Of a stretch of 64,000 nt of DNA, positions 1-64,000 are shown one piece after another. Numbering within the stretch: position 1 is the stretch's first letter; the number at the start of each line of letters is the position of its first letter. The notes under the pieces are model-generated. The model saw only the letters and a program-made list of their open reading frames with translations, made no database searches and was not told the DNA's origin. Origin of the DNA: Silvibacterium dinghuense (GTDB lineage: Bacteria > Acidobacteriota > Terriglobia > Terriglobales > Acidobacteriaceae); NCBI RefSeq assembly GCF_004123295.1, contig NZ_SDMK01000002.1, forward strand, positions 950,784 through 1,014,783. The letters are read 5' to 3'. The translations under genes were made by a program, and so were the position numbers.

Positions 1-1059
1 CAACAGATCGATCTTGTTCAGAACCTCAATGCGAGGGGTCGAAAGCACATCCAGCTCGCCAAGCACCTTTTCCACCTCGGCCTTGTGCTCCTCCTGCATC
101 GGACTCGTGCAGTCGCGCACATGCACCAGCACCTCGGCCTTCTGTACCTCTTCCAAGGTCGCGCGGAAGGAGGTCACCAGCGTGTGCGGCAGGTCGCGGA
201 TGAACCCCACCGTATCGGAGAGCAGCACCTTGCGGCGGCTCGGCAACTGGATCGCCTTCAATTTCGGATCGAGCGTCGCAAACATCCGCGACGACTCCAG
301 CACCCCGGCGCGGGTGATCGTATTGAAGAGCGTGCTCTTCCCCGCATTCGTATAGCCGACCAGCGCCACCGCCGGCACCGGAACCGCCTCCCGCCGCTGC
401 CGCTGCTGCGCGCGCACCCGGCGAACACCCTCCAGCTCCTCGCGAAGCTGCAGCAGACGGCGCTGAATGCGTCGGCGATCCGTTTCAAGCTGCGTTTCTC
501 CAGGACCACGCGTACCGATGCCGCCGCCGAGCTGCGACATGGAGCGTCCGCGGCCGGTCAGGCGCGGCAACATATATTCGAGCTGCGCCAGCTCTACCTG
601 CAGCTGGCCCTCACGGGTACGCGCATGGCGGGCAAAGATGTCCAGGATGAGCTGGGTGCGGTCAACCACCCGGCACGGCAGCAGGTCTTCCAGGTTTCGC
701 AACTGGGTCGGAGTCAGGTCGTAGTCGAAAAGAACCACATCCGCGTGCGACGAGGCGACAATGCCGTGAATCTCGTCGATCTTGCCGCTGCCCAGCAGCG
801 TGGCGGGATCAGGCTTGGGACGCCGCTGTACCACTTCGGCCAGAATCGAAGCGCCTGCGGAGAGCACCAGCTCCCGGAACTCTTCGATGGAGGCTTCGAA
901 GTCGAAACTGCGCGTAGCCGTGGCATCGAGCCCGGAATCGTCAGCGCTTTCGCTGAGCAGCGCTGCGCTGCGTGCGAGTGAAGCCGTCCGTAGCTGCGGC
1001 CCCTTACGGTTGCCGAATTCGACGGACACCAGCACGGCGGATTCCCGCCGCGTTCCCAT
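1..1059 (-). CDS. hflX: GTPase HflX (3' end cut by window edge)
   Basis: Ribosome-associated GTPase of the Obg/HflX class, which binds the large subunit and splits stalled ribosomes. The N-terminal HflX domain is followed by the glycine-rich linker [11 protein letters not shown], a basic helical stretch and the G domain. Visible G motifs are GYTNAGKST (about residues 235-243), DTVGFI and NKIDLL; the last sits at the window edge, so only the C-terminal part is missing. I chose the ATG at 1059. The frame stays open a little further upstream but offers no better start. It follows hfq by 154 bp on the same strand, the hfq-hflX order known from proteobacteria, so co-transcription is likely. Confidence 0.95.
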
Positions 1060-1213
1060 CTCTTGCGTATTTCCGCGCTCTGTCAAACTGCCAGTCCAGA
1101 CCTCTCCCCCAGCATAAAGCCTTGCCGGGGAGAGGCGGAACAAGCGCGAAGGCTGAACAGACCGGTCCAGCTCTTCCTAGAGAACGGAAGAATCCCGGAC
1201 CGGACGGCACACC

Positions 1214-1528
1214 CTACGAATGGGAATCGGAGCTGCCGGCTGCGGCCATGGCCGGCGCATGCGTCGGGGCATGGGCCGAGGTGGAAGCAGAGCTGGGCCG
1301 GTGATCGCTATGCAGTACGGAACGGCTGCTCACGACCGTGGAGATAGCGTGCTTGAAGATCAGCTGCTCCTGACTGTTGTTTTCGAGCAGTACCGAGTAC
1401 TTATCGAAAGAACGAATCTTGCCGGTGAGCTTCACACCGCTGACCAAATAGATGGTGATGGGAGTCTTATCTTTGCGAACGGTATTCAGAAAGGTGTCCT
1501 GAATATTCTGTGCCGGCTTGCTATCCAT
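1214..1528 (-). CDS. hfq: RNA chaperone Hfq
   Basis: Sm-like hexameric RNA chaperone that pairs small RNAs with mRNAs. The Sm core spans about residues 5-68 and shows the Sm1 pattern ([20 protein letters not shown]) and an Sm2 segment with KHAIST, where family members usually have KHAIS or YKHAI. A Ser/Ala/His-rich disordered tail brings it to 104 aa, close to proteobacterial Hfq and longer than Firmicutes forms. The ATG at 1528 has a clear Shine-Dalgarno, AAGGAGAT, nine bases upstream. hflX follows on the same strand. A candidate promoter lies about 215 bp upstream. Confidence 0.97.
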
Positions 1529-2139
1529 TGCCGATCTCCTTCTCGTAATGCTCTCGGGTTGTAGTACGAAACGACGCCAGTTCTAAAGAATTAGCAACTG
1601 CGGGAGACATATTACCTGCCCCCAGCTGCAGTATGGTTTATGTTCTTGAGCATCTCAAGGTTACCGCCGCCGACGGAAATTCCGAAGAATCGGCAGGCAT
1701 CCGGAAGCGCCCTCTGTATGCGTAGCCCGATAAAGTCGGCCTACTTTATAAAGAAACGCGTTTCACGGCAAAATCCCTTCGCCAACTTCTATCATTTCTT
1801 TCCGTCAGCAAAAGGCTCCTCTCCTCGAAGTACGCACGAACTTCACCTTTGGATGAGAAATTCCCGCCAGTGGGTGCATCCGCATCCTCGCGACAAAAAT
1901 TTATTTCCTTTTGTAATCCATTTCATGCCGTCATTGCCAACTCCGCTCACAGCATTTTTCGCTTTCCTGCTGCGGAGTTGCCCAGAAAAATCCGAAATGC
2001 GCCGGAAACTTCCCAGGCGGACCAGAGCATTTTTACTGACGGCATGAGGTCGCCGAGGCCACACCTCGAGCACCCGGCACTCACTTCCTCCATCACCCTC
2101 TACCATCACCGACGCAGACAGCTTCTGCTCCGCTCCTTA
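1529..2139. other. Gene-free stretch with nested inverted repeats
   Basis: No credible coding frame was found between hfq and the MITE-like element. CATGCCGTCA (1924-1933) is repeated inverted at 2037-2046. Inside it, CAACTCCGC (1938-1946) pairs with 1972-1980, and the 9-mer AGCATTTTT occurs directly at 1951 and 2026. The layout could fold as one RNA of about 120 nt on either strand. It does not match 6S, tmRNA, RNase P or SRP RNA as far as I can tell. Apart from this and the hfq promoter I see nothing in it. Confidence 0.4.
1743..1771 (-). promoter_or_regulatory. Candidate hfq promoter with palindromic spacer
   Basis: On the minus strand TTGCCG (1766-1771) and TAAAGT (1743-1748) are separated by 17 bases. 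The spacer contains the perfect palindrome GAAACGCGTTTC (1753-1764), which could be an operator. It would give a leader of roughly 200 nt for hfq. This is pattern matching only. Confidence 0.4.
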
Positions 2140-2406
2140 GAGCCTGTTATGAACTTTCGCGCGAGCGGCGTTGCCGGGGAAAATCGGCCCAGACGAGGCG
2201 GAGGCCGAAGGCATAGGCTATTCCTAGGCGAGGCCGACAACGAAGTATGGGCCGATTTTCCCCGCAACCCTTCAGGGCTGGGGCCAATTTTCCCGACCTC
2301 TTCGTCGCTCGCTGCTCGGATATAGCCCGATATCCGTCGCAACTCGCTCCTCGATCTCGTAAAAATTGGCGCCCAGCGCCGCCGTGGGAAAGTCCATAAC
2401 AGGCTC
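2140..2406. mobile_element. MITE-like element, 267 bp, no transposase
   Basis: The ends are near-perfect 19-bp terminal inverted repeats: GAGCCTGTTATGAACTTTC at 2140-2158 and the complement of GAGCCTGTTATGGACTTTC at 2388-2406, 18 of 19 matching. A TTA trinucleotide flanks both sides (2137-2139 and 2407-2409), as expected of a 3-bp target duplication. Inside, a 17-bp perfect inverted repeat (2175-2191 with 2248-2264, core GGGGAAAATCGGCCCA) and a second pair around 2284 and 2371 (CCAATTTT/AAAATTGG) make it highly foldable. There is no room for a transposase. The end sequence and TNA-type target suggest mobilisation by an IS5-family (IS1031-like) enzyme; that assignment is inference. Confidence 0.7.
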
Positions 2407-2497
2407 TTAGCCAGCATTGCAGGCAGCCGGAAGCATGAGAAGTGAGCGGCAAACACACGTCAGGCCAGGCAAAGGCCTTGGACTGCGGGGAAATCAT

Positions 2498-3721
2498 CTA
2501 CGCGTGGTGACGATGCCTTTCGCGCTCGCGGGCACGGGCCGGATGCGCACGGCGTGCCTTTTCCCGTGCCGGCGCGGTGCCGGCGGCTGGAGCGGCCTTC
2601 GGAGTCGGAGGCTCGGGCGGTCCAATCTTCTTCACCAGCGCTCCTTCGAGACGGAACGATTCGGTATCGAGATGCGCAGGCTTCGCAGCCCCCGTCGCAG
2701 GATCGATAGGAATGTCCGCATCGGCCGAGCTCTGGAAGGTAAAGACCGGCTCCTGCTGATTCTCGAAGGTACCGCTTGAGATCTTCACAGGAAGATAGCC
2801 CTGCAGGTTCCGGTCCCGGAATGCCGTCTCATAGCGATGCTTCTTCGTATTCCAGGTGAAGACACGCACCTGGTCGAAGTCATAAGGCAGCCCATCCTTC
2901 CAGGAGTTCAGCACAGTGACGTATTCCGGAGCCTGATGATCGGGAAAGCTGGAATCCGGGTCGTAGACCTTGCGCAGCAGGTATGCGCCCACATAGCGCT
3001 GTCCCTCGGAAAGGCCTGAAATCTCGTCCGGAATATCCACGTCGAGCATGCGCGACCAGATCCAGCCAGTCTCTCCCTGCGCATCACGAACCAGCCACCA
3101 GTCCTGAAGAATTGGCCCCGCAGGTTGAGCCTGCTCGGTCGTCTGTTTTCCGTCTTTGGATTTTGCGCCGGGCTTCGCGGGAGCGACAGGTACCGGAAGA
3201 GCCTGCGGCGGCATCGGCTTCGGCACCGAGGCGCGAACCAGCAACTGCAGCTTGGTGTTTTCCGGCAGCAGGTAGAAATGGTCCGCCTGCCGGCCCGGAG
3301 TCACGTGCACATAAGAGTCATCGCGCAGCACACCGGTGGCGATCACCGCATCCTGCGTATGCTGCTTGTCGAGCGCCGCAAATTGGTCATACACCTTTTG
3401 ATCGATGACCATGTGGCCGTCAATCCAGCCGATCTCGCCCTTGGTGTCCTTCACCTTATAAAAGCGCCGCGCATGATCGAGCACCAGCAGCTTTTCGCCG
3501 TTGCTCACCTCACCGACGCGATTCGAGACGGCGGCGAGGCGATCGCGCAGAAAGGTGCGCTTGGCCGAGACGTAGACATACTCCTGCGCCGGCTTGGGTG
3601 AGAAGCGGGCGCAGCCGGCAACCAGCAGCGTGGCGAACACGGGCAGGAGGCCCAGGGCAGCAGATGCGGAAGACCGCGCAAAACGGCGCGGTCGAAGCCG
3701 CGAGCCAGAAACAGACGACAT
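2498..3721 (-). CDS. Lipoprotein with two SH3-like domains
   Basis: Predicted envelope lipoprotein: a signal peptide ends in the lipobox LVAGC, with the lipidated Cys at residue 37. Two bacterial SH3-like segments follow, at about 45-105 (ending in GEIGWIDGHM) and 130-220 (ending in GETGWIWSRM). Such domains usually bind peptidoglycan peptides. The middle region holds a repeated DYDFDQ-type beta-rich part, and the C-terminus is Pro/Ala/Arg/His-rich and probably disordered. 407 aa; function not known from the sequence. Monocistronic, with the MITE-like element 92 bp downstream. Confidence 0.75.
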   Translation of the reverse strand: MSSVSGSRLRPRRFARSSASAALGLLPVFATLLVAGCARFSPKPAQEYVYVSAKRTFLRDRLAAVSNRVGEVSNGEKLLVLDHARRFYKVKDTKGEIGWIDGHMVIDQKVYDQFAALDKQHTQDAVIATGVLRDDSYVHVTPGRQADHFYLLPENTKLQLLVRASVPKPMPPQALPVPVAPAKPGAKSKDGKQTTEQAQPAGPILQDWWLVRDAQGETGWIWSRMLDVDIPDEISGLSEGQRYVGAYLLRKVYDPDSSFPDHQAPEYVTVLNSWKDGLPYDFDQVRVFTWNTKKHRYETAFRDRNLQGYLPVKISSGTFENQQEPVFTFQSSADADIPIDPATGAAKPAHLDTESFRLEGALVKKIGPPEPPTPKAAPAAGTAPAREKARRAHPARARERERHRHHA

Positions 3722-3876
3722 TGCTTTTACTCTAACGAGAGAGACCTTCGCTGTGAGCAGTCTGCGCAGATTTTTCGGCGCTTTGCAACGCGGGGAACCT
3801 GATACGAAAACCCACAGCCCGATAACTTCTGATGCAATACCCCGGCACTGAGACTATGCCGGGAACGAGTAGAAAA

Positions 3877-5007
3877 CTATTTGGCAGAGACTACAGCCAG
3901 CGCGCCGGTAGGATCGGTACCCGTCGTGGCTGTGGCCAGACTGGTCAGAGCGCCGGTTCCGCTGCCGATGGTAAAGACCTGCAGGTCGGGTGAGCCGCCG
4001 GAATTGGCGACAGCGAGATAGGCATCGGTCTGATCTTCAACAAGGCTCGCTGGGTTAGTGCCTGTGGTAAACGGAGAGCCGCTGATCTTGCTGAGCGCCC
4101 CCGTACTGCTGGTCAGGGTAAAAGCGCTGATCGTGCCGTCCGTACGGTTGGCCACATAGACGTAGCTGCCGGTCGAATCCACCAGCACGGCGACTGGTCC
4201 GAGTCCGGTCGCATAGGGCGAACCGGAAATCTCCGTCAGTCCCCCGTTCGAGGCAATCGACAACACACGAACGCCGTTCAGGCCCGTCTCGGTGACAAAC
4301 AGATACTTGCTCTCGGGATCGACGGCGAGGCCATAATCGGCATTGTTTGTGCTCTTCGGCTTGAGGATCAGGTTGCTTTTCCCGAGCGCGCCCGTCGAGG
4401 CATTGAAGGTCAGGATGTCCACCCCGCCGGTGCCCAGCGAGACATAGGCCAGCGTTCCGGCCGGGGTGAAGGTGATGGCGTTCGGACTCCCGGAGTCGAG
4501 AGCGATATTGCCCGCCGAGGTAAGCAGGCCGGTGGAGGTGTTGATCGAAAACAGGTAGGCCGTGGGCGTGAGATCGACGGCAACCAGCCACTTGCCGGTA
4601 GGATCGATGGCGATCGCATTGGGGCTGATCTGCGAAACCACGGCGCTGCCGCTGTTCAACAGCGAAAGCGCGCCGCCGGTGCCGACGGAATAGCCATAAA
4701 TCGCACCGGCAAGGCTGGCGACGTAGGTAAAGGCGCCATTTGGCGTCGCTGCAATCGAGCTGGGCGCAACACCGAGGGAATAGGGCGAGTTCGAGGTCAC
4801 GGCGAGGCCGCTGGAGCTGAGCGAAAACCCTGCCACTGAACCCGTCGTCGCATTCGCTACATAAAGGTAATTGCCGGTGCCGCTGCTGCCACTGCTCCCC
4901 GACGATTCCGACACAAAGAACTTACCGCAGCCGGCCATCAGCAGCAGGACGACCAACAGAACCGGAGCACCGAAGCGCTCACACCGGGATCGGAGACTGG
5001 GAGACAT
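3877..5007 (-). CDS. Beta-propeller lipoprotein (lactonase / YncE-like)
   Basis: Secreted lipoprotein with a seven-bladed propeller of the 6-phosphogluconolactonase/YncE type. Repeated blade motifs such as YLYVAN, YVYVANRTDGTISAF and YLFVTE recur about every 45 residues. I place the start at the second Met (ATG at 5007), giving a signal peptide with lipobox LLMAGC and Cys at residue 27; the longer frame from 5022 adds five unlikely residues. A Ser/Gly linker follows the Cys. Acidobacteria carry many such paralogues and the substrate cannot be told; a scaffold role is as likely as catalysis. A CCCGGCA/TGCCGGG hairpin (3841-3863) lies just downstream. Confidence 0.75.
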   Translation of the reverse strand: MSPSLRSRCERFGAPVLLVVLLLMAGCGKFFVSESSGSSGSSGTGNYLYVANATTGSVAGFSLSSSGLAVTSNSPYSLGVAPSSIAATPNGAFTYVASLAGAIYGYSVGTGGALSLLNSGSAVVSQISPNAIAIDPTGKWLVAVDLTPTAYLFSINTSTGLLTSAGNIALDSGSPNAITFTPAGTLAYVSLGTGGVDILTFNASTGALGKSNLILKPKSTNNADYGLAVDPESKYLFVTETGLNGVRVLSIASNGGLTEISGSPYATGLGPVAVLVDSTGSYVYVANRTDGTISAFTLTSSTGALSKISGSPFTTGTNPASLVEDQTDAYLAVANSGGSPDLQVFTIGSGTGALTSLATATTGTDPTGALAVVSAK

Positions 5008-5216
5008 TGTATGCACGCACACCTTTCGACGCAGAGACGCAGCAAAGAGTCGCAGCGCTCACACAGGACACCGGTTAGACCTGTTTTCTGCCTCCTCAGT
5101 TAACACCGCTTTGCTTGGCTTTGTCTCGCCCCGGGCAGCGAAGTGCGCGGATGGGCGGCCGATACCGGATTTCCGCGGATGAAATGCACCGAAACGGGCT
5201 TGCATCGCCGGCCCAT

Positions 5217-5245
5217 AAAAAAACAGGCCTGCCGAAGCAGGCCTG
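5217..5245 (-). terminator. Intrinsic terminator of the ahp operon
   Basis: On the minus strand a 9-bp perfect stem (5224-5232 with 5237-5245, CAGGCCTGC) closes a four-base loop and is followed by seven consecutive T residues (5217-5223). It lies 23 bp past the ahpD stop codon. Confidence 0.9.
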
Positions 5246-5268
5246 ATGACTCAACCCATCATGCAGCG

Positions 5269-5820
5269 TTAGACGGCAGCTGTTTCCGCTGCGACTACAC
5301 GCTCGGTATCGAGGACGGTGCCGATCGCGTGCAGGATCGAGGCAATGCGAACGATGGTAAGGATCTGCTCCTCACCGATTCCCTTTTCGCGGACGACCTT
5401 CTCATGCGAATCGACGCACTTGCCGCAGCCGTTGATGGCCGAAACCGCCAGCGCCCAGAGTTCGAAGTCGACATGCTCGACGCCATGCGTGCGCAGCGCG
5501 TTCATACGCAGCTTGGCGGGCAGGGTCGCGTACTTCTCGTTCGAGGTGAGGTGCAGGAAGCGGTAGTAGATATTGTTCATGCCCATCACCGCGGCAGCCG
5601 ACTTGGCAGCCTCGAGCGCCTGGGCGGAAAGATGCTTGGCCGCTTCTTCGAGAGCCGCCGCGGTCAACGCGTCGTTACGGGTGGCAATGGCCGAAACAAC
5701 GACCGTACCCCAGAGCTGCTGCGGGGTGAGCTCGGTGTTCTGGCGGATGAGCGAGGAGTAGTTCAGCTTGAGGTCCTTGGCGTAGGACGGCAGCGCATCA
5801 ATCAGGGTATCGATAGCCAT
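5269..5820 (-). CDS. ahpD: Alkylhydroperoxidase AhpD
   Basis: Carboxymuconolactone-decarboxylase-fold peroxidase that re-reduces AhpC through its own CxxC dithiol, fed by lipoamide in mycobacteria. The catalytic set is present: E120, C132-GK-C135 and H139, matching the Glu/Cys-x-x-Cys/His proton relay. At 183 aa it has the normal length. It is the last gene of perR-ahpC-ahpD, 230 bp after ahpC, and is followed by a strong terminator. The spacer ahead of it holds an unusual degenerate repeat. Confidence 0.93.
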   Translation of the reverse strand: MAIDTLIDALPSYAKDLKLNYSSLIRQNTELTPQQLWGTVVVSAIATRNDALTAAALEEAAKHLSAQALEAAKSAAAVMGMNNIYYRFLHLTSNEKYATLPAKLRMNALRTHGVEHVDFELWALAVSAINGCGKCVDSHEKVVREKGIGEEQILTIVRIASILHAIGTVLDTERVVAAETAAV

Positions 5821-5942
5821 GGTGCGGTTCCTTTCTTCTTATGGGCATGTAATCGCGATCGCGCCGAAACGGCAGCGGCACCGCGGATTTACGCCTGAGA
5901 GCAGGAAGGCGGCGCCTATTGAGCGCCGCCCCTGCGGTCTGA

Positions 5943-6033
5943 GTTGTGAGTTTCCAGTCCTCAGTTGCCAGTCTTCAGTCCCCACTTGCGAGTCCCCAGT
6001 CCTCGGGAACTGACAACTGGCAACTGACAACTT
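5943..6033. repeat. Degenerate CAACTG-type tandem repeat between ahpC and ahpD
   Basis: About a dozen imperfect short units run head to tail between ahpC and ahpD. Read on the minus strand they are variants of RACTG plus one to four bases, for example CAGTTGCCAGTTGTCAGTT and GACTGGGGACTC. No unit is exact and there is no fixed spacer, so it is not CRISPR. Only three bases (TAA region) separate it from the ahpC stop codon at its right edge. Confidence 0.6.
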
Positions 6034-6050
6034 TGTGCCCGGTTGTGCGC

Positions 6051-6587
6051 TTACGCGTTGAGGGTGGCTTCGCCCTTCTGCCAGTTGCAGGGGCAGAGCT
6101 CGTCGGTCTGGAGGGCGTCGAGTACGCGGAGGACTTCCTGGGGGTTGCGGCCCACCGAGAGGTCGGTGACGTAGACGAAGCGGATGATGTTCTCCGGATC
6201 GACGATGAAGGTGGCGCGCTGGGCAACGCCGGCGTTCAGGTCGAGGATGCCGAGCTGCTCGCAGAGATCACGCTTGATGTCGGAGAGCATGGGGAAGGGC
6301 AGGTCCTTCAGATCGGCATGGTTGTTGCGCCACGCGAGGTGCACGAACTCGGAGTCGGTGCTGCCACCCAGGACCTGGGCATCGCGATCGGCGAATTCGT
6401 TGTTGATCTTGCCGAAGGCTGCAATCTCGGTCGGACAGACGAAGGTGAAGTCCTTGGGCCAGAAGAAGTAGACCTTCCACTTGCCGGGATAGCTCTGCTC
6501 GGTGATGGTCTCGAAGGCCTTGGCCTGGTCGGTGCTGACGGTGGCCGTCATGTTGAAAGAGGGGAACTTCTCGCCAACTGTAAGCAT
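6051..6587 (-). CDS. ahpC: Peroxiredoxin AhpC, AhpD-coupled type
   Basis: Two-Cys peroxiredoxin that reduces hydrogen peroxide, organic peroxides and peroxynitrite. The peroxidatic Cys is C51 in DFTFVCPTE. The C-terminus has a CPC pair (C165 and C167), as in the three-cysteine mycobacterial AhpC, rather than the single resolving Cys of the AhpF-dependent enzymes. This fits the neighbouring ahpD as reductase. ATG at 6587 has AAAGGAG eight bases upstream. The 107-bp gap to perR is AT-rich and may hold a second promoter. Confidence 0.95.
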   Translation of the reverse strand: MLTVGEKFPSFNMTATVSTDQAKAFETITEQSYPGKWKVYFFWPKDFTFVCPTEIAAFGKINNEFADRDAQVLGGSTDSEFVHLAWRNNHADLKDLPFPMLSDIKRDLCEQLGILDLNAGVAQRATFIVDPENIIRFVYVTDLSVGRNPQEVLRVLDALQTDELCPCNWQKGEATLNA

Positions 6588-6694
6588 GGATGACTCCTTT
6601 AAAAAGTTAGGGACAGAGGTATAAAAGTCTGGCTAGAGACAGCTGTATCGACTGCCTGTTTCGAGACAGAAAAGGGACGGATAAAAAATCGAAC

Positions 6695-7147
6695 TTATTG
6701 TGGAGTGGGCTGCTGGCACTCGGCACAGAGGCCAAGCACATCCACGGCGTAACGCTGCACCAGGAAACCATCCGGCAGATGGCCTTCGGCAGGCGCCAGG
6801 CCCAGCTCTTCCGCATCGATATCGCGGATCGCCTTGCACTGGATGCAGACGAGATGATGATGCGGACGGGAGTTAGTCTCCACCCGAAGCGTGCCATGGT
6901 GCAGGCTCACCTCGCGGAAGACGCCGCTCTCAATAAACAGATGGATGGTCTTGTAGACCGTGGCCAGCGAGATAGAAGGGATGCGGCTGCGGACGCGGCC
7001 GTAAACCTCCTCGGGGCTCGGATGACCGTGCATGGCACACAGCTCTTCGTACACCACCTGCCGCTGGTGAGTCACGGCGATACCCGCCTCCTCACACAAG
7101 GACCGGAAGCAGAAGTTCAGAAGCTCGCTGGTATCAGAGGTTGCCAT
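6695..7147 (-). CDS. perR: Fur-family peroxide regulator (PerR-like)
   Basis: Metal-dependent winged-helix repressor of the Fur family. The DNA-binding domain covers about residues 1-85. Metal ligands visible are H40/H42, the HHH run at 96-98, D109 and two CxxC zinc pairs (C101/C104 and C141/C144). An Asp at 109, where Fur normally has Glu, favours PerR, as does the downstream ahpC-ahpD pair. PerR senses peroxide by metal-catalysed histidine oxidation, which releases the operator. A perfect AT-rich inverted repeat sits 17-33 bp upstream of the start, so autoregulation is likely. Exact metal specificity is not provable from sequence. Confidence 0.88.
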   Translation of the reverse strand: MATSDTSELLNFCFRSLCEEAGIAVTHQRQVVYEELCAMHGHPSPEEVYGRVRSRIPSISLATVYKTIHLFIESGVFREVSLHHGTLRVETNSRPHHHLVCIQCKAIRDIDAEELGLAPAEGHLPDGFLVQRYAVDVLGLCAECQQPTPQ

Positions 7148-7163
7148 CGCTAAAATCTATTAA

Positions 7164-7180
7164 ATAATAACTACTATTAT
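7164..7180. promoter_or_regulatory. Candidate PerR/Fur operator
   Basis: ATAATA (7164-7169) and TATTAT (7175-7180) form a perfect 6-5-6 inverted repeat in a very AT-rich patch, 17 bp upstream of the perR ATG. Size and base composition fit Fur/PerR boxes (consensus TTATAATNATTATAA), though the match is partial. Confidence 0.6.
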
Positions 7181-7216
7181 CCGTCAAGAATTATTGGAGT
7201 TGGCGATAGCAGAGTA

Positions 7217-7243
7217 TTTGTAATTACAAAAACAGCATTACAA
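7217..7243. promoter_or_regulatory. Candidate BrnA operator
   Basis: A perfect 14-bp palindrome TTTGTAATTACAAA (7217-7230) is followed 14 bp on by a repeat of its ATTACAA half (7237-7243), immediately upstream of brnT. BrnA-type antitoxins repress their own promoter through a ribbon-helix-helix fold, so this is the natural candidate operator. Confidence 0.55.
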
Positions 7244-7250
7244 TCAAAGC

Positions 7251-7547
7251 ATGCCGCTTCGGATCGAGTGGGATGAAAGCAAGAACCGGTCCAACCAGCG
7301 CAAGCACGGTTTGAGCTTTGAAGAGGCCAGCCAGGTTTTTCATGATCCCATGCAGGTCTCTATCCAAGACCGGATCGAGAACGGGGAGCGGCGTTGGCAA
7401 ACCTTCGGAATGGTGCGGGGCATCCTGCTGGTGATGGCCGCGCACACGGTTCGGGACGATCCGGAGGCTGAGATGGTGATCCGGATCATCTCCGCAAGAC
7501 GCGCTACGCGGCAGGAGAGACGCTTCTATGAAAACGAAAATGGTTAG
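7251..7547 (+). CDS. brnT: BrnT-family toxin
   Basis: RelE-like ribonuclease toxin of the BrnT family. The signature FxxDxxKNRSNQRKHGLSFEEA at the N-terminus (here starting IEWDESKN) and the C-terminal ISARRATRQERRFYE box are both present, including the conserved Arg-rich end. 98 aa, normal size. The stop overlaps the antitoxin start by 20 bp, the usual toxin-first order of brnTA. BrnT arrests translation under stress and is neutralised by BrnA. Confidence 0.92.
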   Translation: MPLRIEWDESKNRSNQRKHGLSFEEASQVFHDPMQVSIQDRIENGERRWQTFGMVRGILLVMAAHTVRDDPEAEMVIRIISARRATRQERRFYENENG

Positions 7548-7839
7548 CTACACACTGGAGACGCTACCTCCACTCACTCAGGCGCAGGAAACCAGCCTGA
7601 AGGCCCTGGCTGCGCGTCCCGAGAGCGAAATCGACCTCAGCGATATTCCGGAGTTAAGCGAAGAGCAGTGGAAGCATGCCAGGCGTGGCGCGTTCTACCG
7701 TCCCGTGAAGCGCCAGATCACAGCCCGCATCGACGCCGACGTGCTTGAATGGCTGAAGGCTCAGGGCAAGGGGTATCAGTCCCGTATCAATGCCATCCTA
7801 CGCCGGGAAATGTTGGCAGCTTCTGGCCAACGGTCCTGA
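7528..7839 (+). CDS. brnA: BrnA-family antitoxin
   Basis: Antitoxin partner of BrnT. The C-terminal half carries the family core KRQITARIDADVLEWLKAQG then a second helix, a ribbon-helix-helix DNA-binding fold. The N-terminal half, with the SEIDLSDIPE acidic motif, is the toxin-binding part. 103 aa. The 20-bp overlap with brnT implies coupled translation. It probably binds the palindrome upstream of brnT. Confidence 0.9.
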   Translation: MKTKMVSYTLETLPPLTQAQETSLKALAARPESEIDLSDIPELSEEQWKHARRGAFYRPVKRQITARIDADVLEWLKAQGKGYQSRINAILRREMLAASGQRS

Positions 7840-7911
7840 CGACAGCGACTGCTTCGCTCTGGGGAATATCGACATATAGCTGTATTGGAATAGCAGGGGT
7901 TAGTCCAATGC

Positions 7912-7962
7912 TGTCATTCCCGACCGATGCGAGCCAAAAGCGAGCGCAGTGGAGGGATGACA
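7912..7962. repeat. REP-like extragenic palindrome
   Basis: TGTCATTCC (7912-7920) and GGGATGACA (7954-7962) are complementary apart from one G-T pair. They bracket a GC-rich core reading AGCCAAAAGCGAGCGCAG. Just upstream ATTGGA/TCCAAT (7884-7909) is a second small inverted repeat. The TGTCATTCC...GCGAGCG...GGATGACA style resembles dispersed extragenic repeats of many bacteria; copy number cannot be judged from one window. Confidence 0.45.
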
Positions 7963-7998
7963 ATGTGCCTAATGGCTACAGGTGGATATCGCCTAGAA

Positions 7999-8448
7999 CT
8001 AGTTCGGCCGCTCGGGCTTCGTATCCCGTGCCTTTTTGGGGCGGAAGCGGTCGTCGATGGGCTGGCGGCCTCGGAAGCCGGCGTCCAGGGTGTGCCAGAA
8101 GTCGATCCTGGCCTCTCCCATGCGCCAGCAGAGCAACACGATTTCTCCGTCCACTTCGCAGGGAAAGTCGAGCAGCCCGGTATCGAGGTCCTTTATCTGC
8201 ACGCCGATGGCATCGATCTCCTCGAGCGCATCCTTAGCCTGCTGGACATGTGTTTCCATCTGCGCCCGGTCCCGTCCGACTTTTGCGACATCGACCCGCA
8301 TGCCTCCGGAGAACATGATGCGGCGGGTCAGCGCCTGCAATCGCTCTTCGAGCGAGTTGGCCTGACGGCGGCTTTCCGTCGCGCGGCGCAGGAGCGATTC
8401 GACAACCGGCAGCAGGGATTGGGCTTCTTCTAAGGTGAAGGTCTTCAT
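7999..8448 (-). CDS. DUF2203 family protein
   Basis: 149-aa protein of uncharacterised family DUF2203. The opening MKTFTLEEAQSLLP and the end segment, with DFPCEVDGEIVLLCWRMGE followed by FWH, are typical of the family. The middle (about 15-95) is a long amphipathic helix pair, probably a coiled coil. The longer frame reaching 8550 runs through a repeated hairpin and lacks a signal. I therefore start at ATG 8448. No partner gene; function unknown. Confidence 0.75.
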   Translation of the reverse strand: MKTFTLEEAQSLLPVVESLLRRATESRRQANSLEERLQALTRRIMFSGGMRVDVAKVGRDRAQMETHVQQAKDALEEIDAIGVQIKDLDTGLLDFPCEVDGEIVLLCWRMGEARIDFWHTLDAGFRGRQPIDDRFRPKKARDTKPERPN

Positions 8449-8529
8449 TCTTCTACTTCGTAATTCCGGTTTAGATGGACTACCATCGGGGTTCGTGCCC
8501 GGCTGGCCATTGTGTTCGTGCCCAACCCA

Positions 8530-8553
8530 CCCATGACGAAAAGCTGTCATGGG
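8530..8553. repeat. Dispersed hairpin, copy 1
   Basis: CCCATGAC (8530-8537) pairs with GTCATGGG (8546-8553) around the loop GAAAAGCT. Nearly the same sequence recurs at 43318-43347. Both lie 20-30 bp downstream of a minus-strand stop codon (nadA here). There is no T-run, so an ordinary intrinsic terminator is doubtful; a REP-type 3' element is more likely. Confidence 0.65.
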
Positions 8554-8573
8554 CGGGGCATCCGGGTTTCTAC

Positions 8574-9764
8574 TTACGCTTTGACTTCGAGCATGCGGGC
8601 CAGGGCGACTCGCGCCCAGTGCTTCACATCCTCGCGCACCTTGATGTGATTGACTACGCGGCCTTCGAGAAGGTTCTCGAGGGTCCAGGCCAGGTGCTGC
8701 GGGCTAATGCGGTACATCGTAGTGCAGAGGCAGCCGGTGTCGTCGAGGGTGATGATCTTCTTGCCCTTGGGGGCGAACTCCTTGGCCAGCCGGTTCACCA
8801 GGTGGATCTCCGTGCCGATGGCGAACATGGAGCCCTCCGGCGCCTGGGATACGAGCTGGATGAGCCGCTCGGTCGAGCCAAGCGTGTCAGCCTTCTGGCA
8901 GACCTCCCAGCGGCACTCCGGGTGCACGATGACCTGGATGCCGGGGTATTTCGCCCGGACCTGATCGACGTGCTGGGGCAGGAAGCGCTGATGCACGGAG
9001 CAGTGGCCCTTCCAGAGAATGACCTTGGCGGCCTTGAGCCGATCGGGCGTAATGCCGCCATTGATCTGGTACGGATCGTAGACCACCATCTCGCTCATGG
9101 GGATGCCCATGGCGAAAGCGGTGTTCCGGCCGAGGTGCTGATCGGGCAGGAAGAGAATCTTCTCGGCGCGGGCAAAGGCCCACTCGAAAGCTCCGCGAGC
9201 ATTGGAAGAGGTGCAGACCAGGCCACCGCGTTCGCCACAGAAGGCCTTGATGGCGGCGGTCGAATTCATGTAGGTCAGGGGCAGGATCGAGCCTTCCCCG
9301 CTTTCGGCGCCCAGACCGGCGCGGCGGAGCGAATCCCAGCAGTCTTCGACCTGGCTGATCTCGGCCATATCGGCCATGGAACAGCCGGCGTTGAGGTCGG
9401 GCAGAATGACCTGCTGCCCGGCGCGGCCTTCGGCAGCATCGCGGCCGAGCACGTCAGCGCTCTCCGCCATGAAGTGCACGCCGCAGAAGACCAGGTAATC
9501 GGCGCTGGTTTCCGAGGCAATCTTCGAGAGCTTGTAGGAGTCGCCGGTATAGTCGGCGAAGCGGATGACTTCGTCGCGCTGGTAATGATGGCCCAGGATG
9601 ATGGTAGAGGCGCCCAGTTTCTTGCGGGCAGCGGCGATCCGCTCGTCCATGCTGTGATCAGGCAGCTGGAGATAGTTCTCGAGCGAGCAGCTTTCGGACT
9701 CCGCAGCAGGAGACAGCTCCGCCTGCGGGTCGACGACAGGAACTTCCAATTCGAGTACGCTCAA
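8574..9764 (-). CDS. nadA: Quinolinate synthase NadA
   Basis: [4Fe-4S] enzyme that condenses iminoaspartate with dihydroxyacetone phosphate to quinolinate in NAD synthesis. Three repeated domains carry one cluster-ligand Cys each, near FCGVHFMAES, in HPECRWEV and in DDTGCLCTT. The substrate-binding GHHYQRDEV and GRNTAFAMG motifs are intact. The frame is open to 9839, but that extension is occupied by the second domain of an NAD+-I riboswitch. I therefore place the start at TTG 9764, preceded by AAGGCGG with eight bases spacing. This gives 396 aa. nadB lies 3.4 kb away on the same strand, not adjacent. Confidence 0.9.
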   Translation of the reverse strand: MSVLELEVPVVDPQAELSPAAESESCSLENYLQLPDHSMDERIAAARKKLGASTIILGHHYQRDEVIRFADYTGDSYKLSKIASETSADYLVFCGVHFMAESADVLGRDAAEGRAGQQVILPDLNAGCSMADMAEISQVEDCWDSLRRAGLGAESGEGSILPLTYMNSTAAIKAFCGERGGLVCTSSNARGAFEWAFARAEKILFLPDQHLGRNTAFAMGIPMSEMVVYDPYQINGGITPDRLKAAKVILWKGHCSVHQRFLPQHVDQVRAKYPGIQVIVHPECRWEVCQKADTLGSTERLIQLVSQAPEGSMFAIGTEIHLVNRLAKEFAPKGKKIITLDDTGCLCTTMYRISPQHLAWTLENLLEGRVVNHIKVREDVKHWARVALARMLEVKA

Positions 9765-9776
9765 TGCAATTTCCGC

Positions 9777-9910
9777 CTTCAGTCCATCGGCAGCGGTGAC
9801 CGCCGGGGACGGGGATGTTGAAAGCTCTCGGCCTAACAATCAGGTCGACTTCTATGGCGCGGCAGTCGATTCGCTGTGGCCAAAGCCACCCAATCGACGG
9901 GGATGTTGCC
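9777..9910 (-). promoter_or_regulatory. NAD+-I (nadA motif) riboswitch, two domains
   Basis: Domain 1 (9861-9910, minus strand) reads ACATCCCCGTCGATTGGG, then a GTGGC-TTTG-GCCAC hairpin, then AGCGAATCGACTG. It matches the ligand-binding domain known from acidobacterial nadA leaders, including the CCCCGU and AGCGAAU elements. Domain 2 (9777-9824) repeats CAACATCCCCGTC with its own GCGGTCACCGC hairpin and GGACTGAAG closing strand. The closing strand runs into AAGGCGG (9773-9779), the inferred ribosome binding site of nadA. Ligand binding would thus be expected to block translation; that mechanism is inference from the layout. Confidence 0.9.
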
Positions 9911-10110
9911 GTCCTCTTCCTTGGATGTGCCAGCCTGTGATTCGGTCGCAGCGTGGGGTGCGCGACATCATCGGCAAGGCCTTCCAATACAATCAGTTTA
10001 ATACACCCGTAACCACGGTTGCGGCCCCGGAATACCGGTTTTCGCATGCACGCCGCCGATGCAGTTTGCACATTTGTGAGGCAGCTGGGCCACGGGTATC
10101 ATGAGTTCCA

Positions 10111-10578
10111 ATGCACTTCGCCGATTCCATTGTCATTTTTGTGCTGGCGCTGATCCTCTTCGGGCCCAAGAAGTTGCCCGAGATAGGCCGGCAGATCGGC
10201 AAGCTGCTGGTCGAGTTCCGCCGCGCCTCGAACGAGTTCAAAGCACAGATCGACGAAGAGCTGCGTACGATGGAGCAGCAGGAACGCCAGAAAAAGCTCG
10301 AAGAAGCTGCCAGCCAGAACACACCGGCGCCTGAACTCCCGGCGTCCACCGGCCCCGCCATCCTGCCGCCTTCAACCGGAACTCCGGTAGCAACCAGTGA
10401 TCCGTTCGGCGCAGTGATGTCCACCGAGATGCCGCCCATTGCGGCGCCGCAGCCGGTGGACGATACCTTCCCTTCAACTCCTCATCACTCTGCCGGCACA
10501 TCCGAGCCCGGAAACAGTCCTATTCCCGAAAGCCCGGCGGAAGCCGGAAGCGCGCAGGCATCAGCCCAACATGGATGA
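10111..10578 (+). CDS. tatA: Twin-arginine translocase subunit TatA/TatB
   Basis: Small subunit of the Tat protein exporter. One N-terminal membrane helix (about 4-20) is followed by the [15 protein letters not shown] hinge and an amphipathic helix (to about 75), then a long Pro/Ala-rich tail. The tail makes it 155 aa, longer than TatA and nearer TatB, while the hinge reads like TatA; it may serve both roles. Its stop overlaps the tatC start by 8 bp. Three predicted Tat substrates, all glycosidases, are encoded in this window. Confidence 0.9.
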
Positions 10579-11380
10579 CATTCTCGACCGGGCCCGGACA
10601 GCGGTAAGCGAACGCGCTGAACTGCCGGGCATGAGCCTTATCGAGCACCTGGAAGAGCTGCGCAGGCGGCTGATCCATGCGGTGATCTACCTGGTAGTGG
10701 GCTTTTTCGTGGCCTACGGCTTCCACGAAAAGATCTACCGCCTGATGCAGGCGCCCATCACCTTTGCGCTGAAGAAGCACAACCTGCCGCCGCAGCTGGT
10801 GATCCACAACCCGGTGGACGGCTTCAACATGTACCTGAAGATCAGCTTCATGGCCGGGTGCATCTTTGCGGCCCCGTTCATTCTGTACCAGGCATGGCTG
10901 TTCATCTCGCCGGGGTTGTACAAGAACGAAAAAAAGTACGTAATGCCCTTCATGCTGGCCACGGTCACGCTGTTCATGGGCGGCGCCTATTTCGGCTACC
11001 GGTGGGTTTTTCCCGGATCGCTGGACTTTCTCTTCGCTTACAGCCATGACTTTCGTCCGTTGATCGAAGTCAGCGAGTACACCGATCTCTTTCTGACCGT
11101 CATTCTCGGGCTGGGCATCGCGTTTGAGCTGCCGATCTTCGTTCTGTTCCTTTCGCTGTTCGGCATCGTGAGCCCGAAGTTTCTCTGGAAGAACATCAAG
11201 TTTGCCGTGCTGGTGGTCTTCATCATCGCGGCCATCATCACCCCCACGCCCGATCCGCTGACGATGTGCGTCTTTGCGCTGCCGCTGCTGGCGCTGTACG
11301 TGTTAAGCATCGGCGTGTCCTTCCTGGTGCATCCCGCCACGAGGCGCAAACGTAAAGAGCTCCAGGAGTCGAAAGGATGA
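10571..11380 (+). CDS. tatC: Twin-arginine translocase subunit TatC
   Basis: Six-helix membrane receptor that recognises the twin-arginine signal. It begins with a short cytoplasmic N-terminus and the family motif [13 protein letters not shown]. Conserved Glu and Pro residues sit in the loops ([18 protein letters not shown], then the TPTPDPLTM segment before the last helices). I chose ATG 10571, giving 269 aa; the frame open from 10439 only overlaps tatA. Stop and next start overlap by 4 bp (ATGA), so translation of the operon is coupled. Confidence 0.97.
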
Positions 11381-12267
11381 AGATGCGTTCGATGACAGCA
11401 GTCCTCGGGCTGGTTCTGGCCGCAGGCGCGATGACCGCCCAGGCGCAGGACATCTTTAACGGAGCGAAGGCGCTTGATTACACGCGCCAGTTCGTTGCCA
11501 TCGGGCCTCGCTGGAACGGCAGCCCCGGTCATGCGAAGGCCGAGGCTTTCCTCAAAAAGCAGTTTGCGCATGACCAGCTCGAGGAAGACACCTTCACGGC
11601 GAACACCGCCGTCGGGCCGCAGCTGATGCACAACTTCATCGTGCGCTTCCCCGGCAAAAAGAAGGGTGTGATCGTTCTCGCCACTCATTACGAGACGAAC
11701 TATCCGCTGCGCAACATCAATTTCGTCGGCGCGAATGACGGCGGCGCAACGACAGGGCTGCTGATCGAGCTGGCGAATTATCTCCGCGGCCACGAGCAGG
11801 ACGGATACAGCGTGTGGCTGGTCTTCTTCGACGGCGAAGAGGCCGTGAAGAGCTGGTCGGACTCCGACTCGCTCTATGGCAGCAAGCATCTGGCGGATAA
11901 ATGGAAGGCCGACGGTACGCTGCCGCAGATCAAGGCGTTTCTGCTTGCCGACATGATCGGCGACAAGGATCTCGATATCTGCCGCGACCACAACTCCACG
12001 CAGTGGGTGCTGGATGTCGTCGAAAAAGCCGCGGAACACTTCGGCTACCAGTCGTACTTCTTCCAGCAGGAGAGCATGATCGAGGACGATCATCTGCCCT
12101 TCGTGCGCAAAGGCGTGCCGGTAGCAGATGTCATCGATCTTGACTACGGCTATAACAACTCGTACCACCACACAGCGGAAGACACGATGGACAAGCTGAG
12201 CGCGAAGAGCCTGACGATCTCCGGCGATGTGTTTCTCGAAACCATTCATCTTTTAGATCAGCGATGA
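11377..12267 (+). CDS. Secreted M28 peptidase / glutaminyl-cyclase-like protein
   Basis: Secreted zinc enzyme of the M28 fold. A signal peptide ends near AQAQ (residue 24). Zinc-site residues visible are D121 in GANDGG, E154 in FFDGEEA, and a late His in NNSYHHTAED; H104 lies in THYETNY. The combination GANDGGA and FFDGEEAV...DSLYGSKHLA is nearer glutaminyl-peptide cyclotransferases than aminopeptidases, so N-terminal pyroglutamate formation is possible. It overlaps tatC and terC by 4 bp each, placing it inside the tat operon. Its signal peptide has no RR motif. Confidence 0.85.
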   Translation: MKMRSMTAVLGLVLAAGAMTAQAQDIFNGAKALDYTRQFVAIGPRWNGSPGHAKAEAFLKKQFAHDQLEEDTFTANTAVGPQLMHNFIVRFPGKKKGVIVLATHYETNYPLRNINFVGANDGGATTGLLIELANYLRGHEQDGYSVWLVFFDGEEAVKSWSDSDSLYGSKHLADKWKADGTLPQIKAFLLADMIGDKDLDICRDHNSTQWVLDVVEKAAEHFGYQSYFFQQESMIEDDHLPFVRKGVPVADVIDLDYGYNNSYHHTAEDTMDKLSAKSLTISGDVFLETIHLLDQR

Positions 12268-13160
12268 CCGCCAGCGCGCATGTCTTTGCAGGAGCGACTC
12301 CGGTCTTCTGGATCGCGTTCCACGCCATCGTGGCTGTGCTGCTGATTGTGGACCTTGCTTTCCTGCAGCGCAGCAAACATGTCTCGATCCGCGCGGCCTG
12401 GGGCTGGACGGTTGTACTGGCAGCCATGGCCTTCTGCTTCGCACTCTTTCTTTCGCGGACCCAGGGCAGAGAGCCGGCGCTCGAATTTCTTTCCGGCTAC
12501 CTGGTTGAAGGCTCACTGAGCGTCGACAATCTCTTCGTCTTTCTGCTGATGTTCCGCTCGCTGAAGCTGGATGTCGATCAGCAGCGGCGCGTGCTGCTAT
12601 GGGGAGTGCTGGGCGCCATCGTGATGCGGGCGCTGTTCATCGCGGTAGGCACTTCGCTGCTGCATCGCTTCGCATGGGTGGAGTATGTCTTCGGCGCGTT
12701 CCTGATTTATGCGGCCATCCGGCTGCTGAAGCATAAAGAAGAAGACGAAGGGCCATCCGGACCGATGCGCTGGCTGCAGCAGTGCTGCCTGCAGAATGTG
12801 AATGGCAAGCCTGCAATGTCTGCGTTTCTACTGATCGTGCTGGCGGTTGAAGCGACAGACCTGATCTTCGCGCTCGACTCAATTCCAGCGGTGCTTGCCA
12901 TTACGCGCAACACCTTCATCGTCTATACGTCGAACATCTTCGCCATCCTCGGCCTGCGCTCGCTGTATTTCGCGCTCTCCAGCGCGCTCGACAAGCTGCG
13001 CCTGCTGCACTACGGTCTCGCGCTGATCCTGGCTTTCGTCGGCGTGAAGATGCTTATCAGCAAATGGGTCGATGTGCCGGTGACCTGGTCGCTGGGCTTC
13101 ATCCTGCTGGTGCTGGCGATCTTCTCCATCGCCAGCCGTCTCACCGCGAAGCCTGCGTAG
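12264..13160 (+). CDS. terC: TerC-family membrane protein
   Basis: Integral membrane protein of the TerC/Alx family, associated with manganese export and metalation of exported proteins, and with tellurite resistance in some strains. About eight to nine transmembrane helices. The family acidic motifs are present: EGSLSVDNLFVF (about 90-101) and VEATDLIFALDSIPAV (about 200-215). 298 aa. It ends the tatA-tatC-M28 operon and overlaps the convergent nadB end by 20 bp. Confidence 0.92.
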   Translation: MTASAHVFAGATPVFWIAFHAIVAVLLIVDLAFLQRSKHVSIRAAWGWTVVLAAMAFCFALFLSRTQGREPALEFLSGYLVEGSLSVDNLFVFLLMFRSLKLDVDQQRRVLLWGVLGAIVMRALFIAVGTSLLHRFAWVEYVFGAFLIYAAIRLLKHKEEDEGPSGPMRWLQQCCLQNVNGKPAMSAFLLIVLAVEATDLIFALDSIPAVLAITRNTFIVYTSNIFAILGLRSLYFALSSALDKLRLLHYGLALILAFVGVKMLISKWVDVPVTWSLGFILLVLAIFSIASRLTAKPA

Positions 13161-14775
13161 CTACTTTCGCAGACTGCGTGGAAGCTACAATCTCTGCAGA
13201 TTGCAAGGTGCTGCCCGCTATCACGGTGTGGGTGCGGAAATGCGCGTCGTCACGCTTCGGGAAATCACTGCGGAAGTGCGCTCCGCGGCTTTCTTCGCGG
13301 GCGAGCGCCGAGCGGACGATGAGCGTGGCTACCGCATGAAGGCTGGCCAGCTCGATCGACTCGCGGCCGGATTGCGTCTCTGCCGAAACGGGGTTGGCTT
13401 CGAGATAGCTGCGCATCGACTCCAGTCCGGCACGATCGCGCAAGAGGCCGGCATCGCGCCACATGCGCTGCTGCAGCTCCTGCCGCTGTGCGGCGATACC
13501 TGAAACTGCAATTTGGGGATGCGCAGCAGTTGCCGGATTCGCCGTGGATTTCAACGGCAGCTCCTCACGCATCGCCTCGCCTGCGCGAGCTCCGAAGACG
13601 AGCCCCTCGAGCAGTGAATTGCTGGCCAGGCGATTTGCGCCATGCACTCCAGTGCAGGCCGCTTCGCCTGCGGCATAAAGACGCGGCAGGCTCGTCCGCC
13701 CATCGAGATCAGTACGGATGCCACCCATCAGATAGTGAGCCGCAGGCCGGATGGGGATGAGATCCTGCGCAAGACTGAATCCATGCCGCGCGAGAAACGC
13801 GGATATCCCCGGAAAACGCTGCACAAGATCGAGGCCGGGATGCAGATCGCGGACGTGCCGCATGTCGAGATAGACTGGCAACTGCGCTGCGGTATCGCCT
13901 TCTTTGGGAAAGCCTTCGCGGGTGATGGCACGGGCCACGACATCGCGCGGCGCGAGCTCGAGCAGCGGATGATAACGCTCCATGAAGCGCTCGCCTGCTG
14001 CGTTGCGCAGATATGCGCCTTCGCCGCGCAGAGCTTCCGAGAGCAGAAAGCGCGGCACACCGGGCAGCGAGAGTGCCGTGGGATGAAACTGATAGAACTC
14101 CATGTCGGCGATCTCGGCGCCGGCCCGCCACGCCAACGCGATGCCGTCCCCGGTGGCGACCGATGGATTTGTCGTATCGCTGTAGACCTGTCCGGCTCCG
14201 CCGCTGGCGAGCAACACGGCGCGCACCTGCATGGCGCTGACGCGGCCTTCGGCATCGATGATTCGCGCTCCGATGACTTCTCCATCCGCAATGAGCAGCT
14301 CTGCGAGTGTGGTAAAGCCGCGCAGCGTAATGCGATCATGCTGCCGCGCGCGCTCCAGCAGCGAGCGGCCGATCTCCGCGCCGGTGGCATCGCCGTTGGC
14401 ATGCAGGATGCGGTTGCGGCTGTGCGCGCCCTCGCGGGTGAGCATCAGCTCGCCGTTCTCGCGATCGAAGCCGGTACCCCAGTCGAGCAATTCGTGCACG
14501 CGGAGCGGCCCTTCTTCAACCAGCACCCGCGCGGCTTCGCGATCGACCAGGCCATCGCCGGCATTGAGGGTGTCTTCGAGATGCAGCGCCACGTCCTCGT
14601 CGCCGCTGAGCGCGACGGCGATGCCGCCCTGCGCGTAATGGGTGTTCGACTCGCCCAGGGCCTCTTTGGTCACAACGAGCACGCGGCCCACTTCGGCCAG
14701 TCCCAGGGCAGCACGCAGCCCGGCAATGCCCGAACCAACGACGAGAAAATCAAAATCTGTAGCAACCACCATCAC
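13141..14775 (-). CDS. nadB: L-aspartate oxidase NadB
   Basis: FAD flavoprotein that oxidises aspartate to iminoaspartate, the substrate of NadA. The Rossmann dinucleotide motif [13 protein letters not shown] is at about residues 11-23. The family region with THYAQGGIA follows, and [18 protein letters not shown] lies near residue 375. 544 aa, normal. The start is uncertain between two adjacent ATGs (14775, 14772). The 3' end overlaps terC tail to tail. No NAD+-I-like element is seen in its short upstream gap. Confidence 0.95.
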
Positions 14776-14874
14776 GATTACGCCTACTGTCAGCTTAATA
14801 GAGTCAACCGCGCAACTTCCTTAGACGCGGCAGGCTCGGCAAAAGGTTCGCGGCTTCGATACGATGGGGATATT

Positions 14875-15966
14875 GTGCGTACGATCGCTGTCCAAACCGC
14901 CTCTGCCTCCTACCCGGTGTTTGTGGGTTCAGGCCTGCTGAAGACTGTCCCTGAGAAGCTGCGTAAGCAGTTCGGGAAAGAACGCCAACGCGTCTTCGTG
15001 CTCACCTCACCGGAAATCTGGTCTCTCTGGGGCGAGACGCTTGCCGCCGGTTTCGACGAGAAGCCTTCCGTACTGTTTCTGCCGCCGGGTGAGACGTATA
15101 AGCGGATGGCGCAGATCGAGCGCCTGGCCACAGAGATGGTCGATGCCGGCGCCGACCGCTCTTCCCTGCTCATCGCCTTCGGCGGCGGCATCATCGGCGA
15201 CATGGGCGGCTTTCTCGCGGCGATTTATATGCGCGGGATTCCTTATGTGCAGATTCCGACGACGCTGCTGGCCCAGGTGGACTCGTCCGTAGGCGGCAAG
15301 ACAGGCTCGAATCTCGCCACGGGTAAGAACCTGATCGGCAGCTTCCATCATCCGCAGGCCGTCTTCGCCGACGTGAGCACGCTGAAGACGCTGCCTGCCC
15401 GCGAGCTGCGCGCCGGACTCTTCGAGAGTGTGAAGGCCGGTATCATCCGCGATGCGGCGCTCTTCCGTTATCTCGAAAAACAGAGCGACCTGGTTCTCAG
15501 CGGCGATGAGATTGCGCTACAAAAGGTGATTGCCGCATCGGTGGCCATGAAGGCCGAGGTCGTCGGCATCGACGAACGTGAGAGCGGCTTGCGCATGATC
15601 CTCAACTTCGGTCACACGGTGGGCCATGCCATCGAGGCCGCTACGGGATATAAAAAGCTGCTGCACGGCGAAGCCGTGGGCTGGGGCATGCTGGCCGCGC
15701 TTGAGCTGAGCCGCCGCCGCGGTGTCATTGCGGAGAAAGAAGCAGCACGCATAGAAGCCGTGATCCGCGCCTATGGACCGCTGCCGCCGTTCCGCGCAAA
15801 AGTGGACGCGCTGATGGATGCGGCCGGACGCGACAAGAAGAACAAGGCCGGTGTGCGGCGCTTTATCCTGACGGAAGGCGTGGGCCAGTCCATCGTCGTC
15901 GAAGATGTGACCGATGCGGAGCTCGAAAGCATCATCGCGTGGACGCTTGCCGAGGCAAAGCGATGA
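14875..15966 (+). CDS. aroB: 3-dehydroquinate synthase AroB
   Basis: Second enzyme of the shikimate pathway, turning DAHP into 3-dehydroquinate with NAD+ and a divalent metal. The NAD-binding [13 protein letters not shown], the loop [17 protein letters not shown] and the metal ligand region [11 protein letters not shown] are all intact. The start is GTG at 14875, giving 363 aa. The frame remains open 1.2 kb further upstream, but that part is antisense to nadB. Stop overlaps the ubiE start by 4 bp. Confidence 0.96.
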
Positions 15967-16724
15967 GCCCTTCGGCCAGCGGCGCAAGGCCAGCAGGCGC
16001 GACCGACGAGGTGAGCTCGGCTGCAGGCGTGCAGCAGATGTTCAACCAGATTGCGCCACGCTACGATTTGCTGAATCACGTGCTCTCCTGCAACGTGGAC
16101 CGCTGGTGGTGGTGGCGTACCGCGCGTCGTTTCGATGGTGTGCTGAAGCGTTCCGATGCGGCAGTGCTCGATATCTGCTGCGGTACCGGCGACATGACAC
16201 TGGCGCTCTTGAAGCGCCGTCCCCAGGGCTCGCGCCCGGTGCTGGCCGCCGACTTTTCGCATGGCATGCTGGCGCGCGGTGCGGAGAAATTTGCGAAGTT
16301 CAATACCGGCAACGGCGGCGCGGTTGCGATTGAAGCCGATGCGCTACACCTTCCTATCGCCTCCGGCTCACTCGACCTCATCACCTCGGCCTTCGGGTTT
16401 CGGAATCTGGCCAATTACGAGGCAGGCTTGCGCGAGTTCTTCCGCACGCTCGCTCCAGGCGGACAGCTCGGCATCCTTGACTTCAGCGAGCCCGGCGGTC
16501 CGCTCGGCAAGCTCTATGCGTTTTACTTCCGGCGCATCCTGCCGGCGATCGGCGCCAGGCTGAGCGGCATGGGAAGCGCATACGCCTATCTTCCCTCTTC
16601 TGTGGCCAATTTCCCACCGCCGGAGGAGATGCTGGCGCTCATGCGGAAGGTCGGTTTTACCGATGTTTCCTGGACTCCCTATACCTTCGGCATCGCGGGA
16701 CTTTACCGCGCGGTGAAACGGTAG
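15963..16724 (+). CDS. ubiE: Demethylmenaquinone methyltransferase
   Basis: SAM-dependent methyltransferase for the last step of menaquinone synthesis (MenG/UbiE). Visible motifs are [16 protein letters not shown] near the start, the SAM motif [13 protein letters not shown] (about 72-84), and [20 protein letters not shown] typical of the family. 253 aa from ATG 15963. Coupled to aroB by a 4-bp overlap; chorismate from the shikimate route feeds menaquinone, so the pairing makes sense. Confidence 0.94.
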
Positions 16725-16759
16725 CAGCTATGCAGCAGGCCGTGTAGGCTGGAGGTTGC

Positions 16760-18229
16760 ATGAGCTCCGCGACGCCACAGAATTCGTCTTTCGCCACCTC
16801 CGCATCGGCGGCAACAGCGTCTTCCGAGAAGCGCGCTGCGGCGGCACTATCGATCACTGCGGCAGTAGGCATTACCGCGCTGAAGCTCGCCGTGGGCCTG
16901 ATGACCGGCTCGCTCGGCATGCTCTCGGATGCAGCGCACTCGGGTATCGATCTCTTCGGTGCAGCACTCACGCTTTTCTCTGTACGCGTGGCGGACAAAC
17001 CTGCGGACGAGAATCATCCCTACGGTCATGGCAAGGTCGAAAACCTCTCGGGCTTCGTCGAGACTGTGCTCATGCTGTCCTCGAGCGTGTGGATCACCGC
17101 GGAGGCGCTGCTGCGCATCTTCGCGCATCCGGCTCCGGTGCGGCACAGCGTGTGGCCGTTCGCTGTCCTGCTGCTCTCGATCACAGTGGACTACTCCCGC
17201 TCCCGCAAGCTGAATGCCGTCGCCGAGCAGTACCACAGCGATGCGCTGGCGGCCAATGCCCTGCACTTCGCATCGGATATCTGGTCGAGCATCGCAGTGC
17301 TCCTCGGACTTGGAGCATCATGGGTCGGCGCCTCGCAGTTCGGCCAGCGTTCGGGGCTGAGCTGGCTTGAATATGCAGATCCGATCGCGGCCATTGTCGT
17401 CTCGGGATTCATCCTTTATTTCGGACTCGGCCTTGCGCGCAAAACCATTGGCGCACTGACCGATTCCATCCCCAGCGAAATGCACAGGCAGGTTCTTGCA
17501 GAGCTTGCAAAGATCGACGGCGTGCTCAGTGTCGACCAGGCACGCATGCGGCGTGCGGGCGGTATGTACTTTGCCGATGTGACGCTTTCACTCTCACGGC
17601 AGATGACCTTTCAGAGCTCCGAAGACGTGGTGGAGAAGGCGACCGCCGCAGTGCAGCGCGTGCTTCCCGAGGCCGACGTCGTGATCCGCGCCGTGCCTCG
17701 CTCGACGATAGCTGAGAGCATCTTCGACAAGGTGCGCGGCGTCGCATCGCGCAACAACGTCATGCTGCACGATATCAGCGTGCAGTCGTTTGAAGACGGC
17801 CTGCATGTAGAACAACATGTCGAGCTGGATGAGGCCATGCCGCTGCGTCGAGCACACGACTTTGTACGCATGCTCGAAGACGAGATTCGCCGCGAGCTGC
17901 CGCAGGTTTCCGATGTGCTCACCCATATCGAGAGCGAGCCGGCCACCATCGAAACGGCAGAGGCCATCGAACGGGATCGCGGCATCGAGGGACATCTGCG
18001 CCGCACGGCATCCACCATGCCCGACATCCTCGACATCCACCAGGTTACGGTGCGCCGCGTAAATGACCGGCTGCAGCTGGCGTGCCACTGCACGCTGCCT
18101 GACGAGATGCCGATGGCGCGCGTGCATGAGGTTATCACCACGCTGGAAGACAAGTTGAAGCTAGGCTGTCCCGAGGTCTACCGGGTGCTCATTCATCCGG
18201 AACCTGCGACAGACAACCATCATCATTAA
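16760..18229 (+). CDS. CDF-family metal cation exporter with three C-terminal domains
   Basis: Cation diffusion facilitator that exports Zn2+ or similar ions in exchange for protons. The membrane domain (about 25-215) has six helices with HxxxD metal sites in AAHSGIDLF and LHFASD. The usual cytoplasmic ferredoxin-like domain (about 240-305) is followed by two more of the same type (about 325-390 and 410-480), each with an LDxxMPLxxAH or LPDEMPMARVH segment. At 489 aa it is far longer than FieF/YiiP (about 300). A His-rich end (DNHHH) closes it. ATG 16760 has GGAGG upstream. Confidence 0.9.
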   Translation: MSSATPQNSSFATSASAATASSEKRAAAALSITAAVGITALKLAVGLMTGSLGMLSDAAHSGIDLFGAALTLFSVRVADKPADENHPYGHGKVENLSGFVETVLMLSSSVWITAEALLRIFAHPAPVRHSVWPFAVLLLSITVDYSRSRKLNAVAEQYHSDALAANALHFASDIWSSIAVLLGLGASWVGASQFGQRSGLSWLEYADPIAAIVVSGFILYFGLGLARKTIGALTDSIPSEMHRQVLAELAKIDGVLSVDQARMRRAGGMYFADVTLSLSRQMTFQSSEDVVEKATAAVQRVLPEADVVIRAVPRSTIAESIFDKVRGVASRNNVMLHDISVQSFEDGLHVEQHVELDEAMPLRRAHDFVRMLEDEIRRELPQVSDVLTHIESEPATIETAEAIERDRGIEGHLRRTASTMPDILDIHQVTVRRVNDRLQLACHCTLPDEMPMARVHEVITTLEDKLKLGCPEVYRVLIHPEPATDNHHH

Positions 18230-18252
18230 GAGATAAGAAGGAGAAGTACAGC

Positions 18253-18654
18253 ATGATTGCCAGCTCAGTATGGAAAGACGGACTGCTTTTCGAAGGACGC
18301 TCGGAGAGTGGCCACAGCATCACCTTTGACGCGACCAGCGAGCACGCGGATGGACCAAGCCCGATGGAAGCGGTGCTGGCGGCTCTGTGCGGCTGCACCT
18401 CGGTGGACGTGGTGAACATCCTCAAGAAGAAGCGCGAGCCCATCACCGGCCTGACGGTATCCGCCACAGCAGAACAACCTGCCGAAGCGCCGCGTGTCTT
18501 TACAAAGATTCATCTGGTCTATCGCATCGAAGGAGGCGTTTCAAAAAAAGCGGCCGAGGATGCCGTAGCTCTCTCGAAGGAAAAGTACTGTTCCGTCTCG
18601 CTGATGCTCGAAAAGTCAGTCGAGATCAGCTACTCCGTGGAGCTGGCAGGCTAA
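18253..18654 (+). CDS. OsmC/Ohr-family peroxide reductase
   Basis: Thiol peroxidase of the OsmC family, which removes organic hydroperoxides. The reactive Cys pair is C46 or C48 (in LAALCGCTSVDVVNIL) with C113 (KYCSVSLML). 133 aa, the compact OsmC form. Good Shine-Dalgarno (AAGGAGAA) before ATG 18253. It follows the CDF exporter by 23 bp and precedes the PASTA gene by 6 bp, so the three are probably one transcript. The doubled CGC at the active site leaves open which Cys is peroxidatic. Confidence 0.9.
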   Translation: MIASSVWKDGLLFEGRSESGHSITFDATSEHADGPSPMEAVLAALCGCTSVDVVNILKKKREPITGLTVSATAEQPAEAPRVFTKIHLVYRIEGGVSKKAAEDAVALSKEKYCSVSLMLEKSVEISYSVELAG

Positions 18655-18660
18655 GCCAGG

Positions 18661-19482
18661 ATGCTGCGGGCCTTCCAGTTCATACTCGTGCTGCTGATGC
18701 TGGCAGCTCTGGCGCTGATTTCCGCCGTGGTGACCATGCACTTTGCAATCCACGGCGCGGAGGTCGCGGTGCCGGACTTCAAGGATATGACCGTATCCGA
18801 AGCCACCAGCCGCGCAGCAGCGCTGGGCCTGAACGTGGATGTGGATGCTCACTCCTACAGCATCGATATTCCTGAAGGCCACGTCGATGCGCAGACACCG
18901 CGCCCGGGCACAGTGGTGCGCAAAGACTGGCATGTGCGCCTGGTCGACAGCCTGGGGCCGCAGAAGGTCGCCATCCCCAAGCTGGTTGGCGTCGATCAGC
19001 GTGTCGCAGCGATCCAGATTCGGCGCATGGGGTTGGAGCTTGGCCAGCAGGCGCAGATGCCGGATGCCTATGCCGCTGAGGGCACAGTGGTCGCGCAGAC
19101 GCCGCTTCCTAACGCTTCGGGAGTCGAACGCCCCACGGTGAGCCTGCTTACCGCAACTGCCCCGGCAGAAGATACCAGCGGTTACGTCATGCCGAATTTC
19201 GTAGGACAAAGCTATGCAACGGCAGCGCTGGCGATTACCCGTGCGGGATTCCAACTCGCGCCGATGCATACCCAGGCGACGGAGTCTGCGCCTCTTCCCA
19301 TCCAAGGTTCCTCTGCAACTCCCTCCGCAACCGCACAGACATCTGTTCCTGCAGCAGCACCTGCATCGGAAACCAGTCCGACTCAGCCGCAGGTCGCGAT
19401 CGGCACGGTTACGTCCCAGCTGCCTGCCGCGGGCTCGCGGGTAGATAGCGGCATACCTGTCACGCTCACCGTCGCACAGTAG
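18661..19482 (+). CDS. Membrane-anchored PASTA-domain protein
   Basis: One N-terminal membrane helix (about 5-28) followed by extracytoplasmic PASTA repeats: about 35-100 (starting VAVPDFKDMTVSEA), 103-168 (VAIPKLVGVDQRVA) and a third at 178 onward (VMPNFVGQSYATA) interrupted by an Ala/Pro/Ser linker before its last strand (VTSQLPAAGSRVDSG). PASTA domains bind peptidoglycan or muropeptides in PknB-like kinases and PBPs, but no kinase domain is present. 273 aa. Probably a cell-wall sensor or scaffold; function inferred. Confidence 0.85.
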   Translation: MLRAFQFILVLLMLAALALISAVVTMHFAIHGAEVAVPDFKDMTVSEATSRAAALGLNVDVDAHSYSIDIPEGHVDAQTPRPGTVVRKDWHVRLVDSLGPQKVAIPKLVGVDQRVAAIQIRRMGLELGQQAQMPDAYAAEGTVVAQTPLPNASGVERPTVSLLTATAPAEDTSGYVMPNFVGQSYATAALAITRAGFQLAPMHTQATESAPLPIQGSSATPSATAQTSVPAAAPASETSPTQPQVAIGTVTSQLPAAGSRVDSGIPVTLTVAQ

Positions 19483-19613
19483 TTCATAAGGGGCCTGCTG
19501 CTGCACCCTCTGCCATTGCAGGCATGCAAGGCCTGCACGCTCCTCCATAAAAGCGCGATGCCGTGCGGGAATGGCTGTCACTCTTGTCGATCCGGCTCTA
19601 TGATCCGGCTCTG

Positions 19614-20261
19614 TCAGGAGATCGGCAGGATTCCCTGCTCGATGGCTACCGTGGATGCCTCCGTGCGGTCGCCCACTTCCATCTTGGCCAGGATGCGATA
19701 CACATGGTTGCGGACCGTGAACTGGCTGATCTTCAGCGCCCGGCCGATATCTTTATTCGTCAGCCCCTTCGACAGCAGTTCCAAGATTTCGATCTCGCGC
19801 GCGCTCAGGCATGGCCGATGCTGGCGTTCGCTGAGGCGGTCGGCAATCCGCTTCGGGAAATGCGTTCCTCCGGAATAGACGGCTTGGATGGCGGCGATGA
19901 TCTCGTCGCGGGAGGTGTCTTTCAGCAGGTAGCCACGGGCACCCGCTTCGACGGCGCGATAGATCTCCTCGTCATATTCGAAGTTGGAGAGAATGACGAC
20001 CTGCGGCGCGCCACCGATCCCGCGCAGGGCCTTCAGGGTTTCGAGACCATCCATCCCCGGCATGCGCAGGTCGAGCAGCATTACATCCGCGTCCTCGCGC
20101 TCGAGGAACTGAAGAGCCTCGCGGCCTCCGTGAACGGAGCCGATCACGCGCAGTCCGCTCTGCTTGCGCAGCATGCTGTTGAGCCCCGCGCGCACCACCG
20201 GGTGATCGTCGACGATGAGCAAGCGTGCCGTGCCTTTAGCTGGTGGTTTTTCCATGGTCAT
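19614..20261 (-). CDS. LuxR/NarL-family response regulator
   Basis: Receiver domain (about 10-125) with the acidic pair in LLIVDDHPVV and phospho-acceptor D64 (LLDLRMPGMDG), then a C-terminal LuxR helix-turn-helix (about 148-205) containing LSAREIEILELLSKGLTNKDIG. 215 aa from ATG 20261; a second ATG at 20255 is possible. AGGAG lies just upstream. The stop of the histidine kinase is 7 bp before it, so they are a cognate pair. Likely targets are the divergent receptor and glycosidase genes. Confidence 0.93.
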   Translation of the reverse strand: MTMEKPPAKGTARLLIVDDHPVVRAGLNSMLRKQSGLRVIGSVHGGREALQFLEREDADVMLLDLRMPGMDGLETLKALRGIGGAPQVVILSNFEYDEEIYRAVEAGARGYLLKDTSRDEIIAAIQAVYSGGTHFPKRIADRLSERQHRPCLSAREIEILELLSKGLTNKDIGRALKISQFTVRNHVYRILAKMEVGDRTEASTVAIEQGILPIS

Positions 20262-20268
20262 CAAGCTC

Positions 20269-22383
20269 CTACCAGATGCGGCGGATGTAGTACCGCCAGT
20301 GTTCCGGAATTTTTCCCTGAGGCAGCGGCGCGCGGACGTATACCCGCGTGCCCTCGCCTGCCGTGCTGTGAATCTCCAGCGAGGCACCGATGCGCTCCGC
20401 GCGTTTGCCCATGCCACGAATGCCGAAGTTCGCGGCATCCTCATTGGCCGGAAATCCTCTGCCGTTGTCCTGCACCGTCAGCCCGATTGCGGTGCGGTCA
20501 TAGAGGATTACAATCTTCAGCTCGGTGGGATTTGCGTGGCGCACGGCATTGGCAATCGCCTCCTGCCCGATCTTGTAAAGAGCATCGGCGATACGCAGCG
20601 GGATTGTCCGCGCATCGCCTGTACTGGCGCAGCGGACACGGATGCATCCGCCATTGACGATTCTTCCCGCGCAGCCATCGAGCGCCTTTAGCAGGCCTTC
20701 GTGTTCAAGCGTCTCCGAGCGCAGTGCGGAGATGCTGCGCCGCGCCTCGTCATGGCTGGTGCGCACCAGCTCTGTAGCCAGGTCGAGATGCTGGTTCAGC
20801 TCGGCCTCATTTCCAATCTCGTCACGGATGGCCTGCAGTTGAAAGCCGATGCCGGCGAAGCTCTGCGCCAGCGTGTCGTGCATCTCGTGCGCCATGCGCT
20901 CGCGCTCTTCGAGGATGGCGCGCAGGCGCAGGGTGCGGATACGTCCGTGGATCGCCTGGATAGCGACCACGAGAATGAACAGCGCCATGGCCGCAGCGAC
21001 GATGTGGCCGGCGCTCCACCACGGCGGACCTTTGATCATCTGGATATCGTCGATGGACGGCAGGATGATCGCGAAGGGCGTGTCGTTGTGCGTATAGGCC
21101 GGGGCCACGGTACAGATGCCGCGCATCCGCAGCCGGCTCTTCTCCTTGAGCGGCCACGGGAAACGGCTATAGTTCTTCTCGCTGGCGATGGCGCGGAAGG
21201 ACTGGCTGCCATCGGTGAGCGTCATCACGATGGTGTGATCCGGCCCCTGCTCCTGCGATGCGAGCTGGCCCTCGATTTCGACGAAGGCTGAGTCGAAGTT
21301 GCCGGAGGCGGCCTGCGAAGCGGTGACCGACACGGGAGGCACGGGCACGCGCGACCATAGCACGTGAAACGAGGCGTTCTTCAGAATCGGGCTGTAGTCG
21401 CGAACAAAGAGGTCGCCGTGCGCCTCCACTTCGTCGCCGATTTCGAGTGGCATCTTCGCATCTTTGGGTTCGATGGCGAGGCCTCCGCCGGAGTCCTGAA
21501 TGAAGACCACCGGCGAAGTCAGCGTCACGACGCCGTGCACCGTGACCTCCGTCGGAGCAATGGGAGAGAGCAGGCGCAGGCTGCTGATGGCCACGGCATG
21601 CGGATCGGACTGATGATCGCGCATGGCCAGGTAAAGCGGTTGAAAGTATCGGTCGTAGGTTTGGGGAATGGCTCCTGCGACCTCGAGGGTCGCCACTCCG
21701 GTGGGCGGCGGCGCCTCGCCGATCATCGCGACTTCGTCGGCGCGTGTTGCGGGGCGAATCTCGATGTTGCGCCAGATTGCGCCGGTGGCATAGGACTTCA
21801 ATCCGAAGCGTCCGGAGGTGAGACAGCCTGGATCGCGGATCGCCGTGGTGGTTGTCTTGCCGGAGAGCGATCGCGCGCTGGCCACAAAATCGCAGCCATA
21901 GGCGAGGAATTTGAAGTGATACCACTGCTGCGCCCTGACCTCGGGCACCACCGGCTTGGCTACGTACTCGCGCCATCCGAAATCCGCGCGGCCCAGGATC
22001 AACGTGTTATCCAGATCGCGCAGCCCGGCGAAGTACCCGTTATAGGCATCTACGCCTTCTTCTTCATTGCGCGCACGCAGAATGAGCCCGGCGTCTCCAG
22101 ACTCTCCGAGCAGCTGCAGATCCGCTTCGACCGAATAATTTTCCCAGTCTACGGCCCCGTTCATCAGCTTGGCGCCACGCTCATCCGAATTGTTGCGCAT
22201 GGCGCCATCCACCGCTCCCCAGGTGCCACCGAAGGCCGTCCAGTCTTCGCGCCGGTCAATCGATACAGCGTGCGGCTGCGGTGAGGTGCGATGCGTATGC
22301 GAGACCCTGGCAAGCACGGCAAAGACCCCGCCGCACAGCAATACGCATGCAGCCGCGATCCATAACTTCACTCGTGTCGTCAT
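20269..22383 (-). CDS. Sensor histidine kinase with periplasmic lectin-like and OB-like domains
   Basis: Membrane kinase, 704 aa. TM1 is at about 6-26. The periplasmic part has a concanavalin/DUF1080-like segment (about 40-205) and a beta-rich region resembling two OB folds (about 225-445). TM2 is at about 455-477. The cytoplasmic part is HisKA_3 with phospho-acceptor H502 in AHEMHDTLAQ, then an ATPase domain with the N box NAVRHA and DNGRGFP. ATG 22383 fits the two-base gap after the upstream gene better than ATG 22401. DUF1080-type domains are known in sugar-active enzymes, so the sensor may bind glycan directly or contact the neighbouring binding protein. Confidence 0.88.
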   Translation of the reverse strand: MTTRVKLWIAAACVLLCGGVFAVLARVSHTHRTSPQPHAVSIDRREDWTAFGGTWGAVDGAMRNNSDERGAKLMNGAVDWENYSVEADLQLLGESGDAGLILRARNEEEGVDAYNGYFAGLRDLDNTLILGRADFGWREYVAKPVVPEVRAQQWYHFKFLAYGCDFVASARSLSGKTTTTAIRDPGCLTSGRFGLKSYATGAIWRNIEIRPATRADEVAMIGEAPPPTGVATLEVAGAIPQTYDRYFQPLYLAMRDHQSDPHAVAISSLRLLSPIAPTEVTVHGVVTLTSPVVFIQDSGGGLAIEPKDAKMPLEIGDEVEAHGDLFVRDYSPILKNASFHVLWSRVPVPPVSVTASQAASGNFDSAFVEIEGQLASQEQGPDHTIVMTLTDGSQSFRAIASEKNYSRFPWPLKEKSRLRMRGICTVAPAYTHNDTPFAIILPSIDDIQMIKGPPWWSAGHIVAAAMALFILVVAIQAIHGRIRTLRLRAILEERERMAHEMHDTLAQSFAGIGFQLQAIRDEIGNEAELNQHLDLATELVRTSHDEARRSISALRSETLEHEGLLKALDGCAGRIVNGGCIRVRCASTGDARTIPLRIADALYKIGQEAIANAVRHANPTELKIVILYDRTAIGLTVQDNGRGFPANEDAANFGIRGMGKRAERIGASLEIHSTAGEGTRVYVRAPLPQGKIPEHWRYYIRRIW

Positions 22384-22385
22384 GG

Positions 22386-23393
22386 CTATTGCTCGTTCCA
22401 CCAGCGCGCAGAGAAGATCTTCTGTATCTCCGGTGTGTCCATGTTGTCGCGGGTCACCAGCTTGGGCGACACGACGGTGCGCGCTGCTACCGGCTCGCCT
22501 TTCACGCGGTCCTGTATCTCCTCGATGGCCAGATGTCCCATCTCGTAGGTGTTCTCTACGATCACCGAGTCGAGATCGCCGGTGCGCAGCGGCGGCAGAA
22601 GATCCTGATCAAAGCCCACCAGTTTGATCGCCGAGGCTTTGTGGAACTCGACCAGCGCGTAATAAGCACCGCGTGTGGACTCCGCAGAGAGCGCGACGAT
22701 CGCGTCCGGAGAAGATTTGCTGCGCAGGAGCTCTTCCGCGGTCTCCTGCTCCTGGGAGACATCTGTCTGGCCCATGCGCCGGGCGACAACATGGATGCGG
22801 GGAAACTCCGCGGCCAACGCATATTCGAAGCTGCGCTCCCGCAACATGATGTTGGCGAGCTTCGGGTCCATACCCAGCACTGCGACTTCACCCTGACCAT
22901 GCAGCAGCTGGCCGATGCGCCGCGCCGCGATCTGCCCGGCTGCAGCTTCGTCGCTCAGCACGTAGGAAAAATCATCGCCAGGCTGGATACCGAGCTCCGT
23001 GCCGACCACAACCAGAGGCATATGTTTCTTCAACAGCCGCTGAACGGGAGTGCGGAAGGCCAGCGACTCGTCGGGGGCAAGCACAATGCCTTCGTAAGGT
23101 TCTGACGAGACGCGCTCGACCAGCGCGATCTGCCGCTGCACATCGTTGGCACGGGTCGGCGCGTTCCAGTAGAGCGAGATACCGTGCACCCGAGCGGCGT
23201 CTGCCGCGCCTGCATGCTCCGGCTCCCACAGCGCCGTGCCGCAGGCGCGCGGGATGACGGCAATCCGCGGCGGCCCGCTGCTGCATGCGCTGAGGACTGC
23301 CGCCAGCAGCGTGGCTACGCACAGGCGCAGGACACACCTGGCATGCAGCTGTCGGGCTGGGAGTTGTCCGGCCAAGAATCTTCGTGGGTACAT
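22386..23393 (-). CDS. Sugar-binding periplasmic lipoprotein (LacI/RbsB fold)
   Basis: Substrate-binding protein of the ribose/galactose type (Peripla_BP_4). From ATG 23393 a signal peptide leads to the lipobox LSACSS; the mature protein has the two-lobe fold with markers GIVLAPDES (first lobe) and IKLVGFDQDLLPPLRTG (second lobe). No ABC transporter permease or ATPase is nearby; instead the kinase starts two bases after its stop. I infer a sensory role: ligand-loaded protein would dock to the kinase, as in LytS/LuxPQ-type systems. 335 aa. The ORF can be extended to 23501 but that lacks a signal peptide. Confidence 0.85.
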   Translation of the reverse strand: MYPRRFLAGQLPARQLHARCVLRLCVATLLAAVLSACSSGPPRIAVIPRACGTALWEPEHAGAADAARVHGISLYWNAPTRANDVQRQIALVERVSSEPYEGIVLAPDESLAFRTPVQRLLKKHMPLVVVGTELGIQPGDDFSYVLSDEAAAGQIAARRIGQLLHGQGEVAVLGMDPKLANIMLRERSFEYALAAEFPRIHVVARRMGQTDVSQEQETAEELLRSKSSPDAIVALSAESTRGAYYALVEFHKASAIKLVGFDQDLLPPLRTGDLDSVIVENTYEMGHLAIEEIQDRVKGEPVAARTVVSPKLVTRDNMDTPEIQKIFSARWWNEQ

Positions 23394-23556
23394 GTGACCT
23401 ATTGCCAGTCCCGTTTCTCGCCAATAAGGTTCGGGGTGCTTGCTGAACGTCCGGAATGCAACTACGCGGAGAAAACCTTTTCCGAATCGGCAGCAGCACA
23501 CGGCTCATGAGTATATGCGCCGGGCAAGAACACTGGAAACACTCTTGGAGGTTGGA

Positions 23557-26500
23557 ATGAAACAAAATCTCAGGTTGGCTGCGAGACTGTTGTGTGTCGT
23601 CGCGCTCGCGGTCTCAAGCGCCTTCGCGCAGTTCAGCGGCAGTATGTCCGGCACCGTGCAGGACCCCTCGGGCCTGGTGGTGCCAGCGGCTTCCGTGACT
23701 CTCACCAACACCGGCACCGGGGAGCAGAAAACGGTCACTTCCGCCAGTGACGGAAGTTATCAATTCGTCAGTCTTGCCCCGGGAAATTATCAGCTCAAAG
23801 TTGTAGCCAAGGGATTCGCCGAGGCGTTGAGCTCCTTTTCGCTGACCACGAACCAGACCATGATTCTGCCCGTGAAGCTCACGCTGGGCGGAGAAAAGCA
23901 GACGATCGAGGTCACCACGCAGGCACCGCTGCTCGATACCGGTGACACCCGCCTGCAGGAGACACTGAGCACCGAGACGCTCTCATCGCTGCCGCTGGCC
24001 GGCCGCAACATGATCTCGCTTGTCACGCTCGCGCCGGGTGTCACCGGCCTTGGCGTCACCAGCAACGGCAGCCCCGGATCAGGCCGCGATAACTACTCCA
24101 CGGAGACCCAGGTGGATGCCAGCGCGAACGGCCAGGGCGCGGTCGGCAATATGTATGTGGTGGACGGTCTCGACGTCACCAGCTCCATCCGCGCCGGCGT
24201 GCTCAACATGACGCCGAACCCCGACTCCATCCAGGAAACCAGCATCCAGAGCAACACGTACACAGTGGACTACGGCCGCGCCAGTTCCATCCAGATGACG
24301 ATGACAACCAAGTCCGGCACCCACGCCTATCACGGCAATGCCAGCGACTACTTCACCTATCAGGGATGGCTCGCCAAAACCGAGTTCACGCAGTCCTACG
24401 CGCCCTTCCACAGCAACAACATCTCGGCCACCATCGGCGGACCGATTATGCCCAAACACAACTGGGGCTTCTTCTTTTTCGCCATTGAGCCGCTGCGCTC
24501 TTCAGCGGCATCGACCTATGGAACTACCTTTGAAGACCCTGAGTTCACAACCTTCGCACAGGCGAGTTTTCCCAGCACCGTCGGCACGACGTTACTGAGC
24601 AAGTATCCGGTCAGCAATGTGACCGGTGTTTCCGTCAGCCAGACCGCGGCCGATCTCTTCCCTTCGACCTGCGGCACATCCTCGACCAGCTATCTCCCCT
24701 GCAGCACGGCGATGGTAGACACGGGCAGCTTCTCCTCGAGCGCGTACCGCAACGGCATGCAGTACAACATCCGTCTGGACAAGGATTTTGCGCATGATCG
24801 CCTTTACGGCAACTTTTATCGCACGACGCTGAACACCAACGGCCTCGATCCGCGAGCGGCCTTCGACACCACCAGCAATTACTACCAGTACGCGTTGCAG
24901 ATCAACGAGACGCATACCTTCAGCCCCACCACGCTGAATGAGGCGGCCTTTGCCGTGATGCGCGTGGAAGGCATCGAACCGGCGACCGGTCTCTTCTCCG
25001 TGCCGGTGGTCGATGTCACCAGCATCGGAACCGGCTTCGGTGCGGGCTTTGCCCAAGGCGACTTCATCCAGCACAACTATCATTGGCGCGATGTGCTCAC
25101 GCACACCTTCAAGTCGCATGATGTAAAGATCGGCTACGAAGGTCTCTTCGGGGATGACATCGAAATCTTCAACGGTCCCTACGATCAGCCCACCTTCAGC
25201 TTCAACAGCCTGCTCGACCTGGCGCAGGACAATGTCTATACCGAAACGGGGCTGGCCTATAACCCGCTCACCGGACAGCGCGACCAGTACAACTGGAATG
25301 CGGCCGGCGTAACCAACGGCGCATTTATCGAAGATACATGGAAGATTTCACCGCGCCTTACTGCCAACTTCGGCCTGCGCTGGGATGACTTCGGCAATCC
25401 CTGGTCGCGCTCGTCGAATACAGCCTTCTCGAACTTTTATCTCGGAGCGGGACAGACCGAACAGGCGCAGATTGCGAACGGCGTTCTGATCCGCCACAAC
25501 CATGCGCTTAACCGCGCGATCACCGATGTCTTCAGTCCGCGCGGAGGCATTGCGTGGGATATCACCGGCAACGGCAGCTGGGTCGTGAAGGGCGGCGCGG
25601 GCTTCTTTCATAACTGGCCGACCCTGGCCAATCTGCAGGAAGAGTATCGCGGCAATCCTCCGGGCGATATCTTCCCCACGTTCTACGGCGCTTCCGGTCC
25701 TGCGCCGGTCTTCGGCTTCGGTACCTCCAATGAGAAGCCGTTCAACTTCCCCGCGCCATCGATTGAAGCCTATACGCTCAACGAGAAGGGCGGCATCAAT
25801 GGCCTGCAGTTCGGCATTGGAGCCATCGATCCCAACCTGCATTCGCCTGTCACTTATACCTACTCGGCTGAGATCGAGCACCAGATCTCATCCACGATCG
25901 CGGCGAGCCTGGCCTACTCCGGCGCCAATGGGCGAAGCCTCTTGTCCGGCGGCGGACAGGTCTACAACGTCAGCTATGGTCAAGACATCAACGAACTGCC
26001 AGGCGACCTGATCCTCCACAACAGCCTCACGCCGACCCGCCTCAACACCAGCTTCGGCGAGATTCTGTATACGAAGAACGATCGCGTCTCGAACTACAAC
26101 GCGTTCGTGGCCGCGGTGCGCGGACGCTTTAAGCACGCCTTCTTCAACGCCTCGTATACGCGCTCGGCCTCGAATGACGATACGCAGGTCTTTCCCACAT
26201 ACATCAACCCACATCAGTACTACGGGCCGTCTCTCTGGGATGCTCCGAACCGCTTCTCGCTGGCGTGGAACTATGAGATCCCGGGACTTCATCATGGCCA
26301 GGGGCTCGTTGGCCGCGCTACCAACGGCTGGCTGCTGAGCGGCACGACCATTCTCCAATCGGGGACCCCGTTCACTGTCTCGACCAATGCGGCCTTCGAT
26401 CCGATCACCAACGCGGACGGGACTTACATCGGTTATGCCGCGGGCAGCGGCGACTACAACGCAGACGGCGATAACTTCGACTTCCCGGATGTCTCCAGCT

Positions 26501-26826
26501 ACCAGTACTCCACCAGCCGGTATGCCTATCGCCACGGCCTCTTCTCGAAGAGCAACTTCCCTGCTCCCTCGACCTTCGGATCGGAGGGCAATGAAAGGTA
26601 CAACCAGTTCCGCGAGCCCGGCTTTGCGCAATGGGATGCGGCACTGCTCAAGAACACCGCAATCACCGAGCGCGTGAACTTCCAGCTGCGCTTCGAATTC
26701 TTCAACCTCTTCAACCGTGCCAACCTGAACTCCGTCGATAGCAACCTGCCCGACGGCAACTTCGGCCAGGCGACGGCGCAATACACTCCGCGCTTCCTGC
26801 AGATTGGCGGTAACCTGATCTTCTGA
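23557..26826 (+). CDS. TonB-dependent outer-membrane receptor, Oar-like
   Basis: 1089-aa outer-membrane receptor. Signal peptide to about residue 24 (SSAFAQ), then a carboxypeptidase regulatory-like beta-sandwich (about 27-105, starting GSMSGTVQDPSG), a plug domain (about 120-250, with LPLAGRNM) and a long beta-barrel ending in GGNLIF, with a terminal Phe as required for Bam insertion. ATG 23557 has GGAGG; the open frame upstream to 23440 is not used. It diverges from the binding-protein/kinase/regulator operon and precedes GH127 genes, so it likely takes up the released oligosaccharides. No SusD partner is present. Confidence 0.93.
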   Translation: MKQNLRLAARLLCVVALAVSSAFAQFSGSMSGTVQDPSGLVVPAASVTLTNTGTGEQKTVTSASDGSYQFVSLAPGNYQLKVVAKGFAEALSSFSLTTNQTMILPVKLTLGGEKQTIEVTTQAPLLDTGDTRLQETLSTETLSSLPLAGRNMISLVTLAPGVTGLGVTSNGSPGSGRDNYSTETQVDASANGQGAVGNMYVVDGLDVTSSIRAGVLNMTPNPDSIQETSIQSNTYTVDYGRASSIQMTMTTKSGTHAYHGNASDYFTYQGWLAKTEFTQSYAPFHSNNISATIGGPIMPKHNWGFFFFAIEPLRSSAASTYGTTFEDPEFTTFAQASFPSTVGTTLLSKYPVSNVTGVSVSQTAADLFPSTCGTSSTSYLPCSTAMVDTGSFSSSAYRNGMQYNIRLDKDFAHDRLYGNFYRTTLNTNGLDPRAAFDTTSNYYQYALQINETHTFSPTTLNEAAFAVMRVEGIEPATGLFSVPVVDVTSIGTGFGAGFAQGDFIQHNYHWRDVLTHTFKSHDVKIGYEGLFGDDIEIFNGPYDQPTFSFNSLLDLAQDNVYTETGLAYNPLTGQRDQYNWNAAGVTNGAFIEDTWKISPRLTANFGLRWDDFGNPWSRSSNTAFSNFYLGAGQTEQAQIANGVLIRHNHALNRAITDVFSPRGGIAWDITGNGSWVVKGGAGFFHNWPTLANLQEEYRGNPPGDIFPTFYGASGPAPVFGFGTSNEKPFNFPAPSIEAYTLNEKGGINGLQFGIGAIDPNLHSPVTYTYSAEIEHQISSTIAASLAYSGANGRSLLSGGGQVYNVSYGQDINELPGDLILHNSLTPTRLNTSFGEILYTKNDRVSNYNAFVAAVRGRFKHAFFNASYTRSASNDDTQVFPTYINPHQYYGPSLWDAPNRFSLAWNYEIPGLHHGQGLVGRATNGWLLSGTTILQSGTPFTVSTNAAFDPITNADGTYIGYAAGSGDYNADGDNFDFPDVSSYQYSTSRYAYRHGLFSKSNFPAPSTFGSEGNERYNQFREPGFAQWDAALLKNTAITERVNFQLRFEFFNLFNRANLNSVDSNLPDGNFGQATAQYTPRFLQIGGNLIF

Positions 26827-26839
26827 CAGAAGCAGGCAG

Positions 26840-26876
26840 GTGGCCGGCAGAGAGAAAACTGCTCTCTGCCGGCCAC
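26840..26876 (+). terminator. Strong hairpin after the TonB-dependent receptor
   Basis: A 15-bp perfect stem, GTGGCCGGCAGAGAG (26840-26854) with its complement at 26862-26876, starts 13 bp after the receptor stop. It is followed by TTCCTC rather than a clean T-run. It may terminate or attenuate transcription into the TPR gene, lowering its level relative to the receptor. Confidence 0.7.
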
Positions 26877-26911
26877 TTCCTCTATCCCATCTCAAGCAGC
26901 AGGCTGAATCC

Positions 26912-28387
26912 TTGACCTTTTCTACTTCCAGGCGCTCCCTTCTTCTCGCATTCCTTGTCCTCCTGCTGTCCTCCGTGTCGCTCGCACAGGAGACGGAGGC
27001 GGCGCAGGCCATTACCGCGGAGCTGCGAGCCAATCAGAATGCGCAGGCATTAACAGACGCCGATAAAGTGCTGAAGGCCAGTCCTTCCGACTGCCGCATC
27101 CTCACGCTGCGCGGCATCGCGCTGCTGCGTATGGGGCAGCAAGGAGAGGCCCGGGCGTCTTTCGATCGAGCCCTGAAGTTCTGCCCTCAATCACTGCCCG
27201 CGCTTGAGGGCGCGGCGCAGATCGACTACGCCGCACATGCGCCAGACGCAGCGGCACTATTGGAGCGCATCCTCGCACAGCGGCCGGATGATCCCACGAC
27301 GCATGCCATGCTTGGCGCTCTCGATTTTCAGCACGGCAACTGCGCCGCTGCCATCACGCACTTCGCCAAGAGCTCGGCATTGATAGAGCACAGCGAAGAA
27401 GCACAGCGCGAATACGCGGCCTGCCTCTTCACCGAAGACCAGCCGCAGCAGGCGATCGAGCTTTTCCAGCAGTTGGCCACGCAGGATGCGAGCGAAACCA
27501 ATCTCGTCACACTCGCCTATGTGCAGTGGAAGTCGAAGGACAATGCTGCAGCGCTGCGCACCCTTGCGGCGCTGCTTGCTTCGACCGATGCGGGCAGCCG
27601 CGTCTATAGCCTGGCCGCACAGATCGCGGAGGATTCCAACGACACGCCGCATGCGGTGCAATGGCTGCGAACCGCGATTCTTAAGGACCCTCACGATCCT
27701 GAGAACTATCTTCTCTTTGCCACTCTGTCATTCAACCATGCGTCCTATCAGGTCGGCATCGATATGGTGAACACCGGTATCCAGCAGATACCCGATTCCG
27801 CGCGGCTGTTCCTCGCCCGCGGCGTTCTGGAGGTACAACTGTCCAAGATCGACGCTGCCGTGAGCGATTTTCAGAAGGCGCACGCACTCGATCCAAAACT
27901 CTCCTTCGCGCAGGATGCGATGGGAATGGTCCACAGCCAGCAGCACGATGCCGCCGGCTCGCTGGCCATCTTTCGCGCACAGGCCGCTGCACATCCCGGC
28001 GATCCGTTGCTGCAGTACCTCTATGCCGAGGCGCTCTCGGAGCAGGACCAGACTTCGGGTGAGGAGAATCTCAAGCTAGCCATTGCGGCAGTGAAGAAGT
28101 CGCTCGAGCTTGAGCCTGGTTATCAATCGGCGCGTGACCTTTACTGCAAGCTGCTGTTGCAGACGGAAAACTATAACGAAGTGATTCACCAGGCGGAGAT
28201 CGCTCTGAAGAACGATCCCACCGACCAGTCGGCGCTCTATCAGCAGATGCAGGCAGAGCGCAGGCTGGGAAACAAGGAAGCCGTCACAGCGATGGTGGCG
28301 CGCCTCAATGATCTCAAGCAGAAAGAAAAAGCCGCCCAGGTGCGGTATCAACTTTCCGATACGCAGCCGCAAAACAGCACGCCATAA
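26912..28387 (+). CDS. Secreted TPR-repeat protein
   Basis: Exported protein of about 491 aa made of tetratricopeptide repeats from about residue 30 to the end (for example ALEGAAQIDYAAHAPDAAALL, then LFLARGVLEVQLSKIDAAVSDF). A signal peptide (LLLAFLVLLLSSVSLAQ) begins soon after TTG 26912, which I take as the start. The alternative GTG at 26840 lies in the terminator stem. TPR proteins often follow receptors in acidobacterial glycan loci; the role is probably protein-protein contact in the periplasm. Start codon uncertain. Confidence 0.7.
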   Translation: MTFSTSRRSLLLAFLVLLLSSVSLAQETEAAQAITAELRANQNAQALTDADKVLKASPSDCRILTLRGIALLRMGQQGEARASFDRALKFCPQSLPALEGAAQIDYAAHAPDAAALLERILAQRPDDPTTHAMLGALDFQHGNCAAAITHFAKSSALIEHSEEAQREYAACLFTEDQPQQAIELFQQLATQDASETNLVTLAYVQWKSKDNAAALRTLAALLASTDAGSRVYSLAAQIAEDSNDTPHAVQWLRTAILKDPHDPENYLLFATLSFNHASYQVGIDMVNTGIQQIPDSARLFLARGVLEVQLSKIDAAVSDFQKAHALDPKLSFAQDAMGMVHSQQHDAAGSLAIFRAQAAAHPGDPLLQYLYAEALSEQDQTSGEENLKLAIAAVKKSLELEPGYQSARDLYCKLLLQTENYNEVIHQAEIALKNDPTDQSALYQQMQAERRLGNKEAVTAMVARLNDLKQKEKAAQVRYQLSDTQPQNSTP

Positions 28388-28428
28388 CCTTTACGCCCGT
28401 AGCCGCTCACACGGCGAAGGAGGAAACG

Positions 28429-30474
28429 ATGAATCCGATGGACACAGCGCAGAAGATCTCCCGACGGACGTTCCTTTCGACGACGGCTGCTGCCACGGCG
28501 GCCATGGCCCTGCCTGCCTGGGGAGCAGGCAGGGGCAGCACGGGTGTGCTCGATCCTGACTGGAAAGAGATGGGCGTGATTGCCACGCGTAAATCGCCGT
28601 ATGCGAAGCTGCACAGTGTACCGGTGCGCGCAGTAACCGTCGAGACGGGGTTCTGGTCTGCGCGCCGCGAGACGAACGTAACGGCGAGCATTCCCAGCAT
28701 GCGGGAAGAGCTGCTCGAACATGGCCGCATGGATAACTTCCTTCGCCTCGAGGGCAAATCCAGCGCTCCGCAGCGCGGCCCCGTGTATTCGGACTCGGAT
28801 ATTTACAAATGGCTGGAGGCGGTCGGCTTCGCGCTCGAATCCTCGCCTCTGCCCGAGCTTCGCGCGCAGTCCGGCACGATAATTCAACAGGTGGTGGCGG
28901 CGCAGGAGCCCTCGGGCTATCTCAACACCTACTACGTCGGTGACCGCAGCAGTCAGCGCATGCAATGGCAGGTGCAGACCACCGGCCACGAGCTCTATAA
29001 CATCGGCCACCTGCTGCAGGGCGCGATTGCATATTACCGCGCCACGGGCGACCCCACGCTGCTCGAAGCCGGCATGCGCTTTGTGGATGGCTTCCTGCTG
29101 CCTGGCTATGGCCCGGGCGCGAATCAGCAGCCCATCGTGGCAGGCCATCCCGAGATTGAGATGGCGCTCATTGAGCTGTATCGCACCACGGGCAACCGGC
29201 AGTATCTCGATCTGGCCGGCTATATTCTCCACGGCGACGCACGCAAGCCGCTAACCGAGCGGCAGATCGTATACATGTTCTGCGGCATTCCTTTTACGCA
29301 GCGCACCAAGCTCGAAGGGCACGCAGTGCGCGCGATGTATGCCTGCTGCGGAGCAGCGGACTACTATCTCGAGACCGGCGATCCGGCTTACTGGAAAACC
29401 CTCAACACACTCTGGGACGATCTCGTGGCGCACCAGCTTTACGTGACTGGCGGCGTGGGTGCGCGCAGTGACGGCGAGGCATTCGGCAATGCATATGAGC
29501 TGCCGAACGAGCGTGCGTATGGCGAAAGCTGCGCAGCGATCGGCAACATGATGTGGAACTGGCGCATGCTCTCGGCCAGCGGCGATGCGAAGTTTACCGA
29601 CGTGATGGAGCGCGCGCTCTACAACGGCATCAACTCCGGTATGTCGCTCAGCGGCACGATGTATTGCTATCGCAATCCGCTGGCCTTCAATCCTGCGACC
29701 GGCGATAAGATTCGTAATCCGTGGTACGACACCACCTGCTGTCCTCCGAACCTCGAGCGCACTTTCGCCTCGTTGCCGGGATACTTCTACAGCACTTCGC
29801 CCGAGGGCGTTTATGTGCACTTCTATGACAACTCCACGCTGCAATGGAAGCTGGAGAGCGGCACAGCGCTCACACTGCGGCAGCAGACGAAGTATCCATG
29901 GGAGGGCACCGTGCGCATTGCAGTCGAGCCGGCGTCTGCGGAGGAGTTCACACTCTTCGTGCGTATCCCGGAGTGGTCGAAGCAGAACAGCGTGAATGTC
30001 AACGGCAAGGAAGTGCCGGGTGTTACAGCTGGCCGCTATCTGCCGCTGCGCCGCCGCTGGTCTTCGGGAGACAGCGTCGAGATCGTCTTCGATATGAGTC
30101 CGCAGGTGGTACATGCCAATCCGGCTGTGGCCGACGATCGCGGCCGTGTTGCCCTGCAGCGCGGCCCTGTCGTCTATTGCATGGAGCAGCTCGACCAGAA
30201 GCTCTCGGCCTCGGATTCCGCGGATTTTCCACGCTATGTCGCACGCCTTACGGAGACGACTTCATCCCGCTACGAGCCCGATCTTCTTGGCGGTGTGGTG
30301 ACTCTCCATCATCCCGGCGCGCTGCTGACTGCTGCGACGCCGGCGCTCTATCAGGAGTCTTTGCCAAGCCAGCATGCGGAGGAGGAGACAAGCCTGCAAC
30401 TCATTCCGTACTACGCATGGTCCAACCGCGAGCCCTCTGCGATGCAGGTGTGGATTCCCTATCAACAGGTCTGA
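28429..30474 (+). CDS. GH127-family beta-L-arabinofuranosidase, Tat-exported
   Basis: Glycoside hydrolase of family GH127 (DUF1680), known for releasing beta-L-arabinofuranose. The N-terminus has a Tat signal with SRRTFLS (residues 11-17). Mapped onto the Bifidobacterium HypBA1 enzyme, the likely acid/base is E350 (DGEAF), and the zinc/nucleophile set is E366, C368 (GESC) and the adjacent C437-C438 (TTCCPPN). The E350-E366 spacing of 16 equals that of HypBA1. 681 aa. Preceded by GGAGG; part of the receptor-TPR-GH127 row. Confidence 0.92.
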   Translation: MNPMDTAQKISRRTFLSTTAAATAAMALPAWGAGRGSTGVLDPDWKEMGVIATRKSPYAKLHSVPVRAVTVETGFWSARRETNVTASIPSMREELLEHGRMDNFLRLEGKSSAPQRGPVYSDSDIYKWLEAVGFALESSPLPELRAQSGTIIQQVVAAQEPSGYLNTYYVGDRSSQRMQWQVQTTGHELYNIGHLLQGAIAYYRATGDPTLLEAGMRFVDGFLLPGYGPGANQQPIVAGHPEIEMALIELYRTTGNRQYLDLAGYILHGDARKPLTERQIVYMFCGIPFTQRTKLEGHAVRAMYACCGAADYYLETGDPAYWKTLNTLWDDLVAHQLYVTGGVGARSDGEAFGNAYELPNERAYGESCAAIGNMMWNWRMLSASGDAKFTDVMERALYNGINSGMSLSGTMYCYRNPLAFNPATGDKIRNPWYDTTCCPPNLERTFASLPGYFYSTSPEGVYVHFYDNSTLQWKLESGTALTLRQQTKYPWEGTVRIAVEPASAEEFTLFVRIPEWSKQNSVNVNGKEVPGVTAGRYLPLRRRWSSGDSVEIVFDMSPQVVHANPAVADDRGRVALQRGPVVYCMEQLDQKLSASDSADFPRYVARLTETTSSRYEPDLLGGVVTLHHPGALLTAATPALYQESLPSQHAEEETSLQLIPYYAWSNREPSAMQVWIPYQQV

Positions 30475-30550
30475 TGCCGTTTTGCACGCCGGGCTGCGCC
30501 ATGCAGCAGCCGAACCACTCTCTTAACCCGGAAAAGGGATACTCCTGACG

Positions 30551-32392
30551 ATGAATCGCCTGTCACGACGGACATTTTTGAAGCACTCCAGCCTTGCAGC
30601 GGGCGCAGCCCTGACCATCCCGCGCTCCTCTTCCCTGCGCGCCGCCACCACGGCCCCGGCGGCCATCCGGCCGAAGCTTGCGCAGTTCGAGTATGCGCAG
30701 GTGCGTCTGCTCGATGGCCCCATGCTGGAGCAATTCGATCGCAATCACCGTTTCTTTCTTGGCCTCGATGAAGATGGCCTGCTCAAGCCTTTTCGCGAGC
30801 GCGCCGGGCAGCCTGCTCCCGGGCCGGTGATGGGCGGCTGGTATAACGACAACCCGGCGTATGATCCGCCGAAGAACATGACCGGCTACATTCCCGGCCA
30901 CAGCTTCGGGCAATACCTCTCTGGGCTGGCGCGCGCCTATGCGATCACCGGCAACAAGCCGACGCAGGAGAAGGTACAGCGGCTGGTGAAAGGCTTTGCG
31001 CCCACGGTGACGGAGAAGTTCTACGTCGATTACCCGCTGCCTGCCTATACCTTCGACAAAACCAACATCGGTCTTCTCGATGCACATCAGTTCGCCGGAG
31101 ACTCGCATGCGCTGCCTGTGCTGAGCCGCGCGGTAGATGCGGTGCTGCCGCATCTGCCTGCCGGTCCGCAGACACGCGAAGAGGCCTGCGCCGTGCCGCA
31201 CAAGAACATCTCCTACTGCTGGGATGAAACTTACACCCTGCCGGAAAATTTCTATCTCGCCTACCTGCGCAGCGGCGATGCCCGCTATCGCCAGCTTGCC
31301 GCGCGCTTCCTGCAGGACAAGGATTACTTCACACCGCTTTCGCAGGATGAGAATGTGCTGCCCGGACTGCATGCTTACAGCCATCTCAACGCGCTTGCCT
31401 CCGCGGTGCAGTCCTATCTCGTCGACGGCAGCCAGATGCATTTGCGCGCGGCACGCAATGGCTTTCGCATGATCCAGCAGACGCAGAGCTTTGCCACCGG
31501 CGGCTGGGGCCCGGATGAGACCTTCCGCAAGCCGGGCAGCGGCGATATGGGCGCGAGCCTGACCAAAACCCATGCCAGCTTTGAGACGCCCTGCGGCGCG
31601 TACGGCCACTTCAAGGTGACACGCTATCTCATGCGCATTACCGGCGACAGCGCCTACGGCGACAGCATGGAGAGCATGCTCTACAACACCATCCTCGGCG
31701 CCAAGCCCATTCTCGAAGACGGCACCAGCTTCTACTATGCCGACTACAACAACGTTGCCAGCAAGTTCTATCACCAGGACAAGTGGCCTTGCTGCTCTGG
31801 CACCTTTCCGCAGGTGACGGCCGATTACGGCATCAGTTCCTACTTCCAGTCGCCGGAAGGCGTGCATGTGAACCTGTATGTGCCCTCGCAGCTCACCTGG
31901 ACGCAGAACGGCAGCCGCTGCGTGCTGACGCAGCGCACGGAATATCCCTATCACCCCGAAGTGACGCTCGAGGTGCGCACGGAACGGCCGGAGAGCTTCG
32001 CTATCGCACTGCGCATCCCCGCATGGGCCGGCCCGGGAACGCATGTAGCCATCAACGGCAAGGCAATCGCAGAGGAGGTCAGGCCCGGCATCTTTCTTTC
32101 GTTGCATCGCACATGGAAAGACGGAGACCGCATCGAGCTCACTCTCGACCGCACCTATCGCCTAATCCAGGTCGATCCGGAGCATCCGAATCTGGTCGCT
32201 CTTCTGCATGGCCCACTTTCGCTCTTTGCCGTCGGCGAAACTCCTGCCACGCTCTCGCGCCGCGAGCTTCTCGCCGCGCAGGAGCGCTCGGGAAGCTGGA
32301 GCGTGTCGTCCGGATCTGATGCGGTCACGCTGCTCTCCTACCCGCAGATCAAGGATGAGAAGTATCGTCTCTATCTGCCTGTCTCTGTGTAA
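30551..32392 (+). CDS. GH127-like (DUF1680) glycosidase, Tat-exported
   Basis: Second DUF1680 enzyme, only remotely like its neighbour. Tat signal SRRTFLK (residues 5-11). The putative metal site differs: E345 and C348 are in ETPC (two residues between, where GH127 usually has one), with C414-C415 in PCCSGT. A GPDE motif (E323) may supply the acid/base. 613 aa. Paired secreted enzymes suggest stepwise attack on one arabinose-rich glycan, but the exact activity cannot be read from sequence. LacI regulator starts 7 bp after its stop. Confidence 0.85.
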   Translation: MNRLSRRTFLKHSSLAAGAALTIPRSSSLRAATTAPAAIRPKLAQFEYAQVRLLDGPMLEQFDRNHRFFLGLDEDGLLKPFRERAGQPAPGPVMGGWYNDNPAYDPPKNMTGYIPGHSFGQYLSGLARAYAITGNKPTQEKVQRLVKGFAPTVTEKFYVDYPLPAYTFDKTNIGLLDAHQFAGDSHALPVLSRAVDAVLPHLPAGPQTREEACAVPHKNISYCWDETYTLPENFYLAYLRSGDARYRQLAARFLQDKDYFTPLSQDENVLPGLHAYSHLNALASAVQSYLVDGSQMHLRAARNGFRMIQQTQSFATGGWGPDETFRKPGSGDMGASLTKTHASFETPCGAYGHFKVTRYLMRITGDSAYGDSMESMLYNTILGAKPILEDGTSFYYADYNNVASKFYHQDKWPCCSGTFPQVTADYGISSYFQSPEGVHVNLYVPSQLTWTQNGSRCVLTQRTEYPYHPEVTLEVRTERPESFAIALRIPAWAGPGTHVAINGKAIAEEVRPGIFLSLHRTWKDGDRIELTLDRTYRLIQVDPEHPNLVALLHGPLSLFAVGETPATLSRRELLAAQERSGSWSVSSGSDAVTLLSYPQIKDEKYRLYLPVSV

Positions 32393-32399
32393 AGCCGGT

Positions 32400-33458
32400 A
32401 TGCCAAAACGAGTACGCGCAGAGTCGAAAGAGAAGAAGCTGGATATCCGCGACGTGGCGAGGAGTGCGAAGGTCTCCGTCGCCACGGTTTCGCGCACGAT
32501 GAACCTGGTGCCGACGGTCGACGAGAAACTGTCACGTCGCGTATGGCAGGCGATCGAAGAGCTGAACTTTTATCCCAATACGCAGGCTCGTGCTCTCAAG
32601 TCTGGACGCAGCCGTATCTTCGGGCTCATCCTCTCGGAGATTACCAATCCGTTTTTCCCGGAACTGGTTCAGGGATTTGAAGAGAGCGCGATCAAGGATG
32701 GCTACGAGATACTGATTACTTCCATCAGCCATGACCATAGCCGCATGGAGCTGGCTGTGCGGCGCATGCTCGAGCGCAAAGTGGAAGGCGTCGCAGTCAT
32801 GACCTTCGGCGTCGAGCTACCTTATCTCGACAGGCTTGCAGCGGCCGATATCCCGCTGGTCTTTGTCGATGACGGGCCGCCAGTTCCGCGCCGTACCATT
32901 CTGCAGGTCGATTACGCGACTGGTATTCGCCAGGGTGTGCAGCATCTCGCCGCACTCGGTCACCAGCGCATTGCCTGCATCAGCGGTCCTCCGCAGCAAC
33001 TCTCCAGCCGCCTGCGTTACGACGCTTTTCTTGAGTCCATGCGCGAAATGGATCTGCCTATCGAGCCAGAGCTTCTTGTCAAAGGCGATCATACGCTGCA
33101 GGGAGGCGCCGCCGGTGCACGCCGGCTTCTATCCTTGCAGCAACCGCCCACGGCGGTCATGTGCTCCAACGACCTCACTGCCATCGGCTTGTTGCGCGCA
33201 GCCTCCCAGGCACATGTTTCCGTTCCCCGCGATCTCTCAGTCATCGGCTTCGACGATATTCATCTCGCCGATTTCGTCTCACCGCCGCTCACCACCGTGC
33301 GCATGTCGCGGGCCGCGCTTGCCGAGGCCGCCGTCGGAGCCCTGCGCAGCCATGCCGAGGCTAGCCCAGACCGTATTGCACCCGAAAATGCGCGCTTCGT
33401 CTCTATTCCCACCCTGCTCACTGTCCGGCGCTCCACCGGGCTATGTGCGTGGCCATAA
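32400..33458 (+). CDS. LacI-family transcription regulator
   Basis: 352-aa repressor with a LacI helix-turn-helix (about 14-70; IRDVARSAKVSVATVSRTM) and hinge helix (NTQARALKSGRS), then a periplasmic-binding-like effector domain (about 72-345; CSNDLTAIGLL and VIGFDDIHLADF motifs). ATG 32400 is 7 bp after the second GH127 gene, so it belongs to that transcription unit and probably feeds back on it using a released sugar. I could not place a confident operator. Confidence 0.93.
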   Translation: MPKRVRAESKEKKLDIRDVARSAKVSVATVSRTMNLVPTVDEKLSRRVWQAIEELNFYPNTQARALKSGRSRIFGLILSEITNPFFPELVQGFEESAIKDGYEILITSISHDHSRMELAVRRMLERKVEGVAVMTFGVELPYLDRLAAADIPLVFVDDGPPVPRRTILQVDYATGIRQGVQHLAALGHQRIACISGPPQQLSSRLRYDAFLESMREMDLPIEPELLVKGDHTLQGGAAGARRLLSLQQPPTAVMCSNDLTAIGLLRAASQAHVSVPRDLSVIGFDDIHLADFVSPPLTTVRMSRAALAEAAVGALRSHAEASPDRIAPENARFVSIPTLLTVRRSTGLCAWP

Positions 33459-33567
33459 AGAATGGCTCAAGGCCGATAACGGCCAGTCAATGACGCAGGC
33501 AAAGCCAGCCTTAAATGCTTGATGGAATGGGTATTTCTTTGAACCTAAGGAGATTAGGCGACTTATA

Positions 33568-33659
33568 TGGCGGAGAGGGAGGGATTCGAACCCCCGATAG
33601 CCTTACGACTATGCCTGATTTCGAGTCAGGTGCATTCAACCGGGCTCTGCCACCTCTCC
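33568..33659 (-). tRNA. tRNA-Ser(CGA)
   Basis: 92-nt cloverleaf on the minus strand. The acceptor stem GGAGAGG (33653-33659) pairs with CCTCTCC (33572-33578); the 3' CCA is encoded (33568-33570). The anticodon loop CTCGAAA reads CGA, the stem CCTGA/TCAGG flanks it, and a long variable arm (CATAGTC...GGCTATCG) is typical of serine tRNA. T-loop GGTTCGAATCC is normal. Confidence 0.97.
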
Positions 33660-33811
33660 GCAGCGGCTCTCAAGGAGTGAGGCGACAAAGACAATATTAT
33701 CACGCTCTTCGCGTCGGAAAAGCCGATTATCCACACTTTGGCCAGGGTTCTTGAGCAGGCCGACGCCGCACACGCAAATTGTAACCGTCGCAGTCACAAT
33801 CACAAACAGCA

Positions 33812-33841
33812 AGAGGCCCGAACCATACGGCCCGGGCCTCT
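33812..33841 (-). terminator. Terminator after tsf
   Basis: Inverted repeat AGAGGCCCG (33812-33820) and CGGGCCTCT (33833-33841). Read on the minus strand it is followed by TTGCTGTTTGTG, a moderately T-rich tail, 39 bp past the tsf stop. Confidence 0.7.
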
Positions 33842-33879
33842 TTGTGCTTAGAAAACAGCATCTCGCTCGACAGCGAGGC

Positions 33880-34542
33880 TTAGCTTGCAGCCTCTTCCGT
33901 CTCGCTCAACTTCACCTGGGCAACGGTCCAGTTCGGATCGCCGACCTTGAAGCGCGCGAAGCGGCGCAGAGTGATGTTCTCACCCAGCTTGCCCACCTTG
34001 GTCGCAATCAGGTCCTTGATGGCCACCGACTGCTCCTTGATGAAGGGCTGTTCGAGGAGGCAGACTTCCTCGTAGAACTTGCTCATCTTGCCTTCGACGA
34101 TCTTCTCGACCACCGGAGCGGGCTTGCCGGTTGCAGCAGCCTGCGCACGATAGATTTCCTTCTCGCGCTCCAGGTCCTCGGCCGTCACATCTTCCTTGCG
34201 GATGTAGCGAGGATCGACCGCGGCGATGTGCATCGCGATGTCCTTCAGCAGCTCCTGGAAGTCCTCGGTGCGGGCGACGAAATCGCTCTCGCAGTTGACT
34301 TCAAGCAGCACGCCGATCTTGCCGCCGGCGTGGATATAAGTACCGACTGCGCCCTCGTTCGTCGAGCGCGAAGCCTTCTTGGCGGCTGACGCCATACCGC
34401 GCTTGCGCAGGATGACGAACGCCTGCTCCATGTCGCCCTTCGACTCCTGCAGGGCCTTGAGGCAGTCGCCCATCGGCGCGCCGGAGTTGTCACGCAGTTG
34501 CTTTACCAGCTTGGCATCAATCTTTTCAGTCACAGTCGACAT
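33880..34542 (-). CDS. tsf: Elongation factor Ts
   Basis: Nucleotide exchange factor that recycles EF-Tu. The N-terminal UBA-like domain carries LVKQLRDNSGAPMGDCLKAL. The core holds VLLEVNCESDFVART and the dimerisation region with KMSKFYEEVCLLEQPFIK. At 220 aa it is a compact form of the family, with part of the second core subdomain shortened as in several non-proteobacterial Ts. It is the last gene of the rplM-rpsI-rpsB-tsf row. A 177-bp gap with hairpins separates it from rpsB. Confidence 0.97.
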   Translation of the reverse strand: MSTVTEKIDAKLVKQLRDNSGAPMGDCLKALQESKGDMEQAFVILRKRGMASAAKKASRSTNEGAVGTYIHAGGKIGVLLEVNCESDFVARTEDFQELLKDIAMHIAAVDPRYIRKEDVTAEDLEREKEIYRAQAAATGKPAPVVEKIVEGKMSKFYEEVCLLEQPFIKEQSVAIKDLIATKVGKLGENITLRRFARFKVGDPNWTVAQVKLSETEEAAS

Positions 34543-34649
34543 CCTTTTTCCCTGTTTCCTTCCTTACAGAATCCCACTCCGCACCGGTCTGGCGGATCAA
34601 GCCGCCATGAATTCCAACCTCGGCGCGAAAGAGGCTCTACGTAACGAAA

Positions 34650-34678
34650 GCGTGGCTGTTGTTGAATCGCAGCCACGC
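34650..34678 (-). promoter_or_regulatory. Hairpin in the rpsB-tsf spacer
   Basis: GCGTGGCTG (34650-34658) is complementary to CAGCCACGC (34670-34678) and is followed on the minus strand by TTTCGTTACG. It resembles a partial terminator or processing site that could set the ratio of S2 to EF-Ts. Confidence 0.5.
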
Positions 34679-34719
34679 CTTCGGAGCCTGATGGCGGCCT
34701 GAAAAGCCGCCGTCCGCAA

Positions 34720-35607
34720 TTAGATACCGCTTTCGGCTGCCTCGGCCTCGTCCAGCGCCGCAACAATGGCCGGAGCCTTGCGGATTCCGCCGCCCAGAGC
34801 CGCCTCGAGGTCGACAACCTCGCCTGTAGCTTCTTCGGCCGAAGCCGCTGCATCGCCTTCCACCGCCGGCTCGGCATCGCTCTGCGTGGTCACACCCGCG
34901 ATCTCGGCATATTGCTTGTCGCCGGCCATCTGCACGCCCTCGACCACCGAATCGGAGATCTTGGAGGTGAAGAGGCGGATGGCGCGCAGCGCGTCATCGT
35001 TGCCCGGGATCACGTAGTCCACAACCGTGGGATCGCAGTTCGTGTCAACCACCGCGACAACCGGGATACCCAGCTTGCGGGCTTCCTTCACGGCAATCGC
35101 TTCGTTGTTCGAGTCGACGATGAACAGAGCGTCCGGCAGGCGGCGCATGTTCTTGATGCCGGCAAGGTTCGCCTGCAGGTGCTTGCGCTCACGCTCGAGC
35201 TTGATGACTTCCTTCTTGGTGAGGAGGTCATAACGGCCGTCCGTGGCCATGTCATCCAGTTCCTGAAGGCGCTTCACCGACTTCTGCACCGTCACCCAGT
35301 TGGTCAGCAGGCCGCCCAGCCAGCGCTGGTTGATGTAGAACATCCCGCAGCGGGTCGCTTCTTCCGCGATGGCATCCTGAGCCTGACGCTTGGTGCCGAC
35401 AAACAGAATCACCTTGCCCTGAGCCGTGAGGTCCGTCACGTACTTGCTGGCTTCCTTGAACATCTTCAGGGTCTTCTGCAGGTCGATGATGTAAATGCCG
35501 TTGCGCTCGCCGAAGATGTATTCCTTCATCCGCGGATCCCAGCGCTTCGTCTGATGCCCGAAGTGAACACCTGCTTCGAGCAGCTCCTTCATGGTGATCG
35601 TGGCCAA
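34720..35607 (-). CDS. rpsB: 30S ribosomal protein S2
   Basis: Small-subunit protein needed for translation initiation, binding at the platform with S1. Family motifs are [19 protein letters not shown] at the start, the N-terminal coiled-coil region, and VDTNCDP with [11 protein letters not shown] later. An acidic Ala/Glu-rich tail extends past residue 225. The start is TTG at 35607, four bases after AAGGAGG, giving the usual [13 protein letters not shown] opening; an upstream frame to 35640 has no support. 295 aa. Confidence 0.95.
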
Positions 35608-35767
35608 ACAGCCTCCTTGTGGATTGCATCGCAGCTTCACGCCGCGATTGATTCCCTTGATTCCCTCTCGGGAAGATTGAACTCCCTAATGCTTCCGGTT
35701 CCTGCCCCCACCGAACTTCCGGAGAAGCAGGAACCGGCAAACCTGATACAGCAGAACCAGCCAGCGA

Positions 35768-36163
35768 CTAGCGCTTGGAGAACTGGAAGCGAGCGCGAGC
35801 GCCCTTCTGACCGTACTTCTTGCGTTCCTTCTGACGCGCGTCGCGCGTGAGCAGGCCATCGGTCTTCAGCGTCTTGCGCAGCTCGGCGTTGAACTCAAGC
35901 AGAGCGCGGGCGATGCCCATCTTCACTGCATCGGCCTGCGCGCTTACGCCGCCGCCGCGAACCGTGGTCACCACGTCAAACGAGCCGGTCAGCTCGGTCA
36001 GACCCAGCGGACGACGCGAAGAGACGCGCTGCTGCTCGGTGACGAAGTAGACTTCGCTCGGCTTGCCATTGACGGTGAAGTTGCCCGTGCCGGGGCGAAG
36101 GAAGACGCGGGCAATCGCCGACTTGCGGCGGCCCGTTCCGTAATACTGAACCAAATCTGCCAT
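35768..36163 (-). CDS. rpsI: 30S ribosomal protein S9
   Basis: Small-subunit protein whose C-terminal tail reaches the P-site tRNA. Motifs [14 protein letters not shown] at the start, [19 protein letters not shown] in the middle and the basic ending [17 protein letters not shown] are canonical. 131 aa. It follows rplM by 23 bp, the universal rplM-rpsI pair; rpsB is 160 bp further on and a hairpin (35695-35737) lies in that spacer. Confidence 0.98.
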
Positions 36164-36186
36164 GCTCTGTCCTGATCCTCTGGTGC

Positions 36187-36621
36187 TTACGCGTTAATCT
36201 CGAGCGCCACCGGCTTCTGTGCCGCGTGGGGGTGCTGATCGCCCTTGTAGACATTCAGCTTGGTCGCCATCTTGCGGCCCAGCTTGGTCTTGGGCAGCAT
36301 GCCCTTGACCGCTTCTTCGATGATCTGTTCGGGCTTGCGCTCGAGCAGGCGGAGGAACGACTCCTCGCGCAGACCGCCCGGGAAGCCGGTGTAGCGGCGG
36401 TAAACCTTCTGCTGGGTCTTCAGACCGGTCAGGCGGACCTTCTCCGCGTTAATGACGATCACATGGTCGCCCATATCAATGTAGGGAACGTACTGCGGGT
36501 TCCTCTTGCCGGCCAGCACGCTGGCCGCTTCGGTTGCCAGGCGCCCCAGCGTCTTGCCGGTCGCGTCCACCACGTACCACTTGCGGTCAATCTCGTGTGC
36601 GCTCGGAATAGTTGTCGACAT
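36187..36621 (-). CDS. rplM: 50S ribosomal protein L13
   Basis: Early-assembly large-subunit protein. [17 protein letters not shown], the [16 protein letters not shown] segment and [13 protein letters not shown] are canonical. ATG 36621 gives 144 aa; the open frame to 36705 is not conserved in character. It is first in the rplM-rpsI-rpsB-tsf row, behind a promoter at 36871-36899. Confidence 0.97.
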
Positions 36622-36870
36622 CGCTCTTTCCTTCTCCCTCAAAAACCGGGCCGGCCTTGCCGTCCGAGACCCAGGTCGGCAGCCACTTCGGGCCACCCCA
36701 AACATGTTTCATCCACGCGCAAAAAGCTGCCGCGGACCGGATTCCCCGCAGCTTACAGAATGCTGTTCGCGTGAGGCTGGCGCAGACGCACTTCCTTCGG
36801 TCTTTCTACGTACACGTCCTGGCCAGAGGACTGCACACAGCCAGGCAGACGCACACTGCGCAAGGACTTT

Positions 36871-36899
36871 AGAATACGTCAATTCTTCGCCGGGGTCAA
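36871..36899 (-). promoter_or_regulatory. Sigma-70-type promoter of rplM-rpsI
   Basis: TTGACC (36894-36899) and TATTCT (36871-36876) on the minus strand are 17 bp apart. The transcript would carry about 240 nt of leader before rplM, room for an autogenous control site. I saw no other gene in the roughly 400-bp gap 36622-37022; the rest of it is unremarkable. Confidence 0.65.
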
Positions 36900-37022
36900 C
36901 GAAATCGAAACAATCGCCCGGGGAACCCACGCCGCTCACGGCGCAGTCCCTCCGAAGATCCGGTCTCCCTGCCGCAGAGCCCTGGAAGAATCCTTTTCAG
37001 TCTAGCCGATTACCAGCGGATC

Positions 37023-37406
37023 TCATTCATAATTCGAGATTTCCACCAGATTCCGGTCAGGGTCCCGGATATAGACCGACTGCATCCGGCCCATGGCTCC
37101 GTTTCTTTCCACCGGCCCTATCTCGATATGCACCCGCAGCGCCGCCAGATACTCCACCACCTCGGGCATGGGTGCCTCGGTGATCAGACATAGATCCGCC
37201 GCGCCGGGCATGGGGTGAGCGGCCTTCGGCTCGAACTCATGTCCCCGCTGATGCAGGTTGATTTTCTGCTCGCCGAAGAGCAGCGCGGTACGTCCATTTG
37301 CCGACTCGACTTCCATGCCCAGCACTTCGCTGTAGAAATCGCACGTGGCCGGGATATTCGTCACGGTCAGCACAAGGTGGTCAATCCGATCGATGGAAAA
37401 AGCCAT
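37023..37406 (-). CDS. VOC-family (glyoxalase-like) protein
   Basis: Small metal-binding dioxygenase/lyase-fold protein with paired beta-alpha-beta-beta-beta units (VOC superfamily). The opening [14 protein letters not shown] supplies the first metal-site His, with HQRG and the ending [10 protein letters not shown] the others. 127 aa from ATG 37406. Substrate unknown; similar proteins are annotated as glyoxalase or extradiol dioxygenase relatives. The upstream gene ends five bases before its start, so they may be co-transcribed. Confidence 0.8.
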
Positions 37407-37411
37407 GCTCT

Positions 37412-38005
37412 CTACTCCCAATGCCCGATGAGGGACAGGCTCGCTGTTCCCGGTGTCTCCACGATCTGCGTGTCCTGACTCTGATAGTAGTTATGCATGA
37501 TGAGCGTCACCGTCGTCCCTCCGGTCACCGGAATGCGAACACTCTGACTCAGCAGATAATGCGGCCGCTGGGTCAACGCGCCGGCCCGCTGAGCGGCAAA
37601 ACCCGTCAGTTGCTCATAATGACCGGCTGTCGTATCGAGGTACCACTCCGGAGGCGTCGGGGTCTCGCTGTCATAATCGGCTTCGGCAAACAAGGTGTCG
37701 ATCACGAAGGTCCGGCCGGCGGGAACAGCGATACAGAGATATCCCTTGCTGGCCGATTGCGGGTTGGTGTCGAAGCTCTCGAACTGGTCGTAACCGCCGC
37801 CGCTGGACTGCGGGTTGAAGCAGGATGGGGCCTGATCGGTGGGCAGGACCAGCTGCGGATCGTTGACCGGCGCATTCGGATAACGAGGGTGATGCCGGCT
37901 CTGCGCCGAGGACATGCTCGTGCATGCCGCCAGAACTGCGACCCCAAGCCAGCTGTACCTGTTTCTGCATGCTCCACGGAACCGCCCACAGAACTGAATT
38001 TCCAT
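37412..38005 (-). CDS. Secreted protein of unknown function
   Basis: 197-aa exported protein. A signal peptide ([17 protein letters not shown]) ends near residue 35, possibly lipidated at the Cys of LAAC. The mature part is beta-rich with a Cys pair (C at SCFNP and LCIAVPAG), which suggests a disulfide. No family recognised. Sits just before the VOC gene. Confidence 0.6.
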
Positions 38006-38144
38006 GCACACCCCCTGTATTGCGATGAAGTTGCCTGCAACCCACTCCAGACGCACCAGCCCGCTGCCAGGACTCACACGCTCTGTGCGATACGAGCCCA
38101 AAGACAAGCCGGAGATTTGTCACCACCTCCGGCACAGATTGCAA

Positions 38145-38978
38145 CTATAGCCCCTTCAGCAGGGTCTTCCAGCGAGCCCAGGCCTCGGTGCGCGCCTTTA
38201 CATTCGCCTCGTTGCCCGTGGTCCGAGTTGGATCTTCGCCAGCACGCATGAAGCCGTGTCCCGCGCCTTCGTAGATCACGTCCTCATACTTTTTGCCGGC
38301 CTTCTCCATCGCAGTCTTGGTGTCGGGCACCGTGGCCGAGATGCGCGCATCGTTACCCGCGTAGAAGCCATACACCGGCGCGGTGATCGCGCCCAGGTTT
38401 TCCGGCGGCGGCCCATAAAAGACAAATGCCGCGCTCAGGTCATGCCGGTTTGTCGCGAAGCGGAAGCTCTGCCCGCCGCCCCAGCAGAAGCCTGCGACCA
38501 CCAGCTTTCCGTTTACTGCGGGCAGCTTCTTTACGTAGTCGGCCGTGGCGTTCAGGTCCGCCGTTACCTGGTCTGGATTCAAGCCGGAGACCGCCTTTAC
38601 CGCATCGTCCTGCGTGGGAAATGCGCTGCTGCCGTCCTTGCCCGTCGTGCTGCCGTCGGGCCTCTCACCGGAAAGCAGATCGGGTGCGATGGCCACGTAT
38701 CCCGCCGCCGCAACCTCGTCCGCCGCCTCGCGCGCCCAGTCCGTCAGCCCGAAGATTTCGTGGATCACCAGCACCGCCGGCGCCTTCGCGCCCACCTCCG
38801 GATAAACCACGAAGGCGTGCACGGTGCGATTCCCGTACTTGATATCGACCCACTCGTGGTGCCGCGGCGAAGCATCCAGCCGCGCCTTTGCCCACTCCTG
38901 CGCCTGCGCCACGACGGCTCCCAGAAGCCCTGCAGCCAGCACCGCATTGCGCACCATGACCCCTCGCCGCATCCTCAT
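38145..38978 (-). CDS. Secreted dienelactone hydrolase family protein
   Basis: Alpha/beta hydrolase with signal peptide (AAGLLGAVVAQAQ). The nucleophile is Cys in GFCWGGG, with the acid near FYAGNDARIS and the catalytic His in GAGHGFM. These match carboxymethylenebutenolidase (DLH). 277 aa. ATG 38978 is preceded by GGGGAG. Exported DLH relatives are common in Acidobacteria; substrate unknown. It diverges from the second VOC gene at 39088. Confidence 0.85.
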   Translation of the reverse strand: MRMRRGVMVRNAVLAAGLLGAVVAQAQEWAKARLDASPRHHEWVDIKYGNRTVHAFVVYPEVGAKAPAVLVIHEIFGLTDWAREAADEVAAAGYVAIAPDLLSGERPDGSTTGKDGSSAFPTQDDAVKAVSGLNPDQVTADLNATADYVKKLPAVNGKLVVAGFCWGGGQSFRFATNRHDLSAAFVFYGPPPENLGAITAPVYGFYAGNDARISATVPDTKTAMEKAGKKYEDVIYEGAGHGFMRAGEDPTRTTGNEANVKARTEAWARWKTLLKGL

Positions 38979-39087
38979 CAGACTCCCCACCCTTCTCTGC
39001 GCGTGGCAGTATGGTTGGCAGATTACCGGCAGCTCCCGGAACGAATCAACGGACAAATCTACCATCGCCACACCATAAGAGGTGCCC

Positions 39088-39465
39088 GTGAACCTGAATC
39101 AACCTGTTACCTTCCTGCTGACCGCGCAGCCCGATCAGGCTACCGCGTTCTACCGCGATATACTCGGCCTCACCTTTCTCCGTGACGACGGCTTCGCGCT
39201 CGTCTTCACCACCGGCCCCATCCTGCTGCGGATCGGCAAGGTGCAGGCGCATTCTCCTGCGCTGCATACGGTGTTGGGTTGGGAAGTCCCCGACATTACC
39301 ACCGCCGTCGCAGAGCTCGCAGCGAAGAACATCGCCTTCGAGCAGTATCCGGGCATGGGGCAAGATCCGAGCGGCATTGCCACTTTCCCGAATGGGGACA
39401 AGGTCGCCTGGTTTAAGGACCCGGACGGCAATGTTCTCTCACTCTCGCAGCACGCGACCCAATAA
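39088..39465 (+). CDS. VOC-family (glyoxalase-like) protein
   Basis: 125-aa VOC protein, single unit pair. Sequence LTAQPDQATAFYRDILGL near the start and the ending KDPDGNVLSLSQH mark the fold; metal-site residues include a Glu in AFEQY and the C-terminal DPDGN. GTG 39088 follows AAGAGG at proper spacing; GTG 39082 is the alternative. The first His ligand of true glyoxalase I is not obvious, so catalysis is uncertain. Confidence 0.8.
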   Translation: MNLNQPVTFLLTAQPDQATAFYRDILGLTFLRDDGFALVFTTGPILLRIGKVQAHSPALHTVLGWEVPDITTAVAELAAKNIAFEQYPGMGQDPSGIATFPNGDKVAWFKDPDGNVLSLSQHATQ

Positions 39466-39480
39466 GGCGCTAAAAAGCAC

Positions 39481-39515
39481 AACGGGCGAGACCGAATGAT
39501 TCGGCCTCGCCCGTT
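39481..39515. terminator. Bidirectional terminator between convergent genes
   Basis: AACGGGCGAG (39481-39490) and CTCGCCCGTT (39506-39515) with inner CCGAA/TTCGG pairing form a long stem. On the minus strand it is followed by GTGCTTTTTAG, a good T-tract. It separates the plus-strand VOC gene from the minus-strand gene at 39582. Confidence 0.8.
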
Positions 39516-39581
39516 CGAGAGTCCAAGGAACAGTGTGGATGCAACAAGCCCGCCATCCTGCACGGGCAAAACTCTTCCTGT

Positions 39582-40433
39582 TTAGTTAGCCTGCGGCTGC
39601 GGCTTGGGCAGCGTGTTCTGCGCAGCGCCCACCGGCGTCGTTACCGGACCCTCATAGCCGGTCAGATTGCTCATGCCCTGCAGCTGCTGCTCTTCCACCT
39701 GCAACGGCCGCTGCATCACCATGGTGACGTTCGTCCCGGCCGGGAAGGTGATATCCGCGCCATGCTTCATGAACATCTCCACGACACCTGCCGCGGCACC
39801 TGCGCCAGCTCCGACGCCAAGGCCCAGCCCCGGCGAGCCCGCAGCCCAGCCGACCATACCGCCGACACCAGCGCCGGCCAGCGTTGCACCACCTACTGTC
39901 TTGGCATCGTCGGTCTTGGAGTTCTTGCTCTCGATGAGCCCTTCCTTATCCTTTACCTGCGCGTTCTGCGCCCCCGGAACATTGTCCACCGCGCCCGGCA
40001 GCGAGATGACCACACCATTCGGGAAAGCCATCGAGACGAAATGCATCATGATCTGCGCGCGGCCTTTCACCTTGCCGCCACGCTCCACACCATCAATATA
40101 GCCCTGCACGAAAACACCTGCAGGGATAACCACGCGTCCGGCTTCAATGACCGGAAAATCGCTGGAAAGATACACGGCATCGCCGGCCTTCGCGGTTGAG
40201 GTGCTGATCGCGGACTTCAGCGTAAGCGGAATCTTCGTTCCTGCGGGAATCACGAATGTCTGACCGCTGGCCGGCGCAGGTGCCGCTACAGCAGGAGCGA
40301 CCGGAGCAGCCGGTGAGGCGGCAGCGGAAGTCGCAACCGGTGCGCTCTGAGCCAGCGCCAGCGGCGCGGCAAACAGGCAGGAACCAAGAACCAGCAACGG
40401 CAGACGAGAAACGGTGCGAGCGGGGTGAGTCAT
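39582..40433 (-). CDS. Exported protein with glycine-zipper-like segment
   Basis: 283-aa secreted protein. Signal peptide ends near ALAQS; then an Ala/Pro-rich spacer and a beta domain (about 55-145) with GTKIPLTLKSAIST and IEAGRVVIPAGVFVQGYI, a pattern seen in many acidobacterial proteins and distantly in VirB10/TrbI beta-domains. A glycine-rich membrane-like segment (about 180-220; GGATLAGAGVGGMVGWAAG) resembles a glycine zipper of OmpA/Slt-like stress proteins. Function unknown. A GGTAAC/GTTACC inverted repeat (40603-40630) lies upstream. Confidence 0.65.
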   Translation of the reverse strand: MTHPARTVSRLPLLVLGSCLFAAPLALAQSAPVATSAAASPAAPVAPAVAAPAPASGQTFVIPAGTKIPLTLKSAISTSTAKAGDAVYLSSDFPVIEAGRVVIPAGVFVQGYIDGVERGGKVKGRAQIMMHFVSMAFPNGVVISLPGAVDNVPGAQNAQVKDKEGLIESKNSKTDDAKTVGGATLAGAGVGGMVGWAAGSPGLGLGVGAGAGAAAGVVEMFMKHGADITFPAGTNVTMVMQRPLQVEEQQLQGMSNLTGYEGPVTTPVGAAQNTLPKPQPQAN

Positions 40434-40686
40434 TCGATGATCTCCATGGGGAGCGGAAGCTACAACCTCTTATGGGCTGCCGGTCAGGGCCCGTAACACC
40501 GGCACTGCCTGCTCTCGCTCCGGGTGGACGGGCTTAACTCTCCCGTCGCTTTCGAACTGCTCTTATTGTTCCACCGGTGGCAACAAATTGTGCTCCTCAA
40601 TTGGTAACCCGGCATAAGTCATTAGTTACCGTATTCGTCACACTATCGTGGGAATACGCCAGCATAAAATGTCCCGGGAAAGAGGG

Positions 40687-42360
40687 TTACCGCACCAACT
40701 GGCTAATCAGCGCCTCTCGCCGATGGAGCGCAATCCCGTCCACCTTTTTCGCAACCTGGAACCAGAACGCCCACCCAATAGCAGCGATCGCCAACAGCGC
40801 CAGCATGGCGGCGGCAACATGTCCGTGGACCGCCAGCAAGGCATAGACGGCCGCTCCCACACCCAGGATGGCCAGCTGAATGGCCATGCTCAGCAACCCG
40901 TTGCCCGCCGCGCCCTGCTCGCGCGACATGCGGGTCAGCGTCATGCGATAGGCCATGAACAGCGACAGCAGATTTCCCGCAGCAAGCTGCGTCGGCAGAG
41001 CAAAAAGCAGCCAGCACGCGGTCAGTTCGATCATCTCCGGCTTCGGTAATCCAAAGCGGAAGACGACGACCGCGGTCACAAGGATCAGCTCGACGAAGAA
41101 CAATCCCAGGTGCACAAGATTCTTTGCCAGCAGAATCGTCCGAAAGCGCACAGGAGCCAGAAAGTAGAGCTGAACTCCGCCGCCATCGCCGCCGAGGCTG
41201 TTCGCGATCAGCCGCGTCAGTCCGAGAAAGCTATAGGCAGCAGCGATGGGTAACGCGAAATGGGCGAAGCCCGGAATACTGCCGTGCCCATGCCGTCCAC
41301 CGCTGCCGAAAACCATCATGAGAATCGGCGGCGCAGCCAATCCATAGAGCAGCACACCACTGCGCATCAGGTAGTGCAGCTCTTTCTCGACAATCGCGCC
41401 GATCGGCCCCGCGCCATCCAGCCATCCTCCACGGACGGCAGCCTTGCTCCTCGCTTTTCCTGTTGTGCGGCCCGGACTTTCTCCGAGGCTTTCTCCGCGG
41501 TATTCCGCGCGCAGCCGCACCCCGAGCACGAGTCCAGCCAGCGCGGCATAGAGCGCGATGCCGCCTGCCTGCATTGCCTGCGCCGATCGGCTGCGCAATG
41601 CCGACTCGACGGCCATGGCCGTCATTCCCGGCGGCAGCAGCGCCTGAACCTGCTCCAGCATGGGCGCGGAGAAATGGCTTGCGGCTTTTGTCCGCCCATT
41701 CCCGTCGTCACTGAAGTGCCGGATCGCCGGTCCCACCAGCTGCAGACCAAGAATCAGAAAGAGAAAGACCGCGCCCAGAATCTCCCGCGTCTTGCGCTGT
41801 GCCAGCCAGCGATCGATCCAAGCGAAGATCATCCGCGTGAGCAGGAAATTGAACAGGGCAAAGAATACCAGCGCCAGCGTTACACCAAAGATAGCCGAAG
41901 GCCGCGCCACCACCAGGCCTACCCATATGCCGTAGAGGCAGATCACGCCCATGATGGTGGCGATATCCAGCGCGCCGTAGGTCAGAGTGAGCAGCATCCA
42001 TGAGCCGAAGCTGAGCGGGAACCGCCGCAGCGCGCCAAAATCCATGTGTTCCTGAAACGATGCCACCATCAGCGGCAGAAACTGCCACAGCGCGAAGACC
42101 GGCCAGAAGAGCGCGGGCAGCAGCACGAAATGCCGGCTGCTTACGATGGAATAAGCGCCGAAACCCAGCCCAATGCCTATCAGCAAGGCAATACCGCCAA
42201 AGAAGACGCTGCTGAAGATCTGCGCTCCCAACTCGAAATTGCCACGTTTTGTGCGCAACCCATGCCGCAACATCTGCAGACGGATCGCCGCCACAGCCGC
42301 ATACTGCTGCCGCGCCAGAGCGGAAAAGATTCCGTAACTCCCCGTGCCTACGCCAGCCAT
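40687..42360 (-). CDS. ABC-2 type exporter permease
   Basis: Integral membrane protein of 557 aa with about twelve predicted membrane helices, the permease half of an ABC exporter. It starts (ATG 42360) 13 bp inside the end of the ATPase gene, so the two are coupled. A soluble stretch (about 265-340) lies between two membrane blocks. Related proteins are annotated only as putative ABC exporters; the cargo is unknown. 12-TM size suggests a fused pair of six-helix halves. Confidence 0.85.
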   Translation of the reverse strand: MAGVGTGSYGIFSALARQQYAAVAAIRLQMLRHGLRTKRGNFELGAQIFSSVFFGGIALLIGIGLGFGAYSIVSSRHFVLLPALFWPVFALWQFLPLMVASFQEHMDFGALRRFPLSFGSWMLLTLTYGALDIATIMGVICLYGIWVGLVVARPSAIFGVTLALVFFALFNFLLTRMIFAWIDRWLAQRKTREILGAVFLFLILGLQLVGPAIRHFSDDGNGRTKAASHFSAPMLEQVQALLPPGMTAMAVESALRSRSAQAMQAGGIALYAALAGLVLGVRLRAEYRGESLGESPGRTTGKARSKAAVRGGWLDGAGPIGAIVEKELHYLMRSGVLLYGLAAPPILMMVFGSGGRHGHGSIPGFAHFALPIAAAYSFLGLTRLIANSLGGDGGGVQLYFLAPVRFRTILLAKNLVHLGLFFVELILVTAVVVFRFGLPKPEMIELTACWLLFALPTQLAAGNLLSLFMAYRMTLTRMSREQGAAGNGLLSMAIQLAILGVGAAVYALLAVHGHVAAAMLALLAIAAIGWAFWFQVAKKVDGIALHRREALISQLVR

Positions 42361-43145
42361 GACAACTCCGCCGCGGATTCCTGTCCATCCGCGCCTACGG
42401 CATTGAGGAAGATCTCTTCGAGGGTCAGCCGCTGCTCCCCTGCTTCGCCCGGCAGCTGCGATGCCACGCCAGCGCGCAGCTCCTCGAGCGAGCCGTTGGC
42501 CACGAGCCTGCCCTTCGCGATGATCGCGACGTGGCTGCACAGCCGCTCGACGATCTCGAGCACATGCGAGGTGAGGAAGATGGTCGCGCCATGCTGGATC
42601 ATTCCCTGCAGCATCGTCTTCAGTGTGCCTGCAGCGACTGCATCCACGCCCTCGAATGGTTCATCGAGAAAGAGCACCTTCGGCCCATGCATCACTGCCG
42701 CAGCTAATGCCAGCTTTTTCTGCATGCCATGCGAGAAGTCCGTGACCAGCTTCTTTGGCTCGGAGGCGAGGCTCATGAACTCCAGCAGCTCTTCCGTACG
42801 CCGTGCGGTCGTTTCCTTGTCGAGACCATACATGCGGCCTACAAAACGCAGATATTCGGAGGCCGTGAGCCGGCCGAGCAGCGCCATGCCTTCGGGCACC
42901 ACGCCAATCTGTCTCTTGATATCAAGGGATCCGGCGGTGAAAGCCTGCCCGAGTATCTCGATGCGCCCAGCCGTCGGTTCGAGCAGCCCGGTCAGCATCT
43001 TGATCGTCGTCGACTTCCCTGCTCCGTTCGGGCCGAGAAAACCGAAGAACTGCCCCGGAGCGACCGAGAAGGAAAGATCGTCTACAGCCGTGAAATCGCC
43101 AAAACGCCGCGTAAGCCCATACGTTGCCAGTGCCGGAGTTCCCAT
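42348..43145 (-). CDS. ABC transporter ATP-binding protein
   Basis: ATPase half of the exporter. Walker A GPNGAGKSTT, signature SHGMQKK, Walker B KVLFLDEPFEGVDA and the H-loop TSHVLEIVE are intact; the signature departs from LSGGQ as is common in ABC-2 exporters. 265 aa from ATG 43145; starts at 43157 or GTG 43172 are possible. Overlaps the permease gene by 13 bp. Confidence 0.9.
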   Translation of the reverse strand: MGTPALATYGLTRRFGDFTAVDDLSFSVAPGQFFGFLGPNGAGKSTTIKMLTGLLEPTAGRIEILGQAFTAGSLDIKRQIGVVPEGMALLGRLTASEYLRFVGRMYGLDKETTARRTEELLEFMSLASEPKKLVTDFSHGMQKKLALAAAVMHGPKVLFLDEPFEGVDAVAAGTLKTMLQGMIQHGATIFLTSHVLEIVERLCSHVAIIAKGRLVANGSLEELRAGVASQLPGEAGEQRLTLEEIFLNAVGADGQESAAELSWLA

Positions 43146-43317
43146 GCCCGCCAGCATATCTGGAAGCTTCACGGCTACAAACAGAAAAAGGCACCGGAGG
43201 CCGAAGCCTCCGATGCCCTTTCGGCTTGCAGGTGTTCAAGATGCAGGGTGACCTATACAAGCCCAGTGTTGGCTTGTGTGGCGGAAGCACGAACCCTTAC
43301 TAGAAGATTCGTGTGAG

Positions 43318-43347
43318 CCCCCCATGACGAAAAACTGTCATGGGGGG
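43318..43347. repeat. Dispersed hairpin, copy 2
   Basis: An 11-bp perfect stem (43318-43328 with 43337-43347) around loop GAAAAACT, nearly identical to 8530-8553 (shared core CCCATGACGAAAARCTGTCA). It lies 30 bp past the nrdB stop on the minus strand. Sequence outside the stem is GC-rich in both copies. Confidence 0.7.
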
Positions 43348-43376
43348 CACCCGGCGGCCGCCTCGATGGCAAATCG

Positions 43377-44432
43377 CTAGAAGTCTTCGTGATGAAAGGA
43401 GACTTCGCCTTCGACTGCGACCTGATAGGCCGAGACGCGACGCTCGAAGAAGTTGGTCAGCTCCTGCACGTCCTGAAGCTCCATGAACGCGAAGGGATTC
43501 TGCGTCTTGAAAACCGGCTCGATGCCCAGGCGCGAGAGGCGCGCATCGGCCACGTAGCCAAGATACTGACGCATCTCACGCAGCGAGAGACCGGCCACCC
43601 CGCCCGAAAGCAGATCCTCGGCAAACTGTGCCTCGGCATCGACGGCTTCCCGGAGCATTTCCTTGATCTGCTCTACCAGCTCGGCATCCCACAGATCCGG
43701 CTCCTGAGCACGCACCACCTTGATCACCTCATAGGCAAACTCCAGGTGGCAGCTCTCATCGCGGAAAACCCAATTGGTACCGCCGGCCAGGCCATGCAGC
43801 AGGCCACGCGAACGGAAGAAGTAGACATAGGCGAAGGCCGCGAAGAAGAACAACCCCTCGATGCAGGCCGCAAAGCAGATCAGGTTCAGCAGAAACTGGC
43901 GACGCTGTTCCTTCGTCTCGAGCTGGTCGAGCTTCTGAATCGAGTCCATCCACTTCATGCAGAAGTCGGCCTTCTTAGCGATCGAAGGGATGTTCTCGAC
44001 CGCGGCGAATGCGCCCGCGCGCTCATCGGGGTCGGGAATGTAGTTGTCGAGCAGCGTGAGATAAAACTGCACATGTACAGCTTCTTCAAATAGCTGGCGC
44101 GAGAGGTACAGGCGCGCCTCGGGCGAGTTCACGTGCTTGTAGAGGTTCAGCACCAGGTTGTTCGACACGATGCTGTCCCCGGTCGCGAAGAACGCCACGA
44201 GACGCTTGATGAGGTGAACCTCGGAGGGCGTGAGCCGCTGCCGCAGATCGACCAGATCTGTCTGGAAATCGATCTCCTCGACCGTCCACGTGTTCTTGAT
44301 GCCGTCACGGAACATGTCATAGAACACCGGGTAGCGCATGGGGCGCAGCGTGAGGCAAAGGCCCGGATCGAGGATGTGCTCGGGCGCTTCGACCGACGAG
44401 CTCTTATTGACTGCTTCTTCCTGTACCGACAT
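43377..44432 (-). CDS. nrdB: Class Ia ribonucleotide reductase, small subunit
   Basis: Di-iron beta subunit that generates the tyrosyl radical used by NrdA. Metal ligands are D86, E117, H120, E192, E226 and H229, and the radical tyrosine is Y124, four residues after H120 as in E. coli (H118/Y122). This makes it class Ia rather than the Phe-containing class Ic. 351 aa. It follows nrdA by 56 bp and is presumably under the same cobalamin riboswitch. Confidence 0.95.
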   Translation of the reverse strand: MSVQEEAVNKSSSVEAPEHILDPGLCLTLRPMRYPVFYDMFRDGIKNTWTVEEIDFQTDLVDLRQRLTPSEVHLIKRLVAFFATGDSIVSNNLVLNLYKHVNSPEARLYLSRQLFEEAVHVQFYLTLLDNYIPDPDERAGAFAAVENIPSIAKKADFCMKWMDSIQKLDQLETKEQRRQFLLNLICFAACIEGLFFFAAFAYVYFFRSRGLLHGLAGGTNWVFRDESCHLEFAYEVIKVVRAQEPDLWDAELVEQIKEMLREAVDAEAQFAEDLLSGGVAGLSLREMRQYLGYVADARLSRLGIEPVFKTQNPFAFMELQDVQELTNFFERRVSAYQVAVEGEVSFHHEDF

Positions 44433-44488
44433 AGAAAACTCCTACCTTCTGTCAGTTGATATTTCGTGTTGGATCGCTGGAGACCCGC

Positions 44489-46939
44489 CTACTGGCAGGC
44501 CTCGCACGACTCCGGATTCTCAAGCGAGCAGGCAATCGCTGCGCTCGCAGTCACTGCAGGCGCCGGAGCAGCCGGCGCCGACACGCGGGCCGCGGCTCCC
44601 GGCACTGTCGTCTTGGCGATCTTCGTCGCCGGACGCGAACGCAGGTAGTAAGTCGTCTTCAGGCCCTTTTTCCACGCATACATATACATCGAAGAGAGGC
44701 GGCCGATGTTCGGCGACTCGGCAAAGAGGTTCAGTGACTGCGACTGATCGAGATACGCATTGCGCGCTGCGGCCATATCGATCAGCGAGCGCATCGGGAT
44801 CTCCCATACGGTGCGGTACAGCAGACGCACATCTTCGGGCAACTCTTCAATGCCCTGCACCGATCCTTCCGCCATCTTCAGCCGCACACGCATCTCCTCG
44901 TTCCACAGATTGCGCGCCTTCAGCTCGTCGATCAGGTAGCGGTTCACCTGCAGGAACTCGCCCGAGAGCGTCTCGCGCTTGAAGAGGTTCGAGATCTGCG
45001 GCTCGATGCACTCGTAGCAGCCAGCAATCGAGGCGATGGTTGCCGTCGGAGCGATGGCGATCAGCAGCGAGTTGCGCACGCCGCTCTTTGCAATCCGTGC
45101 CCGCAGCGCTTCCCAGCGAGCGAGATCGGCAGGCTGCACGCCCCACAGGTCGAACTGGAACTTGCCCTTGGCCATGCGCGTCTGCGCGAAGGTCTCATGC
45201 GGACCATACTTCTCGGCCAGCTCGCAGGTAGCTTCCATCGCCGCGTAGTAAATTTCTTCCTGGATGCGGGTCGAGAGCGCCTGCGCTTCAGGAGAATCGA
45301 AGGCCAGCCGCATCTGGAAGAAGACGTCCTGCAGGCCCATCAGGCCGAGACCCACCGGACGCCACTTCGCGTTGGAGCTTGCCGCTTCCTCGATCGGATA
45401 GTAGTTGATGTCGATCACGCGATCGAGCATCGGCACCGCAGTGTGCACGGTGCGCGCCAGCTTCTCGAAGTCGAAGCTCGGCCGTCCGTCGGCATCCCAG
45501 GTCACGTGCCGCCCAAGGTTGATCGAGCCCAGGTTGCACACCGCTGTCTGGTCGCTCGAGGTCACCTCGGTGATCTCGGTGCACAGGTTCGAGAGGTGCA
45601 CCACATTGCCCTGCTCGCCGGTCTGGTTGCACTTCAGGTTGGTCGCGTCCTTGAAGGTCATCCAGCCATTGCCGGTCTCGGCCAGCGTGCGCATCATGCG
45701 TGCATACAGGTCGCGAGCCTTGATCTGGCGGCGATAGAGCTTTTCCTCTTCGGCTTTCTCATAAGCAGCCTTGAAGTCATCACCATAAAGGTCGGGCAAC
45801 TGCGGCACGTCCTTCGGATCGAAGAGCGACCAGGTACCGTCGGCCTCCACGCGTTGCATGAAGAGGTCGGAGATCCAGTTGGCCAGATTCAGATTGTGGG
45901 TACGGCGCGCCACGTCGCCGGTGTTGTCTCGCAACTCGAGGAACTGCTCGATGTCCGCGTGCCACGGCTCCAGGTACACGCAGCATGCGCCCTTGCGCTT
46001 GCCACCCTGGTTGACCGCCGCCACGGAGCTGTCCAGCGTGCGCAGCCACGGCACGATGCCGTTTGAGAGGCCATTTGTCGCGCGGATCAACGATCCTTCG
46101 GAGCGCACACGGTGGAATGCGAGCCCGATACCGCCGGAGAACTTCGACAGCAGTGCAACATTCTTATAGGTGTCGTAGATGCTGTCGAGCGAGTCGAGCG
46201 GCGAATCGTGCAGATAGCACGAAGACATCTGCGCATGCTTGGTGCCCGAGTTGAAGAGCGTCGGCGAGGATGGCAGGTAGTCGAGCGACGCAATCAACCG
46301 ATAGAAGTTGATGGCCTCATTCGGCGACTGCGCCAGACCGCAGGCTACACGCAGAAAGAAGTGCTGCGGCGTCTCGATGATGCGGCGCGAAAGCGGATCG
46401 CGCAGAAGGTAGCGGTCGTAGACTGTGCGCAGGCCGAAGTATTCGAAGCGATCGGAGAAGCTGTCATCGATCGCGTCATTCAGCTTGCGGGCGTGGGTAT
46501 GCACGAACTCGGCCGTGGCGTTGCTGACCACACCTTCATGGTGCCCGTAGTTGATCGACTGCGAGAAGGAGTAGAGGTTGAAATTCGAAACCTCCTTCGT
46601 GATGGTCGCCAGCAGCAGGCGTGCCGCCAGCCGCGAATACTGCGGCTCTTCGGCGATCAGCGAAGCCGCCGTGTCGATCGAAATCTTGTCCAGCTCCTGC
46701 GTGGTCGCGCCATCATACAGGCCGCCGATCGTCTTCGAAGCCACGCGGATCGAATCCACATGCTGCAGCCCGTGAGCGCATCGCTGCACCGCACGCACGA
46801 TCTTGTTTACGTCCACCGGCTCGAGTGATCCATTGCGTTTGCGCACATGCATCACCGCCGTCTCTTCGGGCACGGGAAAACCCGGCGTCACATCGGAGAG
46901 GGTCGTCTGTACAGGAATGCGATCGGTAGTAGCGGCCAT
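44489..46939 (-). CDS. nrdA: Class Ia ribonucleotide reductase, large subunit
   Basis: Catalytic alpha subunit reducing ribonucleoside diphosphates. An N-terminal ATP-cone (about 28-115; VRKRNGSLEPVD) gives dATP inhibition. Active-site cysteines are visible in SSCYLHD, in SNLCTEI and in AVCNLGSINLG, and the radical-chain YY region lies near the C-terminus (TTYYLRS). The tail ends with a Cys pair (CEACQ) that accepts electrons from thioredoxin. 816 aa from ATG 46939, which has CCAGGAGA upstream; the open frame to 46984 is rejected. Confidence 0.96.
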   Translation of the reverse strand: MAATTDRIPVQTTLSDVTPGFPVPEETAVMHVRKRNGSLEPVDVNKIVRAVQRCAHGLQHVDSIRVASKTIGGLYDGATTQELDKISIDTAASLIAEEPQYSRLAARLLLATITKEVSNFNLYSFSQSINYGHHEGVVSNATAEFVHTHARKLNDAIDDSFSDRFEYFGLRTVYDRYLLRDPLSRRIIETPQHFFLRVACGLAQSPNEAINFYRLIASLDYLPSSPTLFNSGTKHAQMSSCYLHDSPLDSLDSIYDTYKNVALLSKFSGGIGLAFHRVRSEGSLIRATNGLSNGIVPWLRTLDSSVAAVNQGGKRKGACCVYLEPWHADIEQFLELRDNTGDVARRTHNLNLANWISDLFMQRVEADGTWSLFDPKDVPQLPDLYGDDFKAAYEKAEEEKLYRRQIKARDLYARMMRTLAETGNGWMTFKDATNLKCNQTGEQGNVVHLSNLCTEITEVTSSDQTAVCNLGSINLGRHVTWDADGRPSFDFEKLARTVHTAVPMLDRVIDINYYPIEEAASSNAKWRPVGLGLMGLQDVFFQMRLAFDSPEAQALSTRIQEEIYYAAMEATCELAEKYGPHETFAQTRMAKGKFQFDLWGVQPADLARWEALRARIAKSGVRNSLLIAIAPTATIASIAGCYECIEPQISNLFKRETLSGEFLQVNRYLIDELKARNLWNEEMRVRLKMAEGSVQGIEELPEDVRLLYRTVWEIPMRSLIDMAAARNAYLDQSQSLNLFAESPNIGRLSSMYMYAWKKGLKTTYYLRSRPATKIAKTTVPGAAARVSAPAAPAPAVTASAAIACSLENPESCEACQ

Positions 46940-46988
46940 CGGGAGAGTCTCCTGGGCCTCGGAAAGCATGCGAAGAAACAGCACCAGC

Positions 46989-47045
46989 CGCTCCGGGCGG
47001 AGCAGCGCCAGTTACCGTTACTTCGCCTCCCCTCGGAGGCGCGAA
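46989..47045 (-). promoter_or_regulatory. Hairpins between riboswitch and nrdA (expression platform)
   Basis: On the minus strand a CGCCTCC/GGAGGCG stem (about 47026-47041) and a GCTCC/GGAGC stem (about 46989-47002) follow the cobalamin aptamer. They are candidates for the switching terminator or anti-Shine-Dalgarno. No T-run is attached, so translational or Rho-dependent control is more likely. No gene lies in 46940-47339 besides the riboswitch and its promoter. Confidence 0.5.
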
Positions 47046-47053
47046 CGTATATT

Positions 47054-47220
47054 TCCGTTGGCAGGTCTTCGGACTATGCAGGTTCGAACCTACTTGCCAG
47101 ACTTCCCGAGGTCCGAACGGGACCCAGTGTCCTCGTGGCTTTCGTACCTGCTAACCGCTGCGGGGCAGTTCCGGAGTTTCACCGGATTCCCTTTTCATCC
47201 TCCTCATAGAAGGAACCATC
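47054..47220 (-). promoter_or_regulatory. Cobalamin riboswitch upstream of nrdAB
   Basis: The minus-strand sequence carries the AdoCbl aptamer signature in order: GGTTCC with AGGATGAAAAGGGAA, then CCGGTGAAACTCCGG, CTGCCCCGCAGCGGT, GAAAGCCACGAGGACACTGG (with the B12-box), and the closing GTCCGAAGACCTGCC. Length, order and spacing fit the class. B12 binding is expected to switch off the downstream gene, here B12-independent ribonucleotide reductase. Confidence 0.93.
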
Positions 47221-47231
47221 GGAATAAACCC

Positions 47232-47261
47232 ACTATAAGTTGAGTCGACAGCCACAAACAA
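47232..47261 (-). promoter_or_regulatory. Candidate nrdAB promoter
   Basis: TTGTTT (47256-47261) and TATAGT (47232-47237), 18 bp apart on the minus strand, put the transcript start near 47225, just ahead of the riboswitch. An imperfect inverted repeat, CACCCATTGTGG (47265-47276) against 47302-47313, lies immediately upstream. It does not resemble an NrdR box and may instead end esterase transcription. Confidence 0.5.
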
Positions 47262-47339
47262 GACCACCCATTGTGGATATTCTGCAAATCTCTGCAAAAC
47301 CCCACCATGGGTGACCGGTAGCCGCTCTCTATTAACGAA

Positions 47340-49049
47340 TCAGTAACGCCAGCTCTTTACATCCGCTCCTTCGGGCGCCGTTCTCAGCATGTGATCGACC
47401 ATCTGCGGAAGCACCCGCTGCGGCCAGTTCGCATTGTTTTCCTGCATCGTGTACTCGGCCGGACCGCCCGTATAGCAATGCGGCTCACCCGGCCCGTACT
47501 GAAACTGGGCGTCCGAGTGCGGATTGCGCGTCGCCTCGAGCGACTTCTGTAGATCATGCACCGCGTTGTTCAGGAAATAGGTGTCGCCGTCTCCGACCGC
47601 GAGGTGCAGCTTGCCCTCGAGCTTCGGTCCCAGCGTCGCCCAGTTCTTCTGCATATAGGCGTTCAGGTCGTAGTGCTCATGCCAGTACTCGACGACCTGC
47701 TTGTCGATCTCCCCCGTCAGCGGATCGATCACCTGTGCCGGGTAGCCATCTGCTCCCTGGGGTGAAAAGACCGCCTGCCAGATATTCCACTGCTCGGTGG
47801 AGCGCCCATGCGTGCCCAGCACATATTCGAAGCGGAACTCAGCATCGGTGTTCGCGATGATCGAGCCATCCGGCTTGCGATCAGCCGCTATCGGAATCTC
47901 GCCGAAGTCGCCCTTGCGGACAAAGGCATTCGCATCGTTGTAGAGATCGATGTTCTGATAGCCGTGGAAGTCCACCGGGTCAGGGCACGCTGCCCAGGTT
48001 CCGTTGTACATATCCGGATAGAAGACTTGCGTCGCCAAAGCTTCCCAGCCGCCGGTCGAGCCGCCGAAGGTAGCGCGCGCCCATCCCTGCCCAAGGCCGC
48101 GATACTTCTTCTCGATAAACGGGATCAGCTCCTCGTTGATCGCCGAGCCGTAAGGGCCCACATTCGCCGAGTCCACCACGTACGAGTCGTCATAGTATGG
48201 GTTCGCGTTCTGCACGTAGATCATGATCACGCGCGGCAGCCGACCCGAGGTCCAGTCCTGATAAAAGCGGTAGCCCGCGCTTCCACGGCGCGGACCGCCC
48301 TTTGCCTTCGGGTCAGGAGGCGTCGTCACCCACGGCAGCGGCCCGAAGCCCGCATGGTAGTGATCCTGATAGACAACCAGCGGATAGTGCGCATCCGGAT
48401 GCTCGTCGAAGCCATCGGGCAGCAGCACCCATGCGCCCAGGTAGACGTCGCGTCCCCAGAATTTACTCAGCTTTTCACTGCGGAATCGCTCGTACTTCAG
48501 CCACTTCGCGCCAGGATCCTTTGCTGCCATCACCGCCGGATCTTCGTCCGTGCCCTCGATGGGAGGAATCACCTTGTCCAGCGTCAGCTTCAGCACAGTC
48601 TTCGACTTCGGATCAAAATGCACCTTCACCGGCGCGTCGTAAGGATTGCCTGGCTTGTGATTCCAGTGTTGTCCTTCGCCCTTGTCCGGCGGCAGCCAGA
48701 GCGTCTTGCCATTTTCGAGGTGAAACTCTTCGTAGACGTTGAAGACGGCCTGCACCGTGTAATCGCCCGCGTCCAGATCGTTCAGCGTCTTGCGCGGATA
48801 GCCGACGGTCGCCGCATCCACCACGATCGGCTTCGCCGGGTCCTGGTTGACCACATCCACGCCGAATCCCTGCGAGGAAAGATAGTTCTCCTCCAGCTGA
48901 TCACGCGGCTCCGACTCCGTGTTCTTCGAGAAGACCAGGACCAGGTGCCCGTTCAAAGGCTTCGAAGCCGGAATCGAAACCTCAATCCGCTGCGCATGCG
49001 CACAGACGCACGTAAGGACAGCAACTGCCGCAATTGCCAGACGATGCAT
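47340..49049 (-). CDS. Secreted esterase-family hydrolase
   Basis: 569-aa exported alpha/beta hydrolase. From ATG 49049 (AGGAGA upstream) a signal peptide ends at CAHAQ. A beta-rich N-terminal region (to about 150) precedes the hydrolase, whose nucleophile is Ser in FGGSTGGWEA. The late His in PHCYTGG may be catalytic. The organisation is like the esterase-D/enterochelin-esterase branch. Substrate unknown. The frame open to 49466 runs into the next gene and is not used. Confidence 0.78.
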   Translation of the reverse strand: MHRLAIAAVAVLTCVCAHAQRIEVSIPASKPLNGHLVLVFSKNTESEPRDQLEENYLSSQGFGVDVVNQDPAKPIVVDAATVGYPRKTLNDLDAGDYTVQAVFNVYEEFHLENGKTLWLPPDKGEGQHWNHKPGNPYDAPVKVHFDPKSKTVLKLTLDKVIPPIEGTDEDPAVMAAKDPGAKWLKYERFRSEKLSKFWGRDVYLGAWVLLPDGFDEHPDAHYPLVVYQDHYHAGFGPLPWVTTPPDPKAKGGPRRGSAGYRFYQDWTSGRLPRVIMIYVQNANPYYDDSYVVDSANVGPYGSAINEELIPFIEKKYRGLGQGWARATFGGSTGGWEALATQVFYPDMYNGTWAACPDPVDFHGYQNIDLYNDANAFVRKGDFGEIPIAADRKPDGSIIANTDAEFRFEYVLGTHGRSTEQWNIWQAVFSPQGADGYPAQVIDPLTGEIDKQVVEYWHEHYDLNAYMQKNWATLGPKLEGKLHLAVGDGDTYFLNNAVHDLQKSLEATRNPHSDAQFQYGPGEPHCYTGGPAEYTMQENNANWPQRVLPQMVDHMLRTAPEGADVKSWRY

Positions 49050-49141
49050 ATCTCTCCTGAAAACAGAAAATCCGTGGACGAAGAATAGCAGCCCGCACGC
49101 AGGCTGCTCCTCTGTTTTCTGTCTCCGGGAAAAGTCGCCAC

Positions 49142-50128
49142 CTATACGGTGCAAACGATGCGCGGCTTGGCCGAAGCGCTCCATGCCTCGGCGATCTCTG
49201 CAAGCGGCATGGTCTTTGTCGCGATCGATAGCCCTGCCGGCTTTACCGCAGCCAATACCTGCCCGATCACCTCCAGCAGCTTCACCATGGGCACACTCTT
49301 CACGCCGCTGCCCATCAGCTGGATCGCCGAAGAGCGTAGCGCCTCGCCCGGCAGATCTACATTTCTCTCGCCTGCCGCCGAACCGACATGCACGAACCGC
49401 ACCGGATGCGCCTCTTCGACTGCCCTGGCGATCGCCGTGATGACCGCTTTCGCGCTCTCGCCCCACAGGTAGTCGACGACCACGTCGATGCCCCGCCCAA
49501 ACTCCTCGATCAATGCCGACTCAAACGCCTGCGCGCCATTCGGATGGTCCGCACCCACGCGAAACGGGATTACCTTGTCCACGCCAAGCGAAAGTAGCTC
49601 CTCGAGTTCGCGCTCATTCCGCCCCGTGCCAATCACACGCGCCGCGCCGAGGTGCTTCGCGATCTGCACCGCCAGCCTTCCCGCCGTGCTGGTGGCGCCG
49701 TGCACCAGCACCGTCTCACCGCGCACCAGCCGCGCCCGCTCCACCAGCGCCGCCCAGCCGGACATGCCGGGATTCACAATTGCAGCCGCCGTCACGTCGT
49801 CCACCTCGTCCGGCACAGCAATGCATTGCCGGCTCCGCACCAGCGTTTTCTCGGCCAGCGCGCCATAAGGAGCCTCCGGCAGGACAAAGTACACGCGCCT
49901 GCCGTCGGCTGTCCGGCCCACACCGTCGGCTCCAGCCACGACCGGAAAAACTCTGCCTGAGCTGTAATGCTTGCCAGTTGAACGCAATTTGCTGAACGGG
50001 CTCAGCGCAGACGCGCTCACCCGCACCAGCTCCATGCCTTCTGCGGCTGCCGCCGCCTCAAGACCTGCCTCATCGAACTCTCCATACACCGGGGAAGCTC
50101 CTACCTCATGCACAATCGCTGCTTTCAT
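49142..50128 (-). CDS. MDR-family NAD(P)-dependent oxidoreductase
   Basis: Medium-chain dehydrogenase/reductase of the quinone-oxidoreductase branch, lacking the zinc Cys set. The NADPH site lies at VLVHGATSTAGRLAVQIAKHLG (about 150-170). 328 aa from ATG 50128 with GGGAGA upstream. The divergent TetR gene and the paired operator between them indicate it is the regulator's target; it may detoxify a quinone or reactive carbonyl. Confidence 0.87.
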   Translation of the reverse strand: MKAAIVHEVGASPVYGEFDEAGLEAAAAAEGMELVRVSASALSPFSKLRSTGKHYSSGRVFPVVAGADGVGRTADGRRVYFVLPEAPYGALAEKTLVRSRQCIAVPDEVDDVTAAAIVNPGMSGWAALVERARLVRGETVLVHGATSTAGRLAVQIAKHLGAARVIGTGRNERELEELLSLGVDKVIPFRVGADHPNGAQAFESALIEEFGRGIDVVVDYLWGESAKAVITAIARAVEEAHPVRFVHVGSAAGERNVDLPGEALRSSAIQLMGSGVKSVPMVKLLEVIGQVLAAVKPAGLSIATKTMPLAEIAEAWSASAKPRIVCTV

Positions 50129-50162
50129 CGTCCACTCTCCCTTCGTTCTCAAATCCTGCCTA

Positions 50163-50197
50163 TCTAACAACGTTAGATTTATTTGAACAACGTTAGA
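50163..50197. promoter_or_regulatory. Tandem TetR-type operator
   Basis: A perfect palindrome TCTAAC-AAC-GTTAGA (50163-50177) is repeated 20 bp on as TTGAAC-AAC-GTTAGA (50183-50197), with ACAACGTTAGATT identical in both. It sits between the divergent oxidoreductase and TetR genes, two helical turns apart, as for paired repressor dimers. Confidence 0.8.
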
Positions 50198-50228
50198 TTC
50201 AGAAAGTCAATCCTGCTACTCTGGACTC

Positions 50229-50861
50229 GTGAAGGTAAATCGGGACATGGTGGTCCGCGCGGCGCTCAAGCTGCTGAACGAGGTGGGGCTTGAGCAGCTC
50301 ACGCTGCGCCTCCTCGGCCGCGAGTTGAAGGTGCAGGCGGCGTCCATCTACTGGCACTTCGCCAGCAAAGAGGCGCTTCTCGACGAGATGGCGACGCTCG
50401 TACTCGCAGAAGGCGCTTCGCAACTCATTCCCGCTCGCAACACTTCAGACTGGACAGCCTGGGCCGTTGCTTTCGGCACTGGGCTGCGTAAGGTGCTACT
50501 CGGCTACCGCGATGGCGCAAGGATGATCGCCGGCACGCGCCTCACCAATACCGAGTACATGAAGACGCCGGAGCGCATGGCCGCCCGTCTCGTCGAAAGC
50601 GGCTTCACCGTGCGCGAGGCCGTGGTGCTGCTGAGCACTGTCTATAACTACACGCTGAACTTCGTCATGGAAGAGCAGGCTGTCTTTCCCCAGCCCGGCG
50701 TGCGATCTCCGCAGTACGACATTGCGTCCCGCAATGCGCGTCTCGATCCGGTAGAGTTCCCGCTTATGCGGCAAAGCGGCGCGATTCTCTTTGACCGCTT
50801 CGATCGCAGGTATAAGGAGGGACTCGATCTGATTGTGCGCGGAGCTGCTTCGCAGCACTGA
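50229..50861 (+). CDS. TetR-family repressor
   Basis: 210-aa regulator. The N-terminal HTH (about 5-50) reads MVVRAALKLLNEVGLEQLTLRL then LKVQAASIYWHFASKEAL, close to the tetracycline-repressor subgroup (TetR class with a C-terminal TetR_C_1 domain). The ligand domain covers residues 60-205. Start is GTG 50229. It diverges from the oxidoreductase at 50128, with a tandem palindrome in the gap, so it likely represses both genes. Inducer unknown. Confidence 0.92.
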   Translation: MKVNRDMVVRAALKLLNEVGLEQLTLRLLGRELKVQAASIYWHFASKEALLDEMATLVLAEGASQLIPARNTSDWTAWAVAFGTGLRKVLLGYRDGARMIAGTRLTNTEYMKTPERMAARLVESGFTVREAVVLLSTVYNYTLNFVMEEQAVFPQPGVRSPQYDIASRNARLDPVEFPLMRQSGAILFDRFDRRYKEGLDLIVRGAASQH

Positions 50862-50931
50862 TCTGCCGTGCCACATGGGAGGCCGTGCTTTTTTGCCGCA
50901 TGAAATCTGTATAGACGACTAGAATGGCCCC

Positions 50932-52611
50932 ATGGATCGCCGCACCCTGCTCTCCCTTTCCGCCAAAGCCGGACTGCTTTCGGCGCTGCCGTCTTTCGGG
51001 ACCTCAGTGCTCTTCGCCCACCCTCTTCCTGCCTTCGCTCATGAGGGAGTGGCTCTCGCACATCCCACACCCGATCAGGTTCGCTGGGAAGACCTGGAAA
51101 TTGGCATGTTCGTCCATTTCAGCAACGAGACCTATCTCAACGGCCGCCCACACGACTTCTCGGTTCCGCCTTCTGAGGTGAATCCGGTCGATCTCGACAC
51201 CGACCAGTGGGCTCGCACTGCGGTCGCGCTCGGTGCGAAGTACATCGTCTTTGTCGCCAAGCATCAGTATGGTTTTTGCAGCTGGCAGACCGAGACCACC
51301 GACTTCAGCCTGAAGAGCTCGCCCTGGAAGAACGGCAAGGGCGACATCATGCAGATGCTGCGCGCCTCCTGCGACAAGTACCAACTCGGTCTCGGCGTCT
51401 ATCTTTCTCCGCGTGACGACCACTTTGGTGCGGCCACCGGCGGCATCTGCAAGACACCCGAGGAACAGGCGAAGTACAACGCGATCTACCGCGCACAGCT
51501 CACCGAGCTTGTCACCCGCTACGGTCCGCTGGTCGAAATCTGGTTCGACGGCGCTACGGCCACGCCGGTCGGCGACATCCTAAGCAAGTATCAGCCGCAT
51601 GCCTCGATCTTTCAGGGCCCGGCAGCCACCATCCGCTGGGTCGGTAATGAGGACGGCTTCGCACCCTATCCCTGCTGGAACGGTGTCGATCGTGAAGCCT
51701 CCGCGGCCGGCACCGCGACAGCGCTCGACAGCGATCCGAATGGCAACCGCTGGCTGCCCAGCGAGGTCGATGTATCGATCCGCCGCCCGGACTGGTTCTG
51801 GACACCGGACAACGAGAATAAGGTTCTGAGTGTCGACCAGCTGCTTTCGATCTACTACCGATCGGTGGGACGCGGAGCGCAGCTGCTGCTGAACATTCCA
51901 CCCAATCCCTCCGGCCTGCTGGCAGCGCCCGATGTGGCCGCAGCCACGGCCTTCGGCGCAGAGATCAAGCGCCGCTTCGCCAGTCCAATTGCCGCCACTT
52001 CCGGCAAAGGCGCACAGGTCACGCTCAAGCTTGCGAGTTCCACGCGCATCGACACAGTGATTCTGCAGGAAGCGATTGAAGACGGCGAGCGGGTTCGCGC
52101 CTACACGCTTGAAGGACGCGTGAACGGCAGCTGGACGCCTCTCGGCGAAGGTTCGGCCATCGGGCATAAGCGCATTCAGCCGGTTGGGCCTGCAGTCGTT
52201 GATGCCGTGCGTATCACCGTCACGAAAGCGGCGGCCGCCCCTGTGCTCCGCACACTCGCGGTCTACGACACGGGTGTGGCTCCTCCGTCGGACTGGAGTG
52301 CAGCCTCGGCACTTTGGTCGCACAACCTTATTGGCGACTGGAAGGATGGGCGCTTCTCACTCGACCTGCACAAGTATGTGAATGAAGCCGCGCAGTACCA
52401 GCTGCGGCTCGTCCCCGCCGAAGGCACGATCACCGAGATCAAGGACATCTCGCTCATTCTCGACGGCGCATCGCAGCCCAAACTGCTCAAGCATGTGCCC
52501 GGCCATCCGGATGAGCTGATCATCGACGTGACCGGCCTCGGCGACACCGGAACCATCTCCGGCACCGTCATTGGAGCCACTCGCGGACAGGCGCTGCTGC
52601 AGAAGCTCTAA
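50932..52611 (+). CDS. GH29 alpha-L-fucosidase, probably Tat-exported
   Basis: Exo-glycosidase of family GH29 releasing alpha-L-fucose. The (beta/alpha)8 domain (about 45-350) includes the family opening MFVHFSNETY, HQYGFCSW and LLLNIPPNP near its end. The nucleophile is D206 in EIWFDGA. A discoidin-like beta domain (about 360-450) and a further C-terminal beta part follow. The leader MDRRTLLSLSAKAGLL has an RR motif compatible with Tat. 559 aa. Monocistronic, ended by a strong terminator. Confidence 0.92.
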   Translation: MDRRTLLSLSAKAGLLSALPSFGTSVLFAHPLPAFAHEGVALAHPTPDQVRWEDLEIGMFVHFSNETYLNGRPHDFSVPPSEVNPVDLDTDQWARTAVALGAKYIVFVAKHQYGFCSWQTETTDFSLKSSPWKNGKGDIMQMLRASCDKYQLGLGVYLSPRDDHFGAATGGICKTPEEQAKYNAIYRAQLTELVTRYGPLVEIWFDGATATPVGDILSKYQPHASIFQGPAATIRWVGNEDGFAPYPCWNGVDREASAAGTATALDSDPNGNRWLPSEVDVSIRRPDWFWTPDNENKVLSVDQLLSIYYRSVGRGAQLLLNIPPNPSGLLAAPDVAAATAFGAEIKRRFASPIAATSGKGAQVTLKLASSTRIDTVILQEAIEDGERVRAYTLEGRVNGSWTPLGEGSAIGHKRIQPVGPAVVDAVRITVTKAAAAPVLRTLAVYDTGVAPPSDWSAASALWSHNLIGDWKDGRFSLDLHKYVNEAAQYQLRLVPAEGTITEIKDISLILDGASQPKLLKHVPGHPDELIIDVTGLGDTGTISGTVIGATRGQALLQKL

Positions 52612-52624
52612 ACCTTCAGCACAA

Positions 52625-52666
52625 ACAAAACAGCCGCCGGCTCGCGGAAGCCGGCGGCTGTTTTGT
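52625..52666. terminator. Bidirectional intrinsic terminator
   Basis: A 17-bp perfect stem (52625-52641 with 52650-52666), whose base is ACAAAACAG/CTGTTTTGT, gives a T-run on both strands. It serves the fucosidase (plus) and the alcohol dehydrogenase (minus) that converge on it. Confidence 0.93.
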
Positions 52667-52682
52667 CTCTATAGAAAAACGT

Positions 52683-53714
52683 CTACGCTCCGGTTTCGAG
52701 CACCACGCGGAAGCGCGCCTTGCCGCTCTCCATACGGGCAAAGGCATCGGCAGCCTGGTCCAGCGAGTACTTTTCAATCAACGGCTTCACGCCGGTCAGC
52801 GAGCTGAACTTCAGCGTGTCCTCGGAGTCGATGGAGGTGCCGCTCGGCCAGCCGGCCACCGACTGCTTGGCCAGGATCAGCGGTACTACCGGCACCTGCA
52901 GCGGCTCCGGAGGCACGCCCACCACGACGAACTTTCCGTTATAGCCAAGACCGCCAAGCGCAGCCGTCATGGCACCGGCATCAGTCACCGTCGCCAGGAT
53001 GGTCTTCGCTCCACCCAGCTTCTTCAGCTCAGCAGCCACGTCCTGCGCGGTCGAATCGATGTAGTGGTGCGCGCCCAGCTCCTTCGCAAACAAGGCCTTG
53101 TCCGCGCCTCGCGCAATGGCCACCGTCTCATAGCCCATCTTCGCCGCGTACTGCACGCCCAGGTGCCCGAGGCCGCCCATGCCGAGAATTGCCACCACGT
53201 CCGGCGGACGCGCTCCGCTGTTGCGCAGCGCATTGAAGGTAGTGATACCTGCGCAGAGCAGCGGTCCGGCCTCGGCCGAGTTCAGCGACTCCGGCACCGC
53301 AGCCAAGGCCTCTTCAGGCGCCGTTACATAATCGGCCCACCCGCCGTCATAGGTGATACCGGGGATGCTGGCGCGAATACAACAGACGAAATCGCCCCGC
53401 CGGCAAGGCTCGCAGGTGCCGCAATGGCCGCCGTACCAGCCCAGACCAACACGCTGTCCGACCTTGAACTCCGTCACACCGTCACCGATCGCCTCCACGC
53501 GGCCGACAACTTCATGTCCCGGCACACGCGGATATTGAATGCCGGGGAAGATCCCGTACTTGGTGATCGAATCGCTGTGGCACACACCGCAGGCTTCCAC
53601 GCGCACCAACACGTGCCCTGCCGCAGGATTGCTCACCTCGCGGATCACCACCTCGATGGCACCGCCCGCGCTGACCACCTGCGCAAACCGGCCTTTTCTC
53701 GTCTCTGCCGCCAT
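52683..53714 (-). CDS. Zinc-dependent alcohol dehydrogenase (AdhP-like)
   Basis: Zinc MDR alcohol dehydrogenase. The catalytic zinc ligands are Cys in EACGVCHSD and His in VPGHEVVGRVE; the structural zinc has the four-Cys set in HCGTCEPCRRGDFVCC. The Rossmann motif is VAILGMGGLGHLGVQYA. 343 aa from ATG 53714 with GGAGGAAA upstream. NAD(P) preference is unclear. Broad-substrate alcohol or aldehyde conversion is likely. Confidence 0.93.
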   Translation of the reverse strand: MAAETRKGRFAQVVSAGGAIEVVIREVSNPAAGHVLVRVEACGVCHSDSITKYGIFPGIQYPRVPGHEVVGRVEAIGDGVTEFKVGQRVGLGWYGGHCGTCEPCRRGDFVCCIRASIPGITYDGGWADYVTAPEEALAAVPESLNSAEAGPLLCAGITTFNALRNSGARPPDVVAILGMGGLGHLGVQYAAKMGYETVAIARGADKALFAKELGAHHYIDSTAQDVAAELKKLGGAKTILATVTDAGAMTAALGGLGYNGKFVVVGVPPEPLQVPVVPLILAKQSVAGWPSGTSIDSEDTLKFSSLTGVKPLIEKYSLDQAADAFARMESGKARFRVVLETGA

Positions 53715-53853
53715 GGCGTTTTCCTCCGTTCGTATACTTTTCGTCTGGATCAAAGCTGCCCCACTATCATCCACAGAACGCGGTCATCCCGCCATCACCA
53801 GCGTGTGATTTTACGGTAGCTCTCTCTTAGGTTGCCATGCGAAGCTTAAGACC

Positions 53854-54699
53854 ATGCGCGCCGCACGCTGGCTTCTCATCCTTTTTCTTACTCTGCATAT
53901 CCCTTCTTGCGCTGCCCAAATTGATCAAGGGAAAGATCTCGAGAATCAACTAAAAGGCCAGACCTTATTACTTCGCACCAACTACGAGCCGGATAAGCTT
54001 GCCTTCGACGCGCAGGGCGATTTGAAAAGTGCCCTCGTACCCAGCCTCTTTTACTGGAGCGGAGTACAAGTCCAAAGCATTGAACTCTCTTCCAAAGAGC
54101 TTCGAATCAAGGGGCATCGCGCTCTACTACTCATTCCGATCAGCTCCGATCAACCGCCTGTTATCAACGATGTCCGAGCTATACCCCTCGAAAAACACGC
54201 CGTTGAAATCACAATCGAACGGGATCCCACACATCCCGAAAGGTTAAATCCTGCGTTTCATCATGTCTTTGCTACTAGCGTGAATGATGCACTTTCAGAT
54301 AAGACACCGAAAGAAGCCACGGCAACACTGCTCAGTCTTCCCTCTATTGCACCTGTTTCCTCGCTTAATCTCGCCGCATGCATAATCTTCGGTCAACCGG
54401 CAGGGCAGGAATTAGCAAAAGCGAGTAAAGATATAACCGCTCCACGGATAGTCCATGACGTTGATCCAATTCCTACGCGAGAAGCCATCCTTAGACACAT
54501 GGGCGGCACTGTTGTTCTGAGCACTATCATCGACACGGAAGGCCGTCCCACCTGCACTCGAATCGCTCATCCACTAGAGCCGGGGCTCGACCTGAATGCC
54601 CTCATCGCCGTGAGCCAATATCGATTTATTCCGGCAAAAAAGTTGGGGAACCCCATTCCCGTCCGAGTGAATATCCAAGTCAACTTTAGGGCTGAATAG
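53854..54699 (+). CDS. Secreted protein with TonB C-terminal domain
   Basis: 281-aa exported protein; signal peptide ends at SCAAQ. The last 85 residues form a TonB C-terminal fold (from APRIVHDVDPIPTREAIL; later GGTVVLSTIIDTEGRPT and RFIPAKKLGNPIPV). The N-terminal two-thirds is unrecognised and has no TM helix beyond the signal, so it is not an energy transducer in the ordinary sense. The gene is visibly more AT-rich and less biased in codon third positions than its neighbours, which may indicate transfer. Confidence 0.75.
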   Translation: MRAARWLLILFLTLHIPSCAAQIDQGKDLENQLKGQTLLLRTNYEPDKLAFDAQGDLKSALVPSLFYWSGVQVQSIELSSKELRIKGHRALLLIPISSDQPPVINDVRAIPLEKHAVEITIERDPTHPERLNPAFHHVFATSVNDALSDKTPKEATATLLSLPSIAPVSSLNLAACIIFGQPAGQELAKASKDITAPRIVHDVDPIPTREAILRHMGGTVVLSTIIDTEGRPTCTRIAHPLEPGLDLNALIAVSQYRFIPAKKLGNPIPVRVNIQVNFRAE

Positions 54700-54709
54700 G
54701 CCGCGTCAA

Positions 54710-55261
54710 CTATTCAAGAGCACTTAGCCATTGCCACATCCTCAGTAACGCCTCTTCCTTATCCGCGGTCATCTCCACAACCCGATGCGGCTCCGCAATC
54801 GGCTCCCATTGTGCCTTCACCGCGCGATAGAGTTCAGGTGTGCGGTTCCGTGCAGGATGTTCCGACTGCTGTTGCGCCAGCCGTGCTTCGGCCACCTCAT
54901 CCGCACAGACAACATGCACCAGCCGCCAGCGCGCGCCAGCAGCCTCCGCTGCATGAATCGCCGCCTCGCGCTGTACCTGCGAGCGATAGGTGCGTCCATC
55001 GAGCAGGATGATCTGGGCCGAGCCTATGCGAGTGAGGTATGCCGCCGCGTCGTAGACAGCAGCCATGCACAGGTCATCCTGCTCACGGCTGTAGTCGGTC
55101 AGAGCTCCGGGAAACAGTGCCGCCCGAACCTGATCCTTATCGAGAATGGCGGCGGAGAAACCAGCTTTCTTCGCATGGGCCACAAGCGCCCGGGCCAGCG
55201 TGCTCTTGCCTGCTCCAGGGAGCCCGGCCAGGATTACCCACGTCGTCTTCTTCCCACTCAA
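54710..55261 (-). CDS. P-loop kinase-like ATPase
   Basis: 183-aa nucleotide-binding protein with Walker A GLPGAGKSTLARAL and a lid containing Arg residues, in the shikimate/gluconate-kinase-like or Zeta-toxin-like P-loop branch (AAA_33). A small-molecule kinase is the likeliest role; the substrate is unknown. It overlaps the upstream VOC gene by 4 bp, so both are co-translated. The gene at 54699 converges on it with an 11-bp gap. Confidence 0.8.
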   Translation of the reverse strand: MSGKKTTWVILAGLPGAGKSTLARALVAHAKKAGFSAAILDKDQVRAALFPGALTDYSREQDDLCMAAVYDAAAYLTRIGSAQIILLDGRTYRSQVQREAAIHAAEAAGARWRLVHVVCADEVAEARLAQQQSEHPARNRTPELYRAVKAQWEPIAEPHRVVEMTADKEEALLRMWQWLSALE

Positions 55262-55626
55262 TCCGCGCTATCCTTCGGCTCCCACAGCTCTACCCGGTTC
55301 CCTTCCGGATCGGTGAACCATCCGAAATTACCGTAGTCGTGCCGATCGCGCTTCGGATCCACTTCGACGCCGGCTGCGATGAGTGCATCCAGCAGGGGAT
55401 CGAGCGCATCCACCTGAAAATTCAGCATCGCCGGCTGCCGCTCCGGAAAGTACTTCGACGCCTGAGGAAAGAAAGACACCACGAGCGAGGCCCGTTGCGC
55501 CTCAGCAGGCAACAGGAAACAGCCATGCTCGCGCTTCAGCCCCAGGTGCTGCTCGTACCACGCATACAGTGTCTCTGGATCACGCGCCCGCAAAAACGCG
55601 CCTCCCAACCCTGTCACCTTCGCCAT
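55258..55626 (-). CDS. VOC-family (glyoxalase-like) protein
   Basis: 122-aa VOC protein resembling the glyoxalase/bleomycin-resistance fold. LGGAFLRARDPETLYAWYEQHLGL opens and WFTDPEGNRVELWEP closes the paired domain. Metal-site His of the first strand is replaced (GGAF), so it may bind rather than catalyse. The 4-bp overlap with the kinase suggests a two-gene unit. A AGAGTTCC/GGAACTCT inverted repeat (55772-55809) lies upstream; nothing else is seen in 55627-55889. Confidence 0.8.
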   Translation of the reverse strand: MAKVTGLGGAFLRARDPETLYAWYEQHLGLKREHGCFLLPAEAQRASLVVSFFPQASKYFPERQPAMLNFQVDALDPLLDALIAAGVEVDPKRDRHDYGNFGWFTDPEGNRVELWEPKDSAD

Positions 55627-55889
55627 AATTTCCCCTCCGACCAGCGTGTAAGCCCTCGTCCTGACCTCTTATAGAAAGCGATCTAGCGTCGGACCGCAAT
55701 CTTATCCCTTAACATGACAAAAAATTCAATTTTCCTGCGTCCTTCTTTCCGCGTCGCTCGTCTAGGTTGTTAGAGTTCCCATCGCTGGAAATTTGTTGAA
55801 AGGAACTCTCCCTTGGGGTTGGTGTGTTCGGGCCGTTCTTTCTGCTCATCCTGAACGCACCGATCTCCCCCCTTGCGGTTTCTCTGTCT

Positions 55890-56702
55890 CTACCCCTGAG
55901 AAAGTTTCTCCGCTCGCAGCGACGGCCACTCCGGCGTCCGTTTCTCCAGAAACGAGCGCACACCTTCGTGGAAATCCGCAGTCAATCGCGCTTCGGCATT
56001 GGCCGCGATCGCCGCTGTCAGCCCGGCATCCAACTCTGCGCGGCCGTACTCATTCATCAGGCGCTTGGTGGCCTGCATCGCGGCGGGACTATTGCGCAGC
56101 AGGCAGACGGCCAGCCTTCGCGCCTCTTCCATTAATTCCGTCTCGGGCACAATCCGCGTCACCAGCCCCAGGTCCAGAGCTTCGACAGCCTTGATCTGAC
56201 GCCCGCTCAGCAGCAGGTCACGCGACCGCTTATCTCCGATCTGCGTGCGCAGAAAGGCGGAGACTACGGCCGGGATAAATCCGATTTTGACCTCTGAGTA
56301 GCCGAAGCGGGCCTCAGGCACGGCCAGCGTCATGTCGCAGACCGTGGCCAGCCCCATGCCTCCGGCCACGGCTGCTCCGTTCACCGCTGCAATGGTCGGC
56401 CGAGGCAACTCGTAGAGCGTGCGCAGCAATCGCGCAATCGCTTCTGATTCCTGCCGGTGCTCTTCGGTCGTCCGCTGCTCCATCGTTGCCAGGTGATCGA
56501 GATCGAGCCCAGCACAGAATGACTGTCCTGCACCGGTCAGGATCACCACACCGCAGCGCTCATCCGCTGCGGCTTCGAGGAGCGCCGAGGTCAGCTCCTC
56601 CACCATCACCGGATTCAGCGCGTTGCGGCGCTCCGGACGGTTGAGCGTAAGAACCCGTACATGGCCCTCGCTCTTCGACAAGATGGTTGTGCATGCATGC
56701 AT
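55890..56702 (-). CDS. Enoyl-CoA hydratase/isomerase (methylglutaconyl-CoA hydratase-like)
   Basis: Crotonase-fold enzyme, 270 aa. The oxyanion-hole segments are CGVVILTGAGQSFCAGLDL and AAVNGAAVAGGMGLATVCDM; the Glu expected for hydratase catalysis is probably in FGYSEVKIGFIPA. Its neighbours (HMG-CoA lyase, acyl-CoA carboxylase beta) point to methylglutaconyl-CoA hydratase of leucine breakdown. The start is ATG 56702. A general enoyl-CoA hydratase cannot be ruled out. Confidence 0.87.
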   Translation of the reverse strand: MHACTTILSKSEGHVRVLTLNRPERRNALNPVMVEELTSALLEAAADERCGVVILTGAGQSFCAGLDLDHLATMEQRTTEEHRQESEAIARLLRTLYELPRPTIAAVNGAAVAGGMGLATVCDMTLAVPEARFGYSEVKIGFIPAVVSAFLRTQIGDKRSRDLLLSGRQIKAVEALDLGLVTRIVPETELMEEARRLAVCLLRNSPAAMQATKRLMNEYGRAELDAGLTAAIAANAEARLTADFHEGVRSFLEKRTPEWPSLRAEKLSQG

Positions 56703-56865
56703 GAAGACCTCCCGCGAGAATGACAGGAGAGTCTAACACCTGGGCTGCTTCGCGCAGGGCGATTCGCCTTCGGCCTCCGCTCCCGCTGGTCGCGAGTCTA
56801 AACGGTGACCGACGCAAGCCGCTTCAGTGGCTTCCGATAAGCACGCAAATACCGCATCCAGCACC

Positions 56866-57753
56866 CTATTGCGCTGCCGTTCCGAACTTCTGCCCGATTC
56901 CCTGGCTTACGCGAATCAGGCTGTCCAGCGGCTCGAGCTTTGGCAGCTCCGCGCCCAGACGTGCCAGTTCCGCCAGCACCGTCTCAGTGGCGATATTCCC
57001 CACCAGCGCATCCTGCGCGAAGGGACAGCCGCCGATGCCGCCGATCACCGAGTCGAAGCGGCGGCAGCCGGCCTCATAGGCTGCGCGCACCTTTTCGGCC
57101 GCAGCCTCGGGCCGCGCATGCAGATGCACGCCCAGCTCGATCTCATCCGCCAGCGAGGTGCGTACCTCGGCAAAGAGCGTGCCCACCTGCTCCGGTGTTG
57201 CAAGTCCCACGGTATCCGCAAGCGAAATCTGCTCGATCCCGGTATCGGCCAGCAGTTCACAGGCGGCGATCACCTCACCCACGTCCCATGTATCGCCATA
57301 AGGATTGCCGAAGGCCATTGATACATACACAGCCAGCCCCAATCCGGCCTTGTAGGCAGCCTCGCCCACCGCATCCAGCGCGTCGATGCTCTCCTCCGGG
57401 GTCTGGTTCTGATTGCGGCGCAGAAACTCCGGTGAAATCGAATAGGGAAACCCGAGCGTGGTGACGGCATTCGTCGCGATCGCCCGTTCTGCGCCTTTCT
57501 TGTTCACCACGATGCCGATAATCTCCACATCCCTGGGAGCCTCGGCAAAGGCCAGCACCTGCTCGGCATCGGCCATCTGCGGAACGGCCTTGGGTGAGAC
57601 GAACGACACTGCGTCCACGTGCTTGAATCCCGCCGCGAAGAGCAGTTTCAGATAATCCGCCTTGATTTCGACAGGAATCGGTTTCGGCAGCCCCTGCCAG
57701 GCATCGCGCGGACACTCGATCAGCTTGACCTGATTGGAAATACGGCTTGTCAT
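56866..57753 (-). CDS. Hydroxymethylglutaryl-CoA lyase
   Basis: TIM-barrel metal enzyme cleaving HMG-CoA to acetoacetate and acetyl-CoA, the last step of leucine catabolism. The catalytic Cys is in IGGIGGCPFAQDALGN-type context (GGCPFA), metal ligands in HLHARP, and ECPRDAWQGL stands in for the usual ECPRDGLQ. 295 aa. It overlaps the upstream small membrane gene by 4 bp. The W in place of L in the opening motif is a small oddity. Confidence 0.92.
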   Translation of the reverse strand: MTSRISNQVKLIECPRDAWQGLPKPIPVEIKADYLKLLFAAGFKHVDAVSFVSPKAVPQMADAEQVLAFAEAPRDVEIIGIVVNKKGAERAIATNAVTTLGFPYSISPEFLRRNQNQTPEESIDALDAVGEAAYKAGLGLAVYVSMAFGNPYGDTWDVGEVIAACELLADTGIEQISLADTVGLATPEQVGTLFAEVRTSLADEIELGVHLHARPEAAAEKVRAAYEAGCRRFDSVIGGIGGCPFAQDALVGNIATETVLAELARLGAELPKLEPLDSLIRVSQGIGQKFGTAAQ

Positions 57754-58163
57754 TGCACCTCCTGCATGTGCGGCGCTCCCTGCAAATGTGCCAGCAGGAA
57801 CAGCACAAACACTCCCAGCAGATGCATGACCGCTGCCGAGCCGAAGGCTGTAACCACGCCACGTGAGCGCAAGGTGAGCATCATGAGCAGACCATAGAGG
57901 GGAAACTGGGCATACATCATTCCCTGCGAGAAGGCATCCGACAGCTCACTCGAAAGCCCCAGCACCGGATTCTTCAGCAGCAATACATACGGATAGAGAA
58001 GCCGCAGAGCCGCCGGCCCTCCCAGGGCAAAAATACTTGCAAAATGCACGGCCACCGGCGTCACCACAATGCCCAGAACCACAGGCCACCAACGTAGCCA
58101 TCCGCTCTTGCCTTTCGCGCGCGAACCCTTTCGCCGCTTATTCTTTGTCGATGCAGGAGACAT
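57750..58163 (-). CDS. Small membrane protein of unknown function
   Basis: 137-aa protein with a basic N-terminus (KNKRRKGSRAKGK) and three to four predicted membrane helices. No family recognised. Start taken at ATG 58163; frame open to 58202. It overlaps HMG-CoA lyase by 4 bp and follows the carboxyltransferase by 59 bp, so it is carried in the leucine-catabolism operon. It could be unrelated to the pathway. Confidence 0.65.
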   Translation of the reverse strand: MSPASTKNKRRKGSRAKGKSGWLRWWPVVLGIVVTPVAVHFASIFALGGPAALRLLYPYVLLLKNPVLGLSSELSDAFSQGMMYAQFPLYGLLMMLTLRSRGVVTAFGSAAVMHLLGVFVLFLLAHLQGAPHMQEVQ

Positions 58164-58221
58164 AAGCGACAGGATACTAAAGTTAGCTGTGCTTGATTCC
58201 ATTCGCTATGGCACGCCTGTT

Positions 58222-59955
58222 TCAGGTCTGCAGAATCCCCGGATTGAACTTTGCGACCTCGGGGTTCAGGGCCGCGGCTTCAAGCGCGGTCAGAATCATA
58301 TCGCGGGTCTTTGCCGGATCGATCACTGCGTCTATCCAGAGCCGCGCCGCGGCATAGCGGCAATCGCTCTGCTCTTCGTAGGTCGCGCGGATCGAGGCCT
58401 CGAGCTCCTTCTTCTCCTCATCGCTCAGCTTGCGGCCGCCGCGCTCGAGCTGGCGCACCTTGATTTCAACCAGCGTCGAGGCTGCCGAAGCGCCGCTCAT
58501 CACTGCGTAACGGGCCGTGGGCCACGCGAAGACAAAGCGCGGATCATAGGCCTTGCCACACATGGCGTAATGCCCTGCCCCGAAGGAGCCGCCAACAATC
58601 ACAGTGATCTTCGGAACTGTCGAATTGGAGACGGCGGTCACCATCTTCGCCCCGGCGCGGATGATTCCGCTCCACTCCGCATCGCGCCCGACCATGAAGC
58701 CGTTCACGTCATGCAGAAAGATCAGCGGCACCAGGTTCTGATTGCAGTCGAGGATGAAGCGCGCCGCCTTCTCCGCGCTCTCGGCGTAGATCACGCCTCC
58801 GAACTCGACTCGCTTCTCGCCTGTGTGGCTGGTCTGCGGCTGCGAGATCTTCTGGTTGGCGACGATGCCAACGGCGAAACCACCGATATGCGCATAACCG
58901 CAGATCACCGTGCGCCCATATTCAGGCCGGTACTCGTCGAACTCGCTACGGTCCACAATCCGGGCAATGACTTCGTGCATATCGTAGCTGTTCACCGCTG
59001 CCCTTGCCGGATCGGGATCGAGCAAGGCATAGAGATCCTCGGCCGCGTACTTCGGCGCGTCTACTTTTGCGTCGAAAGCGGCCCTTGCGAATGGAGCCCC
59101 CGGCCGCTGCCCGATCTTTGCGACCAGAGATCGTAACCGTGCCAGGCACAAATGATCGTTCGGCTCCTTGAAGTCGACCGTGCCGGATATCTCGGCGTGC
59201 ATGGCCGCGCCGCCCAGCTCTTCCGCGCTGTATTTCTGACCGATGGCCGCCTGCACCAGCGCCGGTCCGGCGAGAAACAGCCCGCTGCCCTCAGTCATCA
59301 GCACGGTATCGGTCATCACCGGCAGATACGCACCTCCCGCCACGCACATGCCCATGATCGCCGTTATCTGCGGAATGCCCATGGCCGACATCACGGCGTT
59401 GTTGCGGAAGATGCGCCCGAAATCGTCCTGATCGGGAAAAACATCCTCCTGCAACGGCAGAAAGACACCGGCGGAATCCACGAGGTAGAGCGTGGGGATA
59501 CGGTTCTCCATGGCGATGGTCTGCGCCCGCAGCACCTTCTTCGCCGTCATGGGAAAGAACGCCCCGGCCTTCACCGTCGCATCGTTGGCAATAATCATGC
59601 AGAGCCGACCGCTTACACGTCCCAGGCCGGTGACCACGCCGGCCGAGGGCGCGCCGCCCCACTCCTCATACATGCCGAAGGCAGCAAAGAGGCCGAGTTC
59701 GACGAACTCCGTCCCGGCATCAAGCAGCAGGCTCACCCTTTCGCGCGCGGTGAGCCGCTTCTTCGTGTGCTGCGCCTCGATGGATTTCTTTCCACCGCCC
59801 TCGCGGATAGCGCCTTCCTCAAGACGCAGTTCGGCCAGCCGCGCCAGCATGGCAGAAGAGTGCTGCTTCATGCGCGGAGCATTACGGTCAAGCTTTGAGG
59901 GGATCGTGTTATCAAGAACCGTGTGATTCGGGCGGGAAGAATTTTCGGCAGCCAT
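58222..59955 (-). CDS. Acyl-CoA carboxylase beta subunit (methylcrotonyl-CoA type)
   Basis: Carboxyltransferase subunit that moves the carboxyl group from biotin to 3-methylcrotonyl-CoA. The N-terminal half contains KKRLTARERVSLLLD and a glycine-rich FGMYEEWGGAPSAGVVTGLG. The C-terminal half shows HDVNGFMVGR and VGGSFGAGHYAMCG oxyanion segments. 577 aa, the length and MAMSGASAAST-like pattern fit methylcrotonyl more than propionyl carboxylase; exact substrate is inferred from HMG-CoA lyase downstream. The biotin-carrying alpha subunit is not in the window. Confidence 0.85.
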   Translation of the reverse strand: MAAENSSRPNHTVLDNTIPSKLDRNAPRMKQHSSAMLARLAELRLEEGAIREGGGKKSIEAQHTKKRLTARERVSLLLDAGTEFVELGLFAAFGMYEEWGGAPSAGVVTGLGRVSGRLCMIIANDATVKAGAFFPMTAKKVLRAQTIAMENRIPTLYLVDSAGVFLPLQEDVFPDQDDFGRIFRNNAVMSAMGIPQITAIMGMCVAGGAYLPVMTDTVLMTEGSGLFLAGPALVQAAIGQKYSAEELGGAAMHAEISGTVDFKEPNDHLCLARLRSLVAKIGQRPGAPFARAAFDAKVDAPKYAAEDLYALLDPDPARAAVNSYDMHEVIARIVDRSEFDEYRPEYGRTVICGYAHIGGFAVGIVANQKISQPQTSHTGEKRVEFGGVIYAESAEKAARFILDCNQNLVPLIFLHDVNGFMVGRDAEWSGIIRAGAKMVTAVSNSTVPKITVIVGGSFGAGHYAMCGKAYDPRFVFAWPTARYAVMSGASAASTLVEIKVRQLERGGRKLSDEEKKELEASIRATYEEQSDCRYAAARLWIDAVIDPAKTRDMILTALEAAALNPEVAKFNPGILQT

Positions 59956-60003
59956 AAGCGACCGGCCAGCATAGCACGCTGCCGTCATCTCCGGCTGCTG
60001 CCG

Positions 60004-61989
60004 TTACCGCGCGGCGCGATCCGGCGTCCATCGCACGAAAGAAACCGCAGGCATGGGCAGGTCGAACTCGATGACAGCTTCTCCCTGCGCATCGGCTGCA
60101 ATCTGCGCATTCGGCACCAGCGTCTGCAGTGCGTCTCTCTGGTGCAGCACGCGCATCTCTGCCGCGTCCGGCCATTTCGGGCTGCCCATCGAGAGCCATG
60201 CCCCATGCACGTTCGAGTGCGTGTTGTCGATGCGATCATGCTCAACCGTATAGGTCTGTCCAGGCGCCAGTCCTTTCACCGTCAGCACTACGTGCCGGTC
60301 GAGCGACGGCGCCCCCATCGATTTCGCATGCTCTTCGGTCGCGTTGGCCAGCAACACCGTAATCGCGCCGCCATCGCGCGTGGCCACGCCTTGTACCAAC
60401 CCGCCGTAACCGTCACCTGAGCCGGTCATCGCGACATGCTCCGTCCCCATGCGGTGCAACTCGTAGAGCGCCCAGTATCTCGCCTTGCGCAAACCGTCGA
60501 GGCCGATCATCCCAAAGCCGCCATGGAAGAGTGCCTTCGGGTTACCGCTCTCTTCGAAGTAGTCGCTCGCGGTCCAGCAGCTGATCAGGGTGACCTGTTC
60601 CAGGCTGTCGAGCAGGCCATGCACGGTCACGGCTGCCGAATAGGCCGTGTCATTCACGGCATCGCCGTACTCAGCCGAAACACCCCACTCCGTGAAATAC
60701 ACGGGCACATCTCCAAGGCCGTAGCGGCGCAGCAGCGGGCGGTAATCGGAGACCGGCAGGTAGTAGTTGTGCATGTCGAGGAAGTCAAATGGGACGTGAT
60801 TTCCGCCGGTTGCGTAATCTTCGGTCGTGATGTGGCGGAGAAACGGCTCCTGATAGGTGGTGAAGGCCACCACCGGACCACCGATCTTCAGATGCGGATC
60901 GACCGACTTGATCCCTGCCGCGGCGTAATCGTAGAGATGGAAGTATTCGTCCATCGTGCCGCTCCAGAAATTCGGTGTGATCTTCAGGTCCGGCTCATTC
61001 CACACCTCGAAAGGCCACGTCTCCACTTCCTCGCGCCCATAGCGATCGATGAGGTGCTGCGCCAGCGCCGCCACCAGAGCCTGCCACTTTGCATAATCGC
61101 TGGGTGGTGAGCTGATGCCTTTATAGGTAAAGACCGTCGTCGCGCCCGGATGCTCGGCCAGCGCACGCGGCATAAAGGTCAGTTCCACAAAGGGACGCAT
61201 GCCGTCGGCGCGCACCATGTCATAGAGCTGATCCACCTTGCTCCAGTTGTAGCGGGCATGGCCCTGCGCGTCCTCGGTGTAAACACTGGGATCGTCCATC
61301 AGGATGCCGTGCGCCCGCACGTAGCGCATGCCCAGCGTCTCGTGCGCCAGCTTATTCCCTGCGCGCAGACCGGCTCCGGCGTTGGGCATGTGCTTGTTGA
61401 TATCTCCCTTGAGCATGTAGCTGAGGTGCTCGGAGCCAAAGGCCGTCTCCCACTTATGCGCGAAGACGCCCGCATCCTGTGCCGCATCCACGTCGATGTG
61501 CACCACCGGTTCCGCCCCGCGTATCCCCTGAGCCGTGGCGGAGGCGGTCGCACCAGCCGGACTCCACGCACTGCCATCATTCGCACGCACGCGGTAGTAG
61601 TAGGTTGTGCCAGGACGAATGTCCGTATCGACAAACGGAGGCCGTGGGAGACGGCCGAATGGCTCACCCGGATAAGCGCGTTCCAGAAGGTTCTGAAGAA
61701 AGACGGGCGCTGCTCCATACGCCGAGCTGACCAGCGCGAATGGACCATGCGCGTGGGTACTGCGCTGCACCTGGTAGCCGATTGCGTTCTCCACCGGCGT
61801 CCACGTTACCGTGATCTGTCCACGCCCTGCGTCCGCCGCGACACCATTCACCGGAGCGAGGATCTTTGACTGCGGCAGCGATGGCGGAGGCAGATAGCGA
61901 ATCCACAGGTAGGCCACGCCCAGCACAAGCACGGCTGCACCTGCCACGATCAACAGAGCCCAGAATACGCGCCGCCACCATTGCCCCAC
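60004..61989 (-). CDS. Membrane-anchored GH39-like glycosidase
   Basis: 661-aa enzyme. One N-terminal membrane helix (about 9-31) anchors it; a fibronectin-III-like domain follows (about 45-155; ITVTWTPVENAIGYQVQRS). The catalytic barrel (about 165-560) has acid/base E332 in WNEPD and nucleophile E434 in TEWGVS, as in family GH39 beta-xylosidases and iduronidases. A C-terminal beta domain closes it. Start is GTG 61989. Substrate probably a plant glycan; not certain between GH39 and a related clan A family. Confidence 0.82.
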   Translation of the reverse strand: MGQWWRRVFWALLIVAGAAVLVLGVAYLWIRYLPPPSLPQSKILAPVNGVAADAGRGQITVTWTPVENAIGYQVQRSTHAHGPFALVSSAYGAAPVFLQNLLERAYPGEPFGRLPRPPFVDTDIRPGTTYYYRVRANDGSAWSPAGATASATAQGIRGAEPVVHIDVDAAQDAGVFAHKWETAFGSEHLSYMLKGDINKHMPNAGAGLRAGNKLAHETLGMRYVRAHGILMDDPSVYTEDAQGHARYNWSKVDQLYDMVRADGMRPFVELTFMPRALAEHPGATTVFTYKGISSPPSDYAKWQALVAALAQHLIDRYGREEVETWPFEVWNEPDLKITPNFWSGTMDEYFHLYDYAAAGIKSVDPHLKIGGPVVAFTTYQEPFLRHITTEDYATGGNHVPFDFLDMHNYYLPVSDYRPLLRRYGLGDVPVYFTEWGVSAEYGDAVNDTAYSAAVTVHGLLDSLEQVTLISCWTASDYFEESGNPKALFHGGFGMIGLDGLRKARYWALYELHRMGTEHVAMTGSGDGYGGLVQGVATRDGGAITVLLANATEEHAKSMGAPSLDRHVVLTVKGLAPGQTYTVEHDRIDNTHSNVHGAWLSMGSPKWPDAAEMRVLHQRDALQTLVPNAQIAADAQGEAVIEFDLPMPAVSFVRWTPDRAAR

Positions 61990-62039
61990 GCCCGCTCAGC
62001 CTCCTGCTTTCACACTATCTGTATTGCGTGCAGCCACGG

Positions 62040-62663
62040 TTACGATCCGGTGACTTCCCCTTTCAGCCCCAGAGCTTCGGCATTCGCCTGCATGGCTTTG
62101 AGGCAGAAGGCAATGTGTTCATCGAGCGGTACGCCCAACTCCTCCGCTCCCAGGTACACGTCTTCGCGATGGACACCGCGGGCAAAGGCCTTGTCCTTCA
62201 GCTTCTTCTTCACCCCCGCAACATCCACATCAAAGATCGACTTTGTAGGTTTTACCAAAGCGCAGGCAGTCAAAAAGCCGGAAAGCTCATCACATGCAAA
62301 GAGAGCTTGATCGAGATGCGTCACCCGCGGCACACCAGAATAGGTCGCGTGGCCAAGGATGGCGGTCCGAATCTCTTCCGGCCAGCCTTGTTCTACAAGC
62401 ACGCGATTGCCGGCAAAGGGATGCTCTTCGAGTGAAGGATGCCGTTCGTAGTCGAAGTCATGCAACAACCCGGTGATGGCGTAGCGCTCTATGAGGGCCT
62501 CACGCTCAGGACTACTCAGCCCTCGTACTTCGGCCTCCCGCTCACCATAGGCACGCAGGCAGGTTTCGACACCGAGCGCATGCTTCCGCAGGCTGGCGGA
62601 CTGCGTCCATTCCGTCAACAACTCCCAGGCTCGACTCCTCGAATATCCATTTGCGATTGTCAT
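62040..62663 (-). CDS. HD-domain phosphohydrolase-like protein
   Basis: 207-aa HD-superfamily protein. Metal-site pattern H...HD...H is visible in RKHALGVE, GLLHDFDYERHP and AILGHATYSG. The family usually hydrolyses phosphoesters or nucleotides; compact forms like this one are unassigned. ATG 62663 has no strong Shine-Dalgarno. Its stop lies 51 bp from the GH39 start, and a short tandem repeat and the XRE gene lie upstream. Confidence 0.82.
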   Translation of the reverse strand: MTIANGYSRSRAWELLTEWTQSASLRKHALGVETCLRAYGEREAEVRGLSSPEREALIERYAITGLLHDFDYERHPSLEEHPFAGNRVLVEQGWPEEIRTAILGHATYSGVPRVTHLDQALFACDELSGFLTACALVKPTKSIFDVDVAGVKKKLKDKAFARGVHREDVYLGAEELGVPLDEHIAFCLKAMQANAEALGLKGEVTGS

Positions 62664-62679
62664 TTACTATTCCATTTAA

Positions 62680-62726
62680 GTTTTCTTATTTGGTTTTCTC
62701 CGGGTTTCTTCCGGTTTTCTTTGGTT
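62680..62726. repeat. Short direct repeats upstream of the XRE gene
   Basis: Three to four copies of a 10-11 bp unit run in tandem: GGTTTTCTCC, GGGTTTCTTCC, GGTTTTCTTT, with a fainter TTTTCTTATTT before. It lies between the divergent HD and XRE genes, close to a TTGACA (62743-62748). It could be an operator array. Confidence 0.5.
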
Positions 62727-62856
62727 GAATCACAGTTTTCACTTGACAATGAAGATACCTCGAATGCATCCTCATGACAGTTGCCGCGGAAGTGCCGATA
62801 GACCCAGCAGTTCCACGGCTTCAAGAGAAGCCCGCTCTGGCTCTCTGCTACAACAT

Positions 62857-63399
62857 ATGGCAACTACCTTAGCTACCGTCGAGGCGCGTGAGGTACTACG
62901 TTGCGAGCATTGCAGTCTCGTGCAGTTCCGCACCGCGAACTCGCTCTGCCGCCGCTGCCACAAGCCTTTAGAGGTTGACGAACCCGAGCCGCAAACGCCG
63001 CATCTGGTTGTCGCTTCCGCATCCACCCATCAACAGGACGACATCGATGTAGCCCGCGCCGTACGCGAGATTCGTCAATCCCGCGGTATGAGCCAGCGTC
63101 AGCTTGCAGGCCGCATGCAGGTTCCTCGCACCTACATCTCGAAGATCGAAAACGGCAAGGCCATGCCTACGCTCTCCTCGCTCGAGCGCCTTGCACTCGC
63201 GCTTCAGGTGGACGTCTGTGCCCTGCTCCGTGATGCCCGCAGCCGCCGCCAGGCTGAGACCAACGCCATCTTTGCCGATCCGTTCCTGGCCGAGATTGCG
63301 TCGCTCATGCCTCGCATCGATGCTTTCCAGAAATCCATGTTCCTGAACCAGGTGCGTGAGATGGCCTCGGGTCGTCGCCGTACCCAGGCCGCCAGCTAA
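62857..63399 (+). CDS. Zinc-ribbon plus XRE helix-turn-helix regulator
   Basis: 180-aa DNA-binding protein. A short zinc ribbon (CEHC...CRRC, about 15-35) precedes an XRE-type helix-turn-helix (about 62-115; REIRQSRGMSQRQLAGRMQVPRTYISKIENG). The C-terminal basic tail may be used in dimer or DNA contact. ATG 62857 gives MATTLATVEAREVL; the frame open to 62725 has no signal for start. Targets unknown; likely self and the neighbouring HD gene. Confidence 0.82.
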   Translation: MATTLATVEAREVLRCEHCSLVQFRTANSLCRRCHKPLEVDEPEPQTPHLVVASASTHQQDDIDVARAVREIRQSRGMSQRQLAGRMQVPRTYISKIENGKAMPTLSSLERLALALQVDVCALLRDARSRRQAETNAIFADPFLAEIASLMPRIDAFQKSMFLNQVREMASGRRRTQAAS

Positions 63400-63474
63400 C
63401 CTTCACTTGTTTCCCGCAGCGCTGCGCAACCGGCGCCGCTGCGTCTGTCTGTAGTTTTGTCAGGAGTATCTGTC

Positions 63475-64000
63475 TTGCGTCGATTTGACCCCGCCGACCA
63501 CCCGAGCGCCGATATCTACAAGCTCATGACCGGGGCCATTGTGCCGCGTCCTATCGCCTTCGTCTCGACCGTGGACGCCGAAGGCATCGCCAATCTTGCG
63601 CCGTTCAGCTATTTCACAGCCTGCAGCTCGAATCCGCCCGTGGTGTGTTTCTGCACCACTGTGCGCATCGGTGCGCACCCATATAAGGACACGCTCAGCA
63701 ACGTTCGTGCTACCGGCGAGTTCGTAGTCAATATCGTCTCCGAAGAGTTCGCTGAGAAGATGAATGCGACCTCGGCCGAGGTCGCCCCGGAGATCGATGA
63801 GTTTGAACTCTCCGGGTTAACACCGATTCCAAGCGAACTGGTGCGCCCGCCTCGTGTTGCCGAGAGCCACGTCCACATGGAGTGCCGTCTCCGCCAGGAG
63901 CTCATCATCAGCGATCAGCCGAACGGCGGCATCCTGGTCTTTGGTGACGTGCTCCGCTTCCACGTGGATGAGGCCGTGCTCGACGGCAATAAGATCGACC
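63475..64000 (+). CDS. Flavin reductase family protein (3' end cut by window edge)
   Basis: FMN-binding split-barrel protein. The N-terminus reads RRFDPADHPSADIYKLMTG with PRPIAFVSTVDAEGIANLAPFSYF, typical of flavin reductases and related DIM6/NTAB proteins. Start is TTG 63475, eight bases after AGGAG (63462-63466). 175 codons are seen before the edge. It follows the XRE gene by 75 bp on the same strand. Confidence 0.88.
   Translation, partial: MRRFDPADHPSADIYKLMTGAIVPRPIAFVSTVDAEGIANLAPFSYFTACSSNPPVVCFCTTVRIGAHPYKDTLSNVRATGEFVVNIVSEEFAEKMNATSAEVAPEIDEFELSGLTPIPSELVRPPRVAESHVHMECRLRQELIISDQPNGGILVFGDVLRFHVDEAVLDGNKID

Follow-up and report, generated by a model that had tools for sequence, protein, structure and literature searches.

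The nrdAB operon of Silvibacterium dinghuense, which encodes a class I ribonucleotide reductase, is preceded by a full-length cobalamin riboswitch aptamer, and we put at about 90% the probability that this is a repressing adenosylcobalamin riboswitch that places NrdAB under intracellular B12, at whatever level the control operates. An earlier note on this DNA had read the leader as a B12 switch over a B12-independent reductase, and this reading is supported by the strong aptamer, by a class II reductase (NrdJ) and genes for B12 uptake and salvage in the same genome, and by the family-wide joint retention of switch and NrdJ. We infer the binding of the ligand, the sign and size of the B12 response and the exact exchange of pairings from the nucleotide sequence. 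Positions refer to the window, the whole stretch of 64,000 nucleotides that was analysed, in which the aptamer is followed on the same strand by nrdA and then nrdB:

47235 to 47043, minus strand: cobalamin riboswitch aptamer (RF00174), cmscan, 108.9 bits
44489 to 46939, minus strand: nrdA, class I large subunit, TIGR02506 714 bits (cut-off 341), with PF03477, PF00317 and PF02867
43377 to 44432, minus strand: nrdB, class I small subunit of 351 aa, PF00268 269 bits

The cmscan search of the whole window covered model positions 1-189 of 189 at an E-value of 2.4e-26, and the covariance score of 108.9 bits is well above the gathering score of 31.5 bits. The Rfam scan that the earlier note had proposed thus bears out its claim of an intact cobalamin aptamer in front of nrdA. 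The span given there, 47054-47261, holds nearly the whole aptamer and the promoter-like pair, but its two ends are displaced by 11 and 26 bases. The likely start of nrdA is the ATG at 46939-46937, which has AGGAG in front of it and the top score among the start codons, above that of the GTG at 46984 with which the open frame begins; with this ATG as the start, the distance from the end of the aptamer to the start codon is 103 nt.

The domains and family models expected for NrdA and NrdB are present, with TIGR02506 over its cut-off and PF00268 at 269 bits, and NrdA contains one ATP cone and a CxxC near the C-terminus. The match of NrdB to PRK07209 (265 bits) is under the cut-off of 309 for that model. 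An alignment to 6y2n/2ani places a tyrosine at the radical position of NrdB, and the first metal ligand is ambiguous in the same alignment. The class Ia label given previously is a reasonable, if provisional, one for nrdAB in view of this tyrosine; the solved R2 chains nearest by sequence are 6y2n and 2ani/1syy, the latter a Chlamydia R2. Elsewhere in the window, two tandem nadA (NAD+-I) riboswitch domains were identified on the minus strand at 9911-9858 and 9825-9775, with scores of 43.9 and 43.4 bits.

The assembly (5.1 Mb in nine contigs, 99.9% complete) encodes a class II NrdJ, located at L008:511-3765, which matches PRK06556 with 1477 bits (cut-off 859) and contains PF08471. Such an enzyme had been predicted to be encoded elsewhere in this genome, and the suggested search for nrdJ and B12 genes also recovered uptake-type and salvage genes. 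Five cobalamin switches in the genome score above the cut-off and one just below it, and none of the six is near nrdJ. By position and domains, they were assigned as follows:

Cobalamin switch before nrdA
Cobalamin switch before metE (TIGR01371 1023 bits)
Cobalamin switch before cobU
Cobalamin switch at the beginning of the gene for a TonB-dependent receptor, in an operon that continues with cobT, cobS and a cobC-like phosphatase gene
Cobalamin switch before the gene for an outer-membrane beta-barrel protein
Weak cobalamin switch (30.5 bits) near genes for a BtuF/BtuC/BtuD-like importer

Genes for CbiB, an aminotransferase, a CbiA/CobB-type protein, BluB and a cobalamin adenosyltransferase are also located near these switches. 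MetH is present as well (activation domain 409 bits), and metE, behind its switch, and metH are a second pair of B12-free and B12-dependent enzymes. CbiC/CobH, the one ring-synthesis family that was searched for, was not found in the genome, which suggests that corrinoids are probably scavenged and that the corrin ring is probably not made by this organism. A CobN/Mg-chelatase-type protein of 1503 aa is encoded beside the B12 importer genes despite the lack of CbiC (L009 2001-6512, minus strand), and its presence in the cluster makes the salvage interpretation less certain.

The nearest relatives by NrdA are Acidobacteriaceae, Terriglobus among them, and a sample of 200 genomes from this family was studied. 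Class I NrdA matches with E < 1e-150 were obtained in 43 genomes, all of whose leaders were scanned with Rfam; weaker NrdA rows, which represent other reductases and a fragment in G312, are outside this set. RF00174 was identified in 32 of the leaders and the AdoCbl-II aptamer (RF01689) in 2, with no match in 9. Switch and NrdJ are found together in 34 of the 43 genomes, neither is found in 8, and a single genome combines NrdJ with a broken switch. The search with NF005122 recovered NrdJ in all 34 switch genomes, in 33 at a best E of 0 and in G261, the assembly of which is 71% complete, as a fragment at 1e-107. No NrdJ was found in 8 of the 9 switch-less genomes, each of which gave a single NF005122 match at the level of NrdA (4e-46 to 7e-52), and we therefore conclude that these 8 have no NrdJ. 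The model also matches the other NrdJ subfamily, at 4e-77 to 3e-92, so that this subfamily would show too, and two of the 8 genomes (G237, G330) are single-contig assemblies. In G289, NrdJ is kept and the nrdA leader (L126, about 4125-4066, minus strand) is an aptamer relic that has lost its core and retains only about the first third unaltered. Cobalamin switches are present elsewhere in all 8 sample genomes that lack NrdJ, as well as in Terriglobus roseus, and the absence is thus specific to nrdA.

The AdoCbl-II aptamer precedes nrdA in three relatives (G268, G287 and L047), at L128 4082-4158, L131 1292-1368 and L047 2789-2865. These aptamers are 77 nt long and identical, and the corresponding NrdA proteins form one supported clade. 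Additional cobalamin switches were observed near nrdA in a few genomes, in two of them downstream on the same strand (L017 4978-5170, L157 259-452) and in three divergent from nrdA's own switch (L123 4626-4824, L150 1458-1659, L154 3373-3572).

We also scanned 31 of 80 NrdA loci from named records for switches. A switch precedes nrdA in 7 of the 18 acidobacterial loci (6 RF00174, 1 AdoCbl-II), with none in the other 11, and in 5 of the 13 loci from other groups (L059, L097, L098, L106, L107). NrdJ was sought in the genomes of 12 of the 31 scanned loci. It was recovered for 10 of 10 switch loci (L043, L044, L045, L047, L049, L082, L100, L059, L097, L106), of which L049 is the same locus as G230 and also one locus with L156, and was not found for the two switch-less loci checked, from Terriglobus roseus DSM 18391 and a Terriglobus metagenome-assembled genome. 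In the complete sequence of T. roseus DSM 18391 (G340, C1), nrdA matches are located at 2456931 and 2917454 and cobalamin switches at 2743416 and 3203931; the members of each pair score equally and are separated by about 460.5 kb, so that this sequence may contain a very large duplication.

The independence of these associations was assessed on a NrdA tree of 42 rows, of which 38 were scored, the four from other acidobacterial families being left out. Switch and NrdJ are both present in 28 of the scored rows, both absent in 9, and in 1 NrdJ is present on its own. The distribution needs three changes for the switch and two for NrdJ, with two independent co-changes in the same direction, and with two such pairs only, significance is out of reach. 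A divergent NrdA lineage, about 45% identical, has the same switch and platform, and also NrdJ, in 7 of its 8 genomes (L148, L150-L155), while the eighth, G279 (L149), has neither switch nor NrdJ and represents a third case, off the tree.

The link does not hold generally in the rest of the phylum. In a sample of 149 genomes, 17 strong NrdA loci were examined, of which 7, six from the family plus G014, carry a switch immediately before nrdA and 9 have none, with no Rfam switch match in the nrdA leaders of G051 and G063 among others. In the remaining locus, G086 (L027), an ORF of 146 aa intervenes between the cmscan match and nrdA, and it was rejected as a direct nrdA switch. Of the nine switch-less genomes, which include G114, G141, G096 and G063, the four that were examined for another NrdJ subfamily, one that escapes PF08471, are G105, G123, G038 and G051, and TIGR02504 matches over the cut-off identified it in each of them. 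Three of the four rows left out of the tree count are G123, G105 and G038. G015 encodes a class II NrdJ of the PF08471 type and has no switch before nrdA. A strict rule that the switch is present if and only if NrdJ is present is therefore broken outside the family by G015 and the four genomes with the other subfamily. Intein domains (Intein_splicing, LAGLIDADG_3) were observed inside the class II NrdJ of G086 and G123 (L185, L187).

Between the aptamer and the start codon, we propose an expression platform composed of the following elements:

47165 to 47161, minus strand: L5, CCCCG, within the aptamer, proposed kissing-loop partner of L13
47024 to 47041, minus strand: P13 hairpin (CGCCUC/GAGGCG) predicted by RNAalifold, with loop L13, CGAGGG, at 47035-47030
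47013 to 47026, minus strand: putative stem B, 5' strand, the first bases of which are also in the P13 3' strand
46970 to 46983, minus strand: putative stem B, 3' strand, UGCUGUUUCUUCGC, pairing with 47026-47013; the pairing is conserved across 19 relatives, where some of the changes are compensatory
46956 to 46960, minus strand: GAGGC, proposed B12-free partner of the P13 5' strand (GCCUC, 47040-47036)
46934 to 46958, minus strand: proposed RBS-sequestering hairpin, GGCC 46958-46955 with GGCC 46937-46934 and inner GGAG/CUCC

The proposed RBS hairpin encloses the AGGAG (46953-46949) and the AUG, and the window sequence of this segment folds with -10.7 kcal/mol. According to the mechanism that we propose, adenosylcobalamin would bind the aptamer and L5 would then dock onto L13, thereby locking P13. 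With P13 locked, the RBS and AUG of nrdA would fold into their own hairpin, translation would be off, and dNTPs would be supplied by NrdJ in place of NrdAB. When adenosylcobalamin is lacking, P13 would open. Its 5' strand could then pair with the GAGGC that directly precedes the RBS, and its 3' strand would lengthen stem B; this would open the RBS hairpin and allow NrdAB to be produced.

The kissing loop was compared in 43 nrdA leader rows, representing 42 distinct loci with G086 included. The first base of L5 (YCCCG) is C in 37 rows and U in 6. L13 (CGNGGR) ends on G in 36 of the rows with C and on A in all six with U, and one row (L028) is ambiguous. The covariation is thus consistent in 41 of the 42 distinct loci (in the 43 rows, C/G 36, U/A 6, ambiguous 1); the initial search pattern for L13 took only A or G at this base, which left combinations of C with A and U with G possible, yet none appeared. 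The U/A rows are the RF00174 loci L015, L125 and L082 and the three AdoCbl-II loci of one clade; L015 and L125 are located apart on the NrdA tree, and L082 is off that tree. With the N bulged, L5 and L13 are predicted to form five pairs, and both a bulged kissing loop and the L5 consensus UCCCG are mentioned for this riboswitch class in PMC10653944. A different kissing loop, in which the CCGGUG..CCGG hairpin was taken as L5 and its partner was a U-rich loop upstream of the RBS, was dropped, because CUG-YCCCG-CAG varies together with the loop of the hairpin that directly follows P1; the assignment of YCCCG as L5 agrees with the published consensus (PMC10653944).

The platform was aligned in 19 compact leaders, picked by eye from the 43 rows for alignability. 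In these, 96.5% of the cells are paired in P13, 82.8% in stem B and 94.7% in the outer RBS helix, and the alternative pairing of the P13 5' strand with GAGGC is possible in 96.8% of the cells, with no pair changed on both sides. For the set of P13, stem B and RBS helix, the covariation score was matched by 1 of 500 shuffles and for the alternative B12-free set by 3 of 500; the number of pairs changed on both sides was as high in 65 and 12 of 500 shuffles, respectively, while the counts of pair types do not stand out (242 and 279 of 500). Slid controls pair 43-71% of the cells as compared to 89% for the first set, and 43-61% as compared to 88% for the B12-free set. The 19 sequences are related, and the shuffles therefore overstate the case. 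The RNAalifold prediction for the same 19 relatives, made without a structure supplied, contains P13, stem B in its inner portion and an RBS/AUG hairpin with its inner pairs. Duplex energies of the anti-RBS pairing showed no preference for own over swapped partners, with 1424 of 5000 permutations doing equally well, a result explained by the near-invariance of the P13 5' strand.

The energies of the RBS hairpin were computed for 40 switch rows (one locus twice), with starts set by script and three by hand. The comparison with 23 controls gave p-values of 0.03 for the minimum free energy, 0.15 for pairing of the Shine-Dalgarno sequence (SD) and 0.56 for pairing of the AUG. The hairpin is no stabler than in 10 switch-less controls from the family, one of which is the relic (the controls are slightly stabler on average, -13.1 vs. 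-11.9 kcal/mol, p 0.22), and for SD pairing the comparison with these 10 controls gave a p-value of 0.048.

A candidate promoter is located upstream of the aptamer, and two boxes resembling binding sites for NrdR lie over it:

47232 to 47261, minus strand: promoter-like pair, TTGTTT 47261-47256 and TATAGT 47237-47232, from the sequence
47261 to 47276, minus strand: NrdR-like box 1, 10 of 16 matches, 31 bp from box 2
47230 to 47245, minus strand: NrdR-like box 2, 12 of 16 matches, over the -10

A simple scan of 46900-47345 for the promoter consensus identified no site reaching 9 of 12 matches, while an arrangement of TTGnnn, 17 or 18 nt and a TATAGT-like hexamer just before the aptamer is seen by eye in many of 36 upstream regions. 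NrdR is encoded in the genome (194.5 bits), and the boxes were scored against an assumed NrdR box consensus with a spacing of about 31 bp. The window pair has 22 of 32 matches to this consensus, a value as high being obtained in 0 of 200 resampled sequences. No single NrdR box within 3 mismatches was found in the window, and the boxes are visible only by a paired, relaxed search. This search was applied to 38 of the 43 leader rows, with spacings of 30-33 bp allowed, and gave a best pair with a spacing of 30 or 31 bp in 36 of the 38. The mean is 21.3 of 32 matches to the assumed consensus, as compared to 16.3 in first-order resampled sequence, and p is 0.04 or less in 33 of the 38, the exceptions being L014, L015, L134, L137 and L150; in L141, the best pair is located elsewhere. 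These patterns suggest two layers of control, with NrdR acting on transcription and the switch thereafter.

The platform makes it fairly probable that the control is exerted at translation. Repression by B12 at the level of transcription, through termination or RNA turnover instead of hiding of the RBS, competes with this step only and is in our judgement unlikely, if by no means negligible: the precedent of Streptomyces nrdABS is reported to be transcriptional (PMC4991794) and the RBS hairpin is no more stable than in the family controls, but the RBS/AUG hairpin is conserved in 19 relatives in the RNAalifold prediction, and an intrinsic terminator was rejected as the platform since no terminator-like site was found on the coding strand in 46900-47345.

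Two other explanations would affect the reading as a whole. It is very improbable that the nrdA switch is idle here and that its co-occurrence with NrdJ reflects common descent only, although independent losses are few, NrdJ is retained in G289 where the aptamer is broken, and outside the family there are genomes that combine both reductases with a switch-less nrdA; the aptamer in the window matches 189 of 189 model positions at 108.9 bits with the L5-L13 pairing intact, and, except for G289, every genome of the family sample that lacks the switch also lacks NrdJ. These genomes fall into two clades on the NrdA tree and one divergent lineage. Still slightly less credence is due to an activating switch, by which B12 would turn nrdAB on. 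The sign of the response is unreadable from the aptamer, and one activating corrinoid riboswitch, of cobT in Alkalihalobacillus halodurans, has been described (PMC10653944). Against activation, NrdAB needs no B12, the family keeps the switch where NrdJ exists, as fits mutual replacement, metE as the other B12-free twin is likewise behind a switch in this genome, and the RBS hairpin can form in the presence of P13. We thus retain the repressing switch as the preferred reading.

Repression of B12-free isozymes by B12 switches is a known strategy for saving a cofactor, and the nrdAB operon of the Acidobacteriaceae, a family of soil acidobacteria, is very probably a new instance of it. Less ordinary are the family-wide joint retention, the replacement of one aptamer class by another upstream of nrdA in a single clade, and the double control that may operate here. 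We give even odds to the broader scenario in which the choice of reductase in the Acidobacteriaceae is wired to scavenged B12, with nrdAB behind a double gate of NrdR-like boxes and a translational B12 switch, the switch being discarded upon loss of NrdJ, and one clade having swapped the Cobalamin for the AdoCbl-II aptamer with place and function kept. If this is true, the presence or absence of this leader would predict the use of B12 for DNA synthesis in a member of the family. S. dinghuense, which is probably without corrin-ring synthesis as judged from the one step tested, would have to obtain its B12 from neighbouring organisms. Natural replicates exist within the family, with the switch kept, missing where NrdJ is missing too, broken, or belonging to a different aptamer class, so that cultured relatives such as Terriglobus allow a direct test of the idea that the switch pays only as long as the B12-dependent twin is there.

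Among the matches listed in the open-licence literature, no acidobacterial case was found by title or start of the abstract. The closest parallel is nrdABS of Streptomyces coelicolor, where a cobalamin riboswitch likewise precedes a class Ia operon in a genome with a class II NrdJ, adenosylcobalamin controls the operon (PMC4991794) and the control is reported to be transcriptional (Borovok 2006 as cited in PMC4991794). The system described here differs in belonging to another phylum, in a platform that suggests translational instead of transcriptional control, in the NrdR-like boxes at the promoter, and in the gene after nrdB, which encodes an ABC ATPase. In delta-proteobacteria, B12 elements have been described before nrdDG, with a predicted shut-off by B12 in genomes with NrdJ, and repression of B12-independent reductases and methionine synthases by B12 switches is presented as a general theme (PMC545781). 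The nrdAB operon resembles this case in that a B12-independent reductase is predicted to be repressed where NrdJ exists, and differs in that the enzyme is the class I NrdAB, in Acidobacteriaceae.

With regard to the mechanism, the L5-L13 kissing loop of E. coli btuB and env8HyCbl is reported to stabilize P13 and thereby to favor an RBS hairpin (PMC10653944). The nrdA leader would share these three elements, here as read from sequence, while the gene controlled is a reductase and a conserved extra stem B is predicted between P13 and the RBS, sharing bases with the P13 3' strand, unlike in E. coli btuB and env8HyCbl. The AdoCbl-II aptamer (RF01689) of the three relatives belongs to the same Rfam clan and occupies the same place before nrdA with a smaller aptamer of 77 nt.
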